A stretch of 64,000 nucleotides of DNA, from positions 1-64,000 of the forward strand of contig JABHWU010000053.1 in NCBI GenBank assembly GCA_018657625.1, given 5' to 3'. Below, in pieces: positions 1 through 64,000 of this stretch. The notes under the pieces are model-generated. The model was not told the DNA's origin and did not search any database. It saw only the letters and a list, made by a program, of their open reading frames with translations. Source of the stretch: Deltaproteobacteria bacterium (GTDB lineage: Bacteria; SAR324; XYD2-FULL-50-16). The position numbers and the translations under genes were made by a program. How positions within the stretch are numbered: position 1 is the first letter of the stretch; every line of letters begins with the position of its first letter.

Positions 1-67
1 AAATCAGACAAATCACAACCAGAACCGTCAGGTTTCTGTTTAATAGATTGTAATTTCCATGTCTCAT
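1..67 (-). CDS. Start of an unidentified gene cut by the window edge
   Basis: An ATG on the minus strand at 67 is preceded, 8 bases away, by a perfect AGGAGG Shine-Dalgarno sequence. The frame stays open to base 1 and gives 22 residues: two or three basic residues followed by a hydrophobic run (LTVLVVICLI), which looks like a signal peptide or membrane anchor. It lies 91 bases downstream of the DUF1566 lipoprotein gene on the same strand, so it is probably the third gene of that operon. Nothing can be said about its function; most of the gene is outside the window. Confidence 0.55.
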   Translation of the reverse strand, partial: MRHGNYNLLNRNLTVLVVICLI

Positions 68-158
68 CAGTTTGTCCTCCTAATAACGATTTTTAAGATA
101 AACCCTTGTTATTGTCTTATTGCTAACCGAGCACTTTGCGCTTTATTAAATAATCAAG

Positions 159-1856
159 TCATGGACCACCTCGCACACACCGAACCATTCCGGCACCGAC
201 ATCATTGTAATTACCCCAGCTTGTCATTCCACCAGTCCAGAGGTTCATTTGTGCTGCAAAATTTCCTCCGGCGTATACCATGGAAGTAGTCGATGACCAG
301 AAAGGAAAGCCTGCATCTGGAAAAACGGCAATATTGATGGCAGGGCTATTAATTGAGTAGTCTACAATTGAGATTAATTCATTAAAACTGGGTAACCGCC
401 AGTCACTCTTCCCACCGAGAGAAAGGTCTTCACAATAGGACAATGCTGCTTCCCAGGTGTCAAACCACTCTTCATTATATATATAAGCTGGCCCCACCTG
501 TTGCCAGGTCAACCCGGTTGATGGGTGCACAACAGTACCATCGCCAACGACAACAAAATTGTGTGGCCAGAGATCGGATCGAACATTGCCGAGGACACAG
601 CGAACATAGTAGGCACTACTTTTATTTTTTGGTGAGATTTGAAGCGTCTCAAAGTTGATACTCCAGGCTTGATTGGCATTACCTGCATAAGTGGTCGATG
701 TCCAGTATTCCGAAGACTTGGTATTAAGAAATATGCTGGTGTTGATGGTCGGATCTCTTCGTCCAAAATCCCCAATACTTTCCAGCTCTTTTATACTTGG
801 CAGACGCCAGTCGGAACGTGCACCCAGATCAAGATTCTGGCAATATTCAACAGCCTCAATCCAGATGTACTGCTGGTCATCATCCTGTCTTTGCCATTTC
901 AGACCGGTATTGTTGTCAGTAGCTGTTCCATTTCCATTGTCAGTATGGGAAGGGGAATTAACAGTGTAGTCATTGTCTTCGCCAAAAGTTACCGCATAAC
1001 TGGTAGTCTGATTGGTATCCGGTAGAAGCGGCATTTCATTATCCAGGTTTGTGACACTGACACCGCCCGGCTGTATACCGTTATAGTTGTCATCGGTACT
1101 GTCAGCGGCTGAGAAAACGACAGAATAGTTCTGATCCAGATCTATCAACGAATCGTTGACACCCATAATAGTAACAAACTGCCCGGTATCCCAGTTACTG
1201 TTTGTAAAAGTCAGACTGGAAGGGGAGATAGTTCCTTCCCAGATGTTGCTGCTGGTAACATCGACAGAAACGTCTGATAAAGGCTGGGATGTGAGTTTCA
1301 CTGTGAAGGTGGCTGTACCTCCGTATTCAGATGTGTTCCCATTGACAGCACTGAGATGGAACCCGGCATTATCGTCATCTATATTGGTAATCGAGACGGT
1401 TCCTACGGTTATTCCATTATAATCAGTATCGGCTGATGTGGTTAACCCCAGATCGGTCTGGTAACTCTGGTTTCCATCCTGAATATCATCATCCACTCCA
1501 GTAACAGTGACTGTTTGATCAACATTCCAGTTGTCTGTGGTGAAGGTCAAGGAAGCTGGACTAACAGCCCCTTCACTAATATCCGAACTGCTTATCGGAA
1601 TTAAAACATCTGCTAAGGGTCGACGGGCAAGCTTCACGGTAAAAGTAGTACCTCCTCCAGCCTCAGTCGTGTTGGTGGTGACCCCGGTGATATTCGCACT
1701 GTTATTTTGGGTTTCAATGATAAAACCAGAACCGGAATCAGATGGAGATGAGATGTTATTTAAGCTGTCATCTAAATCGTCGTCCTGCCTGCAGCCGGAG
1801 AGAATCATATATAAAGTAACTACACTAACGATAAGAGAAAATATTGGCTTTTTCAT
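159..1856 (-). CDS. Lipoprotein with Calx-beta-like repeats and two DUF1566 (Lcl C-terminal) domains
   Basis: A 565-residue secreted lipoprotein. The ATG at 1856 is chosen over the upstream ATG at 1940 because GAGGAG lies just before it and the resulting N-terminus is a lipoprotein signal (MKKPIFSL...ILSGC). Residues about 50-280 hold two tandem beta-sandwich repeats of about 110 residues, each with the pattern TFTVKL, SPxSLTF, and closing on N(I/L)D(D/N), as in Calx-beta-like domains. Residues about 300-565 hold two DUF1566/Lcl_C copies, each with TGL(K/T)WQ, SDWRLPS, (Y/F)WSSTT-like and VRCV(L/R)G motifs. DUF1566 has a C-type-lectin-like fold and is common in surface or binding proteins. 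It follows the SH3/beta-barrel gene by 67 bases and likely shares its transcript. Ligand unknown. Confidence 0.85.
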   Translation of the reverse strand: MKKPIFSLIVSVVTLYMILSGCRQDDDLDDSLNNISSPSDSGSGFIIETQNNSANITGVTTNTTEAGGGTTFTVKLARRPLADVLIPISSSDISEGAVSPASLTFTTDNWNVDQTVTVTGVDDDIQDGNQSYQTDLGLTTSADTDYNGITVGTVSITNIDDDNAGFHLSAVNGNTSEYGGTATFTVKLTSQPLSDVSVDVTSSNIWEGTISPSSLTFTNSNWDTGQFVTIMGVNDSLIDLDQNYSVVFSAADSTDDNYNGIQPGGVSVTNLDNEMPLLPDTNQTTSYAVTFGEDNDYTVNSPSHTDNGNGTATDNNTGLKWQRQDDDQQYIWIEAVEYCQNLDLGARSDWRLPSIKELESIGDFGRRDPTINTSIFLNTKSSEYWTSTTYAGNANQAWSINFETLQISPKNKSSAYYVRCVLGNVRSDLWPHNFVVVGDGTVVHPSTGLTWQQVGPAYIYNEEWFDTWEAALSYCEDLSLGGKSDWRLPSFNELISIVDYSINSPAINIAVFPDAGFPFWSSTTSMVYAGGNFAAQMNLWTGGMTSWGNYNDVGAGMVRCVRGGP

Positions 1857-1923
1857 AACTATTTCTCCTCTATTTAATCTGTTTTGGGAATATTCAGTTT
1901 TTGCATATTTCGCTCGGATCTTG

Positions 1924-3003
1924 TTAAAACTGCATGGCAACTGTTATGAGTATTTGGTTTGATCCGGTATAAACATCTCCGGAACGCGTAAATGAACTTT
2001 TTTGGTTAATCAACAGATATTCAAATCCGAAAACCAGGGAGTTCCAGTTTGAAGCAAGCCCGGCGCCCATCACCAAACCAACACCAGAAGTTGTCTCTTT
2101 ATCGGCCGTATCAACGTTTTCCAGTTCTGAGTCTACGATACCAAAACCAAACAAACCATTTACCCTTAAATTATTGATGATGCCAAAGTCAGTCGTGTCG
2201 TTGAAGAAACGAAAACTGGGTTTATAGGCCAGGTAACTTGTGGTAACAGTGAGTTTATAATCCGATCCGGTGGTTGATTCATCTTGTTTATAATTGGCTT
2301 CCATTCGGTTTAAAGCCAGCCTGAAACCGATCCAGGGGTTTAGGGCATGATGTTGGTCAACAAAAACCCCTGTAGCCGTACCCGTTTTAAAAATTTTGCT
2401 TTGGGGAACCGCAGACCCAAAATTCAATCCGGCAATCAAAGATGAAGCATCAATTGAAACATCAACTAAAGCATCTTGACAGCTTTTTTGATCACCGACG
2501 AGTTGGTTTTGCTGTTCTCTGGAAATCAAGTTTACAGTAGGAACATAACCAGCACTGGGAGAGGCAATTTTCCACCATTTCCCATCTTTGGTTTTTTTGA
2601 CAACCTTAACCTCCTGAAGGTATTTAAGAGTATCGATCGGATTAGATTGATTATCAGGCTGACTCCAAACCTGAAGTGTTTTTGGTAACACGTAACGAAT
2701 AGACTGATGAATTGCTTTTTCCTTCTCTGCTGTTGAAATCAAGTATTTTATTGAGACATACCCTTGGAAGGGAGCTACTATTTTTACCCAGAATCCTTTT
2801 CTTTCTTCATCGTAAAGTGTAACCTTCTGACCTTTTTTTAATTTGCCAACAATCTTTGCCTTAAGGCTGGGTTCTGCCCTAACGTTTAGGCTATTGGCTT
2901 TGACATAAAAGATCTCTTCATCACCGGAAGCGGCAAATAAGGTGGTTCCGGTTATAATAATCAAACAAGAAATACATAATAAACAATATTGGCAAAATTT
3001 CAT
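1924..3003 (-). CDS. SH3b-domain outer-membrane beta-barrel protein
   Basis: A 359-residue exported protein. The ATG at 3003 has GGAG six bases upstream and is preferred to the in-frame ATG at 3015. A signal peptide (about residues 1-25, ending near LFAAS) is followed by two bacterial SH3 domains: residues about 30-90 (LNVRAEPSLKAKIVGKLKKG ... GYVS) and 100-165 (LQVWSQPDNQ ... GYVP). SH3b domains usually bind peptidoglycan or peptides. The C-terminal ~170 residues alternate hydrophobic strands and Gly/Asn turns and end in VAMQF; a terminal aromatic residue is typical of outer-membrane barrels. Together this suggests a cell-wall-linked outer-membrane protein. It is the first gene of the leftward operon, and the repeat array at 3150-3253 lies in its upstream region. 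Confidence 0.75.
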   Translation of the reverse strand: MKFCQYCLLCISCLIIITGTTLFAASGDEEIFYVKANSLNVRAEPSLKAKIVGKLKKGQKVTLYDEERKGFWVKIVAPFQGYVSIKYLISTAEKEKAIHQSIRYVLPKTLQVWSQPDNQSNPIDTLKYLQEVKVVKKTKDGKWWKIASPSAGYVPTVNLISREQQNQLVGDQKSCQDALVDVSIDASSLIAGLNFGSAVPQSKIFKTGTATGVFVDQHHALNPWIGFRLALNRMEANYKQDESTTGSDYKLTVTTSYLAYKPSFRFFNDTTDFGIINNLRVNGLFGFGIVDSELENVDTADKETTSGVGLVMGAGLASNWNSLVFGFEYLLINQKSSFTRSGDVYTGSNQILITVAMQF

Positions 3004-3302
3004 TGTTGGCTCCATTAATTAAATAGTTTTGAAAACCAGGACGGTATTTATTTGGTATTGAGCAATATGTTAAATGAACTGTGTTAAAAACAGAGTCGCC
3101 ATAGATAATAGGAATATAAGGAATAACAGATGGAAATTAAAAGAGATATGTGCTAAGCGGTAGCAGATTTGTGATTAGCGGTAAAAATTGTGCTAAACGG
3201 TAGGAGATTTGTGATAAACGGTTGATTAGCACAAATTTCCTACCGCTTAGCACGTCTCTGTCCTGTGTTTATTATACGGACCCGAATTACTCAGCCCCAA
3301 TT
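3004..3302. promoter_or_regulatory. Intergenic region with array of ~20-bp repeats (3150-3253), possible LytTR-regulator sites
   Basis: Four direct units start at 3150, 3171, 3190 and 3211, each beginning GTGMTWARCGGTW and spaced 19-21 bases, i.e. two helical turns. A fifth copy at 3229-3253 is inverted, so 3190-3213 and 3230-3253 form a near-perfect 24-base inverted repeat. The reverse complement reads ACCGTTTATCAC, which resembles the AlgR/LytTR recognition element (ACCGTTCGTC). The same unit recurs at 6751-6792 after the LytTR regulator gene. Position suggests control of the leftward SH3 operon, and possibly of the rightward kinase gene. Binding by the neighbouring LytTR protein is inference. 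No gene is seen in this interval. Confidence 0.6.
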
Positions 3303-3710
3303 AGAGCAGTAACAGATTCGTCAACCATAACCAATACAACTCCAGGCTCCCAGGACAATCCATAGATAAAATCCGGTTCAACTGGCAATACGGATATGGC
3401 AAACAATACTGCCAGCGGCACTGATGTGGACTATGATGATCCGGTTGGTGGTGATTTTGATGGTGATGGCGATAATCAGACCTCAAGCAATGTGGCGGTC
3501 TTTAATACTTCAGCAACCGTTGCAGTCAAAAGCAAATCACCCAATGCCCTGGGTCTTTACGACATGAGCGGTAATGTCTTTGAGGAGACATTCGACGAAA
3601 GAGGGTCTTACCGCCAGTATCGGGGCGGAGATTGACGCAATGTAGCCAACCGCCTGCAAGTAGGCGCGAACATGAGCCACAACTTCTTTCCATGTTTATG
3701 GTTGATATAA
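3303..3710 (+). pseudogene. Decayed FGE-sulfatase/SUMF1-like (C-type-lectin fold) gene
   Basis: One reading frame from 3303 to about 3710 encodes the C-terminal part of a formylglycine-generating-enzyme-like domain: ITNTTPGSQDNP, then GSTGNTDMANNT, then NALGLYDMSGNVFEETFDERG, YRQYRGGD and NVANRLQVGANMSHN. It is interrupted by TAG at 3363-3365 and TGA at 3633-3635. Both sit where family members have Trp (NP-W and RGGD-W), so each is a single-base TGG change. The last residues after MSHN do not match the usual GFRLAR ending, and the N-terminal part is absent. Many genes of this type are surface proteins or targets of diversity-generating retroelements; no reverse transcriptase or template repeat is in the window. 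Confidence 0.65.
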
Positions 3711-3840
3711 AACGAAAAGTAGCTTGTTTAATGGCCATACCAACAAGAATAAGGTTACGCAAACAATTGACTTATGGGGCAAATTGCTTTAAATAAAGGG
3801 CTAATCAGGGTTAATCTATCAATCGATATATTAAAATCTT

Positions 3841-5832
3841 ATGCCCAGTCCCCTTATTAAAGCGACACTTCTGATACTTATTTTTAGCACCATATGCTTT
3901 TTTTCAACCGGGTGTGAAAAAAGAAAGTCGTATCCCCGAGCTACAAAAGGCGTTTTGGACCTCTCCCAGTGGGATTTTAAAAATAATAGCATGGTACCCT
4001 TAGATGGAGAGTGGGAATTTTACTGGAACCAACTGCTTACACCGGAAGATTTTCAAAACAGACAGAAACTTCTAAAAATCGATCATTTGCGGGTTCCCGG
4101 TATTTGGAAGGGAAAAACCCCGAACGGACAAGAATTATTACCCCAGGGATACGCTACCTATCGCCTGCTCATTCACCATAAACCGGACAATATCATTAAA
4201 AGCCTACTGATTAAAACGCTACTTTCTACCTGTAATATTTGGGTCAATGGATTACAGGTGGCTACCAGTGGACAAGTTGGAAAGAGCCGAGGAGAGGAAC
4301 ACCCTAGGCAGCATACCACTATCCCCCATTTTCGTTTTTCCGGTGATACCACAGAAATTATCCTGCAGGTATCCAACTTTCACAATGTGCAGGCTGGTAT
4401 TGGCGCTCCTATCTGGCTAGGGAATCAGGAACAATTACTGCAAAAAAACAAAACTCGCCTGATTTTAACAGCTGTTTTAGCGGGGATGTTTATAATTATC
4501 GGCCTTCACCATTTGTTAAAATACGCACTCCGAACGATTGATCCGGAAAACCTCTATTTCGGTATTTATTGCCTGGTATGGTCAGTCGGTATTACCTTTG
4601 GTGATAGTGGTGATAATTTAATGCATACTGTTTTCCCAAGTTTACCCTGGCGATTGGCCATTGACATGACACTACTTTCATATGCCGCTTCACCGCCTTT
4701 GATTATTATGTTATACCACTCCCTTTTTCCACGGGAGCGGTCACCGATTATTAAGTATTTTTACCAGGCAGTGGGATTGTTGTTTGTGATTTATCTCCTG
4801 GCTACTCCTCCAAATGCATTCGGTCCGGTTGTCAGGATCTATATGAACGTGTCTTTTTTAATCATTCCTTACTTGGGATACCAGTTTATTGTTGATGTGA
4901 TTCGCAAGGAAAAAGGTGCCAGGATGTTAATCCTGGGATATATTATTTTGGTACTGTCTGTTATCAATGATAAAATGTATGATGCCCATATCATTAACAC
5001 AGTTACTCTGGTGCCTTTTGGAGCAACTTTTTTTTTACTTTCCTATTCGTTAATGATCTCCATTAGATCAGCCCAAACCCATACGGAGGTTGAAAATATA
5101 TCGATTGAACTAGAAGAGAAAAACGTCAAGCTGGAGGCGTCCATCCATACCCTGAAAGAGAATATTCAGCTTAAAATGGAATTGCAGGAGCAAAAACAAA
5201 AGAAAGAACTGGCCCGAATTGAGACCGAAAAATCAGTACTGGAAAAACTGCGCTATCAACTGAATCCCCATTTCCTGTTTAATGTACTCACATCCATCAG
5301 GGGAGCGATCTTAAAAGACAGGGATATCGCCAGGGAAATGGTATCTAATCTTTCCGAGTTCTGCCGCATAACACTCTCTAGTGGAAGAGAGGAATGGCTG
5401 GAAGTAGAAAAAGAGATTGAGCAGGTTGAACTCTATCTCAGAATTGAACAGGTCCGGCTGGGAGATTATCTAACAACCCAAGCGGAAATTGATCCCGAAT
5501 TAAAAAGTTTGTTAATTCCTTCTTTATTATTACAACCATTGGTAGAAAATGCAGTAAAATATGGAAAACAAACAGCTCCTGAAAATTTGGACGTTAAAAT
5601 ATCGGCTAAAAACCATAATAAAGCTCTTTTTCTTGAAGTATCCAATACAGGAAAATGGATAGCACCAGGTACCGCATCACGAGCTAAATCCATGGGAATT
5701 GGTTTGGAAAACCTGAAAAAACGCTTGCAACGATTGTATCCAGGTAAACATTCCTTTCACACAAAAGAGGAATCGGGAAGTGTAATTGCTCAAGTGGAAA
5801 TACAATTATCAGAGTTAAAAAAGAGTAGTTAG
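3841..5832 (+). CDS. LytS-type sensor histidine kinase with 7TMR-DISM sensor
   Basis: A 663-residue membrane kinase, partner of the LytTR regulator at 5989. Residues 1-25 form a signal or anchor ending in STGC, a possible but atypical lipobox. Residues about 40-195 are a beta-sandwich extracellular domain (LDGEWEFYWNQLL, RVPGIW) of the 7TMR-DISM type. Residues about 205-405 contain seven hydrophobic segments, and about 405-465 are coiled coil. The His_kinase domain carries LRYQLNPHFLFN, with phospho-acceptor His477, followed by an HATPase domain with an N-box (LVENAVKYGK, near 565-575) and MGIGLENLKKRL. Family members autophosphorylate on the PHF histidine. No clear ribosome site precedes the ATG. 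The stop is TAG, notable because TAG may be decoded as pyrrolysine in this organism. Confidence 0.88.
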   Translation: MPSPLIKATLLILIFSTICFFSTGCEKRKSYPRATKGVLDLSQWDFKNNSMVPLDGEWEFYWNQLLTPEDFQNRQKLLKIDHLRVPGIWKGKTPNGQELLPQGYATYRLLIHHKPDNIIKSLLIKTLLSTCNIWVNGLQVATSGQVGKSRGEEHPRQHTTIPHFRFSGDTTEIILQVSNFHNVQAGIGAPIWLGNQEQLLQKNKTRLILTAVLAGMFIIIGLHHLLKYALRTIDPENLYFGIYCLVWSVGITFGDSGDNLMHTVFPSLPWRLAIDMTLLSYAASPPLIIMLYHSLFPRERSPIIKYFYQAVGLLFVIYLLATPPNAFGPVVRIYMNVSFLIIPYLGYQFIVDVIRKEKGARMLILGYIILVLSVINDKMYDAHIINTVTLVPFGATFFLLSYSLMISIRSAQTHTEVENISIELEEKNVKLEASIHTLKENIQLKMELQEQKQKKELARIETEKSVLEKLRYQLNPHFLFNVLTSIRGAILKDRDIAREMVSNLSEFCRITLSSGREEWLEVEKEIEQVELYLRIEQVRLGDYLTTQAEIDPELKSLLIPSLLLQPLVENAVKYGKQTAPENLDVKISAKNHNKALFLEVSNTGKWIAPGTASRAKSMGIGLENLKKRLQRLYPGKHSFHTKEESGSVIAQVEIQLSELKKSS

Positions 5833-5988
5833 CTGTTGGCTATCAGTGTATTTTGTGAGTTCAGCGGTTATGTTTTTTCTTTATTATCAATACGAAACAC
5901 ACTGAATAAACTGAAATTAACAGCAAATACTTTATATCTCTCTAACGAAAAAGTTGATATAAACTCAAAGTAATAATATTATCGTTAT

Positions 5989-6750
5989 ATGAAAACTGCT
6001 GAGGAAAAAAAAGAAGCAATAATAATCGATGATGAACCGTTGGTTCGTGCTGACTTGCGCTTTATGCTGGAAAAACATCCTGAGATAAAAATCATCGCTG
6101 AAGCCGGATCAATTAACGAAGCGGAAGCGTTGCTACGGGATGTCACACCCGACATTGTCTTTCTGGATATTCAACTGCGCGGCGGTACCGGTTTTGATTT
6201 AGTTCCAGAGATTTCTCCAAAGAGTCAAATCATCTTTTTTACTGCTCATGATGAATATGCCGTCAGGGCTTTTGAGGTTAACGCCCTCGATTATCTGCTT
6301 AAACCGGTTTCTGCCGATCGATTAGCCAAAGCGATAAAAAGGCTAGATGTCGAAACAAAAGACCAGGTTACAGCAAGTAAACCTGTTGAATCACTTGGAA
6401 AAGACGATCAAATATTTATAAAAACAGAGAATGATCAAAGATTTATCTCCGTTGATAATATCTCAGCTATCATTTCCATCGGGGGGAATTATTCGAACCT
6501 AAGGATGTTATCCGGTTTGTCACATACAATCCGTCGTACTTTAAAGCAATGGGAAGAAATGCTGCCTAAAAACTTCTTTATTCGGATTCATCGTTCCTCT
6601 TTTATCAACACTAATCAAATCAAACGACTTAAGTTTGAAAAAAATGGTACTTGCATGATATCTGTATCCGGAATCCAGGAACAACTTGAAGTGAGCCGCC
6701 GCTTTGCACCTCAGATTAAAGAATTAGCAAAGCTCCTGAATTTAACCTAA
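5989..6750 (+). CDS. LytTR-family response regulator
   Basis: A 253-residue response regulator. The receiver domain spans residues about 8-125 with acidic pocket DDEP, phospho-acceptor Asp60 (FLDIQLRGG), Thr in FFTAHDEYA and Lys in DYLLKP. The C-terminal half (about 145-250) is a LytTR DNA-binding domain (FIKTENDQRFISVDNISAI, FIRIHRSSFINTNQI). It lies 156 bases after the LytS-like kinase and forms a two-component pair with it. LytTR proteins bind direct repeats about two helical turns apart; such repeats occur immediately after this stop codon and at 3150-3253, so the regulator may act on both. No good Shine-Dalgarno is seen at the ATG. Confidence 0.92.
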   Translation: MKTAEEKKEAIIIDDEPLVRADLRFMLEKHPEIKIIAEAGSINEAEALLRDVTPDIVFLDIQLRGGTGFDLVPEISPKSQIIFFTAHDEYAVRAFEVNALDYLLKPVSADRLAKAIKRLDVETKDQVTASKPVESLGKDDQIFIKTENDQRFISVDNISAIISIGGNYSNLRMLSGLSHTIRRTLKQWEEMLPKNFFIRIHRSSFINTNQIKRLKFEKNGTCMISVSGIQEQLEVSRRFAPQIKELAKLLNLT

Positions 6751-7086
6751 CAACCGTTTATCACAAAATTCCTACCGCTTATCACAAATTTCTTTAACAT
6801 TTCCTTGTTTGTTGTCATCCTGATTTTTAAAAGTAATTGGTAATTAGACAATAATGGAATGAGCCGAAATCAAGAATATATACTTGTGTGCATAAAAAAA
6901 ACTACTGAAGAAACTGAAAGACCGAATATTTGTAACGAACTTGATCAGAGGTAAAAAAGAAAAAAACTGCTGAGCACAATGAAAAATTAATATCCTATTT
7001 CCGGTTTTGAAGAATAACAAACTAAAGGTAATTTAAAATTGAATATAGCTAAATCAAACCAAAGTAAAATATTCCCTATAAGCGTA
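6751..7086. promoter_or_regulatory. Second copy of the ~20-bp repeat (6751-6792) upstream of the solo receiver gene
   Basis: Directly after the regulator stop codon, CAACCGTTTATCAC (6751-6764) and CCTACCGCTTATCAC (6771-6785) lie 20 bases apart. They are inverted relative to the 3150 array and share its core. The remaining bases to 7086 are AT-rich without a recognisable gene. The spacing and sequence fit a LytTR operator for the receiver gene at 7087; this is inference. Confidence 0.5.
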
Positions 7087-7437
7087 ATGAAAATAAAAAA
7101 AGCCATCATTGTTGACGATGAACCCTTTGTTCGGGATGACCTTCGCCATATGCTTTCCAAACATCCGGAAATCGATATTGTCGGTGAAGCAGGTAGTGTC
7201 AAAGAAGCAGAACAATTATTAAAAAAGATTTCACCGGATGTAATCTTTCTGGATATCCAGTTACGCGGAGGCTCAGGTTTCGATCTGATACCCAGTATCT
7301 CTCCTACTAGCAATATTATCTTTTTCTCCGCTTATGATGAATATAAAGATAAGGTCTCCCAAACCCAGGCAGTTGATTATTTACTCAAACCTGTAACCGC
7401 TAGTCGTTTGGCCGCATCATTGAATAAACTACTCTGA
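7087..7437 (+). CDS. Stand-alone receiver domain, truncated paralogue of the LytTR regulator
   Basis: A 116-residue single-domain receiver. It aligns throughout with the receiver of the protein at 5989: KKAIIVDDEP, LSKHPEIDIVGEAGS, phospho-acceptor Asp56 in FLDIQLRGGSGFDL, and DYLLKPV. It stops right after the last receiver helix, and no LytTR sequence is found in any frame downstream. The alpha4 region (KDKVSQTQA) differs from the usual ALKAFEVNA. The ATG at 7087 is preferred to an upstream TTG (7039), because family similarity begins there. It could be a CheY/Spo0F-like shuttle that competes for the kinase, or a remnant of a duplicated regulator. Confidence 0.75.
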   Translation: MKIKKAIIVDDEPFVRDDLRHMLSKHPEIDIVGEAGSVKEAEQLLKKISPDVIFLDIQLRGGSGFDLIPSISPTSNIIFFSAYDEYKDKVSQTQAVDYLLKPVTASRLAASLNKLL

Positions 7438-7580
7438 TACCTAGGGTCATACGACGTACCCACTTGCCCCTGCAAAAAGCTGAGCTTATTTAAAAACGCT
7501 TCAACAGGCTCAGCAACCGATTAAAGTAGCTAGAAAGAGCAAGTTTGCTGGCCCTGCCTGCTGTTACTCTTACATTAAAG

Positions 7581-7640
7581 AAAACCTTTGAGATGTTGTT
7601 GTTATTTTGATAAGATACTGATCAATAAAATAAAAATGTT
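7581..7640. repeat. Putative IS end, copy 1
   Basis: The segment beginning AACCTTTGAGATGTTG is repeated at 45079-45135, where similarity continues through an ATTTGATA block and ends in AATAAA. Here it lies about 100 bases upstream of a transposase relic, so it is probably the left end of that insertion sequence. The interval 7438-7733 holds no gene that I can support. Confidence 0.45.
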
Positions 7641-7733
7641 TGCGATGGTTAGCTATCAAATAGTCGTTTCTTTGACCATGAAAGCACCTTTATTAGCTGC
7701 AAAAGCAGGGCCGGAAATTTTCGTAAACGAGTA

Positions 7734-8146
7734 TTGAAATTAATAGCTAAACTTCCCATTGATGAAAAAGACAAGGAATTCTTCTTATTACGGGATCGAA
7801 TCTACCAACTGGAAACCCGACTCAAAATTTTACAAAACCTATCCCTTCATCTTCAAGTAAAACTAGATACGCCCTTAAGGAACCACTATTCATCCTCTGG
7901 TATATGGAATACTTCCAAATCCCCCGGCGTCAAGTAACAAAGACATTCGGTATAGCCAGATCTACATATCTTACAATGTCCTAAACCAAGAACCTCATCA
8001 ACTGTTACATATTTCGAAAAACACAAAAAAAAGAATAAACGTGGATGTCGAATCCCAGCTTGATATCCCAACCATCTATGGTGTGTTGATTTAACAAAAG
8101 TATATTATTGGGGACAGAATTTTTTTTACCGCTCAAGCAGATAAAT
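7734..8146 (+). pseudogene. Frameshifted DDE transposase (integrase-core type) remnant
   Basis: Three reading frames in succession give pieces of one transposase. The first (7734 to about 7890) reads PIDEKDKEFFLLRDRIYQL. A second frame near 7889-7983 reads ILWYMEYFQIPRRQVTKTFG followed by IARSTYL, a helix-turn-helix typical of these enzymes. A third frame at 8064-8146 reads YPNHLWCVDLTKVYYWGQ, which is the start of an rve/DDE integrase core with its first catalytic Asp. At least two frameshifts and stop codons separate them and the remainder of the core is missing, so the element is dead. The 67-codon ORF at the start is only the N-terminal fragment. Confidence 0.75.
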
Positions 8147-8331
8147 AACCACAGTCATTTATCTACATCCCAGACAATGCATTTCAATATTTTTAATTTT
8201 TTCCCTCTTTTTTTGAAATAATTAAATCCGGGTCGGTGTATTACACTATAATTGATCAGTTAATCTTTAAAACAAGGTGACGATAATTGATATCAAACCT
8301 GGAATACTTTTATTTTAAAAGGAGAAATAAA

Positions 8332-8991
8332 ATGAAAAAAATAATGCTAATCGCAGCTTCATTGTTAATCGTCGGTACTACCTTTGGTCATGGAAACAGA
8401 TGGTCAAAGGGTAATAAAAACGATACAGAAAATAATGGCCAATTCTGGCAACAAATGAATACCTGGCGACAGGTAATGCATGATACTAAAGTTGAAGCAA
8501 AAAACACAGATAATGGCGTGAATTTACAAATCATCATCCCATCTGATGAAGCACAAAAAGCCATAACTGATGATTTTCAATTATCACAGCAAAACTTGGC
8601 CACTTATTTTGAATCTGTTGAGGTATCACTTGATGGTCAAGAGAATGGCTGGGTGATTAGTTTTTCTTCATCTGATGATCAACTGATCAAACGACTTCAA
8701 AATTCTGGTAATGGACTGTGGTATGAGTTTTTACATCTGAAGATGCAGGGTATCATGCACTCAAATAATGGGAATCATCATATGGCTGGGAATTATAACG
8801 GACATATGGGTCAGGGGTATGGAATGAGAGGGAATTATAACGGACATATGGGTCAGGGGCACGGAATGAGAGGGAACTATAACGGACAAATGGGTCCAGG
8901 CTACGGAATGATGCATGGCAATTACCAGGGATGTCAGGGTGGCAATCCGGGAATGTATCAGGGTAATTCTCAAAATTCTTCAAAAAACTAA
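8332..8991 (+). CDS. Secreted Met/His/Gly-rich repeat protein
   Basis: A 219-residue exported protein. The ATG at 8332 follows AAAGGAG at good spacing; an upstream in-frame ATG would destroy the signal peptide. Residues 1-20 (MKKIMLIAASLLIVGTTFG) form a signal peptide. The middle (about 25-145) is a globular domain that I do not recognise. The tail (about 150-219) holds three 14-residue repeats of the form RGNYNGHMGQGYGM and further Met, His and Asn residues. Such tails bind Cu(I)/Ag(I) in other periplasmic proteins. It sits upstream of an ECF sigma/anti-sigma pair whose anti-sigma tail is also rich in Met and His, so a copper-stress or envelope-stress role is possible but inferred. Confidence 0.75.
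   Translation: MKKIMLIAASLLIVGTTFGHGNRWSKGNKNDTENNGQFWQQMNTWRQVMHDTKVEAKNTDNGVNLQIIIPSDEAQKAITDDFQLSQQNLATYFESVEVSLDGQENGWVISFSSSDDQLIKRLQNSGNGLWYEFLHLKMQGIMHSNNGNHHMAGNYNGHMGQGYGMRGNYNGHMGQGHGMRGNYNGQMGPGYGMMHGNYQGCQGGNPGMYQGNSQNSSKN
8785..8910 (+). repeat. Three tandem 42-bp coding repeats
   Basis: Three in-frame 42-base units encode AGNYNGHMGQGYGM, RGNYNGHMGQGHGM and RGNYNGQMGPGYGM. The near-identity of the first two at DNA level suggests recent duplication and possible copy-number change between strains. Confidence 0.85.
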
Positions 8992-9053
8992 TCATATATG
9001 AAAATCAGTTAAATTTATCATATGAAATAATGTATTCCATAGTGAAAACTTAT

Positions 9054-9085
9054 CGGCTTTGGATATTAAAATTTAACCAAAGCCG
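9054..9085 (+). terminator. Hairpin after the Met/His-rich gene
   Basis: CGGCTTTGG (9054-9062) and CCAAAGCCG (9077-9085) form a perfect 9-base stem with a 14-base AT-rich loop, about 60 bases after the stop codon. The following bases (CACTTTATT) are only moderately T-rich, so it may be a weak terminator or a transcript-stabilising stem. Confidence 0.45.
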
Positions 9086-9118
9086 CACTTTATTAACATT
9101 AATTATACGGGAATAAGA

Positions 9119-9249
9119 ATGAAACAATTTTTAATCGTTGTCGGGGCAATACATCTGAAGCAGCGATTCAAATATTAAAAGAACGCTATACAAAAGGGGA
9201 GATCACTCAAACTGAGTATCAGGAGATGAAAAAACAGGTAAAAAGATGA
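9119..9249 (+). pseudogene. SHOCT-domain small protein, frameshifted remnant
   Basis: An ATG at 9119 starts MKQFLIVVGAIH and closes quickly. In another frame the bases up to the TGA at 9247-9249 read SEAAIQILKERYTKGEITQT followed by EYQEMKKQVKR, a clear SHOCT motif (short C-terminal oligomerisation segment). A one-base frameshift near 9155 would join the two halves into a short protein of about 43 residues. SHOCT proteins are often small membrane proteins near metal-resistance genes, in keeping with the Met/His-rich neighbours. Confidence 0.6.
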
Positions 9250-9357
9250 ACTTGATTTTGGGAAGGTATAGCTTATATTGACGAAAACAGAGTGAATGAA
9301 TAGCCTTAAAGAATAAAATTAAGATTAGCTCACATTTTCCAAAATTAATTGATTGAT

Positions 9358-9978
9358 ATGAACAACTTTTCCAATTCTGACGCTGAGTTGATTCAGGCAA
9401 CGATTGACAACGACCAGGAATCTTTTAAAATATTTGTGGAGCGATATCAAAAACCGATATTTTCCTATTTATACCGGTTTTTATATCAAAACAGAGAAGC
9501 AGCCGAAGATATTACACAATCTGTTTTTCTTAAGGTGTATCAAAATTTAAACAACATCGATACCAGCAAATCAATCAAATCCTGGATCTATCGCATCGCG
9601 CACAACGAGGCTGCTAATTATCTGAGGTCTGTATCAAGTAAAAAGGAATCTATTTTTGACGATGAACAATGGTCTAAAATGGCAGATCAAAAGGAGCCAG
9701 AAGAAGATATTTCAAAGCAGTACACCGACATCGTTCAAACAGCATTGAAAAAACTAAAGCCAAAATACAGAGAGGTCATTGTCCTCTTTTATTTTGAAGA
9801 GAAGTCATACGATGAAATTGCAACTATTTTAGATTCATCGACTAATTCAGTGGGAACACAAATTAGAAGAGCAAAACATCAGCTAAAGAAAATTCTGGAT
9901 AGCTTGGCACCGGATTTGGCAGCTATATTTATAGTTTTATTATCTCTTTTATCAATTAAAAGAGGGAGGACCTTATGA
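9358..9978 (+). CDS. ECF-subfamily RNA polymerase sigma factor
   Basis: A 206-residue sigma-70 family factor of the extracytoplasmic-function group. Region 2 (residues about 20-90) shows the FVERYQKPIFSYLYRFL and AEDITQSVFLKVYQNL motifs. Region 4 (about 125-185) shows LKPKYREVIVLFYFEEKSYD and GTQIRRAKHQLKKIL. The C-terminal 20 residues are hydrophobic (LAAIFIVLLSLLSI), unusual for a soluble sigma factor and possibly a membrane-contact tail. The stop overlaps the start of the anti-sigma gene (ATGA at 9975-9978), so translation is coupled. An upstream TTG (9349) is an alternative start. It would direct RNA polymerase to envelope or metal-stress promoters; the targets are not known. Confidence 0.9.
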   Translation: MNNFSNSDAELIQATIDNDQESFKIFVERYQKPIFSYLYRFLYQNREAAEDITQSVFLKVYQNLNNIDTSKSIKSWIYRIAHNEAANYLRSVSSKKESIFDDEQWSKMADQKEPEEDISKQYTDIVQTALKKLKPKYREVIVLFYFEEKSYDEIATILDSSTNSVGTQIRRAKHQLKKILDSLAPDLAAIFIVLLSLLSIKRGRTL

Positions 9979-10841
9979 AAAGCATTGATGATATTTTAAG
10001 AAAAGCCAAGTCAGAAGTTCCAGAACTTTCTGAAAGATTCAGTACGAATGTTTTGCTTAAAATCAAGGAACAGGAACTCACCATTTTACCACAAAAAATA
10101 ATAAGGTCACAAATCAACTGGTTTAGTTTAATCATTGGTATTGGACTGCTAATGATTGCATTAATGATTACCAACAACGCCATCTTTGAAATTCAGATGA
10201 GTGGTAGTTTAGAATTACTATCCTTTGGAACTCAATATTTAAGTGATTTTACAAAATATTTACCGCTGGATATCATTATACCTTCGCTGTTCATTACAGC
10301 AATTTCTGCCTGGTTACTAGTCCGATCACGAATGATTAAACGTGGTGTAACCTTGGTGGTGGCAGGAAGTTTTTTAGTCACTACTATTGGCGGAAGCGCT
10401 TTAGCGGCTACCAGCCTCAATGGTAAAATTCAAGCCAGCATTATCAAAGAAAAAACAAATATTCCGATCATCAGCTGGTTTTATAAAGAACGTGCCCGAT
10501 ATCATATGAAGCACGACAGAGTTCAAGTGGGGCAAGTAATTGAACAAAATAGTCAGTTTGTATTAATTAAAGATCCATATGGAAAAACACAAAAAATTTA
10601 CCTCCCTATAGGTATGAAAGTTACACCAGGACAATTTATCCGGATGAACGGTCAGGTCATCGAAAATGGATTTAAGGCTGCGATAATGCAGCATTGCAAT
10701 CCCACAAGTGCTGGAAAGTATTTTATGCATATGGGAATGATGATGCCAAATGAGATGAATGGTAACATGATGGAACACCATCGCCATATGAAAGACAGCA
10801 TGATGCAAAACACGGGTATGATGCACATGAACAAGCAATAG
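9975..10841 (+). CDS. Membrane anti-sigma factor with Met/His-rich periplasmic tail
   Basis: A 288-residue protein coupled to the sigma gene by a 4-base overlap and preceded by GGGAGG. The N-terminal ~40 residues (MKSIDDILRKAKSEVPELSE) are the likely cytoplasmic sigma-binding segment. Three hydrophobic segments follow at about 48-66, 95-113 and 118-140, which would place the C-terminus in the periplasm. There a small beta-rich segment (VGQVIEQNSQFVLIKDPYGK) precedes a tail of about 55 residues with many Met and His residues (FMHMGMMMPNEMNGNMMEHH). Such a tail can bind Cu(I) or Ag(I), suggesting that metal binding outside releases the sigma factor inside. This mechanism is inferred. The stop codon is TAG. 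Confidence 0.75.
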   Translation: MKSIDDILRKAKSEVPELSERFSTNVLLKIKEQELTILPQKIIRSQINWFSLIIGIGLLMIALMITNNAIFEIQMSGSLELLSFGTQYLSDFTKYLPLDIIIPSLFITAISAWLLVRSRMIKRGVTLVVAGSFLVTTIGGSALAATSLNGKIQASIIKEKTNIPIISWFYKERARYHMKHDRVQVGQVIEQNSQFVLIKDPYGKTQKIYLPIGMKVTPGQFIRMNGQVIENGFKAAIMQHCNPTSAGKYFMHMGMMMPNEMNGNMMEHHRHMKDSMMQNTGMMHMNKQ

Positions 10842-10894
10842 GTCGTTTTACCTATCAATATCACTCCTTTTTATTAAGCATCCTCAAACGTTAA

Positions 10895-11075
10895 ATGAAC
10901 TTGCGGCTGTCATTTCGATGAGTTCTTTGCTACAAGTTTCGCAAATTCAGTGAGGAGAAATCTTTTTATTTCATTAAGATCTCTCGTCGCAAGCTCCTCA
11001 AGATGACAAAGAGGTATCCCTTTTATCTGGTAAATACAATTGCGATGCAGTCTGTTCATTCAGGATGACAACTTT
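10895..11075. repeat. Dispersed intergenic repeat, copy 1
   Basis: Noncoding stretch containing the blocks GCAAATTCAGTGAGGAG, ATTTCATTAAGATCTCTC, TCAAGATGACA and CAGTCTGTTCATTCAGGATG. Related blocks occur near 29700-29790, 31945-32005, 37145-37175 and 38515-38570. It fills the gap between the anti-sigma and VanZ-like genes. No open frame looks real here. Confidence 0.5.
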
Positions 11076-11125
11076 TTGAAATTACGGTTATAAAATTCAA
11101 GTTTGTTCATAGAAACAATGAAAAA

Positions 11126-11497
11126 TCATGAGGAATTTTGAATGTTGGCTGGAAAAAAGTAAATGATCAGCTTCACAACAACAAGACCACAAAGCACTCC
11201 TATCATATTGGCGGCCATATCCAACCATTCTCCATAGCGATTCACAAAAGGTTGTATTAATTCAATCGCACCGCTATAGGCAATAAAAAATAAAGCAATT
11301 AATTTCCAGTGATTTGGCTTACGCAAAGCTGTCGGGAACATTAATACAGCATAGGCAATTAAGTGATGGGTTTTATCGTTACCGGGCACAGACGGCAACG
11401 CTTCAAAGGGCCAAAGTGATAAAGTTGTAATAACTGCCAGGATAAATACAGTGAAAGCAATCCAATAGTTTTTTATAAAAGTTAGTAACGCTATCAT
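11126..11497 (-). CDS. VanZ-like membrane protein
   Basis: A 123-residue protein with four predicted membrane segments and the VanZ-family signature: SLWPFEALPSVPGNDKTHHL, then AYAVLMFP, AYSGAIELIQPFVNRYGEWL and DMAANMIGVLCG. VanZ-like proteins are small polytopic membrane proteins; the founder gives low-level teicoplanin resistance, but most members have no known role. It stands alone on the minus strand, just left of the cassette cluster. It is likely complete, since it has both ends of the family. Confidence 0.8.
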   Translation of the reverse strand: MIALLTFIKNYWIAFTVFILAVITTLSLWPFEALPSVPGNDKTHHLIAYAVLMFPTALRKPNHWKLIALFFIAYSGAIELIQPFVNRYGEWLDMAANMIGVLCGLVVVKLIIYFFPANIQNSS

Positions 11498-11577
11498 TTA
11501 GTATTTACCTATATGTTAATACTTGAATCCAATGGCAGACTCAGTAGCTCATCTCATTGCAACAACGCAATTGATTG

Positions 11578-11943
11578 TCAAATGAAAAACCGTGAAGAGA
11601 AAAATAATAAACTTACCCCGGTAAGAATATTTGAGTAAATAATTATATTAGATATTTTCAGGTTAAAATGCTCTGGTTTCCTGACAATGATTTTATGGAC
11701 AAAAAAAGGAATCAATCCGCTTATTCCCATAGCAATACCAAATATCAAGCCAATCTTAGAATTTTTTTCGATTTCAATTAAACCATAGAATATGAGAATA
11801 ATAATTGGAATATGCAGAAGCAAAAAACCAGTGATTTTGCCTGGTAACTTCAATATCTCCCATTCCTTTTCATAAGCAGATTCAATCTCATGCAAAATAA
11901 TCAATGTTGCATTCAAAATATACAGCAATGAAATTGTTTTCAT
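11578..11943 (-). CDS. Small polytopic membrane protein, DUF6713-like
   Basis: A 121-residue protein (129 if the upstream ATG at 11967 is used) with four hydrophobic segments and the N-terminal motif LLYILNATLIILHEIESAYE KEW; the conserved HEIESAY acidic motif with the following LPG and FLLLH segments resembles DUF6713 proteins. The function is unknown. The downstream start is chosen because it puts the hydrophobic helix at the N-terminus, but neither start has a convincing ribosome site. It lies next to the first attC-like site at 12025-12098 and may be a captured cassette. Confidence 0.6.
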   Translation of the reverse strand: MKTISLLYILNATLIILHEIESAYEKEWEILKLPGKITGFLLLHIPIIILIFYGLIEIEKNSKIGLIFGIAMGISGLIPFFVHKIIVRKPEHFNLKISNIIIYSNILTGVSLLFFSSRFFI

Positions 11944-12024
11944 CTTAAAACTACCGTGACAGATCATCTTTAAAGGTTATGGAGGTATCATATCTGAATT
12001 TGAATATCAGAACAAATCTTGAGA

Positions 12025-12098
12025 ATCGAACGCCATGCTAAGTCGCATTCTCCGCTGCAAAGCTGCGTTGAAAGTCGGTCTTTAGCAATTTGTCATGC
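12025..12098. repeat. attC-like site A
   Basis: An imperfect palindrome between the DUF6713-like and LysE genes. The left arm CATGCTAAGTCGCATTC pairs with the right arm around AAAGTCGGTCTTTAGCA, with unpaired bases as in attC sites. Outer core boxes (ATCGAAC, GTCATGC) are degenerate. The right arm GTCGGTCTTTAGC is shared with site E at 15639-15712 in the same orientation, which supports a common origin. Confidence 0.55.
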
Positions 12099-12130
12099 TT
12101 CGTATTATATTCTCTCTTGGATTAAAGAAG

Positions 12131-12748
12131 TTATTGTTCTGACATTGCCAGCTTAACACCAAGTGACGCGAAGACCACAGCAAATGATCGCTGCATCCAT
12201 AGAATGCGCTTAGATGAGGATACAATATAAGCCCGAATACTGTGCGCTGCAATACCATAAAGTACAAAAATAAAAAGTGTCATTCCCATAAACACCCCAC
12301 TAAGAAAAAACAGCTGAATTATTGGGGGGGTTGCGGCATTTGTTAAAACAAATTGAGGTAGAAAGGCTAAAAAAAATATTGATAGTTTTGGATTAAGAAT
12401 GTTGATCAAAAACCCTCTAGTAGCAATCTGCCAAGCCCCTTTTTTTTCAACTGAATTATCAAAATTAGGCTCTCCTGTTTCACGCCACATAGACCAAGCA
12501 AGGTAAAGTAAATAGACAACTCCTGCGTATTTTAGAACTTGGAATACAACAGCACTCATATGGAGAATTGCTGATAATCCTAAAATGCAAGCGAGCAAAT
12601 GAGGAATTATTCCAGATGTGCAACCAAATGCAGCAACAATGCTACCTCGCCAGCCAAGAAAAAGCCCTGTTGAAATAGTGTAAATAACACCAGTCCCTGG
12701 TATTAAAACAACTACAAGTGAAGTAATAAGAAACTCAGTGGAAAACAT
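12131..12748 (-). CDS. LysE/RhtB-family amino-acid exporter
   Basis: A 205-residue inner-membrane protein with six predicted helices. It carries the LysE-family N-terminal motif LVVVLIPGTGVIYTISTGLF followed by LGWRGSIVAAFGCTSG, plus FLINILNPKLSIFFLAFLPQ in the middle. Family members export amino acids or their derivatives by proton exchange. GGAG precedes the ATG at 12748. It is flanked by attC-like sites A and B and so fits a single-gene cassette, here with its gene reading leftward. Confidence 0.88.
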   Translation of the reverse strand: MFSTEFLITSLVVVLIPGTGVIYTISTGLFLGWRGSIVAAFGCTSGIIPHLLACILGLSAILHMSAVVFQVLKYAGVVYLLYLAWSMWRETGEPNFDNSVEKKGAWQIATRGFLINILNPKLSIFFLAFLPQFVLTNAATPPIIQLFFLSGVFMGMTLFIFVLYGIAAHSIRAYIVSSSKRILWMQRSFAVVFASLGVKLAMSEQ

Positions 12749-12791
12749 TTTTAACTCCAGTTTATATTTAAGAATGAAAACTATATATATT

Positions 12792-12856
12792 ACATAACGC
12801 CAGTGTCAATGGAATTTGAGCTCAACGAAAAATTCCACTGAACACATTTGTTGGAT
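12792..12856. repeat. attC-like site B
   Basis: Core boxes ACATAAC (12792-12798) and GTTGGAT (12850-12856; a full match to GTTRRRY) flank a stem in which ATGGAATTT pairs with AAATTCCACT and CAGTGT pairs with ACAC further out, with unpaired bases. It lies between the LysE gene and the first MazEF-like pair. Confidence 0.6.
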
Positions 12857-12927
12857 TATCAATTGATCAATATTACATGTCGTGCTAGTATTACCGTATT
12901 ACAAGTAATCATCTAATGGAGAATGAT

Positions 12928-13158
12928 ATGCAAACAGCAACAAGTAAACTTACTAAAAAGTATCAAGCAACAGTACCTAAAAATGTACGTAAAAAGCTTG
13001 AGCTTAAGGCTGGAGATGTCATTGCTTTTGACATTGACAATGATACAATTAAACTACGAAAAGCAAGACCCATTGACCTTGAATTTAGTTCTGCGCTGAT
13101 TCCCACTCTATGTGAATGGGATTCACAAAATGATGAGGATGCATATAATGATTTATGA
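12928..13158 (+). CDS. AbrB/MazE-like antitoxin
   Basis: A 76-residue DNA-binding antitoxin. The AbrB-type swapped-hairpin fold is recognised from TSKLTKKYQATVPKNVRKKL and ELKAGDVIAFDIDNDTIKLR (residues about 5-45), followed by an acidic tail likely to bind the toxin. The start at 12928 has GGAG seven bases upstream; the ATG at 12916 has none. The stop overlaps the toxin gene by 11 bases. Such antitoxins usually repress their own promoter with the toxin. Confidence 0.85.
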   Translation: MQTATSKLTKKYQATVPKNVRKKLELKAGDVIAFDIDNDTIKLRKARPIDLEFSSALIPTLCEWDSQNDEDAYNDL

Positions 13159-13489
13159 ACCATTTGACGTAGTTGTTGTTCCCTTTCCATTTACAGATTC
13201 ATCCAAAACGAAACGAAGACCAGCTCTTGTCTTGTCACAAAAGACCGAATTCACTAATAAGGTTGACCATTCAGTTTTGGCAATGATTACAAGTCAGAAG
13301 AACGATCCCTGGCCTCTTGATGTTACAATAAAAAACAAAATACAATCTGGTTTGACAGCCTCTTCTGTTGTAAGAATGAAAATTTTTACTCTTGATAATC
13401 GATTTATATTAAGAAAGATTGGTCATTTATCTAAATCTGACCAAACTAAAGTTAAAAAAAGCCTCTCAAGTTTATTTGATTATTTATAA
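13148..13489 (+). CDS. MazF/PemK-family toxin
   Basis: A 113-residue predicted mRNA endoribonuclease. It has the PemK-fold features FDVVVVPFPFTDSSKTKRRP, ALVLSQ, and a C-terminal LSKSDQTKVKKSLSSLF helix. The start at 13148 (MIYEPFDVVVV) lies inside the antitoxin gene, with GAGG upstream; earlier ATGs in the frame would encode the antitoxin tail in another frame. It forms a two-gene toxin-antitoxin cassette between attC-like sites B and C. MazF toxins cut mRNA; the target sequence cannot be read from the protein. Confidence 0.85.
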   Translation: MIYEPFDVVVVPFPFTDSSKTKRRPALVLSQKTEFTNKVDHSVLAMITSQKNDPWPLDVTIKNKIQSGLTASSVVRMKIFTLDNRFILRKIGHLSKSDQTKVKKSLSSLFDYL

Positions 13490-13497
13490 TAATTCCA

Positions 13498-13576
13498 ATC
13501 CAACACCAATTTCAGCTGCGTTGCCCAAAATGACGAAGGAGCGGTGGGTGACGTCAGCTGAAAACGCTCGTTATGC
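13498..13576. repeat. attC-like site C
   Basis: The best attC candidate. Core boxes are ATCCAAC (13498-13504; a full match to RYYYAAC) and GTTATGC (13570-13576). Between them TTTCAGCTG-CGTTGCCCA pairs with TGGGTGACGTCAGCTGAAA, with one extrahelical base and central mismatches, which is the signature of attC hairpins. The stop codon of the DUF1697 gene falls in the right-hand core. Confidence 0.7.
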
Positions 13577-14092
13577 GTTTTTTATTATTTTCATTAATTT
13601 ACTGATAGTATTAAAGTTTCTTCCAGTAGCTGAAACACCCATACATTTCTCAAGATTCGCAACAAGTCGCGACCTTCCGATACCATCTGGAGCATACAGA
13701 TAAAAAACCTTCCCATTTAATTCGTATTTCTCTGTAGCAGAAGATAGAGTTACCAGTTTCCCGATGTTTGGCGACTTAGGGACTTCGGATAAAAAGAAAA
13801 TATGTATGGACTTCGCTTCATCTGGACCGAAAGGATTACTTTCAATGGCTTTTTCAAATTCTGATCTTTCAAGAACCATAGTTTCTGGTTTAAAGCCGAA
13901 TTTTGATTCAATTGCTTTGCTTATAATCTCTCCGGGTTTCTTACTGCCACTGAGAACTACATTACCACTTTGAATGTAAGTTTTAACATTTTGATATCCG
14001 TTGGCTTCTAGTAAAGATGTCAGATCTCTCATTGGCAATATATTTTTACCACCGACGTTTATTCCTCTGAGTAAAAATAAATATGTTCTCAT
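13571..14092 (-). CDS. DUF1697 protein
   Basis: A 173-residue cytosolic protein of unknown function. The family motif is at the N-terminus: MRTYLFLLRGINVGGKNILP, followed by YIQSGNVVLSG near residue 40 and the C-terminal GRNFNTISKL. The start at 14092 matches the family N-terminus; an upstream ATG at 14131 adds 13 unrelated residues. DUF1697 genes are frequent in integron cassette arrays and other accessory regions, in keeping with the attC-like site at its 3' end. Confidence 0.85.
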   Translation of the reverse strand: MRTYLFLLRGINVGGKNILPMRDLTSLLEANGYQNVKTYIQSGNVVLSGSKKPGEIISKAIESKFGFKPETMVLERSEFEKAIESNPFGPDEAKSIHIFFLSEVPKSPNIGKLVTLSSATEKYELNGKVFYLYAPDGIGRSRLVANLEKCMGVSATGRNFNTISKLMKIIKNA

Positions 14093-14127
14093 AAGTATGC
14101 TTGATAATGCTAGCGTTATGTGCTGAT

Positions 14128-14463
14128 TCACCTATACTGCTGTGCGGCCAGTATAAAATATTTTTTCCATTGCTCAGACTTAGTAATATCTGGTTCTTCA
14201 AATAGAGCATATCCCTTTTTTATATGATCTTGAAGAAAGTATTTTTGAGGTTTAGCTATACCACTTCTTAATAATTTGGCGACTTCAGTATCTGATAGTT
14301 TGAATGCCAAACCACCTGGAAACCATAAAGCACAGATTGTTCCATTAATATATAATGCAGCACCACTGATAAAATGTTTCATTTCTATCGAAAAATCAAT
14401 TTCAGATTCAATTTTTAGTTCATTTATCTGGCTTGAAAGCTTTTCTAAGTATTCTTTTGCCAT
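14128..14463 (-). CDS. TfoX N-terminal-domain protein
   Basis: A 111-residue protein with the TfoX/Sxy N-terminal fold: EIDFSIEMKHFISGAALYIN, followed by GTICALWFPGGLAFKLSD and a C-terminal helix with WKKYFILAAQQYR. Stand-alone members of this domain are common small proteins without proven function and lack the C-terminal part that acts in competence regulation. The start at 14463 is chosen because family similarity begins there. It is the middle of three leftward genes between attC-like sites C and D. Confidence 0.75.
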   Translation of the reverse strand: MAKEYLEKLSSQINELKIESEIDFSIEMKHFISGAALYINGTICALWFPGGLAFKLSDTEVAKLLRSGIAKPQKYFLQDHIKKGYALFEEPDITKSEQWKKYFILAAQQYR

Positions 14464-14539
14464 GTATTTAATGCCACGTAACGCCGGTATCAACGCGTGC
14501 AAAGTGTAATTTGTGCAAAAATTAAAACTGCCAAGACTA

Positions 14540-14875
14540 CTACTGATCAAGTGATTTAATATGGTCTTTTTTAAATCTGAGATTCAATTCATTGCGAGAT
14601 TTTAATATCTCTGTTTTTGGCATTTTTTTACCACAAATAGTGGTTGATTTTGAGAAATTGACAATTGCATATGTTCCGTCGTCATCAATGTCAAACTGAA
14701 TGATGGTTTCATTTGTGTCTTCTCTTCGACATGATGGAAATACTTTTTTACCATGAAGGGGATGACCGGTTCGAATATTTTGTTTTAAGTATTCGATCCA
14801 TTCATCCGCAAATTCCAATGGAATCATTGTCCATGGCCACTTAATTTCAAAAACATCTGATTTTGATTCTTTCAT
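14540..14875 (-). CDS. Unrecognised 111-residue protein
   Basis: I do not recognise a family. The protein is soluble and mixed in charge, with the motifs IKWPWTMIPLEFADEWIEYL near the N-terminus, RTGHPLHGKKVFPS near residue 36, and FDIDDDGTYAIVNFSKS near residue 60. It is bounded on its 5' side by attC-like site D and is probably a cassette gene. Base composition matches its neighbours. No clear ribosome site is seen before the ATG at 14875. Confidence 0.6.
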   Translation of the reverse strand: MKESKSDVFEIKWPWTMIPLEFADEWIEYLKQNIRTGHPLHGKKVFPSCRREDTNETIIQFDIDDDGTYAIVNFSKSTTICGKKMPKTEILKSRNELNLRFKKDHIKSLDQ

Positions 14876-14891
14876 CTCTATAGGTTATCTT

Positions 14892-14964
14892 CTCTAACGG
14901 TTGCATCACCCGCCAGCCCCAAAGTGAAGCGGCGGGGATGGTCAGGTGTATGCTTCTGTTGTGT
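14892..14964. repeat. attC-like site D
   Basis: Core boxes CTCTAAC (14892-14898) and GTTGTGT (14958-14964) flank a GC-rich imperfect stem: GCATCACC pairs with GGTGTATGC with one extra base, and CCCGCC with GGCGGG further in. GC content is much higher than in the surrounding DNA, as often seen in attC sites. It separates leftward and rightward genes. Confidence 0.65.
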
Positions 14965-15039
14965 GTTTGACATTAAGCTTGACTCAAAAACGGTATGTAA
15001 TTACAGTAATTATATAAACGCCAAAACTGGAGACTTAAC

Positions 15040-15288
15040 ATGGCTCAAGTCAGCGAATTAAAACTCGTAAAGATCGGAAATTCCAAGGGAATCCGAATAC
15101 CAAAATCAATTCTTCAAAAATATGGATTTACTGACTCAATCCAAATTGAAGAGAAAGAAAATGGAATTTTGTTGCATAACAGTAAGATTTCAAAATTATC
15201 CTGGGAGGACACATTTAAAGCCATGAAGTCTGAAAAAGAGGACTGGACTGACTTCGATAACGCCCTGCAAGATGGTTTAGATGACTAA
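15040..15288 (+). CDS. MazE-like antitoxin
   Basis: An 82-residue AbrB/MazE-fold antitoxin: ELKLVKIGNSKGIRIPKSIL, then QKYGFTDSIQIEEKENGILL, followed by an acidic C-terminal half (KEDWTDFDNALQDGLDD) that would bind the toxin. GGAG lies upstream of the ATG. It overlaps the toxin gene by 8 bases. Its sequence is unlike that of the antitoxin at 12928, so the two pairs are separate acquisitions, not a local duplication. Confidence 0.9.
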   Translation: MAQVSELKLVKIGNSKGIRIPKSILQKYGFTDSIQIEEKENGILLHNSKISKLSWEDTFKAMKSEKEDWTDFDNALQDGLDD

Positions 15289-15619
15289 AAAATCTTTTCC
15301 CAAAAGGTATGAAATCTTTTATGCAGACTTAAATCCGACTATAGGCAGTGAAATCAAAAAAGTCCGACCCGTCGTGATCATTAGTCAAAATGAAATGAAC
15401 AAATATTTGAAAACGGTTGTTGTTTGTCCCCTTACCTCAAAACTTCATCCAATGTGGAAAAGCCGAATTCAAATAGAATGTGCTAAAACTCAGTCCGAAA
15501 TAGCTATTGATCAAATTCGTACGATTAGCAAACAAAGACTGAAAAAGAAAATTGACTCATTGGCCCCGGATATATCTGCTCAACTCAGATTCATTATTAC
15601 TGAAATGTACGGTGAATAG
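15281..15619 (+). CDS. MazF-family toxin
   Basis: A 112-residue PemK/MazF ribonuclease toxin. Motifs are RYEIFYADLNPTIGSEIKKV, RPVVIISQNEMN, VVVCPLTSK and SEIAIDQIRTISKQRLKKKI, in the usual order and at the usual length. The nearest relatives by motif are the MazF group with DLNPTxGSExxKxRP. The pair with the gene at 15040 is a complete toxin-antitoxin cassette between attC-like sites D and E. The stop codon is TAG. Confidence 0.92.
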   Translation: MTKKSFPKRYEIFYADLNPTIGSEIKKVRPVVIISQNEMNKYLKTVVVCPLTSKLHPMWKSRIQIECAKTQSEIAIDQIRTISKQRLKKKIDSLAPDISAQLRFIITEMYGE

Positions 15620-15638
15620 TACTCCTTTTTGATTACCC

Positions 15639-15712
15639 ACACAACACCTGTTTAAACCGCATTCAGTGCCGTTTTTTGGCGGTGAATGTCGGTCTTTAGC
15701 CATTTGTTAAAC
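15639..15712. repeat. attC-like site E
   Basis: Core boxes ACACAAC (15639-15645) and GTTAAAC (15706-15712; a full match to GTTRRRY). Between them CCGCATTCAGTGCCG pairs with GGCGGTGAATGTCGG, with an extrahelical base, and TTTAAA with TCTTTAG outside. The right arm GTCGGTCTTTAGC is shared with site A. Confidence 0.7.
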
Positions 15713-15802
15713 CGTGATAAAACTATATTGACTAAAATTCACAAAGAAACCATAATGGTATTAAAACGAAACTAAATAAATAAATAAATAAAGGAGAAAT
15801 CA

Positions 15803-16045
15803 ATGCCCGCTATAACTGTAAAGAATATCCCAGACAATCTGTATAAAAACCTTAAACTTGCTGCTCAAGTGCATCATCGAAGCATTAATTCTGAAATCAT
15901 TGCTTGCCTTGAAAGAGAATTAATGATTAACAAAGTGACGGTTAGAAAAAGAATCGAAAATGCTCGTCTACTAAGATCCAAATTGATAAATGAAATTGTT
16001 GATGCTGGTGAAATAGAGTCCCTAATTAATATGGGGAGACCATGA
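15803..16045 (+). CDS. FitA-like ribbon-helix-helix antitoxin
   Basis: An 80-residue Arc/FitA-type antitoxin. The N-terminal ribbon-helix-helix reads ITVKNIPDNLYKNLKLAAQV followed by HHRSINSEIIACLERELM, typical of the FitA/VapB group; the C-terminal half is basic then acidic and would embrace the toxin. AAAGGAG is at good spacing before the ATG. It overlaps the PIN toxin by 4 bases (ATGA). Confidence 0.88.
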   Translation: MPAITVKNIPDNLYKNLKLAAQVHHRSINSEIIACLERELMINKVTVRKRIENARLLRSKLINEIVDAGEIESLINMGRP

Positions 16046-16452
16046 TTGTAATCGATACGAATATCATTTGTTATCTGTACTTGCCTACAAAATATTCTGC
16101 AAATGCTGAACTACTATTAAAACAGGAGCCACAATGGGCAGTTCCTGTTTTGTGGAAAAGTGAGTTCAGAAATGTATTAATCGGTTATCTTCGAAAAAAT
16201 TTATTAGATTTAAAAACTGTCATATCCCTACTTCAAGAAGCAGAAGATTTGCTTTCGGATCAAGAATACCAAGTATCATCACTATCGGTAATGAATTTAG
16301 CTTCTCAGTCTGATTGTTCAACTTATGATTGTGAGTTTATCGCATTGGCTGACATTCTCAAAACCAAACTTATCACTCAAGACAAACAAATTCTACGAAA
16401 CTTCCCATCAACTGCATATTCCCTTGAGTCATATCTCAATCCAGAGGTCTAA
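16042..16452 (+). CDS. VapC-family PIN-domain toxin
   Basis: A 136-residue PIN ribonuclease. The acidic metal-binding residues are in place: Asp5 (VIDTN), Glu41 (WKSEFRN), Asp96 (STYDCEFIALA) and Asp114 (LITQDK). VapC toxins cleave tRNA or rRNA and are held inactive by the linked antitoxin. It is translationally coupled to the antitoxin gene at 15803. Its stop codon overlaps a degenerate attC-like core at 16447, suggesting that the pair is the last cassette of the cluster. Confidence 0.9.
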   Translation: MIVIDTNIICYLYLPTKYSANAELLLKQEPQWAVPVLWKSEFRNVLIGYLRKNLLDLKTVISLLQEAEDLLSDQEYQVSSLSVMNLASQSDCSTYDCEFIALADILKTKLITQDKQILRNFPSTAYSLESYLNPEV

Positions 16453-16498
16453 TATTATATTCAGTAGAGTTTTTTCTATTACATATATTGAGTTGTAT
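16447..16498. repeat. Degenerate attC-like site F
   Basis: GTCTAAT (16447-16453) and GTTGTAT (16492-16498) resemble attC cores and flank a weak, bulged stem around a T-rich loop. It is much poorer than sites B-E and is listed only because it sits at the end of the VapC gene, where a cassette boundary would be expected. Confidence 0.3.
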
Positions 16499-16771
16499 GG
16501 ATAATCAAGAAGATTCCATAAACAGGATTATCAGAGAGAATCAGAAAATATTTCAAATAAAATAAATTTTTGCTAATTGATGGTCTTTAATCTGTTAAGG
16601 GCGTTGTATAAGCTGTCTTTTAAAGGTTCAAAAAATTTTGAAAAAAAGACTGAAAGTGAATGACTAAGGGAATTTTATAAAATCAAATGAATAACAATTT
16701 GACACCAAAATTATCTTTTCAGGGAGAGGTTACTTATTAGGTTATGATACAGTAACAATTATCAATAAGAT

Positions 16772-16820
16772 TTGGCCAACTCACCAGATAAATATTGGTG
16801 AGTTGACCAAAATATTTTTA
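16772..16820. terminator. Strong inverted repeat between convergent genes
   Basis: TTGGCCAACTCACCA (16772-16786) and TGGTGAGTTGACCAA (16796-16810) form a 15-base stem with one G-T pair and a 9-base loop. On the plus strand it is followed by AATATTTTT. It lies between the rightward VapC gene and the leftward corrinoid-protein gene and may terminate both transcripts. Otherwise 16499-16928 holds no gene. Confidence 0.55.
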
Positions 16821-16860
16821 CGAATGACCACTATATTTTTACGAATGACCACTATATTTT
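16812..16860. repeat. 21-bp tandem direct repeat
   Basis: Two perfect 21-base units (ATATTTTTACGAATGACC plus ACT) at 16812-16832 and 16833-16853, with a third partial copy (ATATTTT). The period of two helical turns would suit a regulatory site, but no downstream gene reads away from it. It could equally be a mobile-element footprint. Confidence 0.6.
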
Positions 16861-16928
16861 GGTTCATATCTGTGATCATTATCATTCAAATGAAACCATT
16901 TGCACTATTGTACTAATTAATCAGTAAA

Positions 16929-17564
16929 TTAACCAATTAATTCAGTCAGTAATCTGGCTGCTCCACCGGCATCCTCTGCATAACCATCAGCACCAATTTT
17001 ATCAGCCCAGGCCTGACTGACAGGGGCACCACCGACAATCGTTTTAATCTTATCTTTTAGAGATTTTTCAACCAACAATTTTTCCAGATCAGCCTGGGCT
17101 TTCATGGTTGTTGTCAGCAAAGCACTGGTAGCAATAACATTAGCATTGACATCGATAGCCTTATCCACAAATGCTTGAGAAGAAACATCCCTTCCCAGAT
17201 CGTGCACAGTGAAACCACTGGCTGATAGAAAAGACTCGACAATACTTTTTCCGATATCATGAATATCACCTTTGACCGTTCCCAAAACAACAACACCTTT
17301 AGACACAATTTCACCACCGGACACCGCTTTGTTACAAAGATCTGCGGCTAATTTCATAGCGTCTGATGACATCACCAGCTCCGGTAGAAAGATCTCTTCA
17401 TTTTCAAATTTCTCTCCAATTTCAGAAATGCCCGGAACAAAACCTTGTTCCAGCAGTTCAGCTGCTGCTATCCCTTCTGCCAGGGCTTTTTCCACAACAA
17501 TCTTTACCTGGTCCTGATCCGCTTCAATAATTGCTTTTCTAGCCTCATTAAACAGTTGATTCAT
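16929..17564 (-). CDS. Corrinoid (methyl-carrier) protein for methylamine methyltransferases
   Basis: A 211-residue B12-binding protein of the MtmC/MtbC/MttC group. A helical cap domain (residues about 1-85, with ELLEQGFVPGISEIGEKFEN) precedes a Rossmann-like domain whose GDIHDIGKS motif gives the lower axial ligand His102; the SALLTTTM and VGGAPVSQAWADKIGADGYA motifs close the cobalamin site. The protein accepts a methyl group on Co(I) from the substrate methyltransferase and hands it to a second methyltransferase. It is the last gene of the leftward cluster, 128 bases after the MttB gene. GGGGATAA precedes the ATG. Which methylamine it serves cannot be read from sequence; the linked MttB makes MttC most likely. 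Confidence 0.93.
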   Translation of the reverse strand: MNQLFNEARKAIIEADQDQVKIVVEKALAEGIAAAELLEQGFVPGISEIGEKFENEEIFLPELVMSSDAMKLAADLCNKAVSGGEIVSKGVVVLGTVKGDIHDIGKSIVESFLSASGFTVHDLGRDVSSQAFVDKAIDVNANVIATSALLTTTMKAQADLEKLLVEKSLKDKIKTIVGGAPVSQAWADKIGADGYAEDAGGAARLLTELIG

Positions 17565-17692
17565 AACTTATCCCCGTAATTTCAATATTGATGACATTTC
17601 AATACAATTTAAAGATGTAATTCCAATTAAGATGAAATAAATATGGGAGCAGCAGACAGTTAGAACGCTACTGCTCTATAATGACTACGATA

Positions 17693-19147
17693 CTACTCAC
17701 CACTTTTAGCGATTTTTATCAGCTCTTCTGCTAAACCATCTTCTAATGGTTTCGGTTGATGTGTTGTCAGAATCTTTTTTGCTTTTTCAACAGAGACCTG
17801 ATGTAAATCTCTGGAACCTTTCTTTTCCCAACCACCACGCATTCTGCGATCAAACAACTCCGCCTGGACTTGCTCGGCTCTTAAATGCTTCATAGTGTGT
17901 TTTTGACCCAGAAAATTACCGGCAATGCCAACCTGTTTTATGAGATCAACGGCCATCAATTCTTTATTAACATCGATACCGTAGATGGTTCTTTTAATCA
18001 TAGCCGCAATTTCATCATCCATGACCATTTGACTAAAACTTAATATTTGACCCAATTCCAGCATTCCCATACCGTATATCAGATTGGCCCCTGCCAACGC
18101 TGGTAACATTGCGGTTATGGTTTTTTCGTGACCGGCTTGAGCGTCAGATAGTTTAGAATCCGCCTACGATCCCCCAACATAGCAAGGTACTTCATAATAA
18201 TGCGCTAACTCAGCCACAGCCGCACTAATCATACCCATTTCAGGGGCACCAACCGTGGCAGTGGCAGTCTTCATGTAAAAAGTCGTGGTTGAGGTTCCAT
18301 AAATACAAGGAGTTCCCGGATTTGTCAGTTGGGCCAACACTATCCCACTGAGCACTTCCGCATTATGGATCACTAGGGTTCCAGCCAGAGGAATCGGGGC
18401 TGTAGCTCCGGACATGGCCATACTAAGCACATCGATGGGCATCCAGTTTTTGGCTGATTCGATAATCACCGCACAACATTCATCAATAAGTTGTAAAGGA
18501 CTGGTCGGACAAACACCAAAGGAAACAATGGGTCGATATTTCAGAGTTTCTTTATCACCCACAACAGCGGCTGCCATTTCGATCATTTTTTGGCAATGGT
18601 CACCGGACTCAGCATCCATGGCAATATGTTTGGTGGTATTAGGCAAAGTAACTGCACAACCGATAAGATCGCGATAACTTTCCGGCTCGTCTTCCGCAGA
18701 CACCGGTGGTGATGCAACATCGACATTTTCCAGGGCATCACATAATATAGCCATATTTTTAACATCTTCCAGGTTTGAATCTCTAATTTCACCGGTTTCA
18801 AGATCCTGGGTTAAGGCACCGGTATTAAATGGCGTAAACCCTACTTCCCTGCCACCCATCATAAAATCCTGGGCCTTGTCACGACCTGCCAGTAGTATAT
18901 GGCTTGGACATTGCGCCATCGCCTCATTGACAAGATGATTAGGAAAGCGAACCACTTTTGTCTTCTTATTTACCCAGCAACCACCCTTTTCAAAAATTTT
19001 CAGGGCTTCATCATGATCTACAAAAACCCCCGTTGATTGCAAAACATCAAGTGTTGCAACGTGAATCTGATCCAATTCATCTTCAGTAAGAGACTTCAAC
19101 CCCCAACCTTTCAGCGCGTTTATACCGGCCATCGGTACCTGCCTCAT
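17693..19147 (-). CDS. mttB: Trimethylamine:corrinoid methyltransferase MttB with in-frame amber (pyrrolysine)
   Basis: A 484-residue protein if TAG at 18164-18166 (codon 328) is read as pyrrolysine. The two halves are in one frame: ...VPCYVGGS-TAG-ADSKLSDAQAGHEKT... . The amber lies near Pyl334 of archaeal MttB, and sequence on both sides is conserved with the second copy at 23558. The N-terminal half carries CPSHILLAGR, SFGVCPTSPLQLIDECCAVI and VIHNAEVLSGIVLAQLTNPG; the C-terminal half carries LPALAGANLIYGMGMLELGQ. The enzyme would move a methyl group from trimethylamine to the corrinoid protein. GGAGG precedes the ATG at 19147. Reading it as two genes is unlikely, because the second half would lack a start with a ribosome site. 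Confidence 0.92.
18164..18166 (-). other. In-frame TAG, predicted pyrrolysine codon of mttB copy 1
   Basis: Codon 328 on the minus strand. It sits in a conserved context (CYVGGS before, ADSK after) that is the same in the second mttB, where it is CYVGGT before and SDSK after. Confidence 0.9.
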
Positions 19148-19369
19148 TCCAACCTCCTTTTCTTATTTTTTTTGATGAAATTTCTAAAACAAACAAATAG
19201 CTTCCGGATTAAACATTAAGATCAGGGAACGTATCAAGTACATTTCCCCTGATTTAAAACTGTAAATTGGAAGTCCATTTATTATTAAGGATTTATTAGC
19301 CGGGATGCCTTATTTCATCTCATAATCCAGCATAATTTAGGAGGTATATATTGCACAAACGGTACCTTT

Positions 19370-20293
19370 TTAACCTCTTTCCATTTTCACCAAAAAGATA
19401 CCACTGCCAATAATAAACAAAATGCCAATCAGCGTGGTTATTGATGGTATTTCATTCCAAATTAAATACCCCATTAAAGCCGTTGGTACCATCCCACAAT
19501 ACTCAAATGGTGTAATGGTAGAAGCTTTTGCTAACCGATAGGCCTGGGAAAGGCAATATAATCCCATGGCTGCAATAATACCAAGAGTAATCAATTTAAG
19601 CAGATCGGAAAATGTAGGAATCACCCAGGCCCGGGTTAGAAATTCCATACTGGGATGAACAGTTAAGGTAGGTATGCCACTTCCCATAAATAGACCAAGA
19701 ACACCTGACACAATAAAAGAACAGATTATAAAATAAACACTCATCACAGAAGCGCTTTCCGTAATGGCCATTCGTCTCGTAATCATCACTCCTCCTGCGT
19801 AGGCCAAAGCGGCGATAACAGGTAAAATGGCTGCCGGATCAACAATTCCAATACCTGGATGGACAATAATGATTACACCAATAAAACCTGTTAATAATAA
19901 CATCCATCGATGTAGCGAAACCTGCTCCTTAAGTAGAATAACAGACAAGAGGGTCACAAAAAAAGGTGAGGCATAAAATAAAGCGATAACATCGGCCAAA
20001 GGCATCGCTGCTATTCCCAGATAGAAAAAGGTATAAGCAAGCAACATTAATAATGACCGTAAAATATGCAAACCGATTTTTTTGGATTTTAAACTGGCAA
20101 AACCGGAATCAAAATAAACCAATATCAGACAAGGGATAAACGCAGTAATAGCTCTGCAAAACATAATTTCAAAAACAGGATACCCACCACTTAGAGAGCG
20201 TATAATTACATCCTGGATAGAAAAAACCACTACCCCTGCCAGTAAAAACAAAATGCCTAAAACTGCCTTATCTTCCTGATAATTGATCGTCAT
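19370..20293 (-). CDS. EamA/DMT-family transporter
   Basis: A 307-residue inner-membrane protein with ten hydrophobic segments in two EamA halves. The first shows GVVVFSIQDVIIRSL and PLADVIALFYASPFFVTLLS, the second AMGLYCLSQAYRLAKASTIT and PFEYCGMVPTALMGYLIWNE. DMT-superfamily carriers move small metabolites, often outward. AGAGG lies before the ATG. It sits between a non-pyrrolysine MttB homologue and an mttB gene on the same strand, so it may carry a methylated amine or its demethylated product. The substrate is not predictable from sequence. Confidence 0.88.
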   Translation of the reverse strand: MTINYQEDKAVLGILFLLAGVVVFSIQDVIIRSLSGGYPVFEIMFCRAITAFIPCLILVYFDSGFASLKSKKIGLHILRSLLMLLAYTFFYLGIAAMPLADVIALFYASPFFVTLLSVILLKEQVSLHRWMLLLTGFIGVIIIVHPGIGIVDPAAILPVIAALAYAGGVMITRRMAITESASVMSVYFIICSFIVSGVLGLFMGSGIPTLTVHPSMEFLTRAWVIPTFSDLLKLITLGIIAAMGLYCLSQAYRLAKASTITPFEYCGMVPTALMGYLIWNEIPSITTLIGILFIIGSGIFLVKMERG

Positions 20294-20382
20294 GTTTTAA
20301 GCCTCTTTACCTGCCATTCTATTTTGGATTTCCTGGAAAAAGCATCAATAACAGAAAATTTTAATACTGCAAACGGCAATCG

Positions 20383-21867
20383 TTAAAGAAGTTCAGTTTC
20401 AGCGGCTTTAATGATTTTTTGCATTTCTGCTTTGATCTGCGCTTCGAGAGGAGTTGGCTGATGGTTGTTAAGTATCCATCTGGCTTTTTCCAGAGCTATT
20501 TCATGGGGATCTTTAAACTCGTTGTCCTGACCTGACCATTGGTGAGATACTCCCGGATTCCACAGTTTTCGCATGTTTTCAACAGTATATTTAGAAGCCA
20601 GGTAATGGCCTCCGGGCCCGGTTTGGGTTATTTCTTCTACAGCTAAAGCGTAGTCATCTACAACGATACCCTTAGTCATCGCCTCAATGGAGTTGATCAC
20701 TTCGTCTTCAAGAATAATTGCTTCATGAGACAGGGTTGTGTAGAGTTCTGTTAATCCCATATTAGGAATCATATCCGGCGCGGTCTGAAAAACAAACATA
20801 GCATCAACCGCTGACTCCTTTCCGTGACGCCAGGTTCCTGGTTTTTGGGTATCACCGGATCCAAAGCCGCACATTACCGGTAAATCATAGTAATGCCCTA
20901 ATTGCGAGATCCCTGCATGAAGCAGATGTTGCATCCTGGAAGAAGACATACTCCCTCCGGTTAAAGGATTCATGGTAACGCTGAAAAATGAATAATAGCA
21001 GGGTGCTCCAGGGTGAACCAATTGTAAATAACAGATGGTGCTTAAAATTTCAGCATTTCCCTGCACAAAAGTTCCAGCCACAGAGGCAGGTGCTGTTGCC
21101 CCCAAAGTCGGCATAGTAGCCACTCCAACCGGTAGGCCGGCTTCAGCGAAAACTAATCCAGCCTCAAGAGACTCAGCATCTTGATTTAGTGGAGATACGG
21201 GGCATATCAGGGCTGAAAGTGGTGGCCTTTTTTTGGTTTGATCACTGCCACCACCAATCAGTTTTGCCATTTCCACCACATATTTAGAAGGAGTTTTTTT
21301 TACACTACTAATGATATGGACATGTTTTTCAGTATTGTTAAAAGAAGCTTCAACTTCATGAAGCGGCATCAAAGCAGTTGGAACATCATGCGCACTGACC
21401 ATTGGCCAGTAGTAACTACAGGAAGGCAAGTAATCACAAATTCTGGCCATATCCGCCACATCCTGTTTGACAGATTGACGTCGCTCTCGAGTGTTAATAT
21501 CAATGGTAGCCATCCCGGTACCGGCATTCGCTAAATAGGTTTTTTCACCGTTTAAAACCATATCCAGTTCCCTTCGTCCACGGGTTGATGCCATGGTATA
21601 AGTTCGCGGAGCCCTGGCAATAGTGTCCATCAATAGCTTAGTAGGAATCTTTACCCGTTGTTCTTTAAAATCAACGTTTGCTCCTGCTTCTGCAAAAATT
21701 TTCAACGCTTTTTCAGAAGGAAAACGAACACCGGTCGTTTCAAGAACCATCAAGGTTGCTTCATGGATCTTTTTTACATCCAAATCTGATAAAAACTGGA
21801 TTTGTAGCTCGGGTTTCATTGAAATGGGCTTAATTGAGGCAGTTGGCTTCTTATTTTGTGTATTCAT
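20383..21867 (-). CDS. MttB-family methyltransferase without pyrrolysine (MtgB-like group)
   Basis: A 494-residue member of the trimethylamine methyltransferase family (COG5598) that has no amber codon; the region where Pyl occurs in MttB reads LPVMCGFGSGDTQKPGTW. Non-Pyl members demethylate quaternary amines such as glycine betaine, proline betaine or carnitine, so a quaternary ammonium substrate is likely. Other motifs: TKLLMDTIARAPRTYTMAST, TYLANAGTGMATID, CPVSPLNQDAESLEAGLVFA and TQTGPGGHYLASKYTVENMR. The start at 21867 has GGAG upstream, separated from the ATG by exactly nine C residues, an unusual homopolymer that could vary by slippage. Within the cluster it would supply a second, quaternary-amine entry. 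Confidence 0.88.
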   Translation of the reverse strand: MNTQNKKPTASIKPISMKPELQIQFLSDLDVKKIHEATLMVLETTGVRFPSEKALKIFAEAGANVDFKEQRVKIPTKLLMDTIARAPRTYTMASTRGRRELDMVLNGEKTYLANAGTGMATIDINTRERRQSVKQDVADMARICDYLPSCSYYWPMVSAHDVPTALMPLHEVEASFNNTEKHVHIISSVKKTPSKYVVEMAKLIGGGSDQTKKRPPLSALICPVSPLNQDAESLEAGLVFAEAGLPVGVATMPTLGATAPASVAGTFVQGNAEILSTICYLQLVHPGAPCYYSFFSVTMNPLTGGSMSSSRMQHLLHAGISQLGHYYDLPVMCGFGSGDTQKPGTWRHGKESAVDAMFVFQTAPDMIPNMGLTELYTTLSHEAIILEDEVINSIEAMTKGIVVDDYALAVEEITQTGPGGHYLASKYTVENMRKLWNPGVSHQWSGQDNEFKDPHEIALEKARWILNNHQPTPLEAQIKAEMQKIIKAAETELL

Positions 21868-21876
21868 GGGGGGGGG
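21868..21876 (-). repeat. C9 homopolymer between ribosome site and start codon
   Basis: On the coding strand the sequence is GGAG followed by nine C and the ATG of the MttB-like gene. A change in tract length would alter the Shine-Dalgarno to start spacing. This is a possible translational phase-variation tract. Confidence 0.7.
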
Positions 21877-21938
21877 CTCCAATACTATCGTTATTTAATA
21901 TCCTGATATTTTTTGATTCATTTTCGTTTGAGTCATCA

Positions 21939-21978
21939 TTTTTTTTAATCCTTTGTTTTTCACAAAGGGTTAAAAAAA
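21939..21978. terminator. Bidirectional-looking hairpin downstream of mtbB
   Basis: TTTTTTAATCCTTTG (ending 21955) and CAAAGGGTTAAAAAA (from 21963) make a 15-base stem with one G-T pair and a 7-base loop; the stem ends in an A/T run on both strands. It lies 120 bases after the mtbB stop codon. It probably ends the mtbB transcript, so the genes downstream may use another promoter. Confidence 0.7.
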
Positions 21979-22098
21979 GGGATGAAGGGATACGCACTGA
22001 TCTATCTTATTTTTATTACCCCAGTGCAATGAATTTGCTGTTCCCAGAGCGAAGTCAAAGGGTGACAATACTGACCAGCCACCCTTTATCTTTCTTCT

Positions 22099-23511
22099 TT
22101 ATATAAAATCCCTGATATTAGCCTTAAACAGATTCACAGAATTAATCTCTATATCAAGCAATTTTGCAATCTTACACTTAGCTTGAATACCTTTTGAGCC
22201 ACCACTCATCGAAATAATGGTTCCAATATCAAGTTCTTCCCGTAATTCCAGCATTTTTTCTTCATCAGTCAGATCTATAACCTCAACCCCCAATTTTTTG
22301 GCAACATATTGTTTGGCATCATTAATTTTCATTTTGCGGGACATTTGCATCCAGGCAACCAGATCTCCGGTTGTCCGCAAGCCTCCCATAGCAGAACCCA
22401 TAATATGTGCGCACTGTGAACCAAGGGTATCACCTGTGCCTATCTACAAGCCATCGGCCATACCGATTTGAACCAGGGATTTTGAAGCTCTGGTGACTGC
22501 ACCAATCGGAGGAACTTCATATAAAGGCACGCCACAAACACCCATACCAACATTGGGATGAATTGGGATATTAGCCACTTCAGCTGTTGCCTTAACCATG
22601 GTCACAGAACGCGACAAGTTCCAGGGAGTGGTTTCGGTTGTGTTAACATTGACAGTGGGGCCAAAAATATCTACGCCTGCCGCTTCTGCTACTTTCACCA
22701 ACTGATGAGGATAGAGTCCTGCCAGTCGAGTATCCTCAAAGAAAATCTTTCCATGCATCCCCAGAACAAATTCAGATGCCATTCCGAGTTCCATATACAT
22801 GTTCGGAGCGATTTTTTTCAATTCACGAACGGCTTCCAGCGCTGCAGCCATATCCGCATCACCGGCAGAACCACTGGTGTCAAAATTCATGGCTTCGCAA
22901 CCGACCTGATTCAATTCTTTACCAATATAAACCAGATCACTTTTTAACTGTTGCTTAGCATCCAACTGGGCTTGTCGTGCTTCATCAATTTTACCTATGG
23001 GCAAAAGTTCTGCCGGATTGTCAAAAGGACCATCCGGTCGAAAATAAAGTCCCATATTGGGTTGTGACCCATAAAACATTGGAATCGTGGTCGTTTGTGA
23101 AGTCGAATAGTATTCATTGGCTTCATAATGAATCACCGCTTTGGCCGGTTTATAACTAAAATCATTATGCCCCATACAGCAGGTATCACCACAGGCTGCC
23201 CTTTCCCAGTTCAAGATGGCTGTGGGACGACTCATGGGAATTCCCATCCCACTATTTTCCTGATCCGCATAATAGGTCATAGAACAGGAATCATCGGTGA
23301 CAACAACCTCTTCCCCTGGTGAAACACTAACGATTCTTCCAGGTTCACAAAAGATATCCAGCAACTGCTCCCTTTCTTCTTTGGTTAAGGATGGAATTTG
23401 GGCACGATCAGATGCATCATTGGTTCCCCTTATAATATCTTCAGCAATCTCATCTTTTGTCATCATAATGCGTCCACCATCACCCAAATGAGTCATCACT
23501 TGGTTGTGCAT
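22099..23511 (-). CDS. mtbB: Dimethylamine:corrinoid methyltransferase MtbB with in-frame amber (pyrrolysine)
   Basis: A 470-residue protein when TAG at 22444-22446 (codon 356) is read as pyrrolysine. Archaeal MtbB carries Pyl at residue 356, and the length is close to the archaeal enzyme. Context is [32 protein letters not shown]-terminal motifs include [40 protein letters not shown] and [20 protein letters not shown]. MtbB transfers a methyl group from dimethylamine to its corrinoid protein. AGGAG lies upstream of the ATG at 23511. It lies 46 bases downstream of the second mttB and is surely co-transcribed. Dimethylamine is the product of MttB, so the pair gives sequential demethylation. 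Confidence 0.93.
22444..22446 (-). other. In-frame TAG, predicted pyrrolysine codon of mtbB
   Basis: Codon 356 of the minus-strand reading frame, at the residue number known for Pyl in archaeal MtbB. The frame remains open for another 114 codons with good similarity and ends in TAA. Confidence 0.92.
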
Positions 23512-23557
23512 ATTTTTTCTCCTAAAGGTATATGTGGAATATTCGTTTTAAATATTA

Positions 23558-25012
23558 TTATTCAACACTTTTTGCAATTTTCACCAATTCTTCCGCCAGT
23601 CCATCTTCCAATGGTGCCGGTTTGTGGTCCGCAATTAAAGCTTTGGCACGTTCAATGGAAGCCTGATTTAGATCTTTAGCGCCTTTCTTTTCCCAGCCAC
23701 CACGCATACGCCGGTCCAGTAATCCGGCCTGAACTTGCTCATCCCTCAAATGTTTCATGGTATGTTTTTGACCAAGAAAATTACCGCCGATTCCAACTTT
23801 TTTTATCAGATCTACTGCCATCAATTCATCGTTAACATCAATTCCACGTACGATTCTTTTAACCATGGCTGCTATTTCATCATCCATTACCATTTGGCTA
23901 AAGCTTAATGTCTGTCCCATTTCTAACATGCCCATTCCATACATCATATTGGCACCTGCCAATGCGGGTATTAAACTGGAAAGGGTTTTTTCATGACCGA
24001 CCTGGGCATCAGATATTTTCGAATCGCTCTAGGTACCTCCGACATAGCAGGGAACCTTATAATAGTGAGCCATAGATGCTGCAGCTGCACTAATCATTGC
24101 CATTTCCGGTGCCCCCACAGTCGCCGTTCCATGTTTCATGTAAAATGTGGTTGTGGAACTACCATAGATAACGGGTGTCCCCGGATTGGTTATTTGAGCC
24201 AGAACAATCCCGGCTAGTACTTCAGCATTATGAACGATGATTGTGCTGGCCAAGGGAATCGGAGTAGACGCCCCGGACATTGCCATACTTAACACATTTA
24301 TCGGTAGATGATTTTTGGATGCTTCAATGAGTACGTCACAGCAATCACCAATCAATTGTAATGGACTGGTGGGGCAGACACCAAATGAAATAATTGGTCT
24401 GATCTTTAGTTCATCCGTTCCACCAACAATTGCTGCCGCCATTTCTATCACTTTTTTACAGCGGGCGCCTGACTCTGCATCTCCATCAATATGCTTGGAA
24501 GTATTTGTAAAACTAACAGCTGCAGCGTGAAGCTCAAAAGAACTGTCTGGCATGTCTGTTGGTGAAACCGGTGGTGTATAAATATCCACGTTTTCCAGGG
24601 CATCACACAATATCGCCATCTCTTTAACGTCTTTCAGGGTGGATTCTCTAATCTCTCCTGTCTCCAGATCTTCGGTTTGAACAGCCGTACCAAAAGAGGT
24701 GAAACCAATGTTTTTACCTCCCATCATGAAGTCATTTTTGGGATCTCTTCCGGCCAGCAGAATATTACTGGGACTTAAACGAATGGCCTCGTTCACCAGA
24801 TGTTTAGGAAAGCGAACGACTTTTGTTTTATGGTTAACCCAGCATCCTCCTTTCTCCAGAATTTTCAATGCCTCATCATGATCAACCAGAAGTCCGGTGG
24901 ACTGCATGATTTCAAGTGTTCCCACATGCAGACGCTCCATCTGATCTTCCGTTAAAGAATTAAGGCCCCAGCCGATCAACGAATTGATTCCAGCCGATGG
25001 TGTACTTCTCAT
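23558..25012 (-). CDS. mttB: Second trimethylamine:corrinoid methyltransferase MttB with in-frame amber (pyrrolysine)
   Basis: A 484-residue paralogue of the gene at 17693, with the amber codon again at position 328 (24029-24031): YVGGT-TAG-SDSKISDAQVGHEKT. Both copies have identical length and share most of the C-terminal residues (QKHTMKHLR, DRRMRGGWEKKG, PLEDGLAEELVKIAK). GGAGG lies directly before the ATG at 25012. It is the second gene of the leftward cluster, after the aminotransferase, and is followed by mtbB. The two copies may differ in substrate, expression or cognate corrinoid protein; only one corrinoid gene is in view. Confidence 0.92.
24029..24031 (-). other. In-frame TAG, predicted pyrrolysine codon of mttB copy 2
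   Basis: Codon 328 of the minus-strand frame, at the same codon as in mttB copy 1, with conserved residues on both sides. Confidence 0.9.
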
Positions 25013-25155
25013 CTCACCTCCTCTTTAAAATTAAAAAATCTGATTTTGTAAAACTCACATCTCATATTCCCTCTCTTTTGTTTATCATACTCGGTAAAAT
25101 AGAGATTGAAATAAGGTGCTAAGATATCTGCAAACTCTTTACCATAAATACCCTT

Positions 25156-26583
25156 TTAACATTGGGCAGGTTTCCATAATCCTTCCTGTTCCAGATCTTT
25201 CATGGCTCTGATAATTCCTTCCCGCAATATATCAACCATTTCATCAATTTGCGTTTTAGTGATGATTAAAGGCGGCGACATAACATTCATATTCACAACC
25301 GGTCGCACCATCAATCCCAATTTCTGACAATGATTATCGATTCGCAGTCCCATCTTATAATCCAGCTCAAGTGGGCTCTCTTCATCTTTCTTTAATTCAC
25401 ATTCAACACAGGCCATTAAACCCTGTCCCCTGACATCTCCAACAATCGGAATGTCACGAAGCTCTTGCAAACGGTTTAAAAAATGAGGGCTCACTTCTCG
25501 AACGTGTTCCAGTATCTTCTCATTTTCCATAATCTCGATATTTTTCAAAGCTGCCGCACAACTGACCGGATGCCCGGAATATGTATAACCATTAGAGAAT
25601 ACAGCACCTTCAGCTTTTTCACCACCCATTTCCTTCATCAAGCGATCTGAAACGATACAGGCTCCCAATGGCAGATAGCCGGAGGTTAATCCTTTGGCGC
25701 TGGTAATGATATCAGGTTGAATATCAAATACCGGTTCAGAGGCGAACCAATATCCCAAGCGACCAAATCCGGTTACCACTTCATCTGAAATGTAAAGAAC
25801 ATCATATTTTCGGCAGACATCCAGACACATGCGATGATATCCAGGTACCGGAACAACCACACCACCGGAAGCTAAAATGGGTTCCGCGATAAAAGCACCA
25901 ACTTTATCCGGACCCAACTCTAAAATGGTATCTTCCAGTTCCTGAACCTTGGCATCTCTAAATTCTTGCTCGGTCATTTCTTTAGAGCGCCGGTATGGAT
26001 TCGGAGAACTAATAAATTTAACAAGATCATCGGCAGCATCCTGATAGTTTTTATCACGAAACTTTCCGGAAACAGTGGCACTTAAATAGGTACTGCCATG
26101 ATAGGCATCTTCCCTGGATATTGTTATCTTTTTTTCCGGACGACCTCTAAAATTATTATAAAACATCATCAACCGTAAAGCAGTATCAACTGCGGTCGAG
26201 CCACCTGTAGTTAAAAAAACCGTATTCAAATCACCAGGTGTCAGGCTGGCTACTTTTTCAGCCAACTGGGCTGAAACATCACAAGTCAGATTAAAGGGTG
26301 AAAAATAAGGTAGTTTTGCAGCTTGTTCCGCTATCGCTTCAACCATTTCCTTTCTGCCGTAACCAATCTGCGTGCACCACATACCCCCAGGACCATCAAT
26401 CAGTTTTTTACCATCTGAATCATAGAGATAGATCCCTTCACAACTGATTGCCGCAGTACGTTCATTGTGACCATGATATCCCATGTCTTCCCAGGGATGT
26501 AAAAAATGTCGGTTATCTCGTTCTCTGATTTTTTTTGTTTTGTGAACTTCATTGGAAATTGATTGAATATTTGCTGTTTTCAT
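25156..26583 (-). CDS. Class III (omega-amino acid:pyruvate type) aminotransferase
   Basis: A 475-residue PLP enzyme. The start at 26583 has GAGG upstream, and the extra 19 residues of the longer frame look unlike the family. Motifs are LIDGPGGMWCTQIGYGRKEM near residue 70, FLTTGGSTAVDTALRLMM, the PLP phosphate region YISDEVVTGFGRLG, and the PLP lysine in ITSAKGLTSGYLPLGA. The GPGGMWC start resembles taurine-, beta-alanine- or similar omega-amino acid:pyruvate aminotransferases. As first gene of the leftward cluster it may act on an amine or amino acid left after demethylation. The exact substrate is open. Confidence 0.85.
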   Translation of the reverse strand: MKTANIQSISNEVHKTKKIRERDNRHFLHPWEDMGYHGHNERTAAISCEGIYLYDSDGKKLIDGPGGMWCTQIGYGRKEMVEAIAEQAAKLPYFSPFNLTCDVSAQLAEKVASLTPGDLNTVFLTTGGSTAVDTALRLMMFYNNFRGRPEKKITISREDAYHGSTYLSATVSGKFRDKNYQDAADDLVKFISSPNPYRRSKEMTEQEFRDAKVQELEDTILELGPDKVGAFIAEPILASGGVVVPVPGYHRMCLDVCRKYDVLYISDEVVTGFGRLGYWFASEPVFDIQPDIITSAKGLTSGYLPLGACIVSDRLMKEMGGEKAEGAVFSNGYTYSGHPVSCAAALKNIEIMENEKILEHVREVSPHFLNRLQELRDIPIVGDVRGQGLMACVECELKKDEESPLELDYKMGLRIDNHCQKLGLMVRPVVNMNVMSPPLIITKTQIDEMVDILREGIIRAMKDLEQEGLWKPAQC

Positions 26584-26703
26584 ATCTCTACCTCTAGAAA
26601 AAACATTTCCGGGGAAGTGTTGGGTTAAACCTATTTTCAACGAAACACCCTTTTAAAAGGGAATCAACCCAAACATATTTAAATCAATCTTCGCTGTCAA
26701 GTA

Positions 26704-26723
26704 AAATGTATGAACGTACATTT
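26704..26723. promoter_or_regulatory. Palindromic operator candidate for the TetR/BetI-like regulator
   Basis: AAATGTA (26704-26710) and TACATTT (26717-26723) form a perfect 7-base inverted repeat with a 6-base centre, in the 339-base space between the divergent aminotransferase and TetR genes. TetR dimers bind palindromes of this size, and the regulator gene is next door. The rest of 26584-26922 is AT-rich; TTGCTT followed 17 bases later by TAGGAT near 26840-26870 could be the regulator promoter. Confidence 0.55.
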
Positions 26724-26922
26724 AAAATATACTAATAATTTCAAATATTTCAAAGCCCTATAAATCTTTTATTTATCTGTAATATATGATTAATAATTAT
26801 TTATTTCTTATTGAAAAAATATTAAAAAACTATAGTTACTTGCTTTTATTTATTATTTTATCTAGGATATACTCGTCACCTCTTTTCAGCCTAAACTCAC
26901 CTCAAAACAGATAATACTTAAT

Positions 26923-27549
26923 ATGATCCGAAAACATCCAAAACCAAAAGGACGCGAAGCGATAAAAGCCTGGAATCACAATAAAATTATTGAAGCTTCC
27001 ATCGAAGTTATTGCTAAATATGGAATCGCGGGTACTACTATATCACGTGTTGTGGAATTAGCTGATGTTTCCAGAGGATTAGTAAATATTCATTTTAAGA
27101 GTAAGGACATATTGCTAAAAGAAGCGTTAAATTACATGTTCGCAGAATACAACAATACCATCGACAACGCCGTAAAAAAAGCTGGTAGCAATCCTGTCGA
27201 TCAAATCAAAGCCATTATCACCGCTAACCTTGACCCTTCAATTCTGAATAAAAAAAATATGGGCGTCTGGTTTGCTTTCCGTGCCCAAATTCGATCCATG
27301 CCGGAACACCTGGAAATGGTTGAAACCCGGGATAAATGTTTAACCAATCATTTACTAAGAATTTTTGAAACCTTAAATTTAGAAGGTGGATATAAAATTC
27401 CAGTTAAATCTGTTGTCAGGGGATTCATGGTAATGTTGGAAGGTTATTGGTTGGATTTCCACTTACATCCCAGAAATTATGATCGCGAAGAGGCGAAAAA
27501 CACCTGTCTTTTTTTTCTTGCTGGATTATTCCCAAAACTTTTTAAGTAA
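26923..27549 (+). CDS. TetR-family (BetI-like) transcriptional regulator
   Basis: A 208-residue repressor. The N-terminal helix-turn-helix (residues about 17-62) reads IIEASIEVIAKYGIAGTTIS then RVVELADVSRGLVNIHFKSK, close to BetI. The C-terminal domain (FMVMLEGYWLDFHLHPRNYD) also resembles BetI, whose ligand is choline. The gene is divergent from the methylated-amine cluster and probably represses it, with a quaternary or methylated amine as inducer. An operator candidate lies at 26704-26723. There is no clear Shine-Dalgarno before the ATG. Confidence 0.9.
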   Translation: MIRKHPKPKGREAIKAWNHNKIIEASIEVIAKYGIAGTTISRVVELADVSRGLVNIHFKSKDILLKEALNYMFAEYNNTIDNAVKKAGSNPVDQIKAIITANLDPSILNKKNMGVWFAFRAQIRSMPEHLEMVETRDKCLTNHLLRIFETLNLEGGYKIPVKSVVRGFMVMLEGYWLDFHLHPRNYDREEAKNTCLFFLAGLFPKLFK

Positions 27550-27573
27550 CCTTAATCCGTTTCATAACAAACT

Positions 27574-27705
27574 AATTAGTCCTTGAACGAAAATGCATCA
27601 ATCCGGTAATTAGGGGACACGTGACTATCTGGTATTTTGTGGTTAAGTCTTTGCTAAGTATTGTACATGTTCCCGAATTACCTATTTTTCGTTCAGACAC
27701 TAATT
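27574..27705. mobile_element. MITE-like element, copy 1
   Basis: A 132-base noncoding element with terminal inverted repeats: left end AATTAGTCCTTGAACGAAAA, right end complementary to TAATTAGTGTCTGAACGAAA. Internal blocks GGTAATTAGGGGACA and CATGTTCCCGAATTACC are also inverted. Two further copies lie at 35053-35262 and 44916-45050. It has no coding capacity, so any mobility would need a transposase in trans. The rest of 27706-27904 shows no gene. Confidence 0.7.
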
Positions 27706-27904
27706 ATCGAACAGATGAACAAAATTATCGACCAATAAAATGTTAAACCGCATGTTAATCGGTCAAAATCCAGTCAGTATCGTCAAAAAACATTGTCAGT
27801 TATTGGATTATTTTGCAGATCATTTATTATTCTGGTGACAAGTTTTACTTCACTGATGCTGGATAAAATATATCTTGGGTAATCATTGGCATAATCATCC
27901 CTTG

Positions 27905-28675
27905 TTAAGTTTTTAACCCGGCACCTTTTTTTAAAAGGATTAAATTAATTGTAAACAGAATGACCGTAAATAAAACTAACATGCAGAATCCGAATACAAT
28001 ATTGATATCAGAGAATCCTAAAAATCCATATCGAAAACCGTTAACCATATATAAAATTGGATTCAGTTTAGACACCGTTTGCCAGAAGGGAGGTAATAAA
28101 GAAATAGAGTAGAAGACACCGCTAAGGTAAGTTAAAGGTGTTAAAACGAAGGTTGGAATGATAGAAATATCATCCGGTTTCTTTGCAAATATGGCGTTTA
28201 TCAACCCCGCTAAAGTAAAAATCGCAGAAGTCAGGAAAATAAATACAAAAACAATTCCGATATTATAGATATTCAGCTTGGCAAAAAACAGCGAAAAGAC
28301 GGTGACCAAAGCTCCAATTAACAATCCTCTGGTAATCCCCCCAAAACAAAAACCCAATATCGTCACCACCGGACTGGTCGAGGAAATAAGAATCTCTTCG
28401 ATATTCCTCTGCATTTTGGAGCTAAAAAATGAAGAAACGACATTTGCATAGGAGTTTGTAATAACTGACATCATGATAATTCCGGGAATAATAAACTCCA
28501 TATATGAAACACCATTAATACTTCGCAATTGAGATCCGATAAATCTTCCAAATATCAAAAGATATAGCCCCATTGTTATAACTGGTGGCAACAAGGTTTG
28601 AACCCAAATTCTAAAAACCCGCCGGACCTCTTTACGGACAATTGTCTTAAAAGAAATAAAATTTTGTATCAGCAT
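27905..28675 (-). CDS. ABC-2-type transporter permease (YadH-like)
   Basis: A 256-residue inner-membrane protein with six hydrophobic segments and the ABC-2 permease signature: FRIWVQTLLPPVITMGLYLL near the N-terminus, FIIPGIIMMSVITNSYANVV, and LTYLSGVFYSISLLPPFWQT in the second half. It begins three bases after the ATPase gene stop codon and forms a complete exporter with it. YadG/YadH-type exporters have no firmly known substrate. Confidence 0.9.
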   Translation of the reverse strand: MLIQNFISFKTIVRKEVRRVFRIWVQTLLPPVITMGLYLLIFGRFIGSQLRSINGVSYMEFIIPGIIMMSVITNSYANVVSSFFSSKMQRNIEEILISSTSPVVTILGFCFGGITRGLLIGALVTVFSLFFAKLNIYNIGIVFVFIFLTSAIFTLAGLINAIFAKKPDDISIIPTFVLTPLTYLSGVFYSISLLPPFWQTVSKLNPILYMVNGFRYGFLGFSDINIVFGFCMLVLFTVILFTINLILLKKGAGLKT

Positions 28676-28678
28676 TTT

Positions 28679-29590
28679 TTAATTATCCTTTTCAATAAGT
28701 GACAAAAAAGTTTCTTCCAGACGATTCGTTTTATTTTTCATACTTTTAATTTCAATCGTATTTTTATTAAAATAGGCAAAAATATCGTTGATGGTATCCC
28801 GTTTTGAAACTTCCACCTCAATGCTTGTTTCATCTATTTTATTTATCTTAAAGGTAGACTCAGGAATAGAATCAATGGGGCGGAGCAAATCAAAAATATA
28901 CTTTTGACTATCAAGTTGATTAACCAACTCTTTTTTAGACGTGTTTTCGATGATTGTGCCCTTATTAATGATGCCGATATTATTACAAAGATATTCTGCT
29001 TCTTCGAGATAATGGGTGGTTAAAATAATGGTTCGCCCTTCCTGGTTCAATTTTAATAAAAAGTCCCACATCCCCCTGCGCAATTCAACATCCACCCCTG
29101 CTGTGGGTTCGTCCAGGATCAACAATTGCGGGTCATGAACCAAACTCCTGGCAATCATTAATCTCCGCTTCATTCCTCCCGAAAGCGTTCTGGCCTGCAT
29201 ATCCCGTTTTTCCCAAAGGTTCAGGCTTTTCAAGTATTTGTCAGAGGCTGCCTCTGCCTTTCTCCTGGGAATACCATAATAACCAGCCTGATTAATTAAA
29301 ATATCACGCACTTTTTCAAAAACACCAAAATTAAACTCCTGGGGAACAATACCAATGCTATTTTTGATACGACTAAACTCTTTATCAATGCTCTTTCCAA
29401 ATACCAGCACTTCACCCATATTCTTCCTGACCAGATCTGTAATGATTCCAATTATTGTGGTTTTGCCAGCCCCATTAGCACCAATGAGCCCAAAGAAATC
29501 CCCCTGTTCCACTTCCAGATTAACACCCTTTAATGCAACGACACCATTTTTATATGTTTTGCAAAGATTATTTATTGCTAATGCTTTCAT
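28679..29590 (-). CDS. ABC transporter ATP-binding protein (YadG-like)
   Basis: A 303-residue ATPase. It has Walker A (GANGAGKTT, near residue 38), Q-loop (GIVPQEFNFG), signature LSGGMKRRL and Walker B (LLILDEPTAG) with the H-loop (TTHYLEEAE). The C-terminal ~80 residues form an extension typical of ABC-2 exporters. It is the first gene of a two-gene operon with the permease at 27905. No substrate-binding protein is present, in agreement with an export role. Confidence 0.93.
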   Translation of the reverse strand: MKALAINNLCKTYKNGVVALKGVNLEVEQGDFFGLIGANGAGKTTIIGIITDLVRKNMGEVLVFGKSIDKEFSRIKNSIGIVPQEFNFGVFEKVRDILINQAGYYGIPRRKAEAASDKYLKSLNLWEKRDMQARTLSGGMKRRLMIARSLVHDPQLLILDEPTAGVDVELRRGMWDFLLKLNQEGRTIILTTHYLEEAEYLCNNIGIINKGTIIENTSKKELVNQLDSQKYIFDLLRPIDSIPESTFKINKIDETSIEVEVSKRDTINDIFAYFNKNTIEIKSMKNKTNRLEETFLSLIEKDN

Positions 29591-30245
29591 TATTCCCTGT
29601 TTATTTTTGGCCTTTTGTAGCTGCCTTCTTTAAGTTCTTTATAATATAAATGTTTTAATCTTAGGGTTCGAATGTTCTTATAAGTTACTGAAAACAAAGA
29701 CTCTCTCATGTCATTCCGAAGGAGTGTGTAGAATCTTTATTTCATTGAAATTATAATAGATCTCTCACATTCGTTCGAGATGACACATGACTGAAACCAA
29801 TCTCTAAGATAGTATTTCTAAAAAAGTTAGCTATTTCAAATTTATCCCAGGCAGGATTTAATATCTGTAAATAAGCCACCATAGTGACTATTTAGTAAAA
29901 TTGAAACTTATTTCGCCTAAGCCACTGATATGGAATATGTCCTATTACAAGGCAAATTATTTTATGATTCAATCTTAACAAAAAATATTGTCGAAATGAC
30001 CATTTTCACAATTTAAAATCTCCAATAACAAGGGTATTATTTCGGTAAAGTGAAAAAGATACTATGGATTATTTTGACACTGGTAAAGATATTTTGTATA
30101 TTTTGTCAGATATTACTAACGCAACCATTACATTTCTTCTGAGATCTGGTTTTAATCAATGCGACAATAAGGGAAGATATTCCAGGAAACGGGTAAATCA
30201 TTTAACAACCCGATCAAAATTTTATCATTAATTAAAGGAAACTTT
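29591..30245. other. Gene-free region with dispersed repeat (29698-29790) and promoter
   Basis: No convincing gene is present. The stretch 29698-29790 carries TCATTCCGAAGGAGTG, ATTTCATTGAAATT and GTTCGAGATGACACATG blocks of the dispersed repeat family. A good sigma-70 promoter for the downstream gene is described separately. Confidence 0.5.
30074..30102 (+). promoter_or_regulatory. Sigma-70-type promoter of the HEAT/receiver gene
   Basis: TTGACA at 30074-30079 and TATATT at 30097-30102 are separated by 17 bases. It lies 144 bases before the start codon at 30246, giving a leader of about 135 bases. Confidence 0.6.
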
Positions 30246-31886
30246 ATGCCAGGTGCCGAAGCCAGAGTTGCACTAACTGAAATCAAAGATAATATAGATA
30301 AGCAAGACTTTATTAAAGCACGTTTAGTGATGGATCATTTCCCAAATCTAACGCAATCGGAACAGAAATCAATTCTTTTTGAATTAGCAAAAGCCACTGA
30401 TGATTTTGCGGTTCCATTGCTTTGTTATCTGGTAACCATGAATCAATCCATTGTTTCTGAATTCCCAACAATACCAGATACCATTTCGGCGAAAGCAGTT
30501 CATAGCTCAAACATAATTATTGAAGGGATAGCAGGAGATGTCCCTGAAACATATTATTATCTAAAATTAGCTGGTCAACTGAATATTCAAAAAGCAGTGC
30601 CTAACCTCATTAAGAAACTCTTAAAAACTGAAGAAAAAAGGTTACAATTAGCAGCTATTACCAGCTTGGGTACTCTTGCTAACCCCGATGCAATCAATGC
30701 CATCACTGAATTTCTATACGTGGACGATTCGGAACTAATTAGAGCAGCAATTACGGCTTTAGGACAAATTGCCACACCAACTGCCATCCAACGACTCTCA
30801 GCAAAATTTGGAATAAATCAGGATACAGATTTCCAGATACTCGATATTTTTGCTGAAATACAAGATGATATCTCCTTACGAAAATTGAATGAAACATTGC
30901 AATCAAGATCGGCTCAGAACCGAAATCATGCCCGACTCAAGTTAACAAAAATAGGTATTAAAGCCGTACCTATGTTAATTGAAAATTTACTGGGTCGTGA
31001 TAGTGATCAGCAGATTCTATCTCTGAACATTCTTCAACAAATCGGAGATGAAAGTGCTGCATTGGCAATTCGCAATTTAATTAATAATCAACCCAAAAGC
31101 CCTAATGTCAGATTCGCTGCTTTTGAGGCCTTAGCAGATTTATCAACGCGTAAGGGGGATTATGTCCTGGCCGGAGGGCTTTCTGACCCGGATAGTAATG
31201 TGAGGTTAACAGCAGCCAAAGCCATAGACCGAAACCTGGATAAAGCTTTACTGAATGGTGTAAAAAATATTGTCAATCATCCGGGAGCAGAAGCCATAAA
31301 TATCACCAAAGCAATAATAGATGCCCAGACGGAAAACTTATTTTCAGGACTAATTGAGTCAGAGTATTTCCAGGAAACTGCAATCGCTTATCTGGGGCAA
31401 AATGTTCATAAAGATATCAGAACATTTTATATAGACATTTTGATAAAAACTAAATTTGAAAACTTGGCGGATAGAATTAAACATTTATCCCAATCACAAT
31501 CAAAACAGTTAAAGGGTCGTGTGTGTGTTGTTGATGACTCAAAAATGGTTTTGCACCTATACCGGTCAATCATTACAGAGTTAGGGTATGAGGTCATTTT
31601 ATTCTCTGAGCCACTGGAAGCGATCTCCTGGTTGAAAAATAATAAACCTGATTTTCTTTGCACGGATTTAAATATGCCGGAAATTACTGGTATCGAACTA
31701 ATACAAGAGGTCAGAAAGAAATATAGTAAGAAAGCCTTACCCGTATTCCTGGTAACCACTCAAAATGAAATTCAGGACAATAAAGCGGCCTGGAAAGCAG
31801 GTGTCAATGAAATAATGTTCAAACCTTTTGATTCAAAAATAATATCGGCTGCCTTTAATAAAACAATAGAAGATAAAAACCGCTGA
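30246..31886 (+). CDS. HEAT-repeat protein with C-terminal CheY-like receiver
   Basis: A 546-residue cytosolic protein. Residues about 1-420 are helical HEAT-like repeats (AVPNLIKKLLKTEEKRLQLA, AAITALGQIATPTAIQRLSA, SDPDSNVRLTAAKAIDRNL). Residues 424-546 are a receiver domain with acidic pocket VDDSK, phospho-acceptor Asp474 (CTDLNMPEITG), Thr in VTTQNE and Lys in MFKPFD. HEAT repeats bind proteins, so phosphorylation would switch partner binding. The N-terminal receiver more often seen in regulators is here placed at the C-terminus. AAAGGA precedes the ATG. No kinase is adjacent; partner unknown. Confidence 0.82.
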   Translation: MPGAEARVALTEIKDNIDKQDFIKARLVMDHFPNLTQSEQKSILFELAKATDDFAVPLLCYLVTMNQSIVSEFPTIPDTISAKAVHSSNIIIEGIAGDVPETYYYLKLAGQLNIQKAVPNLIKKLLKTEEKRLQLAAITSLGTLANPDAINAITEFLYVDDSELIRAAITALGQIATPTAIQRLSAKFGINQDTDFQILDIFAEIQDDISLRKLNETLQSRSAQNRNHARLKLTKIGIKAVPMLIENLLGRDSDQQILSLNILQQIGDESAALAIRNLINNQPKSPNVRFAAFEALADLSTRKGDYVLAGGLSDPDSNVRLTAAKAIDRNLDKALLNGVKNIVNHPGAEAINITKAIIDAQTENLFSGLIESEYFQETAIAYLGQNVHKDIRTFYIDILIKTKFENLADRIKHLSQSQSKQLKGRVCVVDDSKMVLHLYRSIITELGYEVILFSEPLEAISWLKNNKPDFLCTDLNMPEITGIELIQEVRKKYSKKALPVFLVTTQNEIQDNKAAWKAGVNEIMFKPFDSKIISAAFNKTIEDKNR

Positions 31887-32493
31887 CAAGCTATTTTTAA
31901 GGCAATTAAAACCTATCACATCTACCGTTTCATCTCTATAGCCGACAGATCTCTCATTCTGACCAGAGTATCGCAATTCAGTGTTCGAGATGACAAAAGG
32001 CTCAATGCGATTGAAAAGTGCTATAGATAAAATTTAGCTAAATAGATACCGGCTTTTAATTTGCATATTATTAGGTAGTATTGTGATTTTTTAAAGATCG
32101 GGTTCTATATTGTTAATAGTTTTACCATTTATGGACAAAATTGTACTGTTTGCCCCTTAACTGGATTATTTCAGAAATTTAATGATTATGATAAATTTTT
32201 TGTACTATGAGACCTTCAGTTTCATAATCTTTGAATGATCTAAAATATCTTTAGCAATTTGCATTGAACACATTAGGACACTTAGTAAAATCGAAGTGTC
32301 TTCGAAAAGTATCCCTTCGAGTTCTCTCAGGGAACCATTAAGAAGGCAAACTTTGGCACAACTGTTTTTTACAATTAGGTTCAATGCAATATAAAAGCGC
32401 TACAGATCAAAATATCAGATATTTTTAAAACCAAAAAATGATTAATAAATTGCTGACAAGGTGATATTGGTCATTTTAATACCATTGAATATT
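31887..32493. repeat. Gene-free region with two dispersed repeat copies
   Basis: Two related segments, about 31945-32040 and 32258-32410, share CAATGC(A/G)AT, AAAAG(C/T)GCTA and AGATxAAAAT blocks and carry the TTCGAGATGACA or CCTTCGAGTTCTCTCAGG motifs that occur elsewhere in the window. No gene is visible. Confidence 0.5.
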
Positions 32494-33366
32494 ATGAAAA
32501 ACACTAAAAACTCAATGCATCAGCGCCTGATTTTAGCCATAATGCTCACTATTTTATTTACAGCTGCTTGCAGTCAAATCAGAATCGCATATTTTTTTGT
32601 TGATTGGTATATTGTTGATCGAATTGATGACTATCTGGATATTTCAGATGATCAGGAAAAGTTTCTGGATGATAAAGTTGATCTATTACACGCCTGGCAT
32701 CGCAAAGAAGAGCTACCTAAAATTGTTACTTTTTTAAAAAGCCTAAAGATAAAATTAGCTAAAGGGCTTTCAGAAGAAGATATACCCTGGTTTCAGTCTG
32801 AATACAAAGCCATCCAGTCACGTGCCATCGATAAAATTTCAGACGATTTTGTGGTTTTTCTGGGCACAGTGACACCGCAGCAAATTGATCATTTAGCCCA
32901 AGCAGTAAAGAAAAAAAATGAGGAACACTATGAAAGAAATTTCAAAATTTCAGAGAAACTATGGCGGGAAAAACGTATCCAACGGACCCTGGAAAATTTG
33001 GAAGATTTTTTCGGCACACTGACCAAAGAACAGAACAAATTAATTACCTCCTCCATCGAATATAAGCGTGAAGATTATTTGAGGCAGTTTGAACAGCGTC
33101 AACAAGTGCAAAAAAAGATTGAAGCGGTATTGAGAAGCCAGGAATCTCCAGAAAAAATAAAAAATGTGTTTTTAAGCTGGATACTGGATCCAGATGAAAT
33201 AAAATCCGACATGTATAAAAAATTTTCCAAGCAAAGGACCGCAAAATGGGTAAAATTTTGGTTAACTGTGGAAGATACAATTACTGCAAAACAACGAAAT
33301 GTCGCACTTGAGAAAATTCAGGATTATATAGAAACGATAGAATCGATGGCTAACGGTAAAAGCTAA
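32494..33366 (+). CDS. DUF6279-like lipoprotein
   Basis: A 290-residue lipoprotein. The signal peptide ends in FTAAC, followed by SQIRIAYFFVDWYIVDRIDD and YLDISDDQEKFLDD, which match the family pattern of a Leu/Asp-rich repeat unit (DLDDxQ) after the lipidated Cys. The rest is long amphipathic helices with repeated LTKEQ/VTPQQ units. Family members are lipoproteins of unknown role in the cell envelope. The ATG at 32494 is preferred to a GTG at 32461; no start has a clear ribosome site. Confidence 0.75.
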   Translation: MKNTKNSMHQRLILAIMLTILFTAACSQIRIAYFFVDWYIVDRIDDYLDISDDQEKFLDDKVDLLHAWHRKEELPKIVTFLKSLKIKLAKGLSEEDIPWFQSEYKAIQSRAIDKISDDFVVFLGTVTPQQIDHLAQAVKKKNEEHYERNFKISEKLWREKRIQRTLENLEDFFGTLTKEQNKLITSSIEYKREDYLRQFEQRQQVQKKIEAVLRSQESPEKIKNVFLSWILDPDEIKSDMYKKFSKQRTAKWVKFWLTVEDTITAKQRNVALEKIQDYIETIESMANGKS

Positions 33367-33395
33367 GCTACGTTAATTACCTGCTATTTAAGATG

Positions 33396-34049
33396 TTATT
33401 GGCGAGAAAAATAGATGTTTTTAAATTGGGTAGTTACCGTTTCTTCCAGGTCATCCGAATCAGCCATCAAGGCAATATAACTGACTCTCTCTATATTTTT
33501 TTTCAGTAAATTTTTGAAAGCAGACTTTAAATCAACCTTTTCTTTTAGCCACTGATTAATATGAGTGTCTCCGGATTGATTGGCTACAATCAAAAGATTT
33601 TCACCAACCGGGCTTTTCCAGACAGACCCTTTTTTCATCTGTGATGCCCAGACAAAGGAAAAACCGGTAGTATTAGTTCCCACAAACCCTTCTTCATAAA
33701 CGATCAAAACCCTGGCCGGAAAATCATCCCCGGATCTTTGGTTTTCTGAATAATTTTTATAAATATGATTAACTTTCCAGCTCCAATTTAAATAAGGTGT
33801 CTCTTTTAAATCTATGTCTATCATCCGATAAAATAAACCAGCGGAATGCTTACTCTCAAGTGTTAATATCGGCTCTCCGGATTTAAGTGTTATATTGAAA
33901 GCTGTTGTTTTCACAAGCTGTTTCATTTTCCATGTATTTGGTTCATTCAAATTAAGGTATTGATCTGCAAATGCAGGAACAGCTAATAAATAGAAAAAAG
34001 AACTCAATAAAAACCAACATTTAAAATTTTTAAGACATTTTAAATTCAT
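33396..34049 (-). CDS. DUF3047 periplasmic protein
   Basis: A 217-residue exported protein. A signal peptide (to about residue 28, PAFA) precedes a beta-rich DUF3047 domain: LNWSWKVNHIYKNYSENQRS followed by GDDFPARVLIVYE, then SFVWASQMKKGSVWKSPVGE and VSYIALMADSDDLEETVTTQ. The function is unknown; the fold resembles carbohydrate-binding sandwiches. It is leftward, 89 bases downstream of the DUF547 gene, and probably in one transcript with it. Confidence 0.85.
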   Translation of the reverse strand: MNLKCLKNFKCWFLLSSFFYLLAVPAFADQYLNLNEPNTWKMKQLVKTTAFNITLKSGEPILTLESKHSAGLFYRMIDIDLKETPYLNWSWKVNHIYKNYSENQRSGDDFPARVLIVYEEGFVGTNTTGFSFVWASQMKKGSVWKSPVGENLLIVANQSGDTHINQWLKEKVDLKSAFKNLLKKNIERVSYIALMADSDDLEETVTTQFKNIYFSRQ

Positions 34050-34138
34050 TATTTTTTTGCTTTTTAATTGTGATTTGATTTTAAATTAACCATCCCCAAA
34101 ATACTCCAATGGCACTTACTGCTACCATTAATCGATCT

Positions 34139-34960
34139 TTAATTTTTCATTACTCTATTGTAATCATTTAGCTTCCAATTGTAATCAATATATCCAATGT
34201 CAGCTTTTTGAGATTGAATGAATCGCTGATCCTGCTTGCTTTCAGTAAATAGATGCGCCCATGAAGCAAAAAACTCCTTTAATGAATGAATTCCTTTGTA
34301 ACCCTTTTCGAAATCGACCTGATACCAATCAAAAATTTTAGATATATATAAAGTCTGCTCTTTGGCATTGTAATAATTTCGTTTTTTATCAGACAAAAAT
34401 TGAATCAAATTCTCCTCTAGCTGCTGATTTAGTCTCTCATAAACATAGGCTTCTTTTCTGATGGGCGGACAACTCCAGGCAGCACAAACCAATGCAAAGT
34501 GAATATAGGGTTCTTCATAATTATCATTCTTACGGATCATTTCATGTTCTATTTCATCCAGATAAATTTTGCGGCCAAATAAATCAAATAATTTCCTTTC
34601 CCAGGGGCTGGTAAAAAAAGAACTCATATCTTTGATAGATTCCAGTTTTGGGTATTCCAGGAGGATTAGTTTAACAGTGAAAGCATTATAAGCATTCATT
34701 AAAAAAGCCAGTCGTTTTGACTTTTCCCACTTGTTGAAATCAGTCGTACTAATTGTATTTAGGCCACTCAGGTACAAATCAAGTTTTTTTTCCTGCTTTT
34801 TGAATTTCTGGTAATCAACCATATTTGAATGACCGTCGGGCATTGTGATCACAAATGATTGTAATAAGTCATTCCACAACATATGCTGATGATCAAAAGC
34901 AAACAAAGGGTTAATCGAACCAAAATAAATAAGAAACAGACCATAGAATATTTTTTTCAT
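34139..34960 (-). CDS. DUF547 secreted protein
   Basis: A 273-residue exported protein with signal peptide MKKIFYGLFLIYFGSINPLF. The DUF547 core shows LAFLMNAYNAFTVKLILLEY, SPWERKLFDLFGRKIYLDEI, and EPYIHFALVCAAWSCPPIRK. The conserved His, Cys and Asn pattern suggests a papain-like or transglutaminase-like fold, but activity is unproven. The ATG at 34960 has a weak GGTG upstream; a TTG four codons earlier is possible. It is paired with the DUF3047 gene at 33396. Confidence 0.85.
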   Translation of the reverse strand: MKKIFYGLFLIYFGSINPLFAFDHQHMLWNDLLQSFVITMPDGHSNMVDYQKFKKQEKKLDLYLSGLNTISTTDFNKWEKSKRLAFLMNAYNAFTVKLILLEYPKLESIKDMSSFFTSPWERKLFDLFGRKIYLDEIEHEMIRKNDNYEEPYIHFALVCAAWSCPPIRKEAYVYERLNQQLEENLIQFLSDKKRNYYNAKEQTLYISKIFDWYQVDFEKGYKGIHSLKEFFASWAHLFTESKQDQRFIQSQKADIGYIDYNWKLNDYNRVMKN

Positions 34961-35052
34961 TATTTGCACCAAGTATTAGATCATAACAATCACTTTTTAT
35001 ATGACCTCTGATTGCCTGTTAACAGGATGTTTTTTATCCTATATAATACAAC

Positions 35053-35262
35053 TATTAGTCCCGAACAACGCTCAGACGATGTCATTTACTTAAAATCATT
35101 TCTGTCGGATCAATATTCAAACCTGATATTCAAATCTTTATTTTGAGGGTATCGTTACAAAGCCTCACGATCCTCGTAACTATCGGGTATTTAACTGTTT
35201 AAGCCTTTACTAAAAATTGTATATGTCCCCAAATTACCTACTTTTCGTTCAGATACTAATTA
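35053..35262. mobile_element. MITE-like element, copy 2
   Basis: The right end TTTTCGTTCAGATACTAATT and the internal TGTCCCCAAATTACCTA match copy 1, and the body (CACGATCCTCGTAAC, GGGTATTTAA) matches copy 3 at 44916. The left end is diverged or truncated (TATTAGTCCCGAAC). Its last bases supply the stop codon of the cysteine synthase-like gene. Confidence 0.6.
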
Positions 35263-36180
35263 TTTAAATAAATCAGTACTAATATATCGTTCACCGGTAT
35301 CCGGAAAGATAACCACAATCATTTTATCCTGATTTTCCGGTTTTTCAGCGACCTTTAACGCAGCATGTGCAGCCGCACCAGAGGAAATCCCACAGAGAAT
35401 ACCTTCCAAGCTGGCAAGTTTTTTGGCTGTTTCCAAAGCCTGGGCAGAATTAACCTGGATGATTTCATCGATAAATTCTGTATTCAATACAGCTGGGACA
35501 AAACCGGCACCAATGCCTTGAATTTTATGGGGTCCAGGATCACCTCCAGACAAAACAGGTGACTCTTCTGGTTCAACCGCAATGGAAACAACATTTTTGT
35601 TTTTACTTTTAAGAACATCTGTTACACCGGTAATGGTTCCACCCGTTCCAACACCGGCAATAAAAATATCCACCTGACCATCTGTGTCTTCTAGAATTTC
35701 AATGGCAGTCGTTTGCCGATGGATTTCCGGATTAGCAGGATTTTCAAACTGATTCGGTAAATAAGCGTCTTTTGTTTCCGCGACAATTTTTTCTGCCTCA
35801 GCAATCGCTGCTTTCATGCCACCAGCACCTGGTGTCAGAACCAGCTCAGCTCCCAGGTGGGATAATAACTGACGCCTTTCTACACTCATCGTTTCCGGCA
35901 TCGTTAATATCAAACGATACCCTTTGGCAGCGCAGGTATATGCCAACGCAATACCGGTATTACCACTCGTAGGTTCAACAATCGTTGTATCTGATCCAAT
36001 CAATCCTTTTTTTTCGGCATCAGCGATCATAGCATTCCCAATTCGACATTTTACACTTCCCGCAGGATTGCCACTCTCCAGTTTTGCATAGATTGTTGCC
36101 GGCAAGCCGTCTGCAATTTTATTTAACTTAACCAGTTTTGTTTTCCCAATTGCTTCTGTTATATCCTTTAATTTTGCCAT
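35260..36180 (-). CDS. Cysteine synthase (O-acetylserine sulfhydrylase)-like protein
   Basis: A 306-residue PLP enzyme of the CysK/CysM group. The PLP lysine is Lys44 in NPAGSVK, the substrate loop is TSGNTGIA and the phosphate loop is [10 protein letters not shown]; the C-terminal FPDTGERY motif is also intact. Cysteine synthases make L-cysteine from O-acetylserine and sulfide. The residue after Lys44 is Cys45 (codon TGT) where nearly all members have Asp (SVKDR), which may alter activity or indicate another role. The final codons overlap the end of a MITE-like element, so the insertion may have fixed its C-terminus. Confidence 0.9.
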
Positions 36181-36298
36181 TATAAATACCGTATCTGTGA
36201 GGGTTAAATTAAAATATTTTTAAAGAAGTTCGAATTGTTATTTTAAAATTATCTATTTATAACAAGATAAATATAGTCCTATTATAAATATGTGTCAA

Positions 36299-36982
36299 TT
36301 ATTTTATAATTTTAAAAAACTCATTAAGATTTGCTCGGGGAGCTCTAAACGAGTTAACCGGATGGTCATAATCTCCATATCCTATTGCTATAGCCACCAG
36401 CAGTTTTTGAGAACTTGGTAAATTTAAATAAGATTTAATAATAGACTGAAAATCTGTAACAGAAGCCTGGAGGCAACTGTCAAGTCCAAAAGTATATAAT
36501 GCCAGTATTAAGGATTGCACAAAGCCACCACAATCATAATAAGATCCTAATTCCATTTCCGGATTCATGTGAATAAAACCAAAAACAGGTGCGCCAAATC
36601 CATCAAAGTTGGCGCGCATTTGGGTGTTTCTGCGCTCATGATCTTCCTTTTTAATACCTAAAGCCTGGTAAAGCTGCATCCCGATTTGAAAACGACGCGT
36701 TTTATAGGGATCGATCCATTGATCCAAATAGGCTGACATATCAGGGTTAGCTGGAATTTTATGATCATAAGCATTCAACAATTGATCGGCCAGTTCTTGT
36801 TTTTTTTGGCCTTTCACAAAGACAATCTGCCAGGGTTGCATATTGGCTGATGACGGTGCATACTGTGCGATTTTAACAGCTTCAATTAAGATTTCATCAG
36901 AAACATCTTTTTTTAAAAAGGCTCGAATTGATTTTCGATTTTTAATAGCCTGGCAAACATCTAAATTTTCTCGTTTTTCCAT
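36299..36982 (-). CDS. Nitroreductase-family flavoprotein
   Basis: A 227-residue FMN enzyme. The family start (IKNRKSIRAFLKKDVSDEIL), the FMN-contact PSSANMQPWQIVFV and the C-terminal FRAPRANLNEFF motif are present. Nitroreductases reduce nitro, quinone or flavin substrates with NAD(P)H. The start at 36982 is chosen because GGGA lies seven bases upstream; the ATG at 36988 has none at proper distance. It is leftward and stands alone. The true substrate is not predictable. Confidence 0.88.
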   Translation of the reverse strand: MEKRENLDVCQAIKNRKSIRAFLKKDVSDEILIEAVKIAQYAPSSANMQPWQIVFVKGQKKQELADQLLNAYDHKIPANPDMSAYLDQWIDPYKTRRFQIGMQLYQALGIKKEDHERRNTQMRANFDGFGAPVFGFIHMNPEMELGSYYDCGGFVQSLILALYTFGLDSCLQASVTDFQSIIKSYLNLPSSQKLLVAIAIGYGDYDHPVNSFRAPRANLNEFFKIIK

Positions 36983-37502
36983 TATCATTCCCGATATTAA
37001 TATTTATACACTTTCTTACCGCCAAAAAGGTAAAACAGTTTATGTTAGCGATATTATGATTGTCCGGCGGCAGTGACAGCCTTACTATTATCCAGCCTGA
37101 TGGTGTCCAAGGGATACCTTACGCAAATACTCCGTTCTTGCTGCACCAGTTCGCAATTCAGTGCTCAGTGTCCGAATGTGATCAATGCCAATGCAAATGG
37201 CCATAGTCTGCTTAAACATGGTTTTTTATTACCATCTGAATGACAATTTCTAGTTGTCAGGACGATATCCTTAGGTTAACAGCATCCATAATCACAATCT
37301 GATAGTTAATTTACCAATTAATCCTACAAAGCGCAAAGGGATTAAAATAGGTAAATTTCTTCAGTGGGAAAATTAAAACTGGGATATTCATCGAGCGATC
37401 CCAGGCATTAATTTATGGTGTACATACCCTGTTTTATCCGTTAAATTATTCGTTAAAAATGATTTTCAAGGTACACCTTATTATTTCTAATAGATTAGAA
37501 TT
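36983..37502. other. Gene-free region with a dispersed repeat fragment
   Basis: No convincing gene. The bases 37140-37175 carry the GTTCGCAATTCAGTG block of the dispersed repeat family, and 37250-37300 carries CAGCATCCATAATCACAATC, which is echoed at 38562. The rest is AT-rich and unremarkable. Confidence 0.45.
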
Positions 37503-38393
37503 ATGGATAAAATAAAAAAATTTGAATTCACCTCCATTCTTGGATGGTCCAGCAGTAGATATGATTTATTTACATCCTGTAAAAGAAAATATTTTTATAA
37601 TTACTATGCTAAATTTGATGAAGATTTTACAAAAGCACATATAGATGCCTTAAAACGACTAACATCAATTCCATTAGAAATTGGGAATATTGTCCATGAT
37701 GTCAATAAAGTGATATTGGAGCGATTACAAAAAACAGCACGTCCGATTGATCCGGCAAGGTTCCAACAATATATTCTAAATACAACAATGGAATATTGCC
37801 ATGCAAAGACATTTCAGGAAATATATTACCAGAAACTGAATCAAATTAATTTTGAGAATGACGTATTTCCTAAAGTCAATTTAGCACTCAACAATTTTCT
37901 ACAAAACCAAAGATTTAATTGGTTACTTTCTGATGCTCTGCCAGCAAGCGATCAATGGGTTGTTGAACCCGGAGGATTCGGAGAAACGCGAATCAACAAT
38001 TTAAAAGCCTATTGTAAAGTTGACTTCTTATTTCCGGTCGGTGATGAACTATTTATCATTGATTGGAAAACCGGTAAGGCACACACGGAAAAACATAAAA
38101 AACAAATGCTGGGGTATACATCCTGGGCTTCCTATCATTATGGCATTCCAGCTGAAAAAATCGTACCTATTGTTGTCTATTTGTTACCGGATTATCAGGA
38201 AACGTCTATCCGTTTTAACCAAACTGATATTGAACATTTCAATCAACAAGTTAAGGATGAAACCGTTCAAATGTATGAGTATTGCACAAATGTAAATGAA
38301 AACGTCCCCAGAATTAAATCTGATTTCCCGCTCACCGAGCAAAAAATATTTTGTAATTATTGCAGTTACAAGGAGTTGTGTTTTCCTGATTAG
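37503..38393 (+). CDS. PD-(D/E)XK nuclease-family protein with Fe-S cysteines (Cas4/AddB-like)
   Basis: A 296-residue predicted nuclease. It has the RecB-family motifs: HD in GNIVHDVNKV (near residue 65), Asp in KAYCKVDFLF and the D-x-K active site in FIIDWKTGK (near 185-193), followed by a QxxxY-like segment (KKQMLGYTSWASYHY). Cys26 (FTSCKRKYFYNYY) and the C-terminal CNYCSYKELC cluster suit a 4Fe-4S site as in AddB and Cas4. No cas gene, CRISPR array or addAB partner lies nearby, so it stands alone. It could be a DNA repair or defence nuclease. The stop codon is TAG. Confidence 0.85.
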   Translation: MDKIKKFEFTSILGWSSSRYDLFTSCKRKYFYNYYAKFDEDFTKAHIDALKRLTSIPLEIGNIVHDVNKVILERLQKTARPIDPARFQQYILNTTMEYCHAKTFQEIYYQKLNQINFENDVFPKVNLALNNFLQNQRFNWLLSDALPASDQWVVEPGGFGETRINNLKAYCKVDFLFPVGDELFIIDWKTGKAHTEKHKKQMLGYTSWASYHYGIPAEKIVPIVVYLLPDYQETSIRFNQTDIEHFNQQVKDETVQMYEYCTNVNENVPRIKSDFPLTEQKIFCNYCSYKELCFPD

Positions 38394-38646
38394 AATTATT
38401 TTTAGTCCAACATTTTTTTTAGCAATTATCATTCTTATTGGTCGAATTTTTCCTTCAATCCAAGAGCACTGAAAAATCTCTATTATGGGCGTAATAGATC
38501 CTTTATTTTGCTACACAAGAGCAATTTCAGGGAGCAGCAAATTTAGTGCTCAAGGATGACAGCATCCATTATAAGACAATTACAATATCTGTTGCTATTA
38601 TATAGGTCTGGAATCACTTACTAAAACCTACTTTAGTGAAAAAACT
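38394..38646. repeat. Intergenic region with dispersed repeat fragment (38510-38570)
   Basis: Carries GCAAATTTAGTGCTCAAGGA next to TGACAGCATCCATTATAA, matching the dispersed repeat family. No gene seen. Confidence 0.4.
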
Positions 38647-39315
38647 ATGTTTATTGGACATTTCGGAGCCGGTTTAATTGGTAAAAAAATCTCACCGGTA
38701 ACTTCATTGGGAACGCTGTTTTTAGCCTCTCAATTCATTGACTTGCTATGGCCGACTTTTTTGCTTTTGGGAATCGAAAAAGTAGAAATTGTACCTGGAA
38801 TTACTCAGCTGACACCCTTCGATTTCAGCTATTATCCCTTCTCACACAGCTTAGTTGCAGTGGTGATATGGGGATTATTACTAGGATGTATCCATTTTAT
38901 TTTTAAGCGAGACATCAAAGCTTTTTTCTTGTTGGCATTGCTAGTGCCCAGCCATTGGTTTTTAGATTTATTGGTTCATCGACCGGATTTGCCCCTTTCT
39001 TTTTCTTCAGATCACTATTTTGGTTTGGGTTTGTGGAATTTTCCAATTGTGGCGGTCACCATTGAAGTTACTATTTTCCTATTGGGGATTTATTTTTACA
39101 CCAGAATCACCACTCCAAAAAATAGAATTGGAACTATTGGATTTTGGGGTCTGATGATTTTTTTAATTTTCAGTTACCTGGGGAATTTTTTCAGCCCACC
39201 ACCACCGGACACAACAACGATCGCCTGGGTAGGGCAAACTCAATGGTTAATCATTATTTTGGCTTATTGGGTAGATGATCATAGACAATTCAGAAAACAG
39301 GCTTTGTTAATTTAA
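38647..39315 (+). CDS. Polytopic membrane protein resembling YdjM-type metal-dependent hydrolases
   Basis: A 222-residue protein with five or six hydrophobic segments. Conserved His and Asp residues occur in membrane-adjacent motifs: MFIGHFGAGLIGKK (His5), LASQFIDLLWP, YYPFSHSLVAVVIW and PSHWFLDLLVHRPDLPLSF. This pattern is that of the YdjM/DUF457-like group, annotated as metal-dependent hydrolases with no proven substrate. No strong ribosome site is seen. The next 600 bases are noncoding and contain a probable small RNA with a terminator. Confidence 0.65.
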   Translation: MFIGHFGAGLIGKKISPVTSLGTLFLASQFIDLLWPTFLLLGIEKVEIVPGITQLTPFDFSYYPFSHSLVAVVIWGLLLGCIHFIFKRDIKAFFLLALLVPSHWFLDLLVHRPDLPLSFSSDHYFGLGLWNFPIVAVTIEVTIFLLGIYFYTRITTPKNRIGTIGFWGLMIFLIFSYLGNFFSPPPPDTTTIAWVGQTQWLIIILAYWVDDHRQFRKQALLI

Positions 39316-39644
39316 CATGGAAATCTTTCATTTGAAACCCGCACAATAAAAGATAATAGATATTATGCTTTTGCCTTCGACCGTGCTTCATTTGAAGACA
39401 AGGCTCCCATCACAAACTCAACCTGCCCATCCATAATAGCTACTTTTTGGTAGAATAAATTTGCATTATTACATTTCTTAACCTAGAGTTAAATTTTAAC
39501 CCAATGTCAGACACAGACATTCTTCCTGCAATATATCAAAGCGGCATTTTAGCCCTAAGGAGGTAATGTGAATTATGAGAACCAAATAGAAAACAGATTC
39601 TGAGTTGGAGTGGGTGTAACTCCTGCCCTAAATCAACAATTTTC
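39316..39644. other. Noncoding region before the small-RNA terminator
   Basis: No convincing gene. A perfect AAGGAGG at 39560 precedes only minimal reading frames, either GTG (ten codons to a TGA) or ATG (MRTK then stop). It could be a leader peptide or part of a structured RNA ending at 39699. Confidence 0.4.
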
Positions 39645-39699
39645 CCCGGACAAACATTTTCATTTGTAAATTGCAAAATGCCTGTTCGGGTTTTTTTTT
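39540..39699 (+). ncRNA. Candidate small RNA or attenuated leader
   Basis: A noncoding stretch that ends in a textbook intrinsic terminator but has no gene in front of it for 320 bases. Upstream of the terminator, GGAGT and ACTCC (39608-39623) can pair, and a strong AAGGAGG lies at 39560. It might be a trans-acting RNA or the leader of the DMT-transporter gene at 39918. Boundaries are approximate and no RNA family was recognised. Confidence 0.4.
39645..39699 (+). terminator. Rho-independent terminator
   Basis: CCCGGACAAACATTTT pairs with AAAATGCCTGTTCGGG across 16 positions with G-T pairs and few mismatches, followed immediately by nine T residues (39691-39699). The strongest terminator in the window. 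Confidence 0.85.
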
Positions 39700-39917
39700 G
39701 ACTATCCATTCAAATTCTTTTTCCGCAAAACAGACCAACTTCATATTTTGTCAATAAAACAGAAACATTGGCTGACAGTTTATTAATATTCAATTTTGTT
39801 AGTGCGCTATTACATAAATTTGTTTACTAACGAAGGTATTCTTCAAAGGAATGACCAAATCAACGACAATCATTTTACAACACACTTTCATTTTTTTTGG
39901 AGAATTAACACCCATGG

Positions 39918-40853
39918 ATGAATATGAAAAATAACCGTTATTTCCTGATTTACGCTGCTTTGCTTATGGCAGTCTCAATTTGGGGTTTGTCTTTTGTAGT
40001 AACAAAAATCGCTTTGAAAGAATTTTCAGTATATGGATTGATATTAGCAAGATTTGGAAGTGCCTCTGTGATTTTTTTGATTATATTGACGTTAAAAGGA
40101 TTTCCAAAGTTTACTAAGACTGAACATGGCAGTTTAATACTCATAGCAATTTTTCAGCCTGGGCTCTACTTTTTTTTCGAAACAATGGGCCTGCAAAACA
40201 CGACAGCTTCAAAAGCTGGGTTGATAGTAGCAATGATACCAATCGTTGTTCTACTGTTGTCTGCTATTTTCTTCCGAGAAAAAATAACCAGCCGATCAGT
40301 AACCGGAATTGGTTTGTCTCTGGTTGGTGTTGGTCTTCTAATTATTGGAGAAGCAAACGGTAGCTGGCCAATGGGAGGAAACATCATCGGTGATTTATAT
40401 ATGTGTGGGGCGGTACTTTCCGCAGCGATTTACATGATCATGGTAAAAAAACTGAGTCAAAAACATTCGGTTTTACATATCACCGGAATGCAAATCATTT
40501 ATGGAACTTTAATATTCATCCCTTTCTGCTTAATTAAAATTGAAACCTGGCAATTATCGCAACTGTCATTTGGTGCAATTGCAGCAGTTTTCTTTTTGGC
40601 GGTATTAGCGACAATTGTAGCTTTTTTCTGTTATAACTTTGCACTCTCCCAAATCGACTCCTCAAAAGCTGTTGTTTTTATCAACATGATCCCCGTTATC
40701 ACAGCTGCATCTGCCTGGATTATTATTGGAGAATCATTAACGATCATGCAAATGGGTGGTGGCGCATTGGTGTTATTAGCAGTTTGGTTAGTAAACCAAA
40801 AAAAGCGACAAGCTGTGAATGAATTACCTCCGACAATTATTAAGGCGTCTTAA
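39918..40853 (+). CDS. EamA/DMT-family transporter
   Basis: A 311-residue inner-membrane protein with ten hydrophobic segments in two EamA repeats (AVSIWGLSFVVTKIALKEFS, TTASKAGLIVAMIPIVVLLL, and ATIVAFFCYNFALSQIDSSK, VVFINMIPVITAASAWIIIG). It is closer to the RhaT/YdcZ-like EamA exporters than to the transporter at 19370, so the two are not recent duplicates. The start is uncertain: GGAG lies about 15 bases before the ATG at 39918, and an overlapping out-of-frame ATG at 39914 encodes six codons. Substrate unknown. Confidence 0.88.
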   Translation: MNMKNNRYFLIYAALLMAVSIWGLSFVVTKIALKEFSVYGLILARFGSASVIFLIILTLKGFPKFTKTEHGSLILIAIFQPGLYFFFETMGLQNTTASKAGLIVAMIPIVVLLLSAIFFREKITSRSVTGIGLSLVGVGLLIIGEANGSWPMGGNIIGDLYMCGAVLSAAIYMIMVKKLSQKHSVLHITGMQIIYGTLIFIPFCLIKIETWQLSQLSFGAIAAVFFLAVLATIVAFFCYNFALSQIDSSKAVVFINMIPVITAASAWIIIGESLTIMQMGGGALVLLAVWLVNQKKRQAVNELPPTIIKAS

Positions 40854-40892
40854 TCAAAGTCAACATCATTTGTCTTGACTTTGATGATTTTC
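40852..40892 (+). terminator. Terminator after the DMT transporter
   Basis: ATCAAAGTCAA (40853-40863) and TTGACTTTGAT (40875-40885) form a perfect 11-base stem, followed by GATTTT. A second perfect stem at 40920-40952 (AAAGCGGAATC with GATTCCGCTTT) lies just beyond and may serve the convergent gene. Confidence 0.7.
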
Positions 40893-40975
40893 AGGAAGGG
40901 AACCCAGATCTTGCTTGGTAAAGCGGAATCTGGAAGAATTTGATTCCGCTTTAAATGGATTAATAAATTTGTTGA

Positions 40976-42247
40976 TTAGGCAAATGGATTTTTTCTACCA
41001 TTAAATTCATTTAATCCATCAATCATAGCGATAATATTTTCTACGGGAACATTGGCCTGAACATTATGCACCGCATTAAATACAAACCCACCACTTTTTG
41101 AAAAGATTTCGCAGTTTCTTATCACATGATCCTTCACTTCTTTGGGTGTTAAAAAAGGTAAGGCTTTTTGGGTATCTGCTCCCCCCCCCCAAAAAGTTAA
41201 CTTTTGTCCATGCCTTTCCTTAAGTAGGTCAGGATCCATACCTTTTGCATTAATTTGCACCGGATTAATGATATCAAAACCGGCATCAGAAAATAACTCC
41301 ATGAAATTTTCCACAGCACCACAGGAATGCTTGAATGTTTTCCAGCTTGTATTCTCATGGATCCAGTCATTGATCTTGCGATAATAAGGTTTATAAAGCT
41401 CTTGAAAAGTAATGGGAGAGCAGAAAGTCGAGTTCTGAGTCCCAAAATCAGTCCCACATATATAAACTGCATCAATCATATTACCTGCAATCTGGAAAGC
41501 TTTTTTCAGGTTAGAAAGCGCAATATCAGTTTGGGCTTCAAAAATTTCCATTATAAAATCTTTTCGTTTAGCCGTAGAAACATACCACTCCACAATATCT
41601 CTGATACCCTTAGGGTGTTTCAAGTTCATGGCCGGAACCAAGGCAATATCCCCTAGTCCGGTACCACCAAAATTAGCGATGACAGCTTTATCGGTTCCTT
41701 TGATAGATTCAGCCTGTTTTTTCCAATAGGCAATATCATGATCTGTCCAGAGACCAAATTCTTCCAGATTATCTTCAATTTTTAATTCAGCTTCAACGAA
41801 GGGATCCTGTCGGATAATAGCATCAAAAAAGTAACTCATTGTGGGCATCTTGGCGGAGGCCGGATAACTGGTATCTCCTTCAGCATATACCAGAAAAGCA
41901 CCATCTGTATCAACAGTAGTATTCATCTTACCAGGGACCAGTACCACCTGCCCCCAATGGGTTTTGAATTCCTTATAGTTGTCCTGGACAATACCGAACA
42001 TATTCCTTTCTGACCACAATCCTACGACGTCGACATCAAAAATTTCCATTAGCTCTTCATCGACTTCTCCCAGCATTTGATAAGGTTCTATAATTTTGAC
42101 CAGTTTAGGTTCCAACCCGTAATGCTTTCTAATGTTTTCTATTGCCAGAGCATGGATTCCTGTGACTGCAGTAGCTCCGAAATCAACAGCAATGCCTTCA
42201 ATCTCTTTATGATTTAGGACTGCCTGTACTTTCTCTTTTGAGTTCAT
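40976..42247 (-). CDS. UroD-family (MtaA/CmuA-like) methyltransferase
   Basis: A 423-residue protein of the uroporphyrinogen decarboxylase superfamily. It lacks the decarboxylase N-terminal signature and has the motif set of the methyltransferase branch: FKHSCGAVENFMELFSDAGF, followed by a Gly-rich WGGGADTQKALPFLTPKEVK and NAVHNVQANVPVENIIAMID. His and Cys of HSC are the likely zinc ligands. Members move methyl groups from corrinoid proteins to CoM or tetrahydrofolate, so it might accept methyl groups from the cluster at 16929-25012, though 24 kb away. The coding strand has ten consecutive G (41181-41190) encoding Trp-Gly-Gly-Gly, a frameshift-prone tract. Confidence 0.8.
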   Translation of the reverse strand: MNSKEKVQAVLNHKEIEGIAVDFGATAVTGIHALAIENIRKHYGLEPKLVKIIEPYQMLGEVDEELMEIFDVDVVGLWSERNMFGIVQDNYKEFKTHWGQVVLVPGKMNTTVDTDGAFLVYAEGDTSYPASAKMPTMSYFFDAIIRQDPFVEAELKIEDNLEEFGLWTDHDIAYWKKQAESIKGTDKAVIANFGGTGLGDIALVPAMNLKHPKGIRDIVEWYVSTAKRKDFIMEIFEAQTDIALSNLKKAFQIAGNMIDAVYICGTDFGTQNSTFCSPITFQELYKPYYRKINDWIHENTSWKTFKHSCGAVENFMELFSDAGFDIINPVQINAKGMDPDLLKERHGQKLTFWGGGADTQKALPFLTPKEVKDHVIRNCEIFSKSGGFVFNAVHNVQANVPVENIIAMIDGLNEFNGRKNPFA

Positions 42248-42286
42248 TTTTTGCTCCTTCGATTGAAAAGCGCTCTAGAATTAACT

Positions 42287-44749
42287 TTATCCGACATTCT
42301 TCATTTTCTCGGCTATGTCACTCTTTACCTGATTCGATAAGGATTCATAAGAGTGCGTTCCAGGCGGAATCGCGGGTAAATAATTTACTGAAACCTTTTG
42401 GAACGGTTTTGGAAGAAAAGTTCCCCGTGGCATAGCTTCATAACCACCTTGTATCGCCACTGGAATTACCGGAATCTGTAGTTCACAGGAAAGAATTGAA
42501 AAAACATCTTTAAATCGACCTAATTGCCCATCACGGGTCCGGGTACCTTCAGGAAAAATGACGATATTCTTGTTTTTTTTCAAAACTTCAGCCATTTTTT
42601 GAATCGTCTCCACCAAATCTTCATTTAAATTCATAACAATGATATTATTATATCTGGCAAAAATCTGACGCCATTTTTTAGAAAAATGTTTTCCCTTCGC
42701 AAAGAAATAAGTATTTTTCAGCATTTTCCGTTTTAACAATTTTGTAACAAATATGCTGTCCAGATAAGTTTGGTGATTAGGAGCTAAAATAAAAGGCGTC
42801 TCAGGCAGATGTTCTGCTCCTTTTACCTTAACTCTGAAATATAATCCAATTAGCATCCCCATTAATTTATTAATAAAAATATGGATATAAGCCTTACTGG
42901 CTAATTTAACAGGCATAGATTCTTTTAGAATGCTACTCCAATTCGCTACTTTTTCCTCAATGATCACTTTTTCCTGGCTGATAAAATCAGCCAATTTTTT
43001 CACTGTGGGATAGTCCAGAAATATTTTTTCTTTAATTTCAATACCAAATGTTTCAGACAAAAAAGACTGAAAAACCACTTTATCTAAAGAATCAATACCG
43101 ATATCAAATTCAATATGATCATCCGGATAGATTTCACTCAAAGCATGTCGTTTCAGATAATTTTTGATAACATGATATTCCGGATTATTCGGTTCCGACA
43201 CGAGTTTTCGATCCGCTTTTGTATCATTAACCAAAGATAGCAATTTATGCCGCTGTAATTTTTCAAGCCGGGTTCTTGGTAATGGTTCATGAACCAGACT
43301 AAACCCTCGAATTTGTTTATATGGGGCAACCTTTTTATTATATTTATCGATAACTTCCCAGCGGATCAATTCGATAATTTCTGTTTCTCCATGTTTTTTA
43401 ACATTCATCAAATCAGGCACAATCACCCCAAACAAGGTATCTTCTTTTTGCAAAACGCCTATTTCAGAAACCAGGTCGGACATATTTTCAATTTTAGTTT
43501 CAATTTCAACCGGATTAATGTTTTTACCACTGGGTAATACAATTATTTCTTTGATTCTGCCGGTGATATGTAAATACCCTTTTTTATCAAGGTATCCTTT
43601 ATCGCCAGTATACAACCAACCATTTTTTATGGTCTCGGCCGTTTCTTCAGGTTTATTATAATAACCTTTCATTATTTGAGCCCCACCAGCGGTGATCTCG
43701 CCATCCACAATCCGAACGGAATCTTTAAACAACTCCTGACCAGCTGAACCGGCTTTGGTTTTCCCCAGTCGTGGAAATGTTATCATTGGGGCAGCCTCAG
43801 TCATACCAAAACCTTCATAGAGATCAAAGCCCAAGGTCCTAAAATCTTTATAAATTTGCACATCTAATTTTGCACCACCACAGATCATATATTTAATATG
43901 CCCACCCAAGCGTTTATGGACAGTTTTAAAAATCATTTTAGATACAGTAATTGATCCAAGCCCCTTGGCAATTAAAAATAATAAGCGTGCGATGGCATTG
44001 CTCTTGATCTTATTCACGATTCCCTTGCGAATTGTATCATAAAACTTGGGAACTCCGATAATCATTGTGATCTTGTTCACCTGCAAAGTTTCAATGATAT
44101 CCTCAGAAGCCATTGATGGAGAAAAAGCAACCCTACCACCCACTATTAAAGGTGCAATCAAACTCCCCAGGAGCGGGAATATATGATGTAGCGGTAACAA
44201 GATCATCACCCTTTGATCCGATGTAAAAAACGGCACCTCTTCAGTGACAGCTGTGATATTGGCAAGAATATTCTTATAAGTAAGCATCACTCCTTTTGGA
44301 CTGCCTGTTGTGCCCGAAGTGTAAATAATCACAGCTACATTTTCCGGTTCAATGGAAAACTGTTTTTCCACTGCTTGATTGCCTGCTTCATTAATATCGT
44401 CAAATGATAATAAAATTGGTTGGTAATCCAGTTGTTCAATCGCTTTTAAAATATTCACTTCGGTCTCTTTTGAATAATAAACGGCAGCTGGTTTACTATC
44501 CATTAAAACATAGGCAATTTCATCTGCTGTTGCCATAAAGTCAATTGGAATACAGATTGATTGATTTAACCAGGTCGCATAAAAGGCATAAACCCATTCT
44601 AATCTGTTTTCGGAACAGATGGCAATTTTACTATCGGGCGGTAGGTTGGTTAAAGCAGCAAATTGATTTATCTTATGCAGTAATTGAGTATAAGTAATTT
44701 TTAGTTCTTTCCAGACCAGGGCAATATTATCACTTTCTTTAATAAACAA
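42287..44749 (-). CDS. Trifunctional acyl-ligase / acyl carrier / acyltransferase fusion
   Basis: An 820-residue protein with three domains. Residues about 1-500 are an AMP-binding acyl-CoA synthetase or acyl-ACP ligase (YTSGTTGSPKGVMLTYKN, GFGMTEAAPMITFPRLGKTK, LYTGDKGYLDKKGYLHITGR). Residues about 520-600 are an acyl-carrier domain with Ser554 (GIDSLDK) for phosphopantetheine. Residues about 620-820 are a PlsC-type acyltransferase (NHQTYLD near 656-662 and FPEGTRTRDG near 732). It could activate a free fatty acid, hold it on its own carrier and pass it to a lysophospholipid, a self-contained membrane-lipid recycling enzyme (compare the Aas and YhfT-like fusions). It is leftward and 40 bases ahead of the UroD-family gene. 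Confidence 0.9.
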   Translation of the reverse strand: MFIKESDNIALVWKELKITYTQLLHKINQFAALTNLPPDSKIAICSENRLEWVYAFYATWLNQSICIPIDFMATADEIAYVLMDSKPAAVYYSKETEVNILKAIEQLDYQPILLSFDDINEAGNQAVEKQFSIEPENVAVIIYTSGTTGSPKGVMLTYKNILANITAVTEEVPFFTSDQRVMILLPLHHIFPLLGSLIAPLIVGGRVAFSPSMASEDIIETLQVNKITMIIGVPKFYDTIRKGIVNKIKSNAIARLLFLIAKGLGSITVSKMIFKTVHKRLGGHIKYMICGGAKLDVQIYKDFRTLGFDLYEGFGMTEAAPMITFPRLGKTKAGSAGQELFKDSVRIVDGEITAGGAQIMKGYYNKPEETAETIKNGWLYTGDKGYLDKKGYLHITGRIKEIIVLPSGKNINPVEIETKIENMSDLVSEIGVLQKEDTLFGVIVPDLMNVKKHGETEIIELIRWEVIDKYNKKVAPYKQIRGFSLVHEPLPRTRLEKLQRHKLLSLVNDTKADRKLVSEPNNPEYHVIKNYLKRHALSEIYPDDHIEFDIGIDSLDKVVFQSFLSETFGIEIKEKIFLDYPTVKKLADFISQEKVIIEEKVANWSSILKESMPVKLASKAYIHIFINKLMGMLIGLYFRVKVKGAEHLPETPFILAPNHQTYLDSIFVTKLLKRKMLKNTYFFAKGKHFSKKWRQIFARYNNIIVMNLNEDLVETIQKMAEVLKKNKNIVIFPEGTRTRDGQLGRFKDVFSILSCELQIPVIPVAIQGGYEAMPRGTFLPKPFQKVSVNYLPAIPPGTHSYESLSNQVKSDIAEKMKNVG

Positions 44750-44915
44750 ATGATTCTCCTCAAATGAATTAATATCTAATTTTTTAGTACTGGCTTATGG
44801 ACAATTTGTTTTATAGTCTCTCGATATAAGTTTTCATACTAGAACACTTATGACTATTCAGTATATCATAAATTTGCGGTCATTATCAAACACTCTGTAC
44901 TGTTACCACGATTCC

Positions 44916-45050
44916 TAATTAGTGTCTGAACGAAAATACCATTATTTGCTATCAACCCGGTAATTGGGGATATCGCTACGAAGTTTCACGATCCTCGTAA
45001 CAACCTGGTATTTAAAAGTTTGAGTCTTTTCTAAAAAATGTACATGTCTA
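44916..45050. mobile_element. MITE-like element, copy 3 (right end truncated)
   Basis: The left end TAATTAGTGTCTGAACGAAA is a perfect match to the inverted right end of copy 1, and the body shares GGTAATTGGGGATATCG, CACGATCCTCGTAACAACC and AAAAATGTACATGTC with copies 1 and 2. The right terminal repeat is missing. An IS-like end follows at 45079. Confidence 0.65.
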
Positions 45051-45078
45051 AGTCTCATTTAAATCAAATTCTAAAAAA

Positions 45079-45135
45079 AAAACCTTTGAGATGTTGGCGC
45101 TAATTTGATAGTATAACAGCTGGTAATAAATGAAT
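45079..45135. repeat. Putative IS end, copy 2
   Basis: AAAACCTTTGAGATGTTG, then TAATTTGATAGTATAACAGC; matches the sequence at 7581-7640 beside the transposase relic. No transposase is here, so it is a solo end or scar. Confidence 0.45.
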
Positions 45136-45198
45136 TGAAATTGTCCATATAGCAAAAATGGACCGAGGCGATTAAGTTAATAATTCAGAAAAATTCGT

Positions 45199-47046
45199 AT
45201 GAATAGCGCAAGAATCCTGATTGTAGAAGATGAAATCATCACAGCCATGGCAATGCAGAGTGATTTAGAAGCACTTAGCTATCAAGTGATTTCCGTTGAA
45301 AATACCGGTAAAAAAGCAATTAAAAAAGCAGAGCAGGAAGCCCCTGACATTATTTTAATGGATATCAATTTAAAAGGTGAAATGGACGGTATTACAACGG
45401 CAGATACCATTCAATCCAGTTTTAAAATTCCAATTATATTTATCACTGCCTATGCAGATACTCAAAAACTCAATCGGGCCAAAAAAATCCTACCACTGGC
45501 TTATTTATTAAAACCTGTTCAGGCCAATGATCTTAAAATTGCTATTGAGATGGCACTTCATATTTCCAGGGTGAATACCCAAAAGAAAAAAGCCGAAGAA
45601 GATTTACTAAAAAAGACCCATGACTTGAGAGATAGAATCAAAGAATTGAATTGTTTGTATGCCATCTCAGAACTCATTGAAAAACCAGATTTATCCTTAT
45701 CACAACTGTGTCAGGAAGTAATAAATCTAATTCCTACTGCTTTACATTATCCTAATATCAGCAGTGCACGACTGATTCTTGAAAATCAGGAATTTAAAAC
45801 TAAAAACTTCATAGATACAACCTGGAAATTAACTTCAACAATTAGTGTACGGGATGAAGATTATGGAACTCTTGAAATTTGTTACCCTGACAGACGCCGG
45901 GAAATTAGAAAAAAAACTTTTTTAAAAGAAGAAAGGAGTTTGATTAATGAAATTTCGGAAAGATTAGGGAAAATCATAGAGAAAATGCAGGCAGAAGAAG
46001 CCTTGAAAAATGCAAATCATCAATTACAACTATTATCCGAGCAGCTAAAAGAAGAAAATATTTACCTTCAAGAAGAAATAAAACAATCCCATAATTTTGG
46101 TGAAATCATTAGCAAAAACAGAAAGTATTTAAAAATTTTAAAGACGGTTGAAAAAGTTGCTGTATCTAAAACAACCGTTCTGATTTTAGGAGAAACAGGG
46201 ACCGGAAAAGAATTAATTGCCAGACTGGTTCATCAATTAAGTGATCGTAAAAATCAAACTTTAGTTAAAGTCAATTGTGCTACTTTACCCGCTAATTTAA
46301 TTGAAAGCGAGCTATTCGGACATGAAAAAGGAGCATTTACAGGAGCTGTTTCAAGCAAAAAAGGCCGTTTTGAACTTGCAGATAAAGGCACTATTTTTCT
46401 AGATGAAATCGGAGACTTACCGCTGGATCTTCAGGCTAAACTTCTAAGAGTATTACAAGATAACGAATTCGAAAAAATAGGCGGAACCAAAACCTTAAAA
46501 GTTGATGTGCGTGTATTAGCGGCCACCAATAAAAACCTTGAAAGTCAGTGTGAAGAGGGACGATTCCGTCCGGATTTGTTTTATCGCCTCAATGTTTTCC
46601 CTATTGAAAGTATGCCGCTTCGAAAAAGAAATGATGATATTCCTATATTGCTTAGACATTTTATAAAGATATTCAATAAAAAAACCGGAAAGAAAATCGA
46701 ATCAGTGCCTAAAAATATCTTAGATATTTTACAATCCTACCATTGGCCGGGAAACATCCGGGAGTTGGAAAACATCATTGAACGTGCTGTCATTTTGAGC
46801 ACAGGAAATCAACTGGAATTGGGTGACTGGTTATCAAAAAACAAACAGGGATCCGGAAAAGCTTCTATTTTAACCCTGGACGATTTACAAAAAGAACACA
46901 TCATACACGTCCTTAATTTGACCAATGGTAAAGTAGGTGGCAAGTCGGGAGCAGCCAATTTATTAGGTTTAAGTCGTACAACTTTACAGTCCCGTATGAA
47001 GAAACTGGGGGTTGCCATCAATAAAAATACTTCTGAAATGGAATAA
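45199..47046 (+). CDS. Sigma-54-dependent response regulator with GAF-like middle domain
   Basis: A 615-residue NtrC-type activator. Receiver residues 1-125 include the phospho-acceptor Asp55 (ILMDINLKG). A GAF-like or coiled segment follows (about 140-310). The AAA+ domain has Walker A GETGTGKE (about 331-338), the sigma-54 loop GAFTGA at 378-383, Walker B ([20 protein letters not shown]) and R-finger region. A Fis-type helix-turn-helix ends the protein ([20 protein letters not shown]). The gene precedes a DctB-like kinase by 62 bases and would activate sigma-54 promoters; one such promoter candidate lies at 49177-49191. Confidence 0.92.
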
Positions 47047-47107
47047 ACTATAGAGTGATGATAAACTATAAAATTTATTTTCACAACTTAAGCAAAAATT
47101 TGATCCA

Positions 47108-48943
47108 ATGAAATTACATGTCATTCTTTTTACTTTAGCACTCTTAACGTTTTCGTCAGCGCTTATTGGTGGCCTGTTTTACTATTCATCCTTAAAGGAA
47201 GTGGTCATTCAGAAAGCTGCTTTGGAAAGCGAACTGAGTGTTTCTACTTATAAAGATCACATTTCATATTTATTGTCTGAAAAACTAAAGGAAGTTAAAG
47301 CACTTTCGAAAACAAAAGAATTAATACAAACGCTTAAATTCCCAACAAAAAACAATTTGGTAAATGCCAACAACATGTTGCTATACTTCAATAACTCACT
47401 GGAATCCGATGTTTGTTATCTGATGGACACGAACGGAAAAACAATTTCATCCAGTAATTTTGATGCACCTGATAGTTTTGTCGATAAGAAATATGCGTTT
47501 CGTCCCTATTTCAAAAAAGCTATGAAAGGTTCTTCCGCTATCTATTTAGCTTTAGGGGTAACTTCAGGAAAGCGTGGTGCTTATTTTAGTCAACCCATTT
47601 ACGATGTTAATGGTAATACGCCAATTGGTGTTTTAGTGATAAAAACTGCTGTTGATTCACTGGAAAATACTATAGCAGGTCTAGGCTATAACAAATCAAA
47701 AGCCTTAATAACGACTCCCCAGGGAATCATATTCATGTCATCTTTTAAGCCCTGGCTCTTTCAATCACTGTTTAAATCAAATATCGATTCTTTAGCAAAA
47801 ATTATTTTAACAAAACAATTTGGCAAGGGCCCCTGGAAATGGACAGGGCTAACATTGAAAAATGATCACCAAATTGTTGATAATACGGGAAATGAGTACT
47901 TATTTCATAAAATAGATATTAAAGAGCTTCCTGGCTGGACGATTTTGAGCATGATCAATCCTGAAAAAATTTCAGAAGAAACCATTAACCCCATGATTAA
48001 ATTATCAGGCTATATTATTGCTGTCATATGTTTATTCATTGGAATTTCAGTGATCACCCTGTATCGTATGGCGTATTCAGAAATACTTAAACGTAAACAA
48101 GCAGAAGAAGCTCTTTTACAGGCTAAATCCGAACTAGAAACAAAAGTTGAAGAGAGAACTCTGGACTACAAAACAGCCAAAGAAGAAGCAGAAAAAGCCA
48201 ATATGCTTAAAAGTGAGTTTTTGGCAAACATGTCCCATGAACTACGCACACCGATGCACGGAATACTCAATTTTTCAAAATTTGGCATTGTAAAAATAGA
48301 TAAAATTAGTAAAGAAAAAAGTTTGCATTACTTCAGGCAAATAAGACTTGCAGGTGAGCGTTTAATGGATCTTCTTGGTAATTTGCTCGATTTGTCCAAG
48401 CTAGAAGCCGGAAAAGAGACCTATCATTTTCAATCCGAAGATACCTGGCTAATTACAAAGAATATTGTTTTTGAGTTGAAATCATTTTGGGAGAAAAACT
48501 CGTTAAATGTTGAAGCTGTACCACCAACAATACAAGCGATAGCGGTTTGTGATAAAACTAAAATTGATCAGGTAATCAGACATCTTTTGATCAATGCCAT
48601 AAAATTTACACCACCTGGGGGAAAAGTCACTGTCTCCTTCAGTTTGGGGCGACCAGACAGCCAAAATAATATCAGCAGTTCTGTATTGGTTCCAGCCCTT
48701 TATGTTTGTATTCAAGATAACGGCGTCGGTATTCCTGAAAACGAAAAAGAATTCATTTTTAAAAAATTTATCCAGAGCAGTCGAACAAAAACCGGAGCTG
48801 GCGGAACGGGGCTCGGTCTCTCAATATGTTATGAAATTATTCAAGCTCACGGCGGAAAAATATGGGCTAAAAACAATTCGGAGGGAGGAGCAAGTTTTAT
48901 TTTTTCAATCCCTTATCCACAAGAAATATCTCTTATTTCTTAA
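47108..48943 (+). CDS. DctB-like sensor histidine kinase
   Basis: A 611-residue membrane kinase. An N-terminal helix (about 5-27) precedes a double-Cache periplasmic sensor (about 30-295) with the DctB-type signature SSNFDAPDSFVDKKYAFRPY and YLALGVTSGKRGAYFSQPIY; a second helix is near 297-320. A coiled coil is followed by HisKA (ANMSHELRTPMHG, phospho-acceptor His377) and HATPase (DNGVGIPENE, GAGGTGLGLSI). DctB sensors detect C4-dicarboxylates, but the ligand here is unproven. It is the natural partner of the sigma-54 regulator at 45199. The HisKA part resembles that of the hybrid at 52850. Confidence 0.92.
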   Translation: MKLHVILFTLALLTFSSALIGGLFYYSSLKEVVIQKAALESELSVSTYKDHISYLLSEKLKEVKALSKTKELIQTLKFPTKNNLVNANNMLLYFNNSLESDVCYLMDTNGKTISSSNFDAPDSFVDKKYAFRPYFKKAMKGSSAIYLALGVTSGKRGAYFSQPIYDVNGNTPIGVLVIKTAVDSLENTIAGLGYNKSKALITTPQGIIFMSSFKPWLFQSLFKSNIDSLAKIILTKQFGKGPWKWTGLTLKNDHQIVDNTGNEYLFHKIDIKELPGWTILSMINPEKISEETINPMIKLSGYIIAVICLFIGISVITLYRMAYSEILKRKQAEEALLQAKSELETKVEERTLDYKTAKEEAEKANMLKSEFLANMSHELRTPMHGILNFSKFGIVKIDKISKEKSLHYFRQIRLAGERLMDLLGNLLDLSKLEAGKETYHFQSEDTWLITKNIVFELKSFWEKNSLNVEAVPPTIQAIAVCDKTKIDQVIRHLLINAIKFTPPGGKVTVSFSLGRPDSQNNISSSVLVPALYVCIQDNGVGIPENEKEFIFKKFIQSSRTKTGAGGTGLGLSICYEIIQAHGGKIWAKNNSEGGASFIFSIPYPQEISLIS

Positions 48944-49176
48944 GTAATTATACCTCCTTTTATTAACTTGAGCGTCTAAATTTCTCAGTTATCATCTCGT
49001 CGGATTGACATGACAGAGTCTTTGCTTTCGATTTCAGTTTAATGAAAAATGCCGAAATATCGTCTATTGCCGAAATAACATCTTTTTTTTGCTGATAAAA
49101 TTATATCTTATAAATTATTAAAAAAATAATTCCAATATAAACAGTATATTACAATTAGTTTTTAGGATTCTTTTTT

Positions 49177-49191
49177 TGGCACTTTTTTAGC
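49177..49191 (+). promoter_or_regulatory. Sigma-54 promoter candidate
   Basis: TTGGCAC (49177-49182 plus preceding T) and AGC (49189-49191): GG at 49178-49179 and GC at 49190-49191 are separated by 10 bases, the exact sigma-54 spacing (TGGCAC-N5-TTGCA; here TAGCA). It would start transcription near 49203, ahead of the thioredoxin-fold gene and the MCP gene. Confidence 0.55.
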
Positions 49192-49225
49192 AAAGTATCA
49201 GACTAAATACTTAAGCGAGTACAAA

Positions 49226-49618
49226 ATGTTGACCCTTGATACAAAATCAAACATGAACCCTGAACCACCACCTAAAAAACTACCAGATTTTGATCTGAAT
49301 TCAATCATTGCTTCAACCACAGACCTGGTGCTGGTACTATTTACATCGGATGGTAGTGGCCTGGGTTACATTGAAGAATCAAATCTAGCTGAACTCCCGA
49401 AAAAGCTCGTCAAAAGTATTTCCATCTATAAACTAGACTATGAAAAACATAAAGATGTTGCATTAACATACAATATTCGGGAATTGCCGACACTTCTTTT
49501 TTTTCATGGAAAAACCATTATTGATAAAATTGTAGGATTACATTCAAAAGCAGAATTAATTTCAATAATACAATTAAACCTGGAGAGAGCTCATTTTCAT
49601 CCTTTAAAGGCACTATAA
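49226..49618 (+). CDS. Thioredoxin-fold protein lacking the CxxC motif
   Basis: A 130-residue protein. The thioredoxin fold is suggested by LVLVLFTSDGSGLGYIEESN in the active-site place, then KLDYEKHKDVALTYNIRELP, a cis-Pro (ELPTLLFFHGKTI) and a closing KIVGLHSKAELISIIQLNLE. The usual WCGPC is replaced by SDGSGLG, and the protein contains no Cys, so it cannot be a redox enzyme. It lies 120 bases before a large MCP and may share its transcript behind the sigma-54 promoter at 49177. A chaperone or signalling adaptor role is possible. Confidence 0.65.
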   Translation: MLTLDTKSNMNPEPPPKKLPDFDLNSIIASTTDLVLVLFTSDGSGLGYIEESNLAELPKKLVKSISIYKLDYEKHKDVALTYNIRELPTLLFFHGKTIIDKIVGLHSKAELISIIQLNLERAHFHPLKAL

Positions 49619-49738
49619 AGTATGAAACAAACAGATTAGTGGAGGTGAATAAGAAAATCATTTGATTTTTTAAAAGGTAAATATTTCAATTGTCCAAAAT
49701 CTTGTCATTTTGCCATAAATTTAATTAAGGAGTTTGAT

Positions 49739-52651
49739 ATGTTACGACTAAAAGATATTAAAATGAAACCGAAACTGACGGGTTTATTTTTGTTAGTAGG
49801 AATTATTCCACTGGCTATTGTTGGCTATTGGGCAAGCAACCTGGCAACAAACGCCTTAATGGAAAAGTCTTTTGGGCAACTTGAATCTGTAAGAGGAATT
49901 AAAAAAAACCAGATTGAAACGTTTTTTGCTGAAAGAAAAGGTGATATGGGGGTGTTAATGGAAACCGTTAATACCTTGAGAACCGAAGCTATTAGTAAAT
50001 TGACAGCAGTTCGCGAAATTAAAAAAAGCCAAATTGAAAATTTTTTCACTGAAAGAATGGGTGATGTGGAAGTATTAGCTGCCAACCCATTTATTGTCCA
50101 AGCCATGTTGGATCTTGATACTGCTTTAGTGAACGCCGGAGGTACTGAAAGTGGTAAATTTAAAGGACTTACCAATGGTAAATTTATGGCTCCGGACAGT
50201 TATAAAAAGGTTCATGCCAAGTATTTCCCTGTCTTAAACCACTATATGGAAAAATATGGTTATTATGATCTATTTTTAATGTGCCCTGACCATGGTGATA
50301 TTTCATTTACAGTTACCAAAGAATCGGACTTCGGCACACGTGCAAGTCTAATTGATGCAGGTACTTTAAGAGCCGCCTGGCGGGGAGCAGCTAACGAGGG
50401 AAGGGTTTTTCTTTCCGATACTAAACCTTATGCTCCTTCGAACGGTGTACCCGCTCAATTTGTAGCGGCTCCGATAAAAGAAAATAATAAAATAATCGGA
50501 GTGGTTGCTCTCCAGATATCATTGGACGCTGTTAATAATATAATGTCAGAACGTTCGGGTTTAGGTAAAACAGGAGAAACGTATCTGGTTGGTTCCGATC
50601 AATTGATGCGATCCGATTCATTTTTAGATCTCGAAAATCATACTGTTTCCGCTTCATTTAGAAACCCCATCAAAGGAAAAGTTGATACGAGGGCATCAAA
50701 AAATGCGGTTGCTGGACAGACTGGTGCAGAAGTCGTCCTAGACTATAATGGTAATGCTGTACTTTCGGCATATACATCCATCCAAATCGGGGATATCTCC
50801 TGGGGATTGTTGGCAGAAATAGACGTTGCTGAAGCTTTCAGTCCCATCGATGCCAATGGAAATGAGTTTTATAAAAAATACGTAGAGATGTATGGTTATT
50901 ATGATCTATTTTTAATTAATCCGGATGGATACGTTTTTTACACCGCAGCCAAAGAAGCTGATTTTCAAACCAATATGCTCAGTGGTAAATATGCCTCTTC
51001 TAACTTGGGAAAACTGATTAATAGAACCATTAATAACAAACAATTTGGATTTGCTGACTTTGCACCTTATGCTCCCAGTAATAATGAGCCCTGTAGCTTT
51101 ATAACCCAACCAATTGTACATGAAGGCAAGATTGAGATTATCATCGGCTTACAAATATCATTGGAATCAATTAATACCATTATGCAGCAAAGAGATGGAA
51201 TGGGAAAAACAGGTGAAACCTATCTGGTAGGCCCAGATAAATTGATGCGTTCAGATTCCTATTTAGATCAGCAGGGACATTCAGTTAAGGCCTCCTTTGC
51301 CGGTACTGTTGAGAATAATGGCGTGGATACCGAAGCTGCCAATCAGGCACTCTCAGGAAAAACGAATGCAAAAGTAGTTGAAGATTACAATGGTAATCCT
51401 GTACTTTCAGCGTTTACACCTCTTAATATATTTGGTGTAACCTGGGGATTGTTGTCAGAAATTGATGAAGCAGAGATTAGGGAGCCTATCAATACACTTT
51501 TAATTTCAATTCTAATAGCCGGTTTAATTATTGGTATTATCGTGGCTGTTATCGCTCTCTTTATTGCAACAAGCATTGCGAATCCACTAGCAAAAGGAGC
51601 TGCCTTAGCTAAATCTGTTGCAGAAGGGGATCTTACAGCACAAATCGATGTTAACCAGAAGGATGAAATCGGAATACTGTCTGCTGCCTTACAAAACATG
51701 ATGGGCAAGCTTACAGAAATTGTAAGCTCTATACAAAACGCATCTAACAATGTTGCTTCAGGCAGTGAGGAACTTAGTTCTACTGCTCAGCAGTTATCAC
51801 AAGGTGCTACCGAACAAGCTGCATCCGTTGAAGAAACCAGTGCTTCAATGGAGGAGATGGGTTCCAACATCCAACAGAATGCAGATAACTCTCAACAGAC
51901 AGAAAGGATTTCACTAAAAGCTTCCCAGGATGCCCAGGAAAGCGGAAAAGCAGTATCTGAAGCAATGCTGGCCATGAAGGAAATTGCTACCAAGATTTCG
52001 ATTATTGAAGAAATATCCCGTCAAACAAATTTATTAGCGCTTAATGCCGCCATTGAAGCAGCCAGAGCCGGGGAACATGGTAAAGGATTTGCCGTAGTAG
52101 CTGCTGAGGTTAGAAAACTGGCTGAACGGAGCCAGAATGCAGCGGGTGAAATATCTGAGCTTTCAGCCACAAGTGTAGATGTAGCTGAAAAAGCGGGGGA
52201 AATGTTAAATAAACTTGTTCCGGATATCAAAAAAACATCTGAGTTAGTTCAGGAAATTAGTGCTTCAAGTACAGAACAAAATTCCGGGGCTGAACAAATT
52301 TCAAAAGCCATCCAGCAATTAGATTCTGTAATCCAACAAAATGCCAGTGCTACTGAAGAAATGGCCTCTACTTCTGAGGAGTTATCCTCACAAGCTGAAC
52401 TATTAAATGATACGATCTCATTCTTCAATATTAATGGATCTGGTAATCAACACCTGATAAACCAAGCAGCTTATAAGAAATCACTCAAAATAGAGCATTC
52501 TCAAAAAGCAATTAACCTGGATAGCACTCCAAAAGTCCAGCCAGTGACATTTAAAAGAAAAAATAATGATGCCGTTAAAGAACTTCCAGGAGTTGATTTG
52601 ATGATGCATGAAGATTCAGAAATAGATGATCAGGAGTTTGATCGCTATTAG
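49739..52651 (+). CDS. Methyl-accepting chemotaxis protein with duplicated Cache sensor
   Basis: A 970-residue receptor. A first membrane helix lies at about 11-33. Periplasmic repeats follow: two helical units ([20 protein letters not shown] and [20 protein letters not shown]) and two Cache modules ([20 protein letters not shown] at about 175 and [20 protein letters not shown] at about 385), each closing on [10 protein letters not shown] and ILSEIDxAE-type segments. A second helix near 585-610 leads to HAMP and a long signalling domain with hairpin tip [20 protein letters not shown] then [20 protein letters not shown]. The doubled sensor suggests one gene-internal duplication. The stop is TAG. 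Confidence 0.93.
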
Positions 52652-52849
52652 GAGTCCGTCATTAAAATGTTTATTAGAAGAACATTTCAGTTTTTCTCTA
52701 AATGATATTAACAGTAATTTTTAGATGCAACCACAAAGGGATCTTTTTTTTTCAATGATTAACCATTCGAGTAGCTAATATTAAATATTTGTGTCCAAAA
52801 CTTGAATTTCTGATTTCACAACAAATTAGTAACTAAAAGAGAGTTAAAA

Positions 52850-54043
52850 ATGAGTCAGCTAAAAATTTTAATTGTTGAGGATGAAACAATCATTGCTTTG
52901 GAAATTCAAGAGTATCTGGAAAGTATGCATTACTGCGTAACAGCAATTACAAGTTCGGGATCTGGAGCCCTTAAAAGCGTAACAGAGAATTGTCCTGATT
53001 TAATTCTCATGGATATTTGCTTAAAATCAGAACCCGATGGTATTGAAGTCGCAAAAAAGATTCAATCCGCCAGACACATTCCCATTATTTTTTTAACTGC
53101 TTATAGTGACGATGGCCTTCTAGAGAGAGCTAAAACTGTCAGGCCCTACGGCTATATTTTGAAACCATATCAAAGACAGGATTTGAAAGTTGCTATTGAT
53201 ATGGCGATGTATATCTTTAAGATTGAAGGGGAGAAACAGCAAGCTCTGGATGATTTACAACTTGCAAAAATAGAGTTGGAGGAGCGTGTTGAGAAAAAAA
53301 CAGCAGATTTAAAAAAAGCCAATGAATCGAAAAGTAAATTTGTTGCCCAGATCTCACATGAATTGCGGACACCGTTACATCATATTCTAAGTTACTCCGG
53401 TTTCGGAGTTAGTAAGATTGATAAAGTTGATAAAGAAAAATTATTGTCCTATTTTACAAAAATTAAGGAAACCGGAATTAAGATGGCAAGATTACTGGAT
53501 GATATCCTGGACCTCTCAAAACTGGAATCCGGTAAAATGGTTTATGAGATGAAAGAAGAAGATTTGGTGCGAATTACAACTAATGTCGTTGATGAATTCC
53601 AAACGCTCCTTAAAAATAAAGAACTGACACTTAATGTTAAAATTGAGGAAAATATCGCAAAAGTGAAAGGAGATTGGCATCGTTTAGCACAGGTCATTCG
53701 TAATTTATTATCAAATGCGATTAAATTTACACCACCAAAGAAGGAAATTACGATTCGCATTGGACCGGAAGATCTGGAACCCGGAAAATTGAAAAAGGAT
53801 CAAAATAGGGTTTCAGGACTTTCTTTTTCAATTAAGGATGAAGGCATTGGTATTCCTGAAAATGAATTAAATTTAGTTTTTAAACAATATATTCAAAGTA
53901 GCAAAACTAAAAATAGAGCAGGAAGTACAGGTCTGGGCTTAGCAATCAGCCAGGAAATTATTAAGGCACATCAGGGAATCATGAGTGTCTGCAATAATCC
54001 ACAGGGGGGGGCAAAATTCAGCTTTTTATTACCGATTGTTTAA
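52850..54043 (+). CDS. Receiver-histidine kinase hybrid protein
   Basis: A 397-residue cytosolic protein. Receiver residues 1-120 carry phospho-acceptor Asp55 (LILMDICLKS) and Lys in YILKPYQ; a coiled coil (about 130-160) leads to HisKA (AQISHELRTPLHHIL, phospho-acceptor His170) and HATPase (LLSNAIKFTPP, DEGIGIPENE, GSTGLGLAIS). The receiver-first order suits a phosphorelay middle member. It has no membrane segment, so it reads the state of another kinase. The solo HPt gene at 54292 and CheV at 54784 follow in the same direction. There is a weak Shine-Dalgarno (AGAGAG) before the ATG. Confidence 0.9.
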   Translation: MSQLKILIVEDETIIALEIQEYLESMHYCVTAITSSGSGALKSVTENCPDLILMDICLKSEPDGIEVAKKIQSARHIPIIFLTAYSDDGLLERAKTVRPYGYILKPYQRQDLKVAIDMAMYIFKIEGEKQQALDDLQLAKIELEERVEKKTADLKKANESKSKFVAQISHELRTPLHHILSYSGFGVSKIDKVDKEKLLSYFTKIKETGIKMARLLDDILDLSKLESGKMVYEMKEEDLVRITTNVVDEFQTLLKNKELTLNVKIEENIAKVKGDWHRLAQVIRNLLSNAIKFTPPKKEITIRIGPEDLEPGKLKKDQNRVSGLSFSIKDEGIGIPENELNLVFKQYIQSSKTKNRAGSTGLGLAISQEIIKAHQGIMSVCNNPQGGAKFSFLLPIV

Positions 54044-54291
54044 ATTTCTATATGGAAAAGGCTACCAAAAATTATCTATATCATTTATCAAAGAATAAAT
54101 AGTTTTAAGTTTGTTTTTGCTTTTTAATATTGTTCCCCATTATAATGGGTTAACGTTTAAGATTTTTGAACCAGTTTCCTAACGTGGTTTTTCAATAGGC
54201 TATAACCTTTGTTGGCTACTGATAATAAACAGTTGTTGGAATAAAAGGAAAAATCTATTTACTTTAAATACAATCAAGATAACCAAAAAGA

Positions 54292-54678
54292 ATGCATTAT
54301 AGTGAAGATGACGAAATAATTTCTATTTTCCTGGAGGAAACAAAAGATCATTTAATTATTTTGGAAGATGGCATTTTAAAACTTGAAAACCAGAGCGTTG
54401 ATGCCAACTCAAATCTTATCGAATCCTTATTCCGAGCAGCTCATTCTATTAAAGCTGCTGCTAATTTACTAAAAATGAAAAATATTGAAGCTATATCCCA
54501 TGAGTTGGAAAATATCCTGGATATCGGACGTCAAGGTAGTTGGGTGGTGGATAGCAATACTGTCAATGGTTTTTTGAAAGGAATTGATATGATCAAGGAG
54601 ATGCTGGAATTTAGGCAATACAGTGATGAGATAAATGCTGAGGCACTAATTCAATTGTTAAGAAGTCTAATAAAATAG
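54292..54678 (+). CDS. Stand-alone HPt (histidine phosphotransfer) protein, CheA P1-like
   Basis: A 128-residue four-helix protein with the CheA-type HPt signature: EDDEIISIFLEETKDHLIIL, then LFRAAHSIKAAANLLKMKNI with phospho-acceptor His51 and a closing LENILDIGRQG. It has no kinase, dimerisation or P5 domain, so it must get its phosphoryl group from a separate kinase. It lies between the hybrid kinase at 52850 and CheV at 54784, both with receivers that could donate or accept. The stop codon is TAG. Confidence 0.85.
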   Translation: MHYSEDDEIISIFLEETKDHLIILEDGILKLENQSVDANSNLIESLFRAAHSIKAAANLLKMKNIEAISHELENILDIGRQGSWVVDSNTVNGFLKGIDMIKEMLEFRQYSDEINAEALIQLLRSLIK

Positions 54679-54783
54679 TGTTTATATCTGATATAAAACC
54701 AGATGAAGAATTTCCATTTCATTGCATATTATGGCTTTCAATGAATACCAAAGACTTAACTCTCCCTTAAAGGAAATCATAAC

Positions 54784-55743
54784 ATGAGCGAACAAGAGAT
54801 ACTTCTGGAAACGGGAACCAATGAATTTGAAATACTTGAGTTCCATATTAATGAAAAGGCTAAAGAAGAAAACAAATTAGAAAAAAATTTCTTTGGGATG
54901 AATGTTGCCAAAGTTGTAGAAGTTATTGAATCCCCAAATCTGGGATCAAATAACTATTCAGTAAACCCATGCTTTCTGGGCACAATTCCTTTACGGGATG
55001 CAGTATTACCTGTGATTGATTTGAGTATCTGGTTGGGGATGGAAAGAGTAAAACATGATCATGAAAACATCATTGTGACTCAGTTCAGTAATTCTGTTCA
55101 GGGATTTTTAGTTTCAGGAGTGGTTGAGATCAACCGGTTAAATTGGAAAGATTTAATTCCACCAGGAAACTTTATTAGAAAGTTAAATACCAAATCGATC
55201 ATCGGCATGGTTGATAAAGGAGAATATTTTATTCAACTGTTGGACCTGGAACACATTGTTTCCGACTTAAACCCGGGATCAATTGAAGAACAATGGAAAA
55301 CTAAAGTTAAAACAGATAAGGCATATAAAGTTTTAGTTGTTGAAGATTCACCCACAATTCGTAAAATGCTGGAAAAAAACTTAGTAAATTCTAATTTTCA
55401 GGTAACAATAACCAATAATGGGGAAGAGGCGGAAAAATACCTGACGGACGTAAAAAGTCAGGCTGAACTTAAAAATAAAACCATCAATGAGTTTATCGAT
55501 ATTGTCATCAGTGATATTGAAATGCCTTTAGTTGATGGTTTCACGTTAACTAAAAGAATAAAGAGAGATACAAAACTTCAAAAACTTCCCGTCATATTAT
55601 ATTCATCCATCATTACCGATGAGCTTAGGCACAAAGGTGAATCTGTCGGTGCAGATTATCAAGTATCCAAACCGGATATGAATCAGATGGCCGAAATGGC
55701 AATCAAACTCATTGAAGGAAGACAAGCAAATACAGAAAATTAG
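54784..55743 (+). CDS. CheV-type chemotaxis coupling protein
   Basis: A 319-residue protein with an N-terminal CheW domain (about 15-165: NEFEILEFHINEKAKEENKL, CFLGTIPLRDAVLPVIDLSI, WKDLIPPGNFIRKLNTKSII) and a C-terminal receiver (about 180-310) with phospho-acceptor Asp244 (IVISDIEMPLVDGF). CheV links chemoreceptors to CheA and tunes adaptation. AAAGGA precedes the ATG. Together with the MCP at 49739 and the HPt at 54292 it suggests a receptor-signalling group, but no cheA, cheY, cheR or cheB is in the window. The stop codon is TAG. Confidence 0.93.
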   Translation: MSEQEILLETGTNEFEILEFHINEKAKEENKLEKNFFGMNVAKVVEVIESPNLGSNNYSVNPCFLGTIPLRDAVLPVIDLSIWLGMERVKHDHENIIVTQFSNSVQGFLVSGVVEINRLNWKDLIPPGNFIRKLNTKSIIGMVDKGEYFIQLLDLEHIVSDLNPGSIEEQWKTKVKTDKAYKVLVVEDSPTIRKMLEKNLVNSNFQVTITNNGEEAEKYLTDVKSQAELKNKTINEFIDIVISDIEMPLVDGFTLTKRIKRDTKLQKLPVILYSSIITDELRHKGESVGADYQVSKPDMNQMAEMAIKLIEGRQANTEN

Positions 55744-55916
55744 AATACTAATCACCTACAGCTATTTGTACTGATTTCCCTTCGTTCTTTTCCACCCCCT
55801 TCGACTCCGCTCAGGAAACAGCGAATTCATTACTCAGGGAAACATGAGAGAGGCAAATACTGACAACAGTTTCTTTTTAAACCAATTGTCAATGCGAATA
55901 AAGACGGTTATAGTGC
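55744..55916. repeat. Dispersed repeat segment in the CheV-GspF intergenic region
   Basis: CCCCTTCGACTCCGCTCAGG (55796-55815) belongs to the same repeat family as 32310-32335 (CCCTTCGAGTTCTCTCAGGG). No gene is seen between the convergent genes. Confidence 0.4.
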
Positions 55917-57104
55917 CTAAAATACCTGGTTACCCAAATCAAAAATGGGTAAGTATATTGAAAGTAAAACAAATAAGACCATACCACCCAATAAAACCAT
56001 CAATCCCGGTTCAATATAGTTAATGATTTTATTAAATCGTTTTTCCATTTGATTTTCCAGGTATTGATGCACCTGTAAAAAGCCAACGGAAAGATCACCT
56101 GCTGCTTCAGAAACGGAAATGAGACGATGAAATACACTTGGGAACCATTTATTTTTTAAAAAAATTTCAGAAAAACGTTCTCCTGCTTCCAACTGTTTAG
56201 TCAACTTCAATATTTGTTTTCTATTTTGTGGCGAAACCATATAACTAATATCCTGCAAGGCAGCATAGGCTGTTTTGCCGGATTTTAATAGCAGAGACAT
56301 GCAGTGGGCAAATAATAATTGATCCTGACTACCAAACCACCTCTTTTTCACCCACTTCATAAGCAAAAATAAGGGATGTATATAACAAAAAGCGGGTATT
56401 TTATACCAGAAAACAAAAACAACAATGCCAGCTAAGATCACAAACCATTGATTATTTATAAATCGTGATATACTCATTAAAATAGCTGTCTCTACGGGCA
56501 AATTCTGACCATATAAAAGATAAATATTCTGGAACATCGGTAGAACAAAAACAATCATACCCGTGATCAAAATAAAGGCAATTCCAAGAACAATTAGGGG
56601 ATATCTGGTTTGTTTCTGAATCGCCTGATATTGTTTCTGCCTCTGTTGAAAAAAAGACAAAATGGCCGAGAACCCCTGTTTTAAATTATCAGTTTTCTCA
56701 CTCATATTTATCATTGAAATAAAAAACTCGTTAAAAACAGGTCTCAAATTCTGAAAACTTTTTGTTAAAGATTCTCCTTTTTCCAATGATAACTTCAATG
56801 CAACCAGAATATATTTGATAACTGGTATTTGTCGGTTTCCGATCATAATATTCAGACTATTAATCAGAGTCACGCCTGAGGTGTGGATTTGATGAAGCTC
56901 CTGAATGAAACGAATTAAGGTATCCGATTTCAAAGGTTTTTTTGACAGTGCAACGGGCATGTATTGAATTTTGATTTGGAATAAGCCTTTTTGACTAAGA
57001 TCCTTTTTCAGCTGGTATTTTAAAATATTTTGTGCGATTCCATGCACATAACTGCCTTCAATTGTTACCGCCTCCCACACAAAAATAGATTGATAGATCA
57101 TCAT
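55917..57104 (-). CDS. GspF/PilC-type inner-membrane protein
   Basis: A 395-residue polytopic protein with two T2SSF domains: residues about 65-190 (SDTLIRFIQELHQIHTSGVT, MSEKTDNLKQGFSAILSFFQ) and about 260-385 (LLFAHCMSLLLKSGKTAYAA, SEAAGDLSVGFLQVHQYLEN, YIEPGLMVLLGGMVLFVLLS), with membrane helices near 165-190, 215-235 and 370-390. It is the platform protein of type II secretion or type IV pilus machines. It lies 23 bases after the GspE-like gene on the same strand. Pseudopilin and secretin genes are not in the window, so whether this is a secretion or pilus system is open. Confidence 0.88.
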   Translation of the reverse strand: MMIYQSIFVWEAVTIEGSYVHGIAQNILKYQLKKDLSQKGLFQIKIQYMPVALSKKPLKSDTLIRFIQELHQIHTSGVTLINSLNIMIGNRQIPVIKYILVALKLSLEKGESLTKSFQNLRPVFNEFFISMINMSEKTDNLKQGFSAILSFFQQRQKQYQAIQKQTRYPLIVLGIAFILITGMIVFVLPMFQNIYLLYGQNLPVETAILMSISRFINNQWFVILAGIVVFVFWYKIPAFCYIHPLFLLMKWVKKRWFGSQDQLLFAHCMSLLLKSGKTAYAALQDISYMVSPQNRKQILKLTKQLEAGERFSEIFLKNKWFPSVFHRLISVSEAAGDLSVGFLQVHQYLENQMEKRFNKIINYIEPGLMVLLGGMVLFVLLSIYLPIFDLGNQVF

Positions 57105-57127
57105 TTTACAAATCCGATAAATGTCAA

Positions 57128-58537
57128 TTAAAATAGAATGTCCATCTGTGAGGGCTCAATCATATCGGCCTCGACTAATATTCTGGCATTTTCCTTTAAA
57201 CTCTGAAATCCCAGTTGTTTGGCACAAATTTTCAACTTTTCCAGGTTAGATGAGGCCATCAACAATTGTCTGAGTTCAGACCCTATTTCTAGAATCTCTA
57301 AAACCGGAATTCTGCCTAAGATACCTGAACCATTGCATTTAGGGCATATTTCATCAGCTGTCTCACAAATGCATCGCTGATTTACTAACCGTTGAGAAAC
57401 AACAAGGCTGATTGAAGATGCCAGGTCATCCATTGCGACATCAAGCCCTTTAAACCTTTGAAAGATTTCAAAAACATCATTACAGTGTAAGGTTGACAAT
57501 ACTAAGTGACCTGTCTGAGCCGCCCTACAAGCCATTTTAGCGGTTTCCGAATCTCTTATTTCACCCACTAATATAACATCCGGATCCTGCCTTAAAAAAG
57601 ATCTCAAAGCTGTGGAAAAGGTAACACCAGTCACCTGATTAACAGATACCTGTGTTATTGAGTCCATCCGATATTCAACAGGATCTTCTATGGTAATAAT
57701 ATTTAGGGATTCAGATATCAACTCACTTAATATCGCATATAATGATGTTGTTTTACCGGAACCCGTTGGACCAGTAAATAAAATCATTCCTGATTTTTTA
57801 GCTAAAACTTTTCGCACAGTTGTCATAAAAAAATTTGAAAAACCAAGCTGATCCATTGAAAAGATCACAGGTATCGCAGGCAGTAATCGAATAACCATTT
57901 TTTCGCCATAAATACCAGGAATCGTAGATGTGCGAAGATCAAATTTTTCGCCACGCTTATTCGAATATTGAAAATGTCCATCCTGTGGGGTCCTTGAAAT
58001 GGCAATATCCATTTCAGAGATCAGTTTAATCTTATAAATCAGATTTTCACCAAATTCACTTTCGGGCTGAAATCGCTGTAGTTTTCCATTTATCCGCATT
58101 CTAATTTGCCTACCCGAAGTCAAACACTCAATATGAATATCCGAAGCTTTTTTGCCGGTTGCCGTTTCAAGTAAAACAGTTAATTGCTGAGTGGCTTCAT
58201 TTGGCTCTGATAATGTCCCATCATAATGGTTAATTTGATTATTTTCTTCAATTAAAACGGGACTACATCGATAAATCTGATAGTTTTCTACCAGAAAAGG
58301 CAAATACCTCAGCAATTGTTTAAAGTCAGTAGTATCTGAAACAAACACAAAATTGTTTGAATCTGTTATTACTAGTGAAAATTTCAACAAATTTTCAAGT
58401 TCTAAGATATATTTAGGCAAGGGCTGAATATTTTTAGGCAGGGACAAAGTGTCACCCCAAAACAATATATTCATTTTGGAATAATCGAAACTTTTTTCAG
58501 CATTTATTACTTCTTTTTTATCAAGCGAGGCTTCCAT
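57128..58537 (-). CDS. GspE/PulE-type secretion ATPase
   Basis: A 469-residue assembly ATPase. The central KASDIHIECLTSGRQIRMRI motif and Walker A (GPTGSGKTTSLYA, near residue 250), Asp box (NIITIEDPVEYRM), Walker B (DPDVILVGEIRDSETAKMAC) and His box (TGHLVLSTLHCNDVFE) are intact. A zinc-binding cysteine group (RCIC...CPKCNGSGI) follows near residue 385. The N-terminal domain is short and poorly conserved. It powers subunit polymerisation at the inner membrane and is the first gene of an operon with the GspF-like gene at 55917. Confidence 0.93.
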   Translation of the reverse strand: MEASLDKKEVINAEKSFDYSKMNILFWGDTLSLPKNIQPLPKYILELENLLKFSLVITDSNNFVFVSDTTDFKQLLRYLPFLVENYQIYRCSPVLIEENNQINHYDGTLSEPNEATQQLTVLLETATGKKASDIHIECLTSGRQIRMRINGKLQRFQPESEFGENLIYKIKLISEMDIAISRTPQDGHFQYSNKRGEKFDLRTSTIPGIYGEKMVIRLLPAIPVIFSMDQLGFSNFFMTTVRKVLAKKSGMILFTGPTGSGKTTSLYAILSELISESLNIITIEDPVEYRMDSITQVSVNQVTGVTFSTALRSFLRQDPDVILVGEIRDSETAKMACRAAQTGHLVLSTLHCNDVFEIFQRFKGLDVAMDDLASSISLVVSQRLVNQRCICETADEICPKCNGSGILGRIPVLEILEIGSELRQLLMASSNLEKLKICAKQLGFQSLKENARILVEADMIEPSQMDILF

Positions 58538-58612
58538 GTTCTTAAAAAGGTTGATAGGATATACTCATTCAACAAACGACTATTTTTTCAACTGGATTAA
58601 TAAGGAATCCAT

Positions 58613-58849
58613 ATGATCAAGTTAATCATTATTTCCGTCGCCGGTTATCTCATTTATAAAATTGCTAGAAAGAAAGTAAGAACGATAATATTCGGTCCGG
58701 AACAACCCCGGGAAATCAAATCAGCAGAAAGCCTGATCAAATGCCATTTATGTGAAAGGTATATTGATGAAAACTCAGCAATTTTTAATAATAATCATAC
58801 TTTTTGCTCGGTTGATTGTTTGGAATCCTACACTAAAAAAAGAGGGTGA
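58613..58849 (+). CDS. Small membrane-anchored zinc-ribbon protein, PP0621-like
   Basis: A 78-residue protein. An N-terminal hydrophobic helix (LIIISVAGYLIYKIA) is followed by a basic linker and a zinc ribbon formed by CHLCERYIDE and FCSVDCLESY. This layout matches the PP0621 family of unknown function. It is divergent from the GspE gene. There is a weak AAGGAA before the ATG. It is too small for more inference. Confidence 0.75.
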   Translation: MIKLIIISVAGYLIYKIARKKVRTIIFGPEQPREIKSAESLIKCHLCERYIDENSAIFNNNHTFCSVDCLESYTKKRG

Positions 58850-59328
58850 GCAACGAATAATCACATCCGGTTCAAATGAAATCCTATTAGCCTAACAGGA
58901 ATTAAAAAAAAATAAAGGCACCTAAATCATAGACTTCTGTAATTAGACCAATTGGTTTTCTAAGCTATTTCAACACCTATTCATTTCTCAATCGATATCA
59001 TACCCCATATATTTTACAATACTGCCACAACCAGAAATTTTGTATTTATAGTAATTAGCATCCTAATGGCCCACATAGCCAAGCCTCACAGTGTCTATTT
59101 GAAGATTCACATTTAACAAATTCTCTTTAGGAAGATGACAGCTTAAAAAACTAATCAGTCATATTAATCCCAGGTATTTTTCATCCTTTTGGAAACGATT
59201 GTAAAAACTGATTTATCTGTTTTTTTGATTGTCAGCATTGAGTAATAACGATAAAAGGAGGCTTACTCAAAAATTACTCATTAATTCATATATTTAATCT
59301 AATAACCATTTTTATATCAGTTTTCAAA
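58850..59328. other. Gene-free region before gatA
   Basis: About 480 bases without a convincing gene, terminator or repeat. AAAGGAGG at 59245 lies too far from the gatA start to serve it. Confidence 0.5.
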
Positions 59329-60789
59329 ATGAGCCTCTACCAATCGCCGATACACCATCTTCATCAAAGACGCATGCAAGGAGAGATTACAACACAGGAA
59401 ATTGTTGAGTCATGTATTCAGAGAATCGAAGATACAGAAGACCAGATAAACTCCTTTTTAACCCTCACGCTGGATCAGGCATTGGAACAAGCCAAAAAAA
59501 TTGATCAAAAAATACTGAATAAGGATGATATCCACCCTTTAGCGGGAATGCCTATTGCTATCAAGGACGTTTTCTCTACGAAAGGTATAGCAACAACTTG
59601 CGGATCCAAATATCTAAAAGATTATGTCCCGCCATTTGAATCAACGGTAAGTGAAAAACTGAATACACTCGGGTATAGTTTACTTGGCAAAACCAACATG
59701 GATGAATTTGCCATGGGTTCCAGTACTGAGAATTCGGCTTTTAAAGTGACAAAAAACCCTTATAACCTGGATCATGTCCCTGGAGGCTCATCGGGAGGAT
59801 CTGCAGCAGCAGTTGCTTCAGGCCAGGCATTGGCTGCTATGGGAACAGATACCGGAGGTTCTGTTCGACAACCCGCTGCATTTACAGGCATTGTAGGATT
59901 AAAGCCCACCTATGGAAGAGTCAGCAGATGGGGACTGGTTGCTTATGCCAGTTCATTTGACCAGGCGGGACCCATGACGCAGGATGTTACCGATACAGCT
60001 ATATTGCTGGAAGCCGTCTCCGGATTTGATAACCGTGATGCAACCTCATTGCAGGTGGATGTACCAAATTATAGTGAATATCTTAATCAACCCATCACTG
60101 GTTTGAAAATAGGCATTATTAAAGATTTAGATTTATCCGCGTGTGATGAAGAGGTAAAAACCATCTATTTTCAAAACCTGGATGTTTTAAAATCGAATGG
60201 CGCCGAAATCACTGAAATTGAGATCCCAAATATTAAAGATGCTATCGCAGCCTACTATATCATCGCTCCCTGCGAGGCCAGTTCAAATTTAGGAAGATAT
60301 GACGGTGTGAGATATGGACTTCGCTCCAAAGAGATAGACTCACTAAAAGCACTTTACGAAGGCTCCAGAGAAGCAGGCTTCGGAAAAGAGGTCAAGCTCC
60401 GTATTTTATTAGGTACGTTTGCTCTTTCTGCCGGTTATTATGATGCCTATTACATCAAGGCTCAAAAATTACAAAATTTACTCCGGTCACAGTTCCACAA
60501 AGCTTTTAAAACGGTTGATGCTATAGCTTTACCGGCAACTCCAACGGCAGCCTTTAAAATCGGCGAAATGACAAATGACCCTTTACAGATGTATCTCAAT
60601 GATGTTTTTACCATCTCAGCCAATTTAGCCGGTATTCCGGGGATTTCGATCCCCGGTGGTTTTACCCGAGACCAGTTGCCAGTAGGTTTTCAGCTATTAG
60701 CTGGACACCTAAACGAAGGCAAAATCATTCAGATTGCTTATAACCTGGAATCTTCATTAAATTTAATTAAACCATCATTAGCCATATAA
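59329..60789 (+). CDS. gatA: Asp-tRNA(Asn)/Glu-tRNA(Gln) amidotransferase subunit A
   Basis: A 486-residue amidase-signature protein. The catalytic triad is at the usual numbers: Lys79 (AIKDVF), cis-Ser154 (PGGSSGG) and nucleophile Ser178 (DTGGSVRQ). In complex with GatB and GatC it amidates misacylated Glu-tRNA(Gln) or Asp-tRNA(Asn), with glutamine as donor. The length and all motifs (FAMGSSTENSAFKVTKNPYN, YGRVSRWGLVAYASSFDQAG, ISANLAGIPGISIPGG) are standard. No gatC or gatB is adjacent. It is two bases ahead of pheS and likely co-transcribed. Confidence 0.95.
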   Translation: MSLYQSPIHHLHQRRMQGEITTQEIVESCIQRIEDTEDQINSFLTLTLDQALEQAKKIDQKILNKDDIHPLAGMPIAIKDVFSTKGIATTCGSKYLKDYVPPFESTVSEKLNTLGYSLLGKTNMDEFAMGSSTENSAFKVTKNPYNLDHVPGGSSGGSAAAVASGQALAAMGTDTGGSVRQPAAFTGIVGLKPTYGRVSRWGLVAYASSFDQAGPMTQDVTDTAILLEAVSGFDNRDATSLQVDVPNYSEYLNQPITGLKIGIIKDLDLSACDEEVKTIYFQNLDVLKSNGAEITEIEIPNIKDAIAAYYIIAPCEASSNLGRYDGVRYGLRSKEIDSLKALYEGSREAGFGKEVKLRILLGTFALSAGYYDAYYIKAQKLQNLLRSQFHKAFKTVDAIALPATPTAAFKIGEMTNDPLQMYLNDVFTISANLAGIPGISIPGGFTRDQLPVGFQLLAGHLNEGKIIQIAYNLESSLNLIKPSLAI

Positions 60790-60791
60790 AA

Positions 60792-61823
60792 ATGATTAAA
60801 CAAAATCTGAATACAATGGGGCAAAGCTTTCAATCAGAAATTGAAAAGGCCACAAACATTGATGAAATCGACAACATCAAAGTCAAATACCTCGGGAAAA
60901 AAGGGAAATTAGCAGATTTAATGAAACAGCTTAAATCTCTGGACAAAGAAGAAAAGATTGAAATTGGTAAACAGGCAAATCTATTTAAAACTCAATTTCA
61001 AGATCAAATTAAAGAGAAAAGTAAACAACTCAAACGCGTTAAATTTGATCAACAAATGGAAAACGAATGGGTTGATATCACATTGGATCCAATTAAGACA
61101 CAGATGGGAAGTTTACATCCCATCACCATGGTGCAAAATAAGTTAGAATACATTTTTGAATCTATGGGTTTCCAGGTTTTGGATGGCCCACACATTGAGT
61201 CGGAATATTATAATTTCGAAGCCTTAAATATCCCGACACATCATCCTGCCAGGGATATGCAGGATACTTTTTATTTTGAAGATGGCAATCTTCTCAGAAC
61301 ACAAACGTCTACCATTCAAATCAGAGGAATGGAAAGTCTGGAGCCACCACTTCGAATCATAGGCACCGGAAAAGTATTCCGCTGTGAAAGGACAGATGCC
61401 TCACATGATTCTTGCTTCCATCAACTGGAAGGAATGATGGTGGATAAAAACATCTCAGTTGCACATTTAATTCATTTTATGAAAACCATGCTAAGTGAGA
61501 TTTTCGAAAGTGATGTAAAGGTTCGCCTCAGACCGGGTTATTTCCCTTTTGTCGAGCCGGGATTTGAATTAGACATGGCCTGTTTGCTTTGTCAGGGGAA
61601 AGGCTGCAGTGTTTGCAGTCGTGTGGGTTGGATTGAATTGCTCGGGTGTGGTATGACACATCCTAATGTCCTTAAAGCAGGTGGGGTAGACCCTTCTAAA
61701 TATTCTGGTTTTGCTTTTGGAATGGGTATGGATCGGTTAGCAATGATGCGGTATGGTATTACAGATATCAGGCCACTTCATGGTGGTAATCTTAACTTTA
61801 TGCGCCGATTTACACTAAAATAA
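60792..61823 (+). CDS. pheS: Phenylalanyl-tRNA synthetase alpha subunit
   Basis: A 343-residue class II synthetase subunit. The N-terminal coiled coil is followed by motif 1 (FESMGFQVLDGPHIESEYYN), motif 2 (FRCERTDASHDSCFHQLEGM) and motif 3 (GFAFGMGMDRLAMMRYGITD). The insertion CLLCQGKGCSVC carries four Cys, a metal-binding feature also seen in some bacterial PheS. It charges tRNA(Phe) as an alpha2-beta2 enzyme with PheT, whose gene follows 58 bases on. Its start is two bases after the gatA stop. No attenuator-like Phe-rich leader is visible upstream. Confidence 0.95.
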   Translation: MIKQNLNTMGQSFQSEIEKATNIDEIDNIKVKYLGKKGKLADLMKQLKSLDKEEKIEIGKQANLFKTQFQDQIKEKSKQLKRVKFDQQMENEWVDITLDPIKTQMGSLHPITMVQNKLEYIFESMGFQVLDGPHIESEYYNFEALNIPTHHPARDMQDTFYFEDGNLLRTQTSTIQIRGMESLEPPLRIIGTGKVFRCERTDASHDSCFHQLEGMMVDKNISVAHLIHFMKTMLSEIFESDVKVRLRPGYFPFVEPGFELDMACLLCQGKGCSVCSRVGWIELLGCGMTHPNVLKAGGVDPSKYSGFAFGMGMDRLAMMRYGITDIRPLHGGNLNFMRRFTLK

Positions 61824-61881
61824 AAATACATATTTTTTCCAAAACCATTATCCCAAGTAATTATTAAAACCAAATTAAAAT

Positions 61882-64000
61882 ATGAAAATTTCACTGAACT
61901 GGATTTGTGATTTTATTGAATTAAACACAGATATTTCAACCAAAGAATTGGTTGAGACCATTACATTATCAGTCTGCGAAATTGAAGGGTATCAGGAAAC
62001 AGGCACACATCTAAAAAATATTGTTGTTGCGGAAGTACTGGATATCAAACCACACCCCAAAGCAGAAAAGCTGATCATTGTCGAAGTCAATATTGGTAAA
62101 AGTAAACAAAGTGTTGTTTGCGGTGCCAAAAATTTCAAAATAGGTGACAAAGTTCCTTATGTCGCTCCTGGTATTACACTCCCCGGAAATATCAAAATAG
62201 AAAAAGCAGAAGTACGAGGTATGGAAAGCTGCGGTATGTTGTGCGCAGAAGACGAACTTTATTTCTCTGATGATCACAGCGGATTGATGTTACTTCCGCA
62301 GGATGCTATCAACGGTTGCGCATTGGATCTGGTTTTTCCGGATCAGGTTGATGTGATTATGGAAGTTGATAACAAATCGATCACCCATCGTCCGGATTTA
62401 TGGGGGCATTACGGTTTTGCCAGGGAATTAGGAGCTATTTACCGTTTACCGGTCAAGCCGCTAGTAATGAAATCTGAATTTCTAAAAGGTGAGGGCAAAG
62501 GCATTATTGATGTTGATGTCAATTGTAAAGACCTAGTCCCTAGATTTTGCGGACTATCAGTATCAAATGTTTCTGTCACCGATAGCCCCAGTTTTATTCA
62601 GCATCGATTAACTCGGGTTGGGCTGAGACCTATTAACAACCTGGTTGATCTGACAAATTATGTCATGTTGGAATATGGGCAACCGATGCATGCCTTCGAT
62701 GCGGAAGAAATTCCAGGTAATAAATTAACAGTCCAGATAGCAGAGGAAGGAACTCGACTCATGACCTTGTACAACAAAGAGGTTACACTGGGACAAAACG
62801 ACATGACTATTTGTGATGCCAATGGAGCATCCGTAGTTGCTGGTGTGATTGGTGGCCTTAATTCCGGAGTAAATGAAAAGACAACTTCTATCTTTCTGGA
62901 GGCGGCAAATTGGGACCCTGTAGCAATCCGCAAAACATCAACCAGGATCGGATTAAGAACAGATGCCAGTCAACGTTTTGAAAAAGCGTTGGATCCGGAA
63001 ATCTCTATGTTAGCAATCTATAAAGCTGTGAAAATTCTACGACGGGTAATGCCGGATATTAAAATAAGCGGACAGCCTGTTGATATCCGCGGAAAGGAGA
63101 TTAAACCTATCAGAATTAAAACATCTTTTAGCTTTATCTCCAAACGACTGGGTAAAAATATTGAAGAAGATGAAATCCGATCTATCCTGACACATCTTGG
63201 TTTTACCTTAAAGGAAGAAGGCAATGACATTTACTTAGATGTCCCTACCCACAGGCGAACAAAAGATGTTTCAATTCCAGAAGATATCGTGGAAGAGATT
63301 GGTCGGATTCATGGTTTCAATAATATCACGCCAATAGCACCGCTATTTCCTATTAAAACACCCGCTTTTAATCTGGAACATCAATTTCGGGCAATGGGCA
63401 GAACTGTCCTGATCAAAACCGGATTTCATGAAGCCTATAATTATCCATTAACCAATCAAAGCTCGGAGGATCGTTTTTCTATTGTGCCTAAGGGTATTAT
63501 GAAGTTATTAAACCCGGTGGCAGATCATCAGGTTCAAATGCGGACATCGCTTTTACCACATTTTGTTGATACAATTAAGAATAACCAAAAGATAACCCTT
63601 GATTTTCGTGTTTTTGAATTAGGTAGAATCTATTACAAAGATTCAGAAAGCCAAATTAAAGAACCACATAAGTTGATTACCGGTTTATCGAAAACAAAAT
63701 CATCTTTGGGGGATGCTTTTTTTCAGTTAAAAAGTTATACCTATAATCTGATGATACGGTTACAAATTCCCCATATTGAATGGTTACCATTGGAAGATAA
63801 ACGTACTGAGTTTCAACATAAACACATATCTGCTGCGATTTATTCTGATAGCCAGTTTTTAGGGACTATATTTTCATTTTCACCTGAGTATATGGATCGG
63901 TTGAATATTAAAGGCGATGTTTGTATTGCAGAACTCGACTTTGACAAAATGTTCTTATTGGAAAAAAGAGAGTTTACTTATAAAGAACCCCCTAAATATC
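61882..64000 (+). CDS. pheT: Phenylalanyl-tRNA synthetase beta subunit (3' end outside the window)
   Basis: The frame is open from ATG at 61882 to the last base and encodes at least 706 residues (the complete protein is usually about 800). It begins MKISLNWICDFIELN, then has the tRNA-binding EMAP-like domain (IVVAEVLDIKPHPKAEKLII, VCGAKNFKIGDKVPYVAPGI), the B3/B4 editing domain (HRLTRVGLRPINNLVDLTNY, AGVIGGLNSGVNEKT) and the B5 domain (RIGLRTDASQRFEKALDPEI, VPTHRRTKDVSIPEDIVEEI). It pairs with PheS. The terminal anticodon-binding domain is missing from the window. Confidence 0.95.
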   Translation, partial: MKISLNWICDFIELNTDISTKELVETITLSVCEIEGYQETGTHLKNIVVAEVLDIKPHPKAEKLIIVEVNIGKSKQSVVCGAKNFKIGDKVPYVAPGITLPGNIKIEKAEVRGMESCGMLCAEDELYFSDDHSGLMLLPQDAINGCALDLVFPDQVDVIMEVDNKSITHRPDLWGHYGFARELGAIYRLPVKPLVMKSEFLKGEGKGIIDVDVNCKDLVPRFCGLSVSNVSVTDSPSFIQHRLTRVGLRPINNLVDLTNYVMLEYGQPMHAFDAEEIPGNKLTVQIAEEGTRLMTLYNKEVTLGQNDMTICDANGASVVAGVIGGLNSGVNEKTTSIFLEAANWDPVAIRKTSTRIGLRTDASQRFEKALDPEISMLAIYKAVKILRRVMPDIKISGQPVDIRGKEIKPIRIKTSFSFISKRLGKNIEEDEIRSILTHLGFTLKEEGNDIYLDVPTHRRTKDVSIPEDIVEEIGRIHGFNNITPIAPLFPIKTPAFNLEHQFRAMGRTVLIKTGFHEAYNYPLTNQSSEDRFSIVPKGIMKLLNPVADHQVQMRTSLLPHFVDTIKNNQKITLDFRVFELGRIYYKDSESQIKEPHKLITGLSKTKSSLGDAFFQLKSYTYNLMIRLQIPHIEWLPLEDKRTEFQHKHISAAIYSDSQFLGTIFSFSPEYMDRLNIKGDVCIAELDFDKMFLLEKREFTYKEPPKY

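Follow-up and report, generated by a model that had tools for sequence, protein, structure and literature searches.

The window, meaning the whole 64,000-nucleotide stretch of DNA analysed, contains a putative trimethylamine methyltransferase gene that is interrupted by an in-frame TAG. Does this codon specify pyrrolysine (Pyl), as a sequence-only reading had predicted, and is the bacterium that carries it likely to read it in this way? The features that bear on these questions, in window positions, are the following.

16929..17564, minus strand: mttC-type corrinoid protein, the methyl acceptor (TIGR02370 pyl_corrinoid, 216.6 bits; cut-off 215.3)
17693..19147, minus strand: mttB1, trimethylamine:corrinoid methyltransferase (TIGR02369, 704 bits; cut-off 525; full-length match to MttB 7xcl/7xcm)
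17693..17695, minus strand: terminal stop TAG of mttB1, with an in-frame TAA eleven codons further on
18067..18166, minus strand: Rfam PYLIS_3 match whose first base lies on the mttB1 TAG (82.5 bits; gathering threshold 38)
18164..18166, minus strand: in-frame TAG of mttB1, predicted pyrrolysine, codon 328 of 484 (aligns with X334 of 7xcl; TAG in L012-L015)
19370..20293, minus strand: EamA/DMT-type transporter inside the cluster (TIGR00950, 50 bits, below cut-off)
20383..21882, minus strand: MttB-superfamily paralogue without a TAG (TIGR02369, 389 bits, below the cut-off of 525)
22099..23511, minus strand: mtbB, dimethylamine:corrinoid methyltransferase (TIGR02368, 515 bits; cut-off 369)
22444-22446, minus strand: in-frame TAG of mtbB, codon 356 (PYLIS_2, 55.2 bits, beginning on the TAG)
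23558..25012, minus strand: mttB2, second trimethylamine methyltransferase (TIGR02369, 689 bits; cut-off 525)
24029-24031, minus strand: in-frame TAG of mttB2, codon 328 (PYLIS_3, 64.7 bits, beginning on the TAG)
25156..26640, minus strand: class III aminotransferase marking the cluster's upstream end (NF005447, 703 bits; cut-off 618)
26923..27549, plus strand: TetR/BetI-like protein encoded divergently from the cluster, a candidate regulator (TIGR03384, 95 bits, below cut-off)

The in-frame TAG of mttB1

Translation of the minus strand gives 327 residues, the TAG, 156 further residues and a terminal stop, in agreement with the earlier placement of the TAG (18164-18166) at codon 328 of the first mttB copy. 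The codon had also been described as interrupting one continuous family alignment, and the read-through protein indeed forms a single, full-length match to TIGR02369 (residues 15-483). Its position, previously given only as near Pyl334 of archaeal MttB, falls exactly on residue 334 of 7xcl, a Methanosarcina-type MttB crystal sequence in which that residue is X, non-standard (Pyl). The homologous column holds a TAG in six sequences, namely mttB1, mttB2 and homologues from four MAGs labelled Desulfobacterales (L012), Deltaproteobacteria (L013), Gemmatimonadota (L014, a doubtful label, as the record consists of contigs strung together with Ns) and Actinomycetota (L015). The codon is retained down to 50% identity, with pS of 0.66-0.80, which is near saturation. 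Because synonymous sites were saturated, dN/dS ratios were discarded in favour of amino-acid identity and pN.

Amino-acid identity of mttB1 before and after the TAG is 0.80 and 0.78 with L013, 0.65 and 0.79 with L012, and 0.83 and 0.85 with L014; with mttB2 included alongside these three, the ranges are 65-83% and 76-85%. Residues are thus conserved on both sides, as had been claimed, and to a similar degree. Judged by amino-acid identity, these comparisons show that the part of the protein encoded past the TAG is under selection. Beyond the TAG, 156 codons in mttB1, 156 in mttB2 and 114 in mtbB remain open with no other lesion. The only in-frame stop in these three intact genes is at the catalytic Pyl position, which excludes pseudogenes and base errors. 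Sequencing error, which the sequence-only reading had named as a way in which it could fail, is not borne out, and coincidence is no more credible, since three genes in the window carry a TAG at the place expected for their families.

A split gene with re-initiation of translation was considered and rejected: mttB1 and mttB2 do not share a candidate downstream start (ATG at 18109 versus TTG at 23962), and such starts would lose about 18 conserved residues past the TAG.

Rfam PYLIS models begin on all three in-frame TAGs in the window (PYLIS_3, PYLIS_3 and PYLIS_2). We took these matches as homology and not as a required signal, because no PYLIS element is reported to be required for Pyl insertion (PMC8211752).

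Given the exact alignment to the Pyl position, the retention of TAG in four MAGs and the two sibling genes, it is very unlikely, on sequence grounds, that the mttB1 TAG is an ordinary stop, an error or the mark of a pseudogene. These same comparisons strongly support codon 328 as a predicted Pyl codon.

The methylamine gene cluster and its host

The genes around mttB1 appear to form a methylamine cluster with close counterparts in other genomes. The corrinoid protein is 75% identical to the product of the gene adjoining mttB in L013, and mtbB is 78.7% identical to that of L012; a comparison of mtbB with solved structures gave no match. The paralogue at 20383..21882, 74.5% identical to that of L012, has Ser at the Pyl column and probably acts on another methylated amine. 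A search for RamA (TIGR04270) reached at best 122 bits in the window's own genome, against a cut-off of 500, and the genome of L012 also stayed below it (144 bits).

Several lines of evidence indicate that the contig and its mtt genes are resident in the host. PheS (60792-61823) is 60-70% identical to that of same-family genomes and at most 45% identical to that of the relatives' genomes. A sensor kinase on the left flank has many homologues in the host family, where it is expanded, and no match in the genomes of L012 or L013. The tetranucleotide profile of the mtt block correlates at 0.742 with other host contigs versus 0.632 with the genome of L012, and neighbouring blocks have the same host preference. 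These data bear on the suggestion that the TAGs are sequencing errors, or that the mtt block comprises another organism's genes on a chimeric contig. The draft genome has 3.2% contamination, and these genes are absent from its relatives in the phylum, as such an artefact would predict. However, a base-calling error is excluded by the independent occurrence of TAG at three homologous sites, host-type genes flank the block on both sides, and the block itself fits host composition, so that we consider an artefact highly improbable.

If the cluster is resident, where did it come from? In phylogenetic analysis mttB2 groups with L012 (support 96/96), and the closest mtbB (79%) and paralogue (74%) that we found are also those of L012. 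The closest sequences to mttB1 are those of L014 and L013, the latter sharing its mttB-mttC arrangement, and the gene order and content of the cluster are common to L012 and L013. From these relationships, the cluster was most likely acquired laterally. A search for mobile-element ends flanking the cluster recovered only short two-copy repeats, nothing diagnostic. Carriage on a plasmid was rejected, as no relative in plasmid records reached 60% identity, the best being at about 31%.

Some other features of these sequences deserve mention. Past the corrinoid gene lie two adjoining 21-base direct repeats (16804-16845; TGACCAAAATATTTTTACGAA). Just outside the cluster, at 12916-16452 on the plus strand, the translations suggest three toxin-antitoxin-like pairs, two AbrB/MazF-like and one VapBC-like. 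Among the comparison records, CP070792.1 (L053, L055) is titled a Gemmatimonadota chromosome and consists of contigs joined by runs of N; its mttB is cut off by Ns, and its pylS, two pylB pieces and pylT are scattered, such that neither its taxonomy nor its gene order can be trusted.

Pyrrolysine machinery and the use of UAG

We searched the window's own genome for the proteins of pyrrolysine biosynthesis and charging. The best scores for PylS (23 bits), PylD (25 bits), PylB (22 bits) and PylC (25 bits) were all below cut-off. For tRNA-Pyl we used a covariance model built from four sequences, namely two from L032 and L034 together with Desulfitobacterium and Methanosarcina pylT. It recovered none in the assembly, where the top match, at 32.7 bits, was tRNA-Phe; positive genomes scored 72-90 bits. 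No tRNA with a CUA anticodon was present among the tRNAs found. As positive controls, the genomes of L012, L014 and L015 gave PylS and PylC above cut-off and tRNA-Pyl at 72-90 bits, while in the genome of L013 (JAFDBP01), a MAG with an intact TAG-containing mttB, neither PylS, PylB nor PylC exceeded the cut-off. Across 52 genomes of the host phylum (one class), the window's genome included, no PylS was detected, and no other TAG-containing mttB was present among them.

Taken literally, the absence of every pyl gene from the assembly, which the sequence-only reading had said would refute it, is what we found. Its weight is limited in a MAG that is 79.8% complete and whose tRNA set includes none for His, Cys, Asn or Ile. 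This degree of completeness, together with the four absent tRNA kinds, implies that about one fifth of single loci are missing, so the absence of a pyl locus is unsurprising. The pyl genes are mostly close together (PMC3941956) and would therefore go missing together. In the genome of L012 the pyl genes and mttB occupy separate contigs, and so little can be read into the fact that contig C28, 99 kb long, has no pyl genes. The pyrrolysine prediction thus holds for the identity of the codon, on the basis of family models, the alignment to residue 334, TAG in four genomes and two sibling genes. Decoding in the host stays a prediction, as the assembly has no pylS, pylB, pylC, pylD or pylT.

One explanation for these absences is that the mtt cluster was transferred without pyl genes, in which case UAG would stop translation and the three proteins would be truncated and non-functional. 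The lack of any pyl gene in the assembly, of PylS in the phylum and of another TAG-containing mttB among its genomes are all as this explanation would predict. Set against it are the long open stretches past the TAGs, sequence there that is not relaxed, a host-like composition that argues against very recent arrival, and the 20% of the genome that the assembly does not cover. On balance we regard it as unlikely.

A different possibility, prompted only by the missing pyl genes, is that a non-pyrrolysine suppressor tRNA or programmed readthrough places an ordinary residue at UAG. Yet the tRNAs found include none with a CUA anticodon, the codon is the catalytic Pyl site, and TAG is kept in every Pyl-clade relative compared, making this explanation very doubtful. 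We give equally little credence to a species that truly lacks pyl genes and decodes its three intact TAG-containing methyltransferase genes by means outside the known PylRS/tRNA-Pyl pair.

TAG is also in general use as a stop in this genome. Of the 90 genes no shorter than 120 aa in the stretches that we read, about 20 terminate in it, among them mttB1 and genes for complex I subunits. The genome of L012, which encodes Pyl, has a similar share, 26%, around its mttB and pyl genes. Bacteria have been reported to handle Pyl through regulation and not codon avoidance (PMC3941956), and in Acetohalobium UAG denotes Pyl only during growth on trimethylamine (PMC8211752). For these reasons, the lack of UAG depletion is not evidence against Pyl. 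In an Actinomycetota MAG with pyl genes (L015 / L054), TAG is the stop codon in 16 of the 26 long ORFs, which is unexpected given the high GC content, though this count comes from overlapping stretches and simple ORF calling and may be inflated.

Together, these observations favour the reading that a laterally acquired cluster for methylamine demethylation includes mttB1, mttB2 and mtbB as intact genes, and that the in-frame UAGs of these genes are read as pyrrolysine. We assign this reading a probability of roughly 0.83, an estimate that combines a prior near 0.95 for intact Pyl genes implying the machinery with a chance of about 0.25 of missing that machinery in the assembly.

Relation to known systems and implications

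For this organism, decoding, the inserted amino acid and enzyme activity are inferred from the genes. According to the pyrrolysine reading, a pylTSBCD locus would lie in the unassembled part of the host genome and would probably be expressed when methylamines are present, allowing tRNA-Pyl to outcompete release factor 1 at the in-frame UAGs. The Pyl imine would then activate trimethylamine in MttB or dimethylamine in MtbB. From there the methyl group would pass to the corrinoid protein (16929-17564) and on to a second methyltransferase that probably delivers it to tetrahydrofolate.

The closest described counterparts are those of marine Deltaproteobacteria reported by Kivenson and colleagues, with an MttB amber at 327/485, several mttB copies and mtbB (PMC8318568). 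The window resembles them in its amber position (328/484), its multiple mttB copies, its amber-containing mtbB and a cognate corrinoid gene nearby; however, those organisms encode pyl genes, whereas none were recovered here and the host belongs to a small, separate phylum. Methanosarcina MttB (7xcl/7xcm) is homologous over its full length and has its Pyl residue (334) in the column of the TAG, but is archaeal, methanogenic and distant in sequence. Bilophila Pyl-MttB (PMC7593587) is likewise a bacterial TAG-containing mttB located away from pyl genes and truncated in public annotation, although Bilophila has a complete pyl set and no dimethylamine methyltransferase gene. MtgB and other non-Pyl MttB proteins (2qne, 9yce) belong to the same superfamily, and the paralogue at 20383-21882 is of their type; unlike the Pyl-type genes here, they have no amber codon and act on other methylated amines. 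The best reading of the cluster from its sequence is therefore as putative genes for Pyl-dependent demethylation of trimethylamine and dimethylamine. Genes of this kind are known from marine Deltaproteobacteria; the lineage of the host and the missing machinery are what set this case apart.

The cluster places Pyl-type methylamine genes in a phylum in which the other 51 genomes examined show none, which suggests that their lateral spread has not been confined to Deltaproteobacteria and Firmicutes. As the sequence-only reading anticipated, standard gene calling hides such TAG-containing methyltransferase genes by splitting each into two false ones. The terminal codon of mttB1 adds a further point of interest. 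The homologous codon is TAA or TGA in mttB2, L012 and L013 versus TAG in mttB1. Reading of UAG as Pyl would predict an mttB1 product longer by 11 residues at its C terminus. With one UAG to read and one at which to stop, mttB1 would be a modest experiment of nature on how the two are distinguished in a bacterium that does not avoid the codon.
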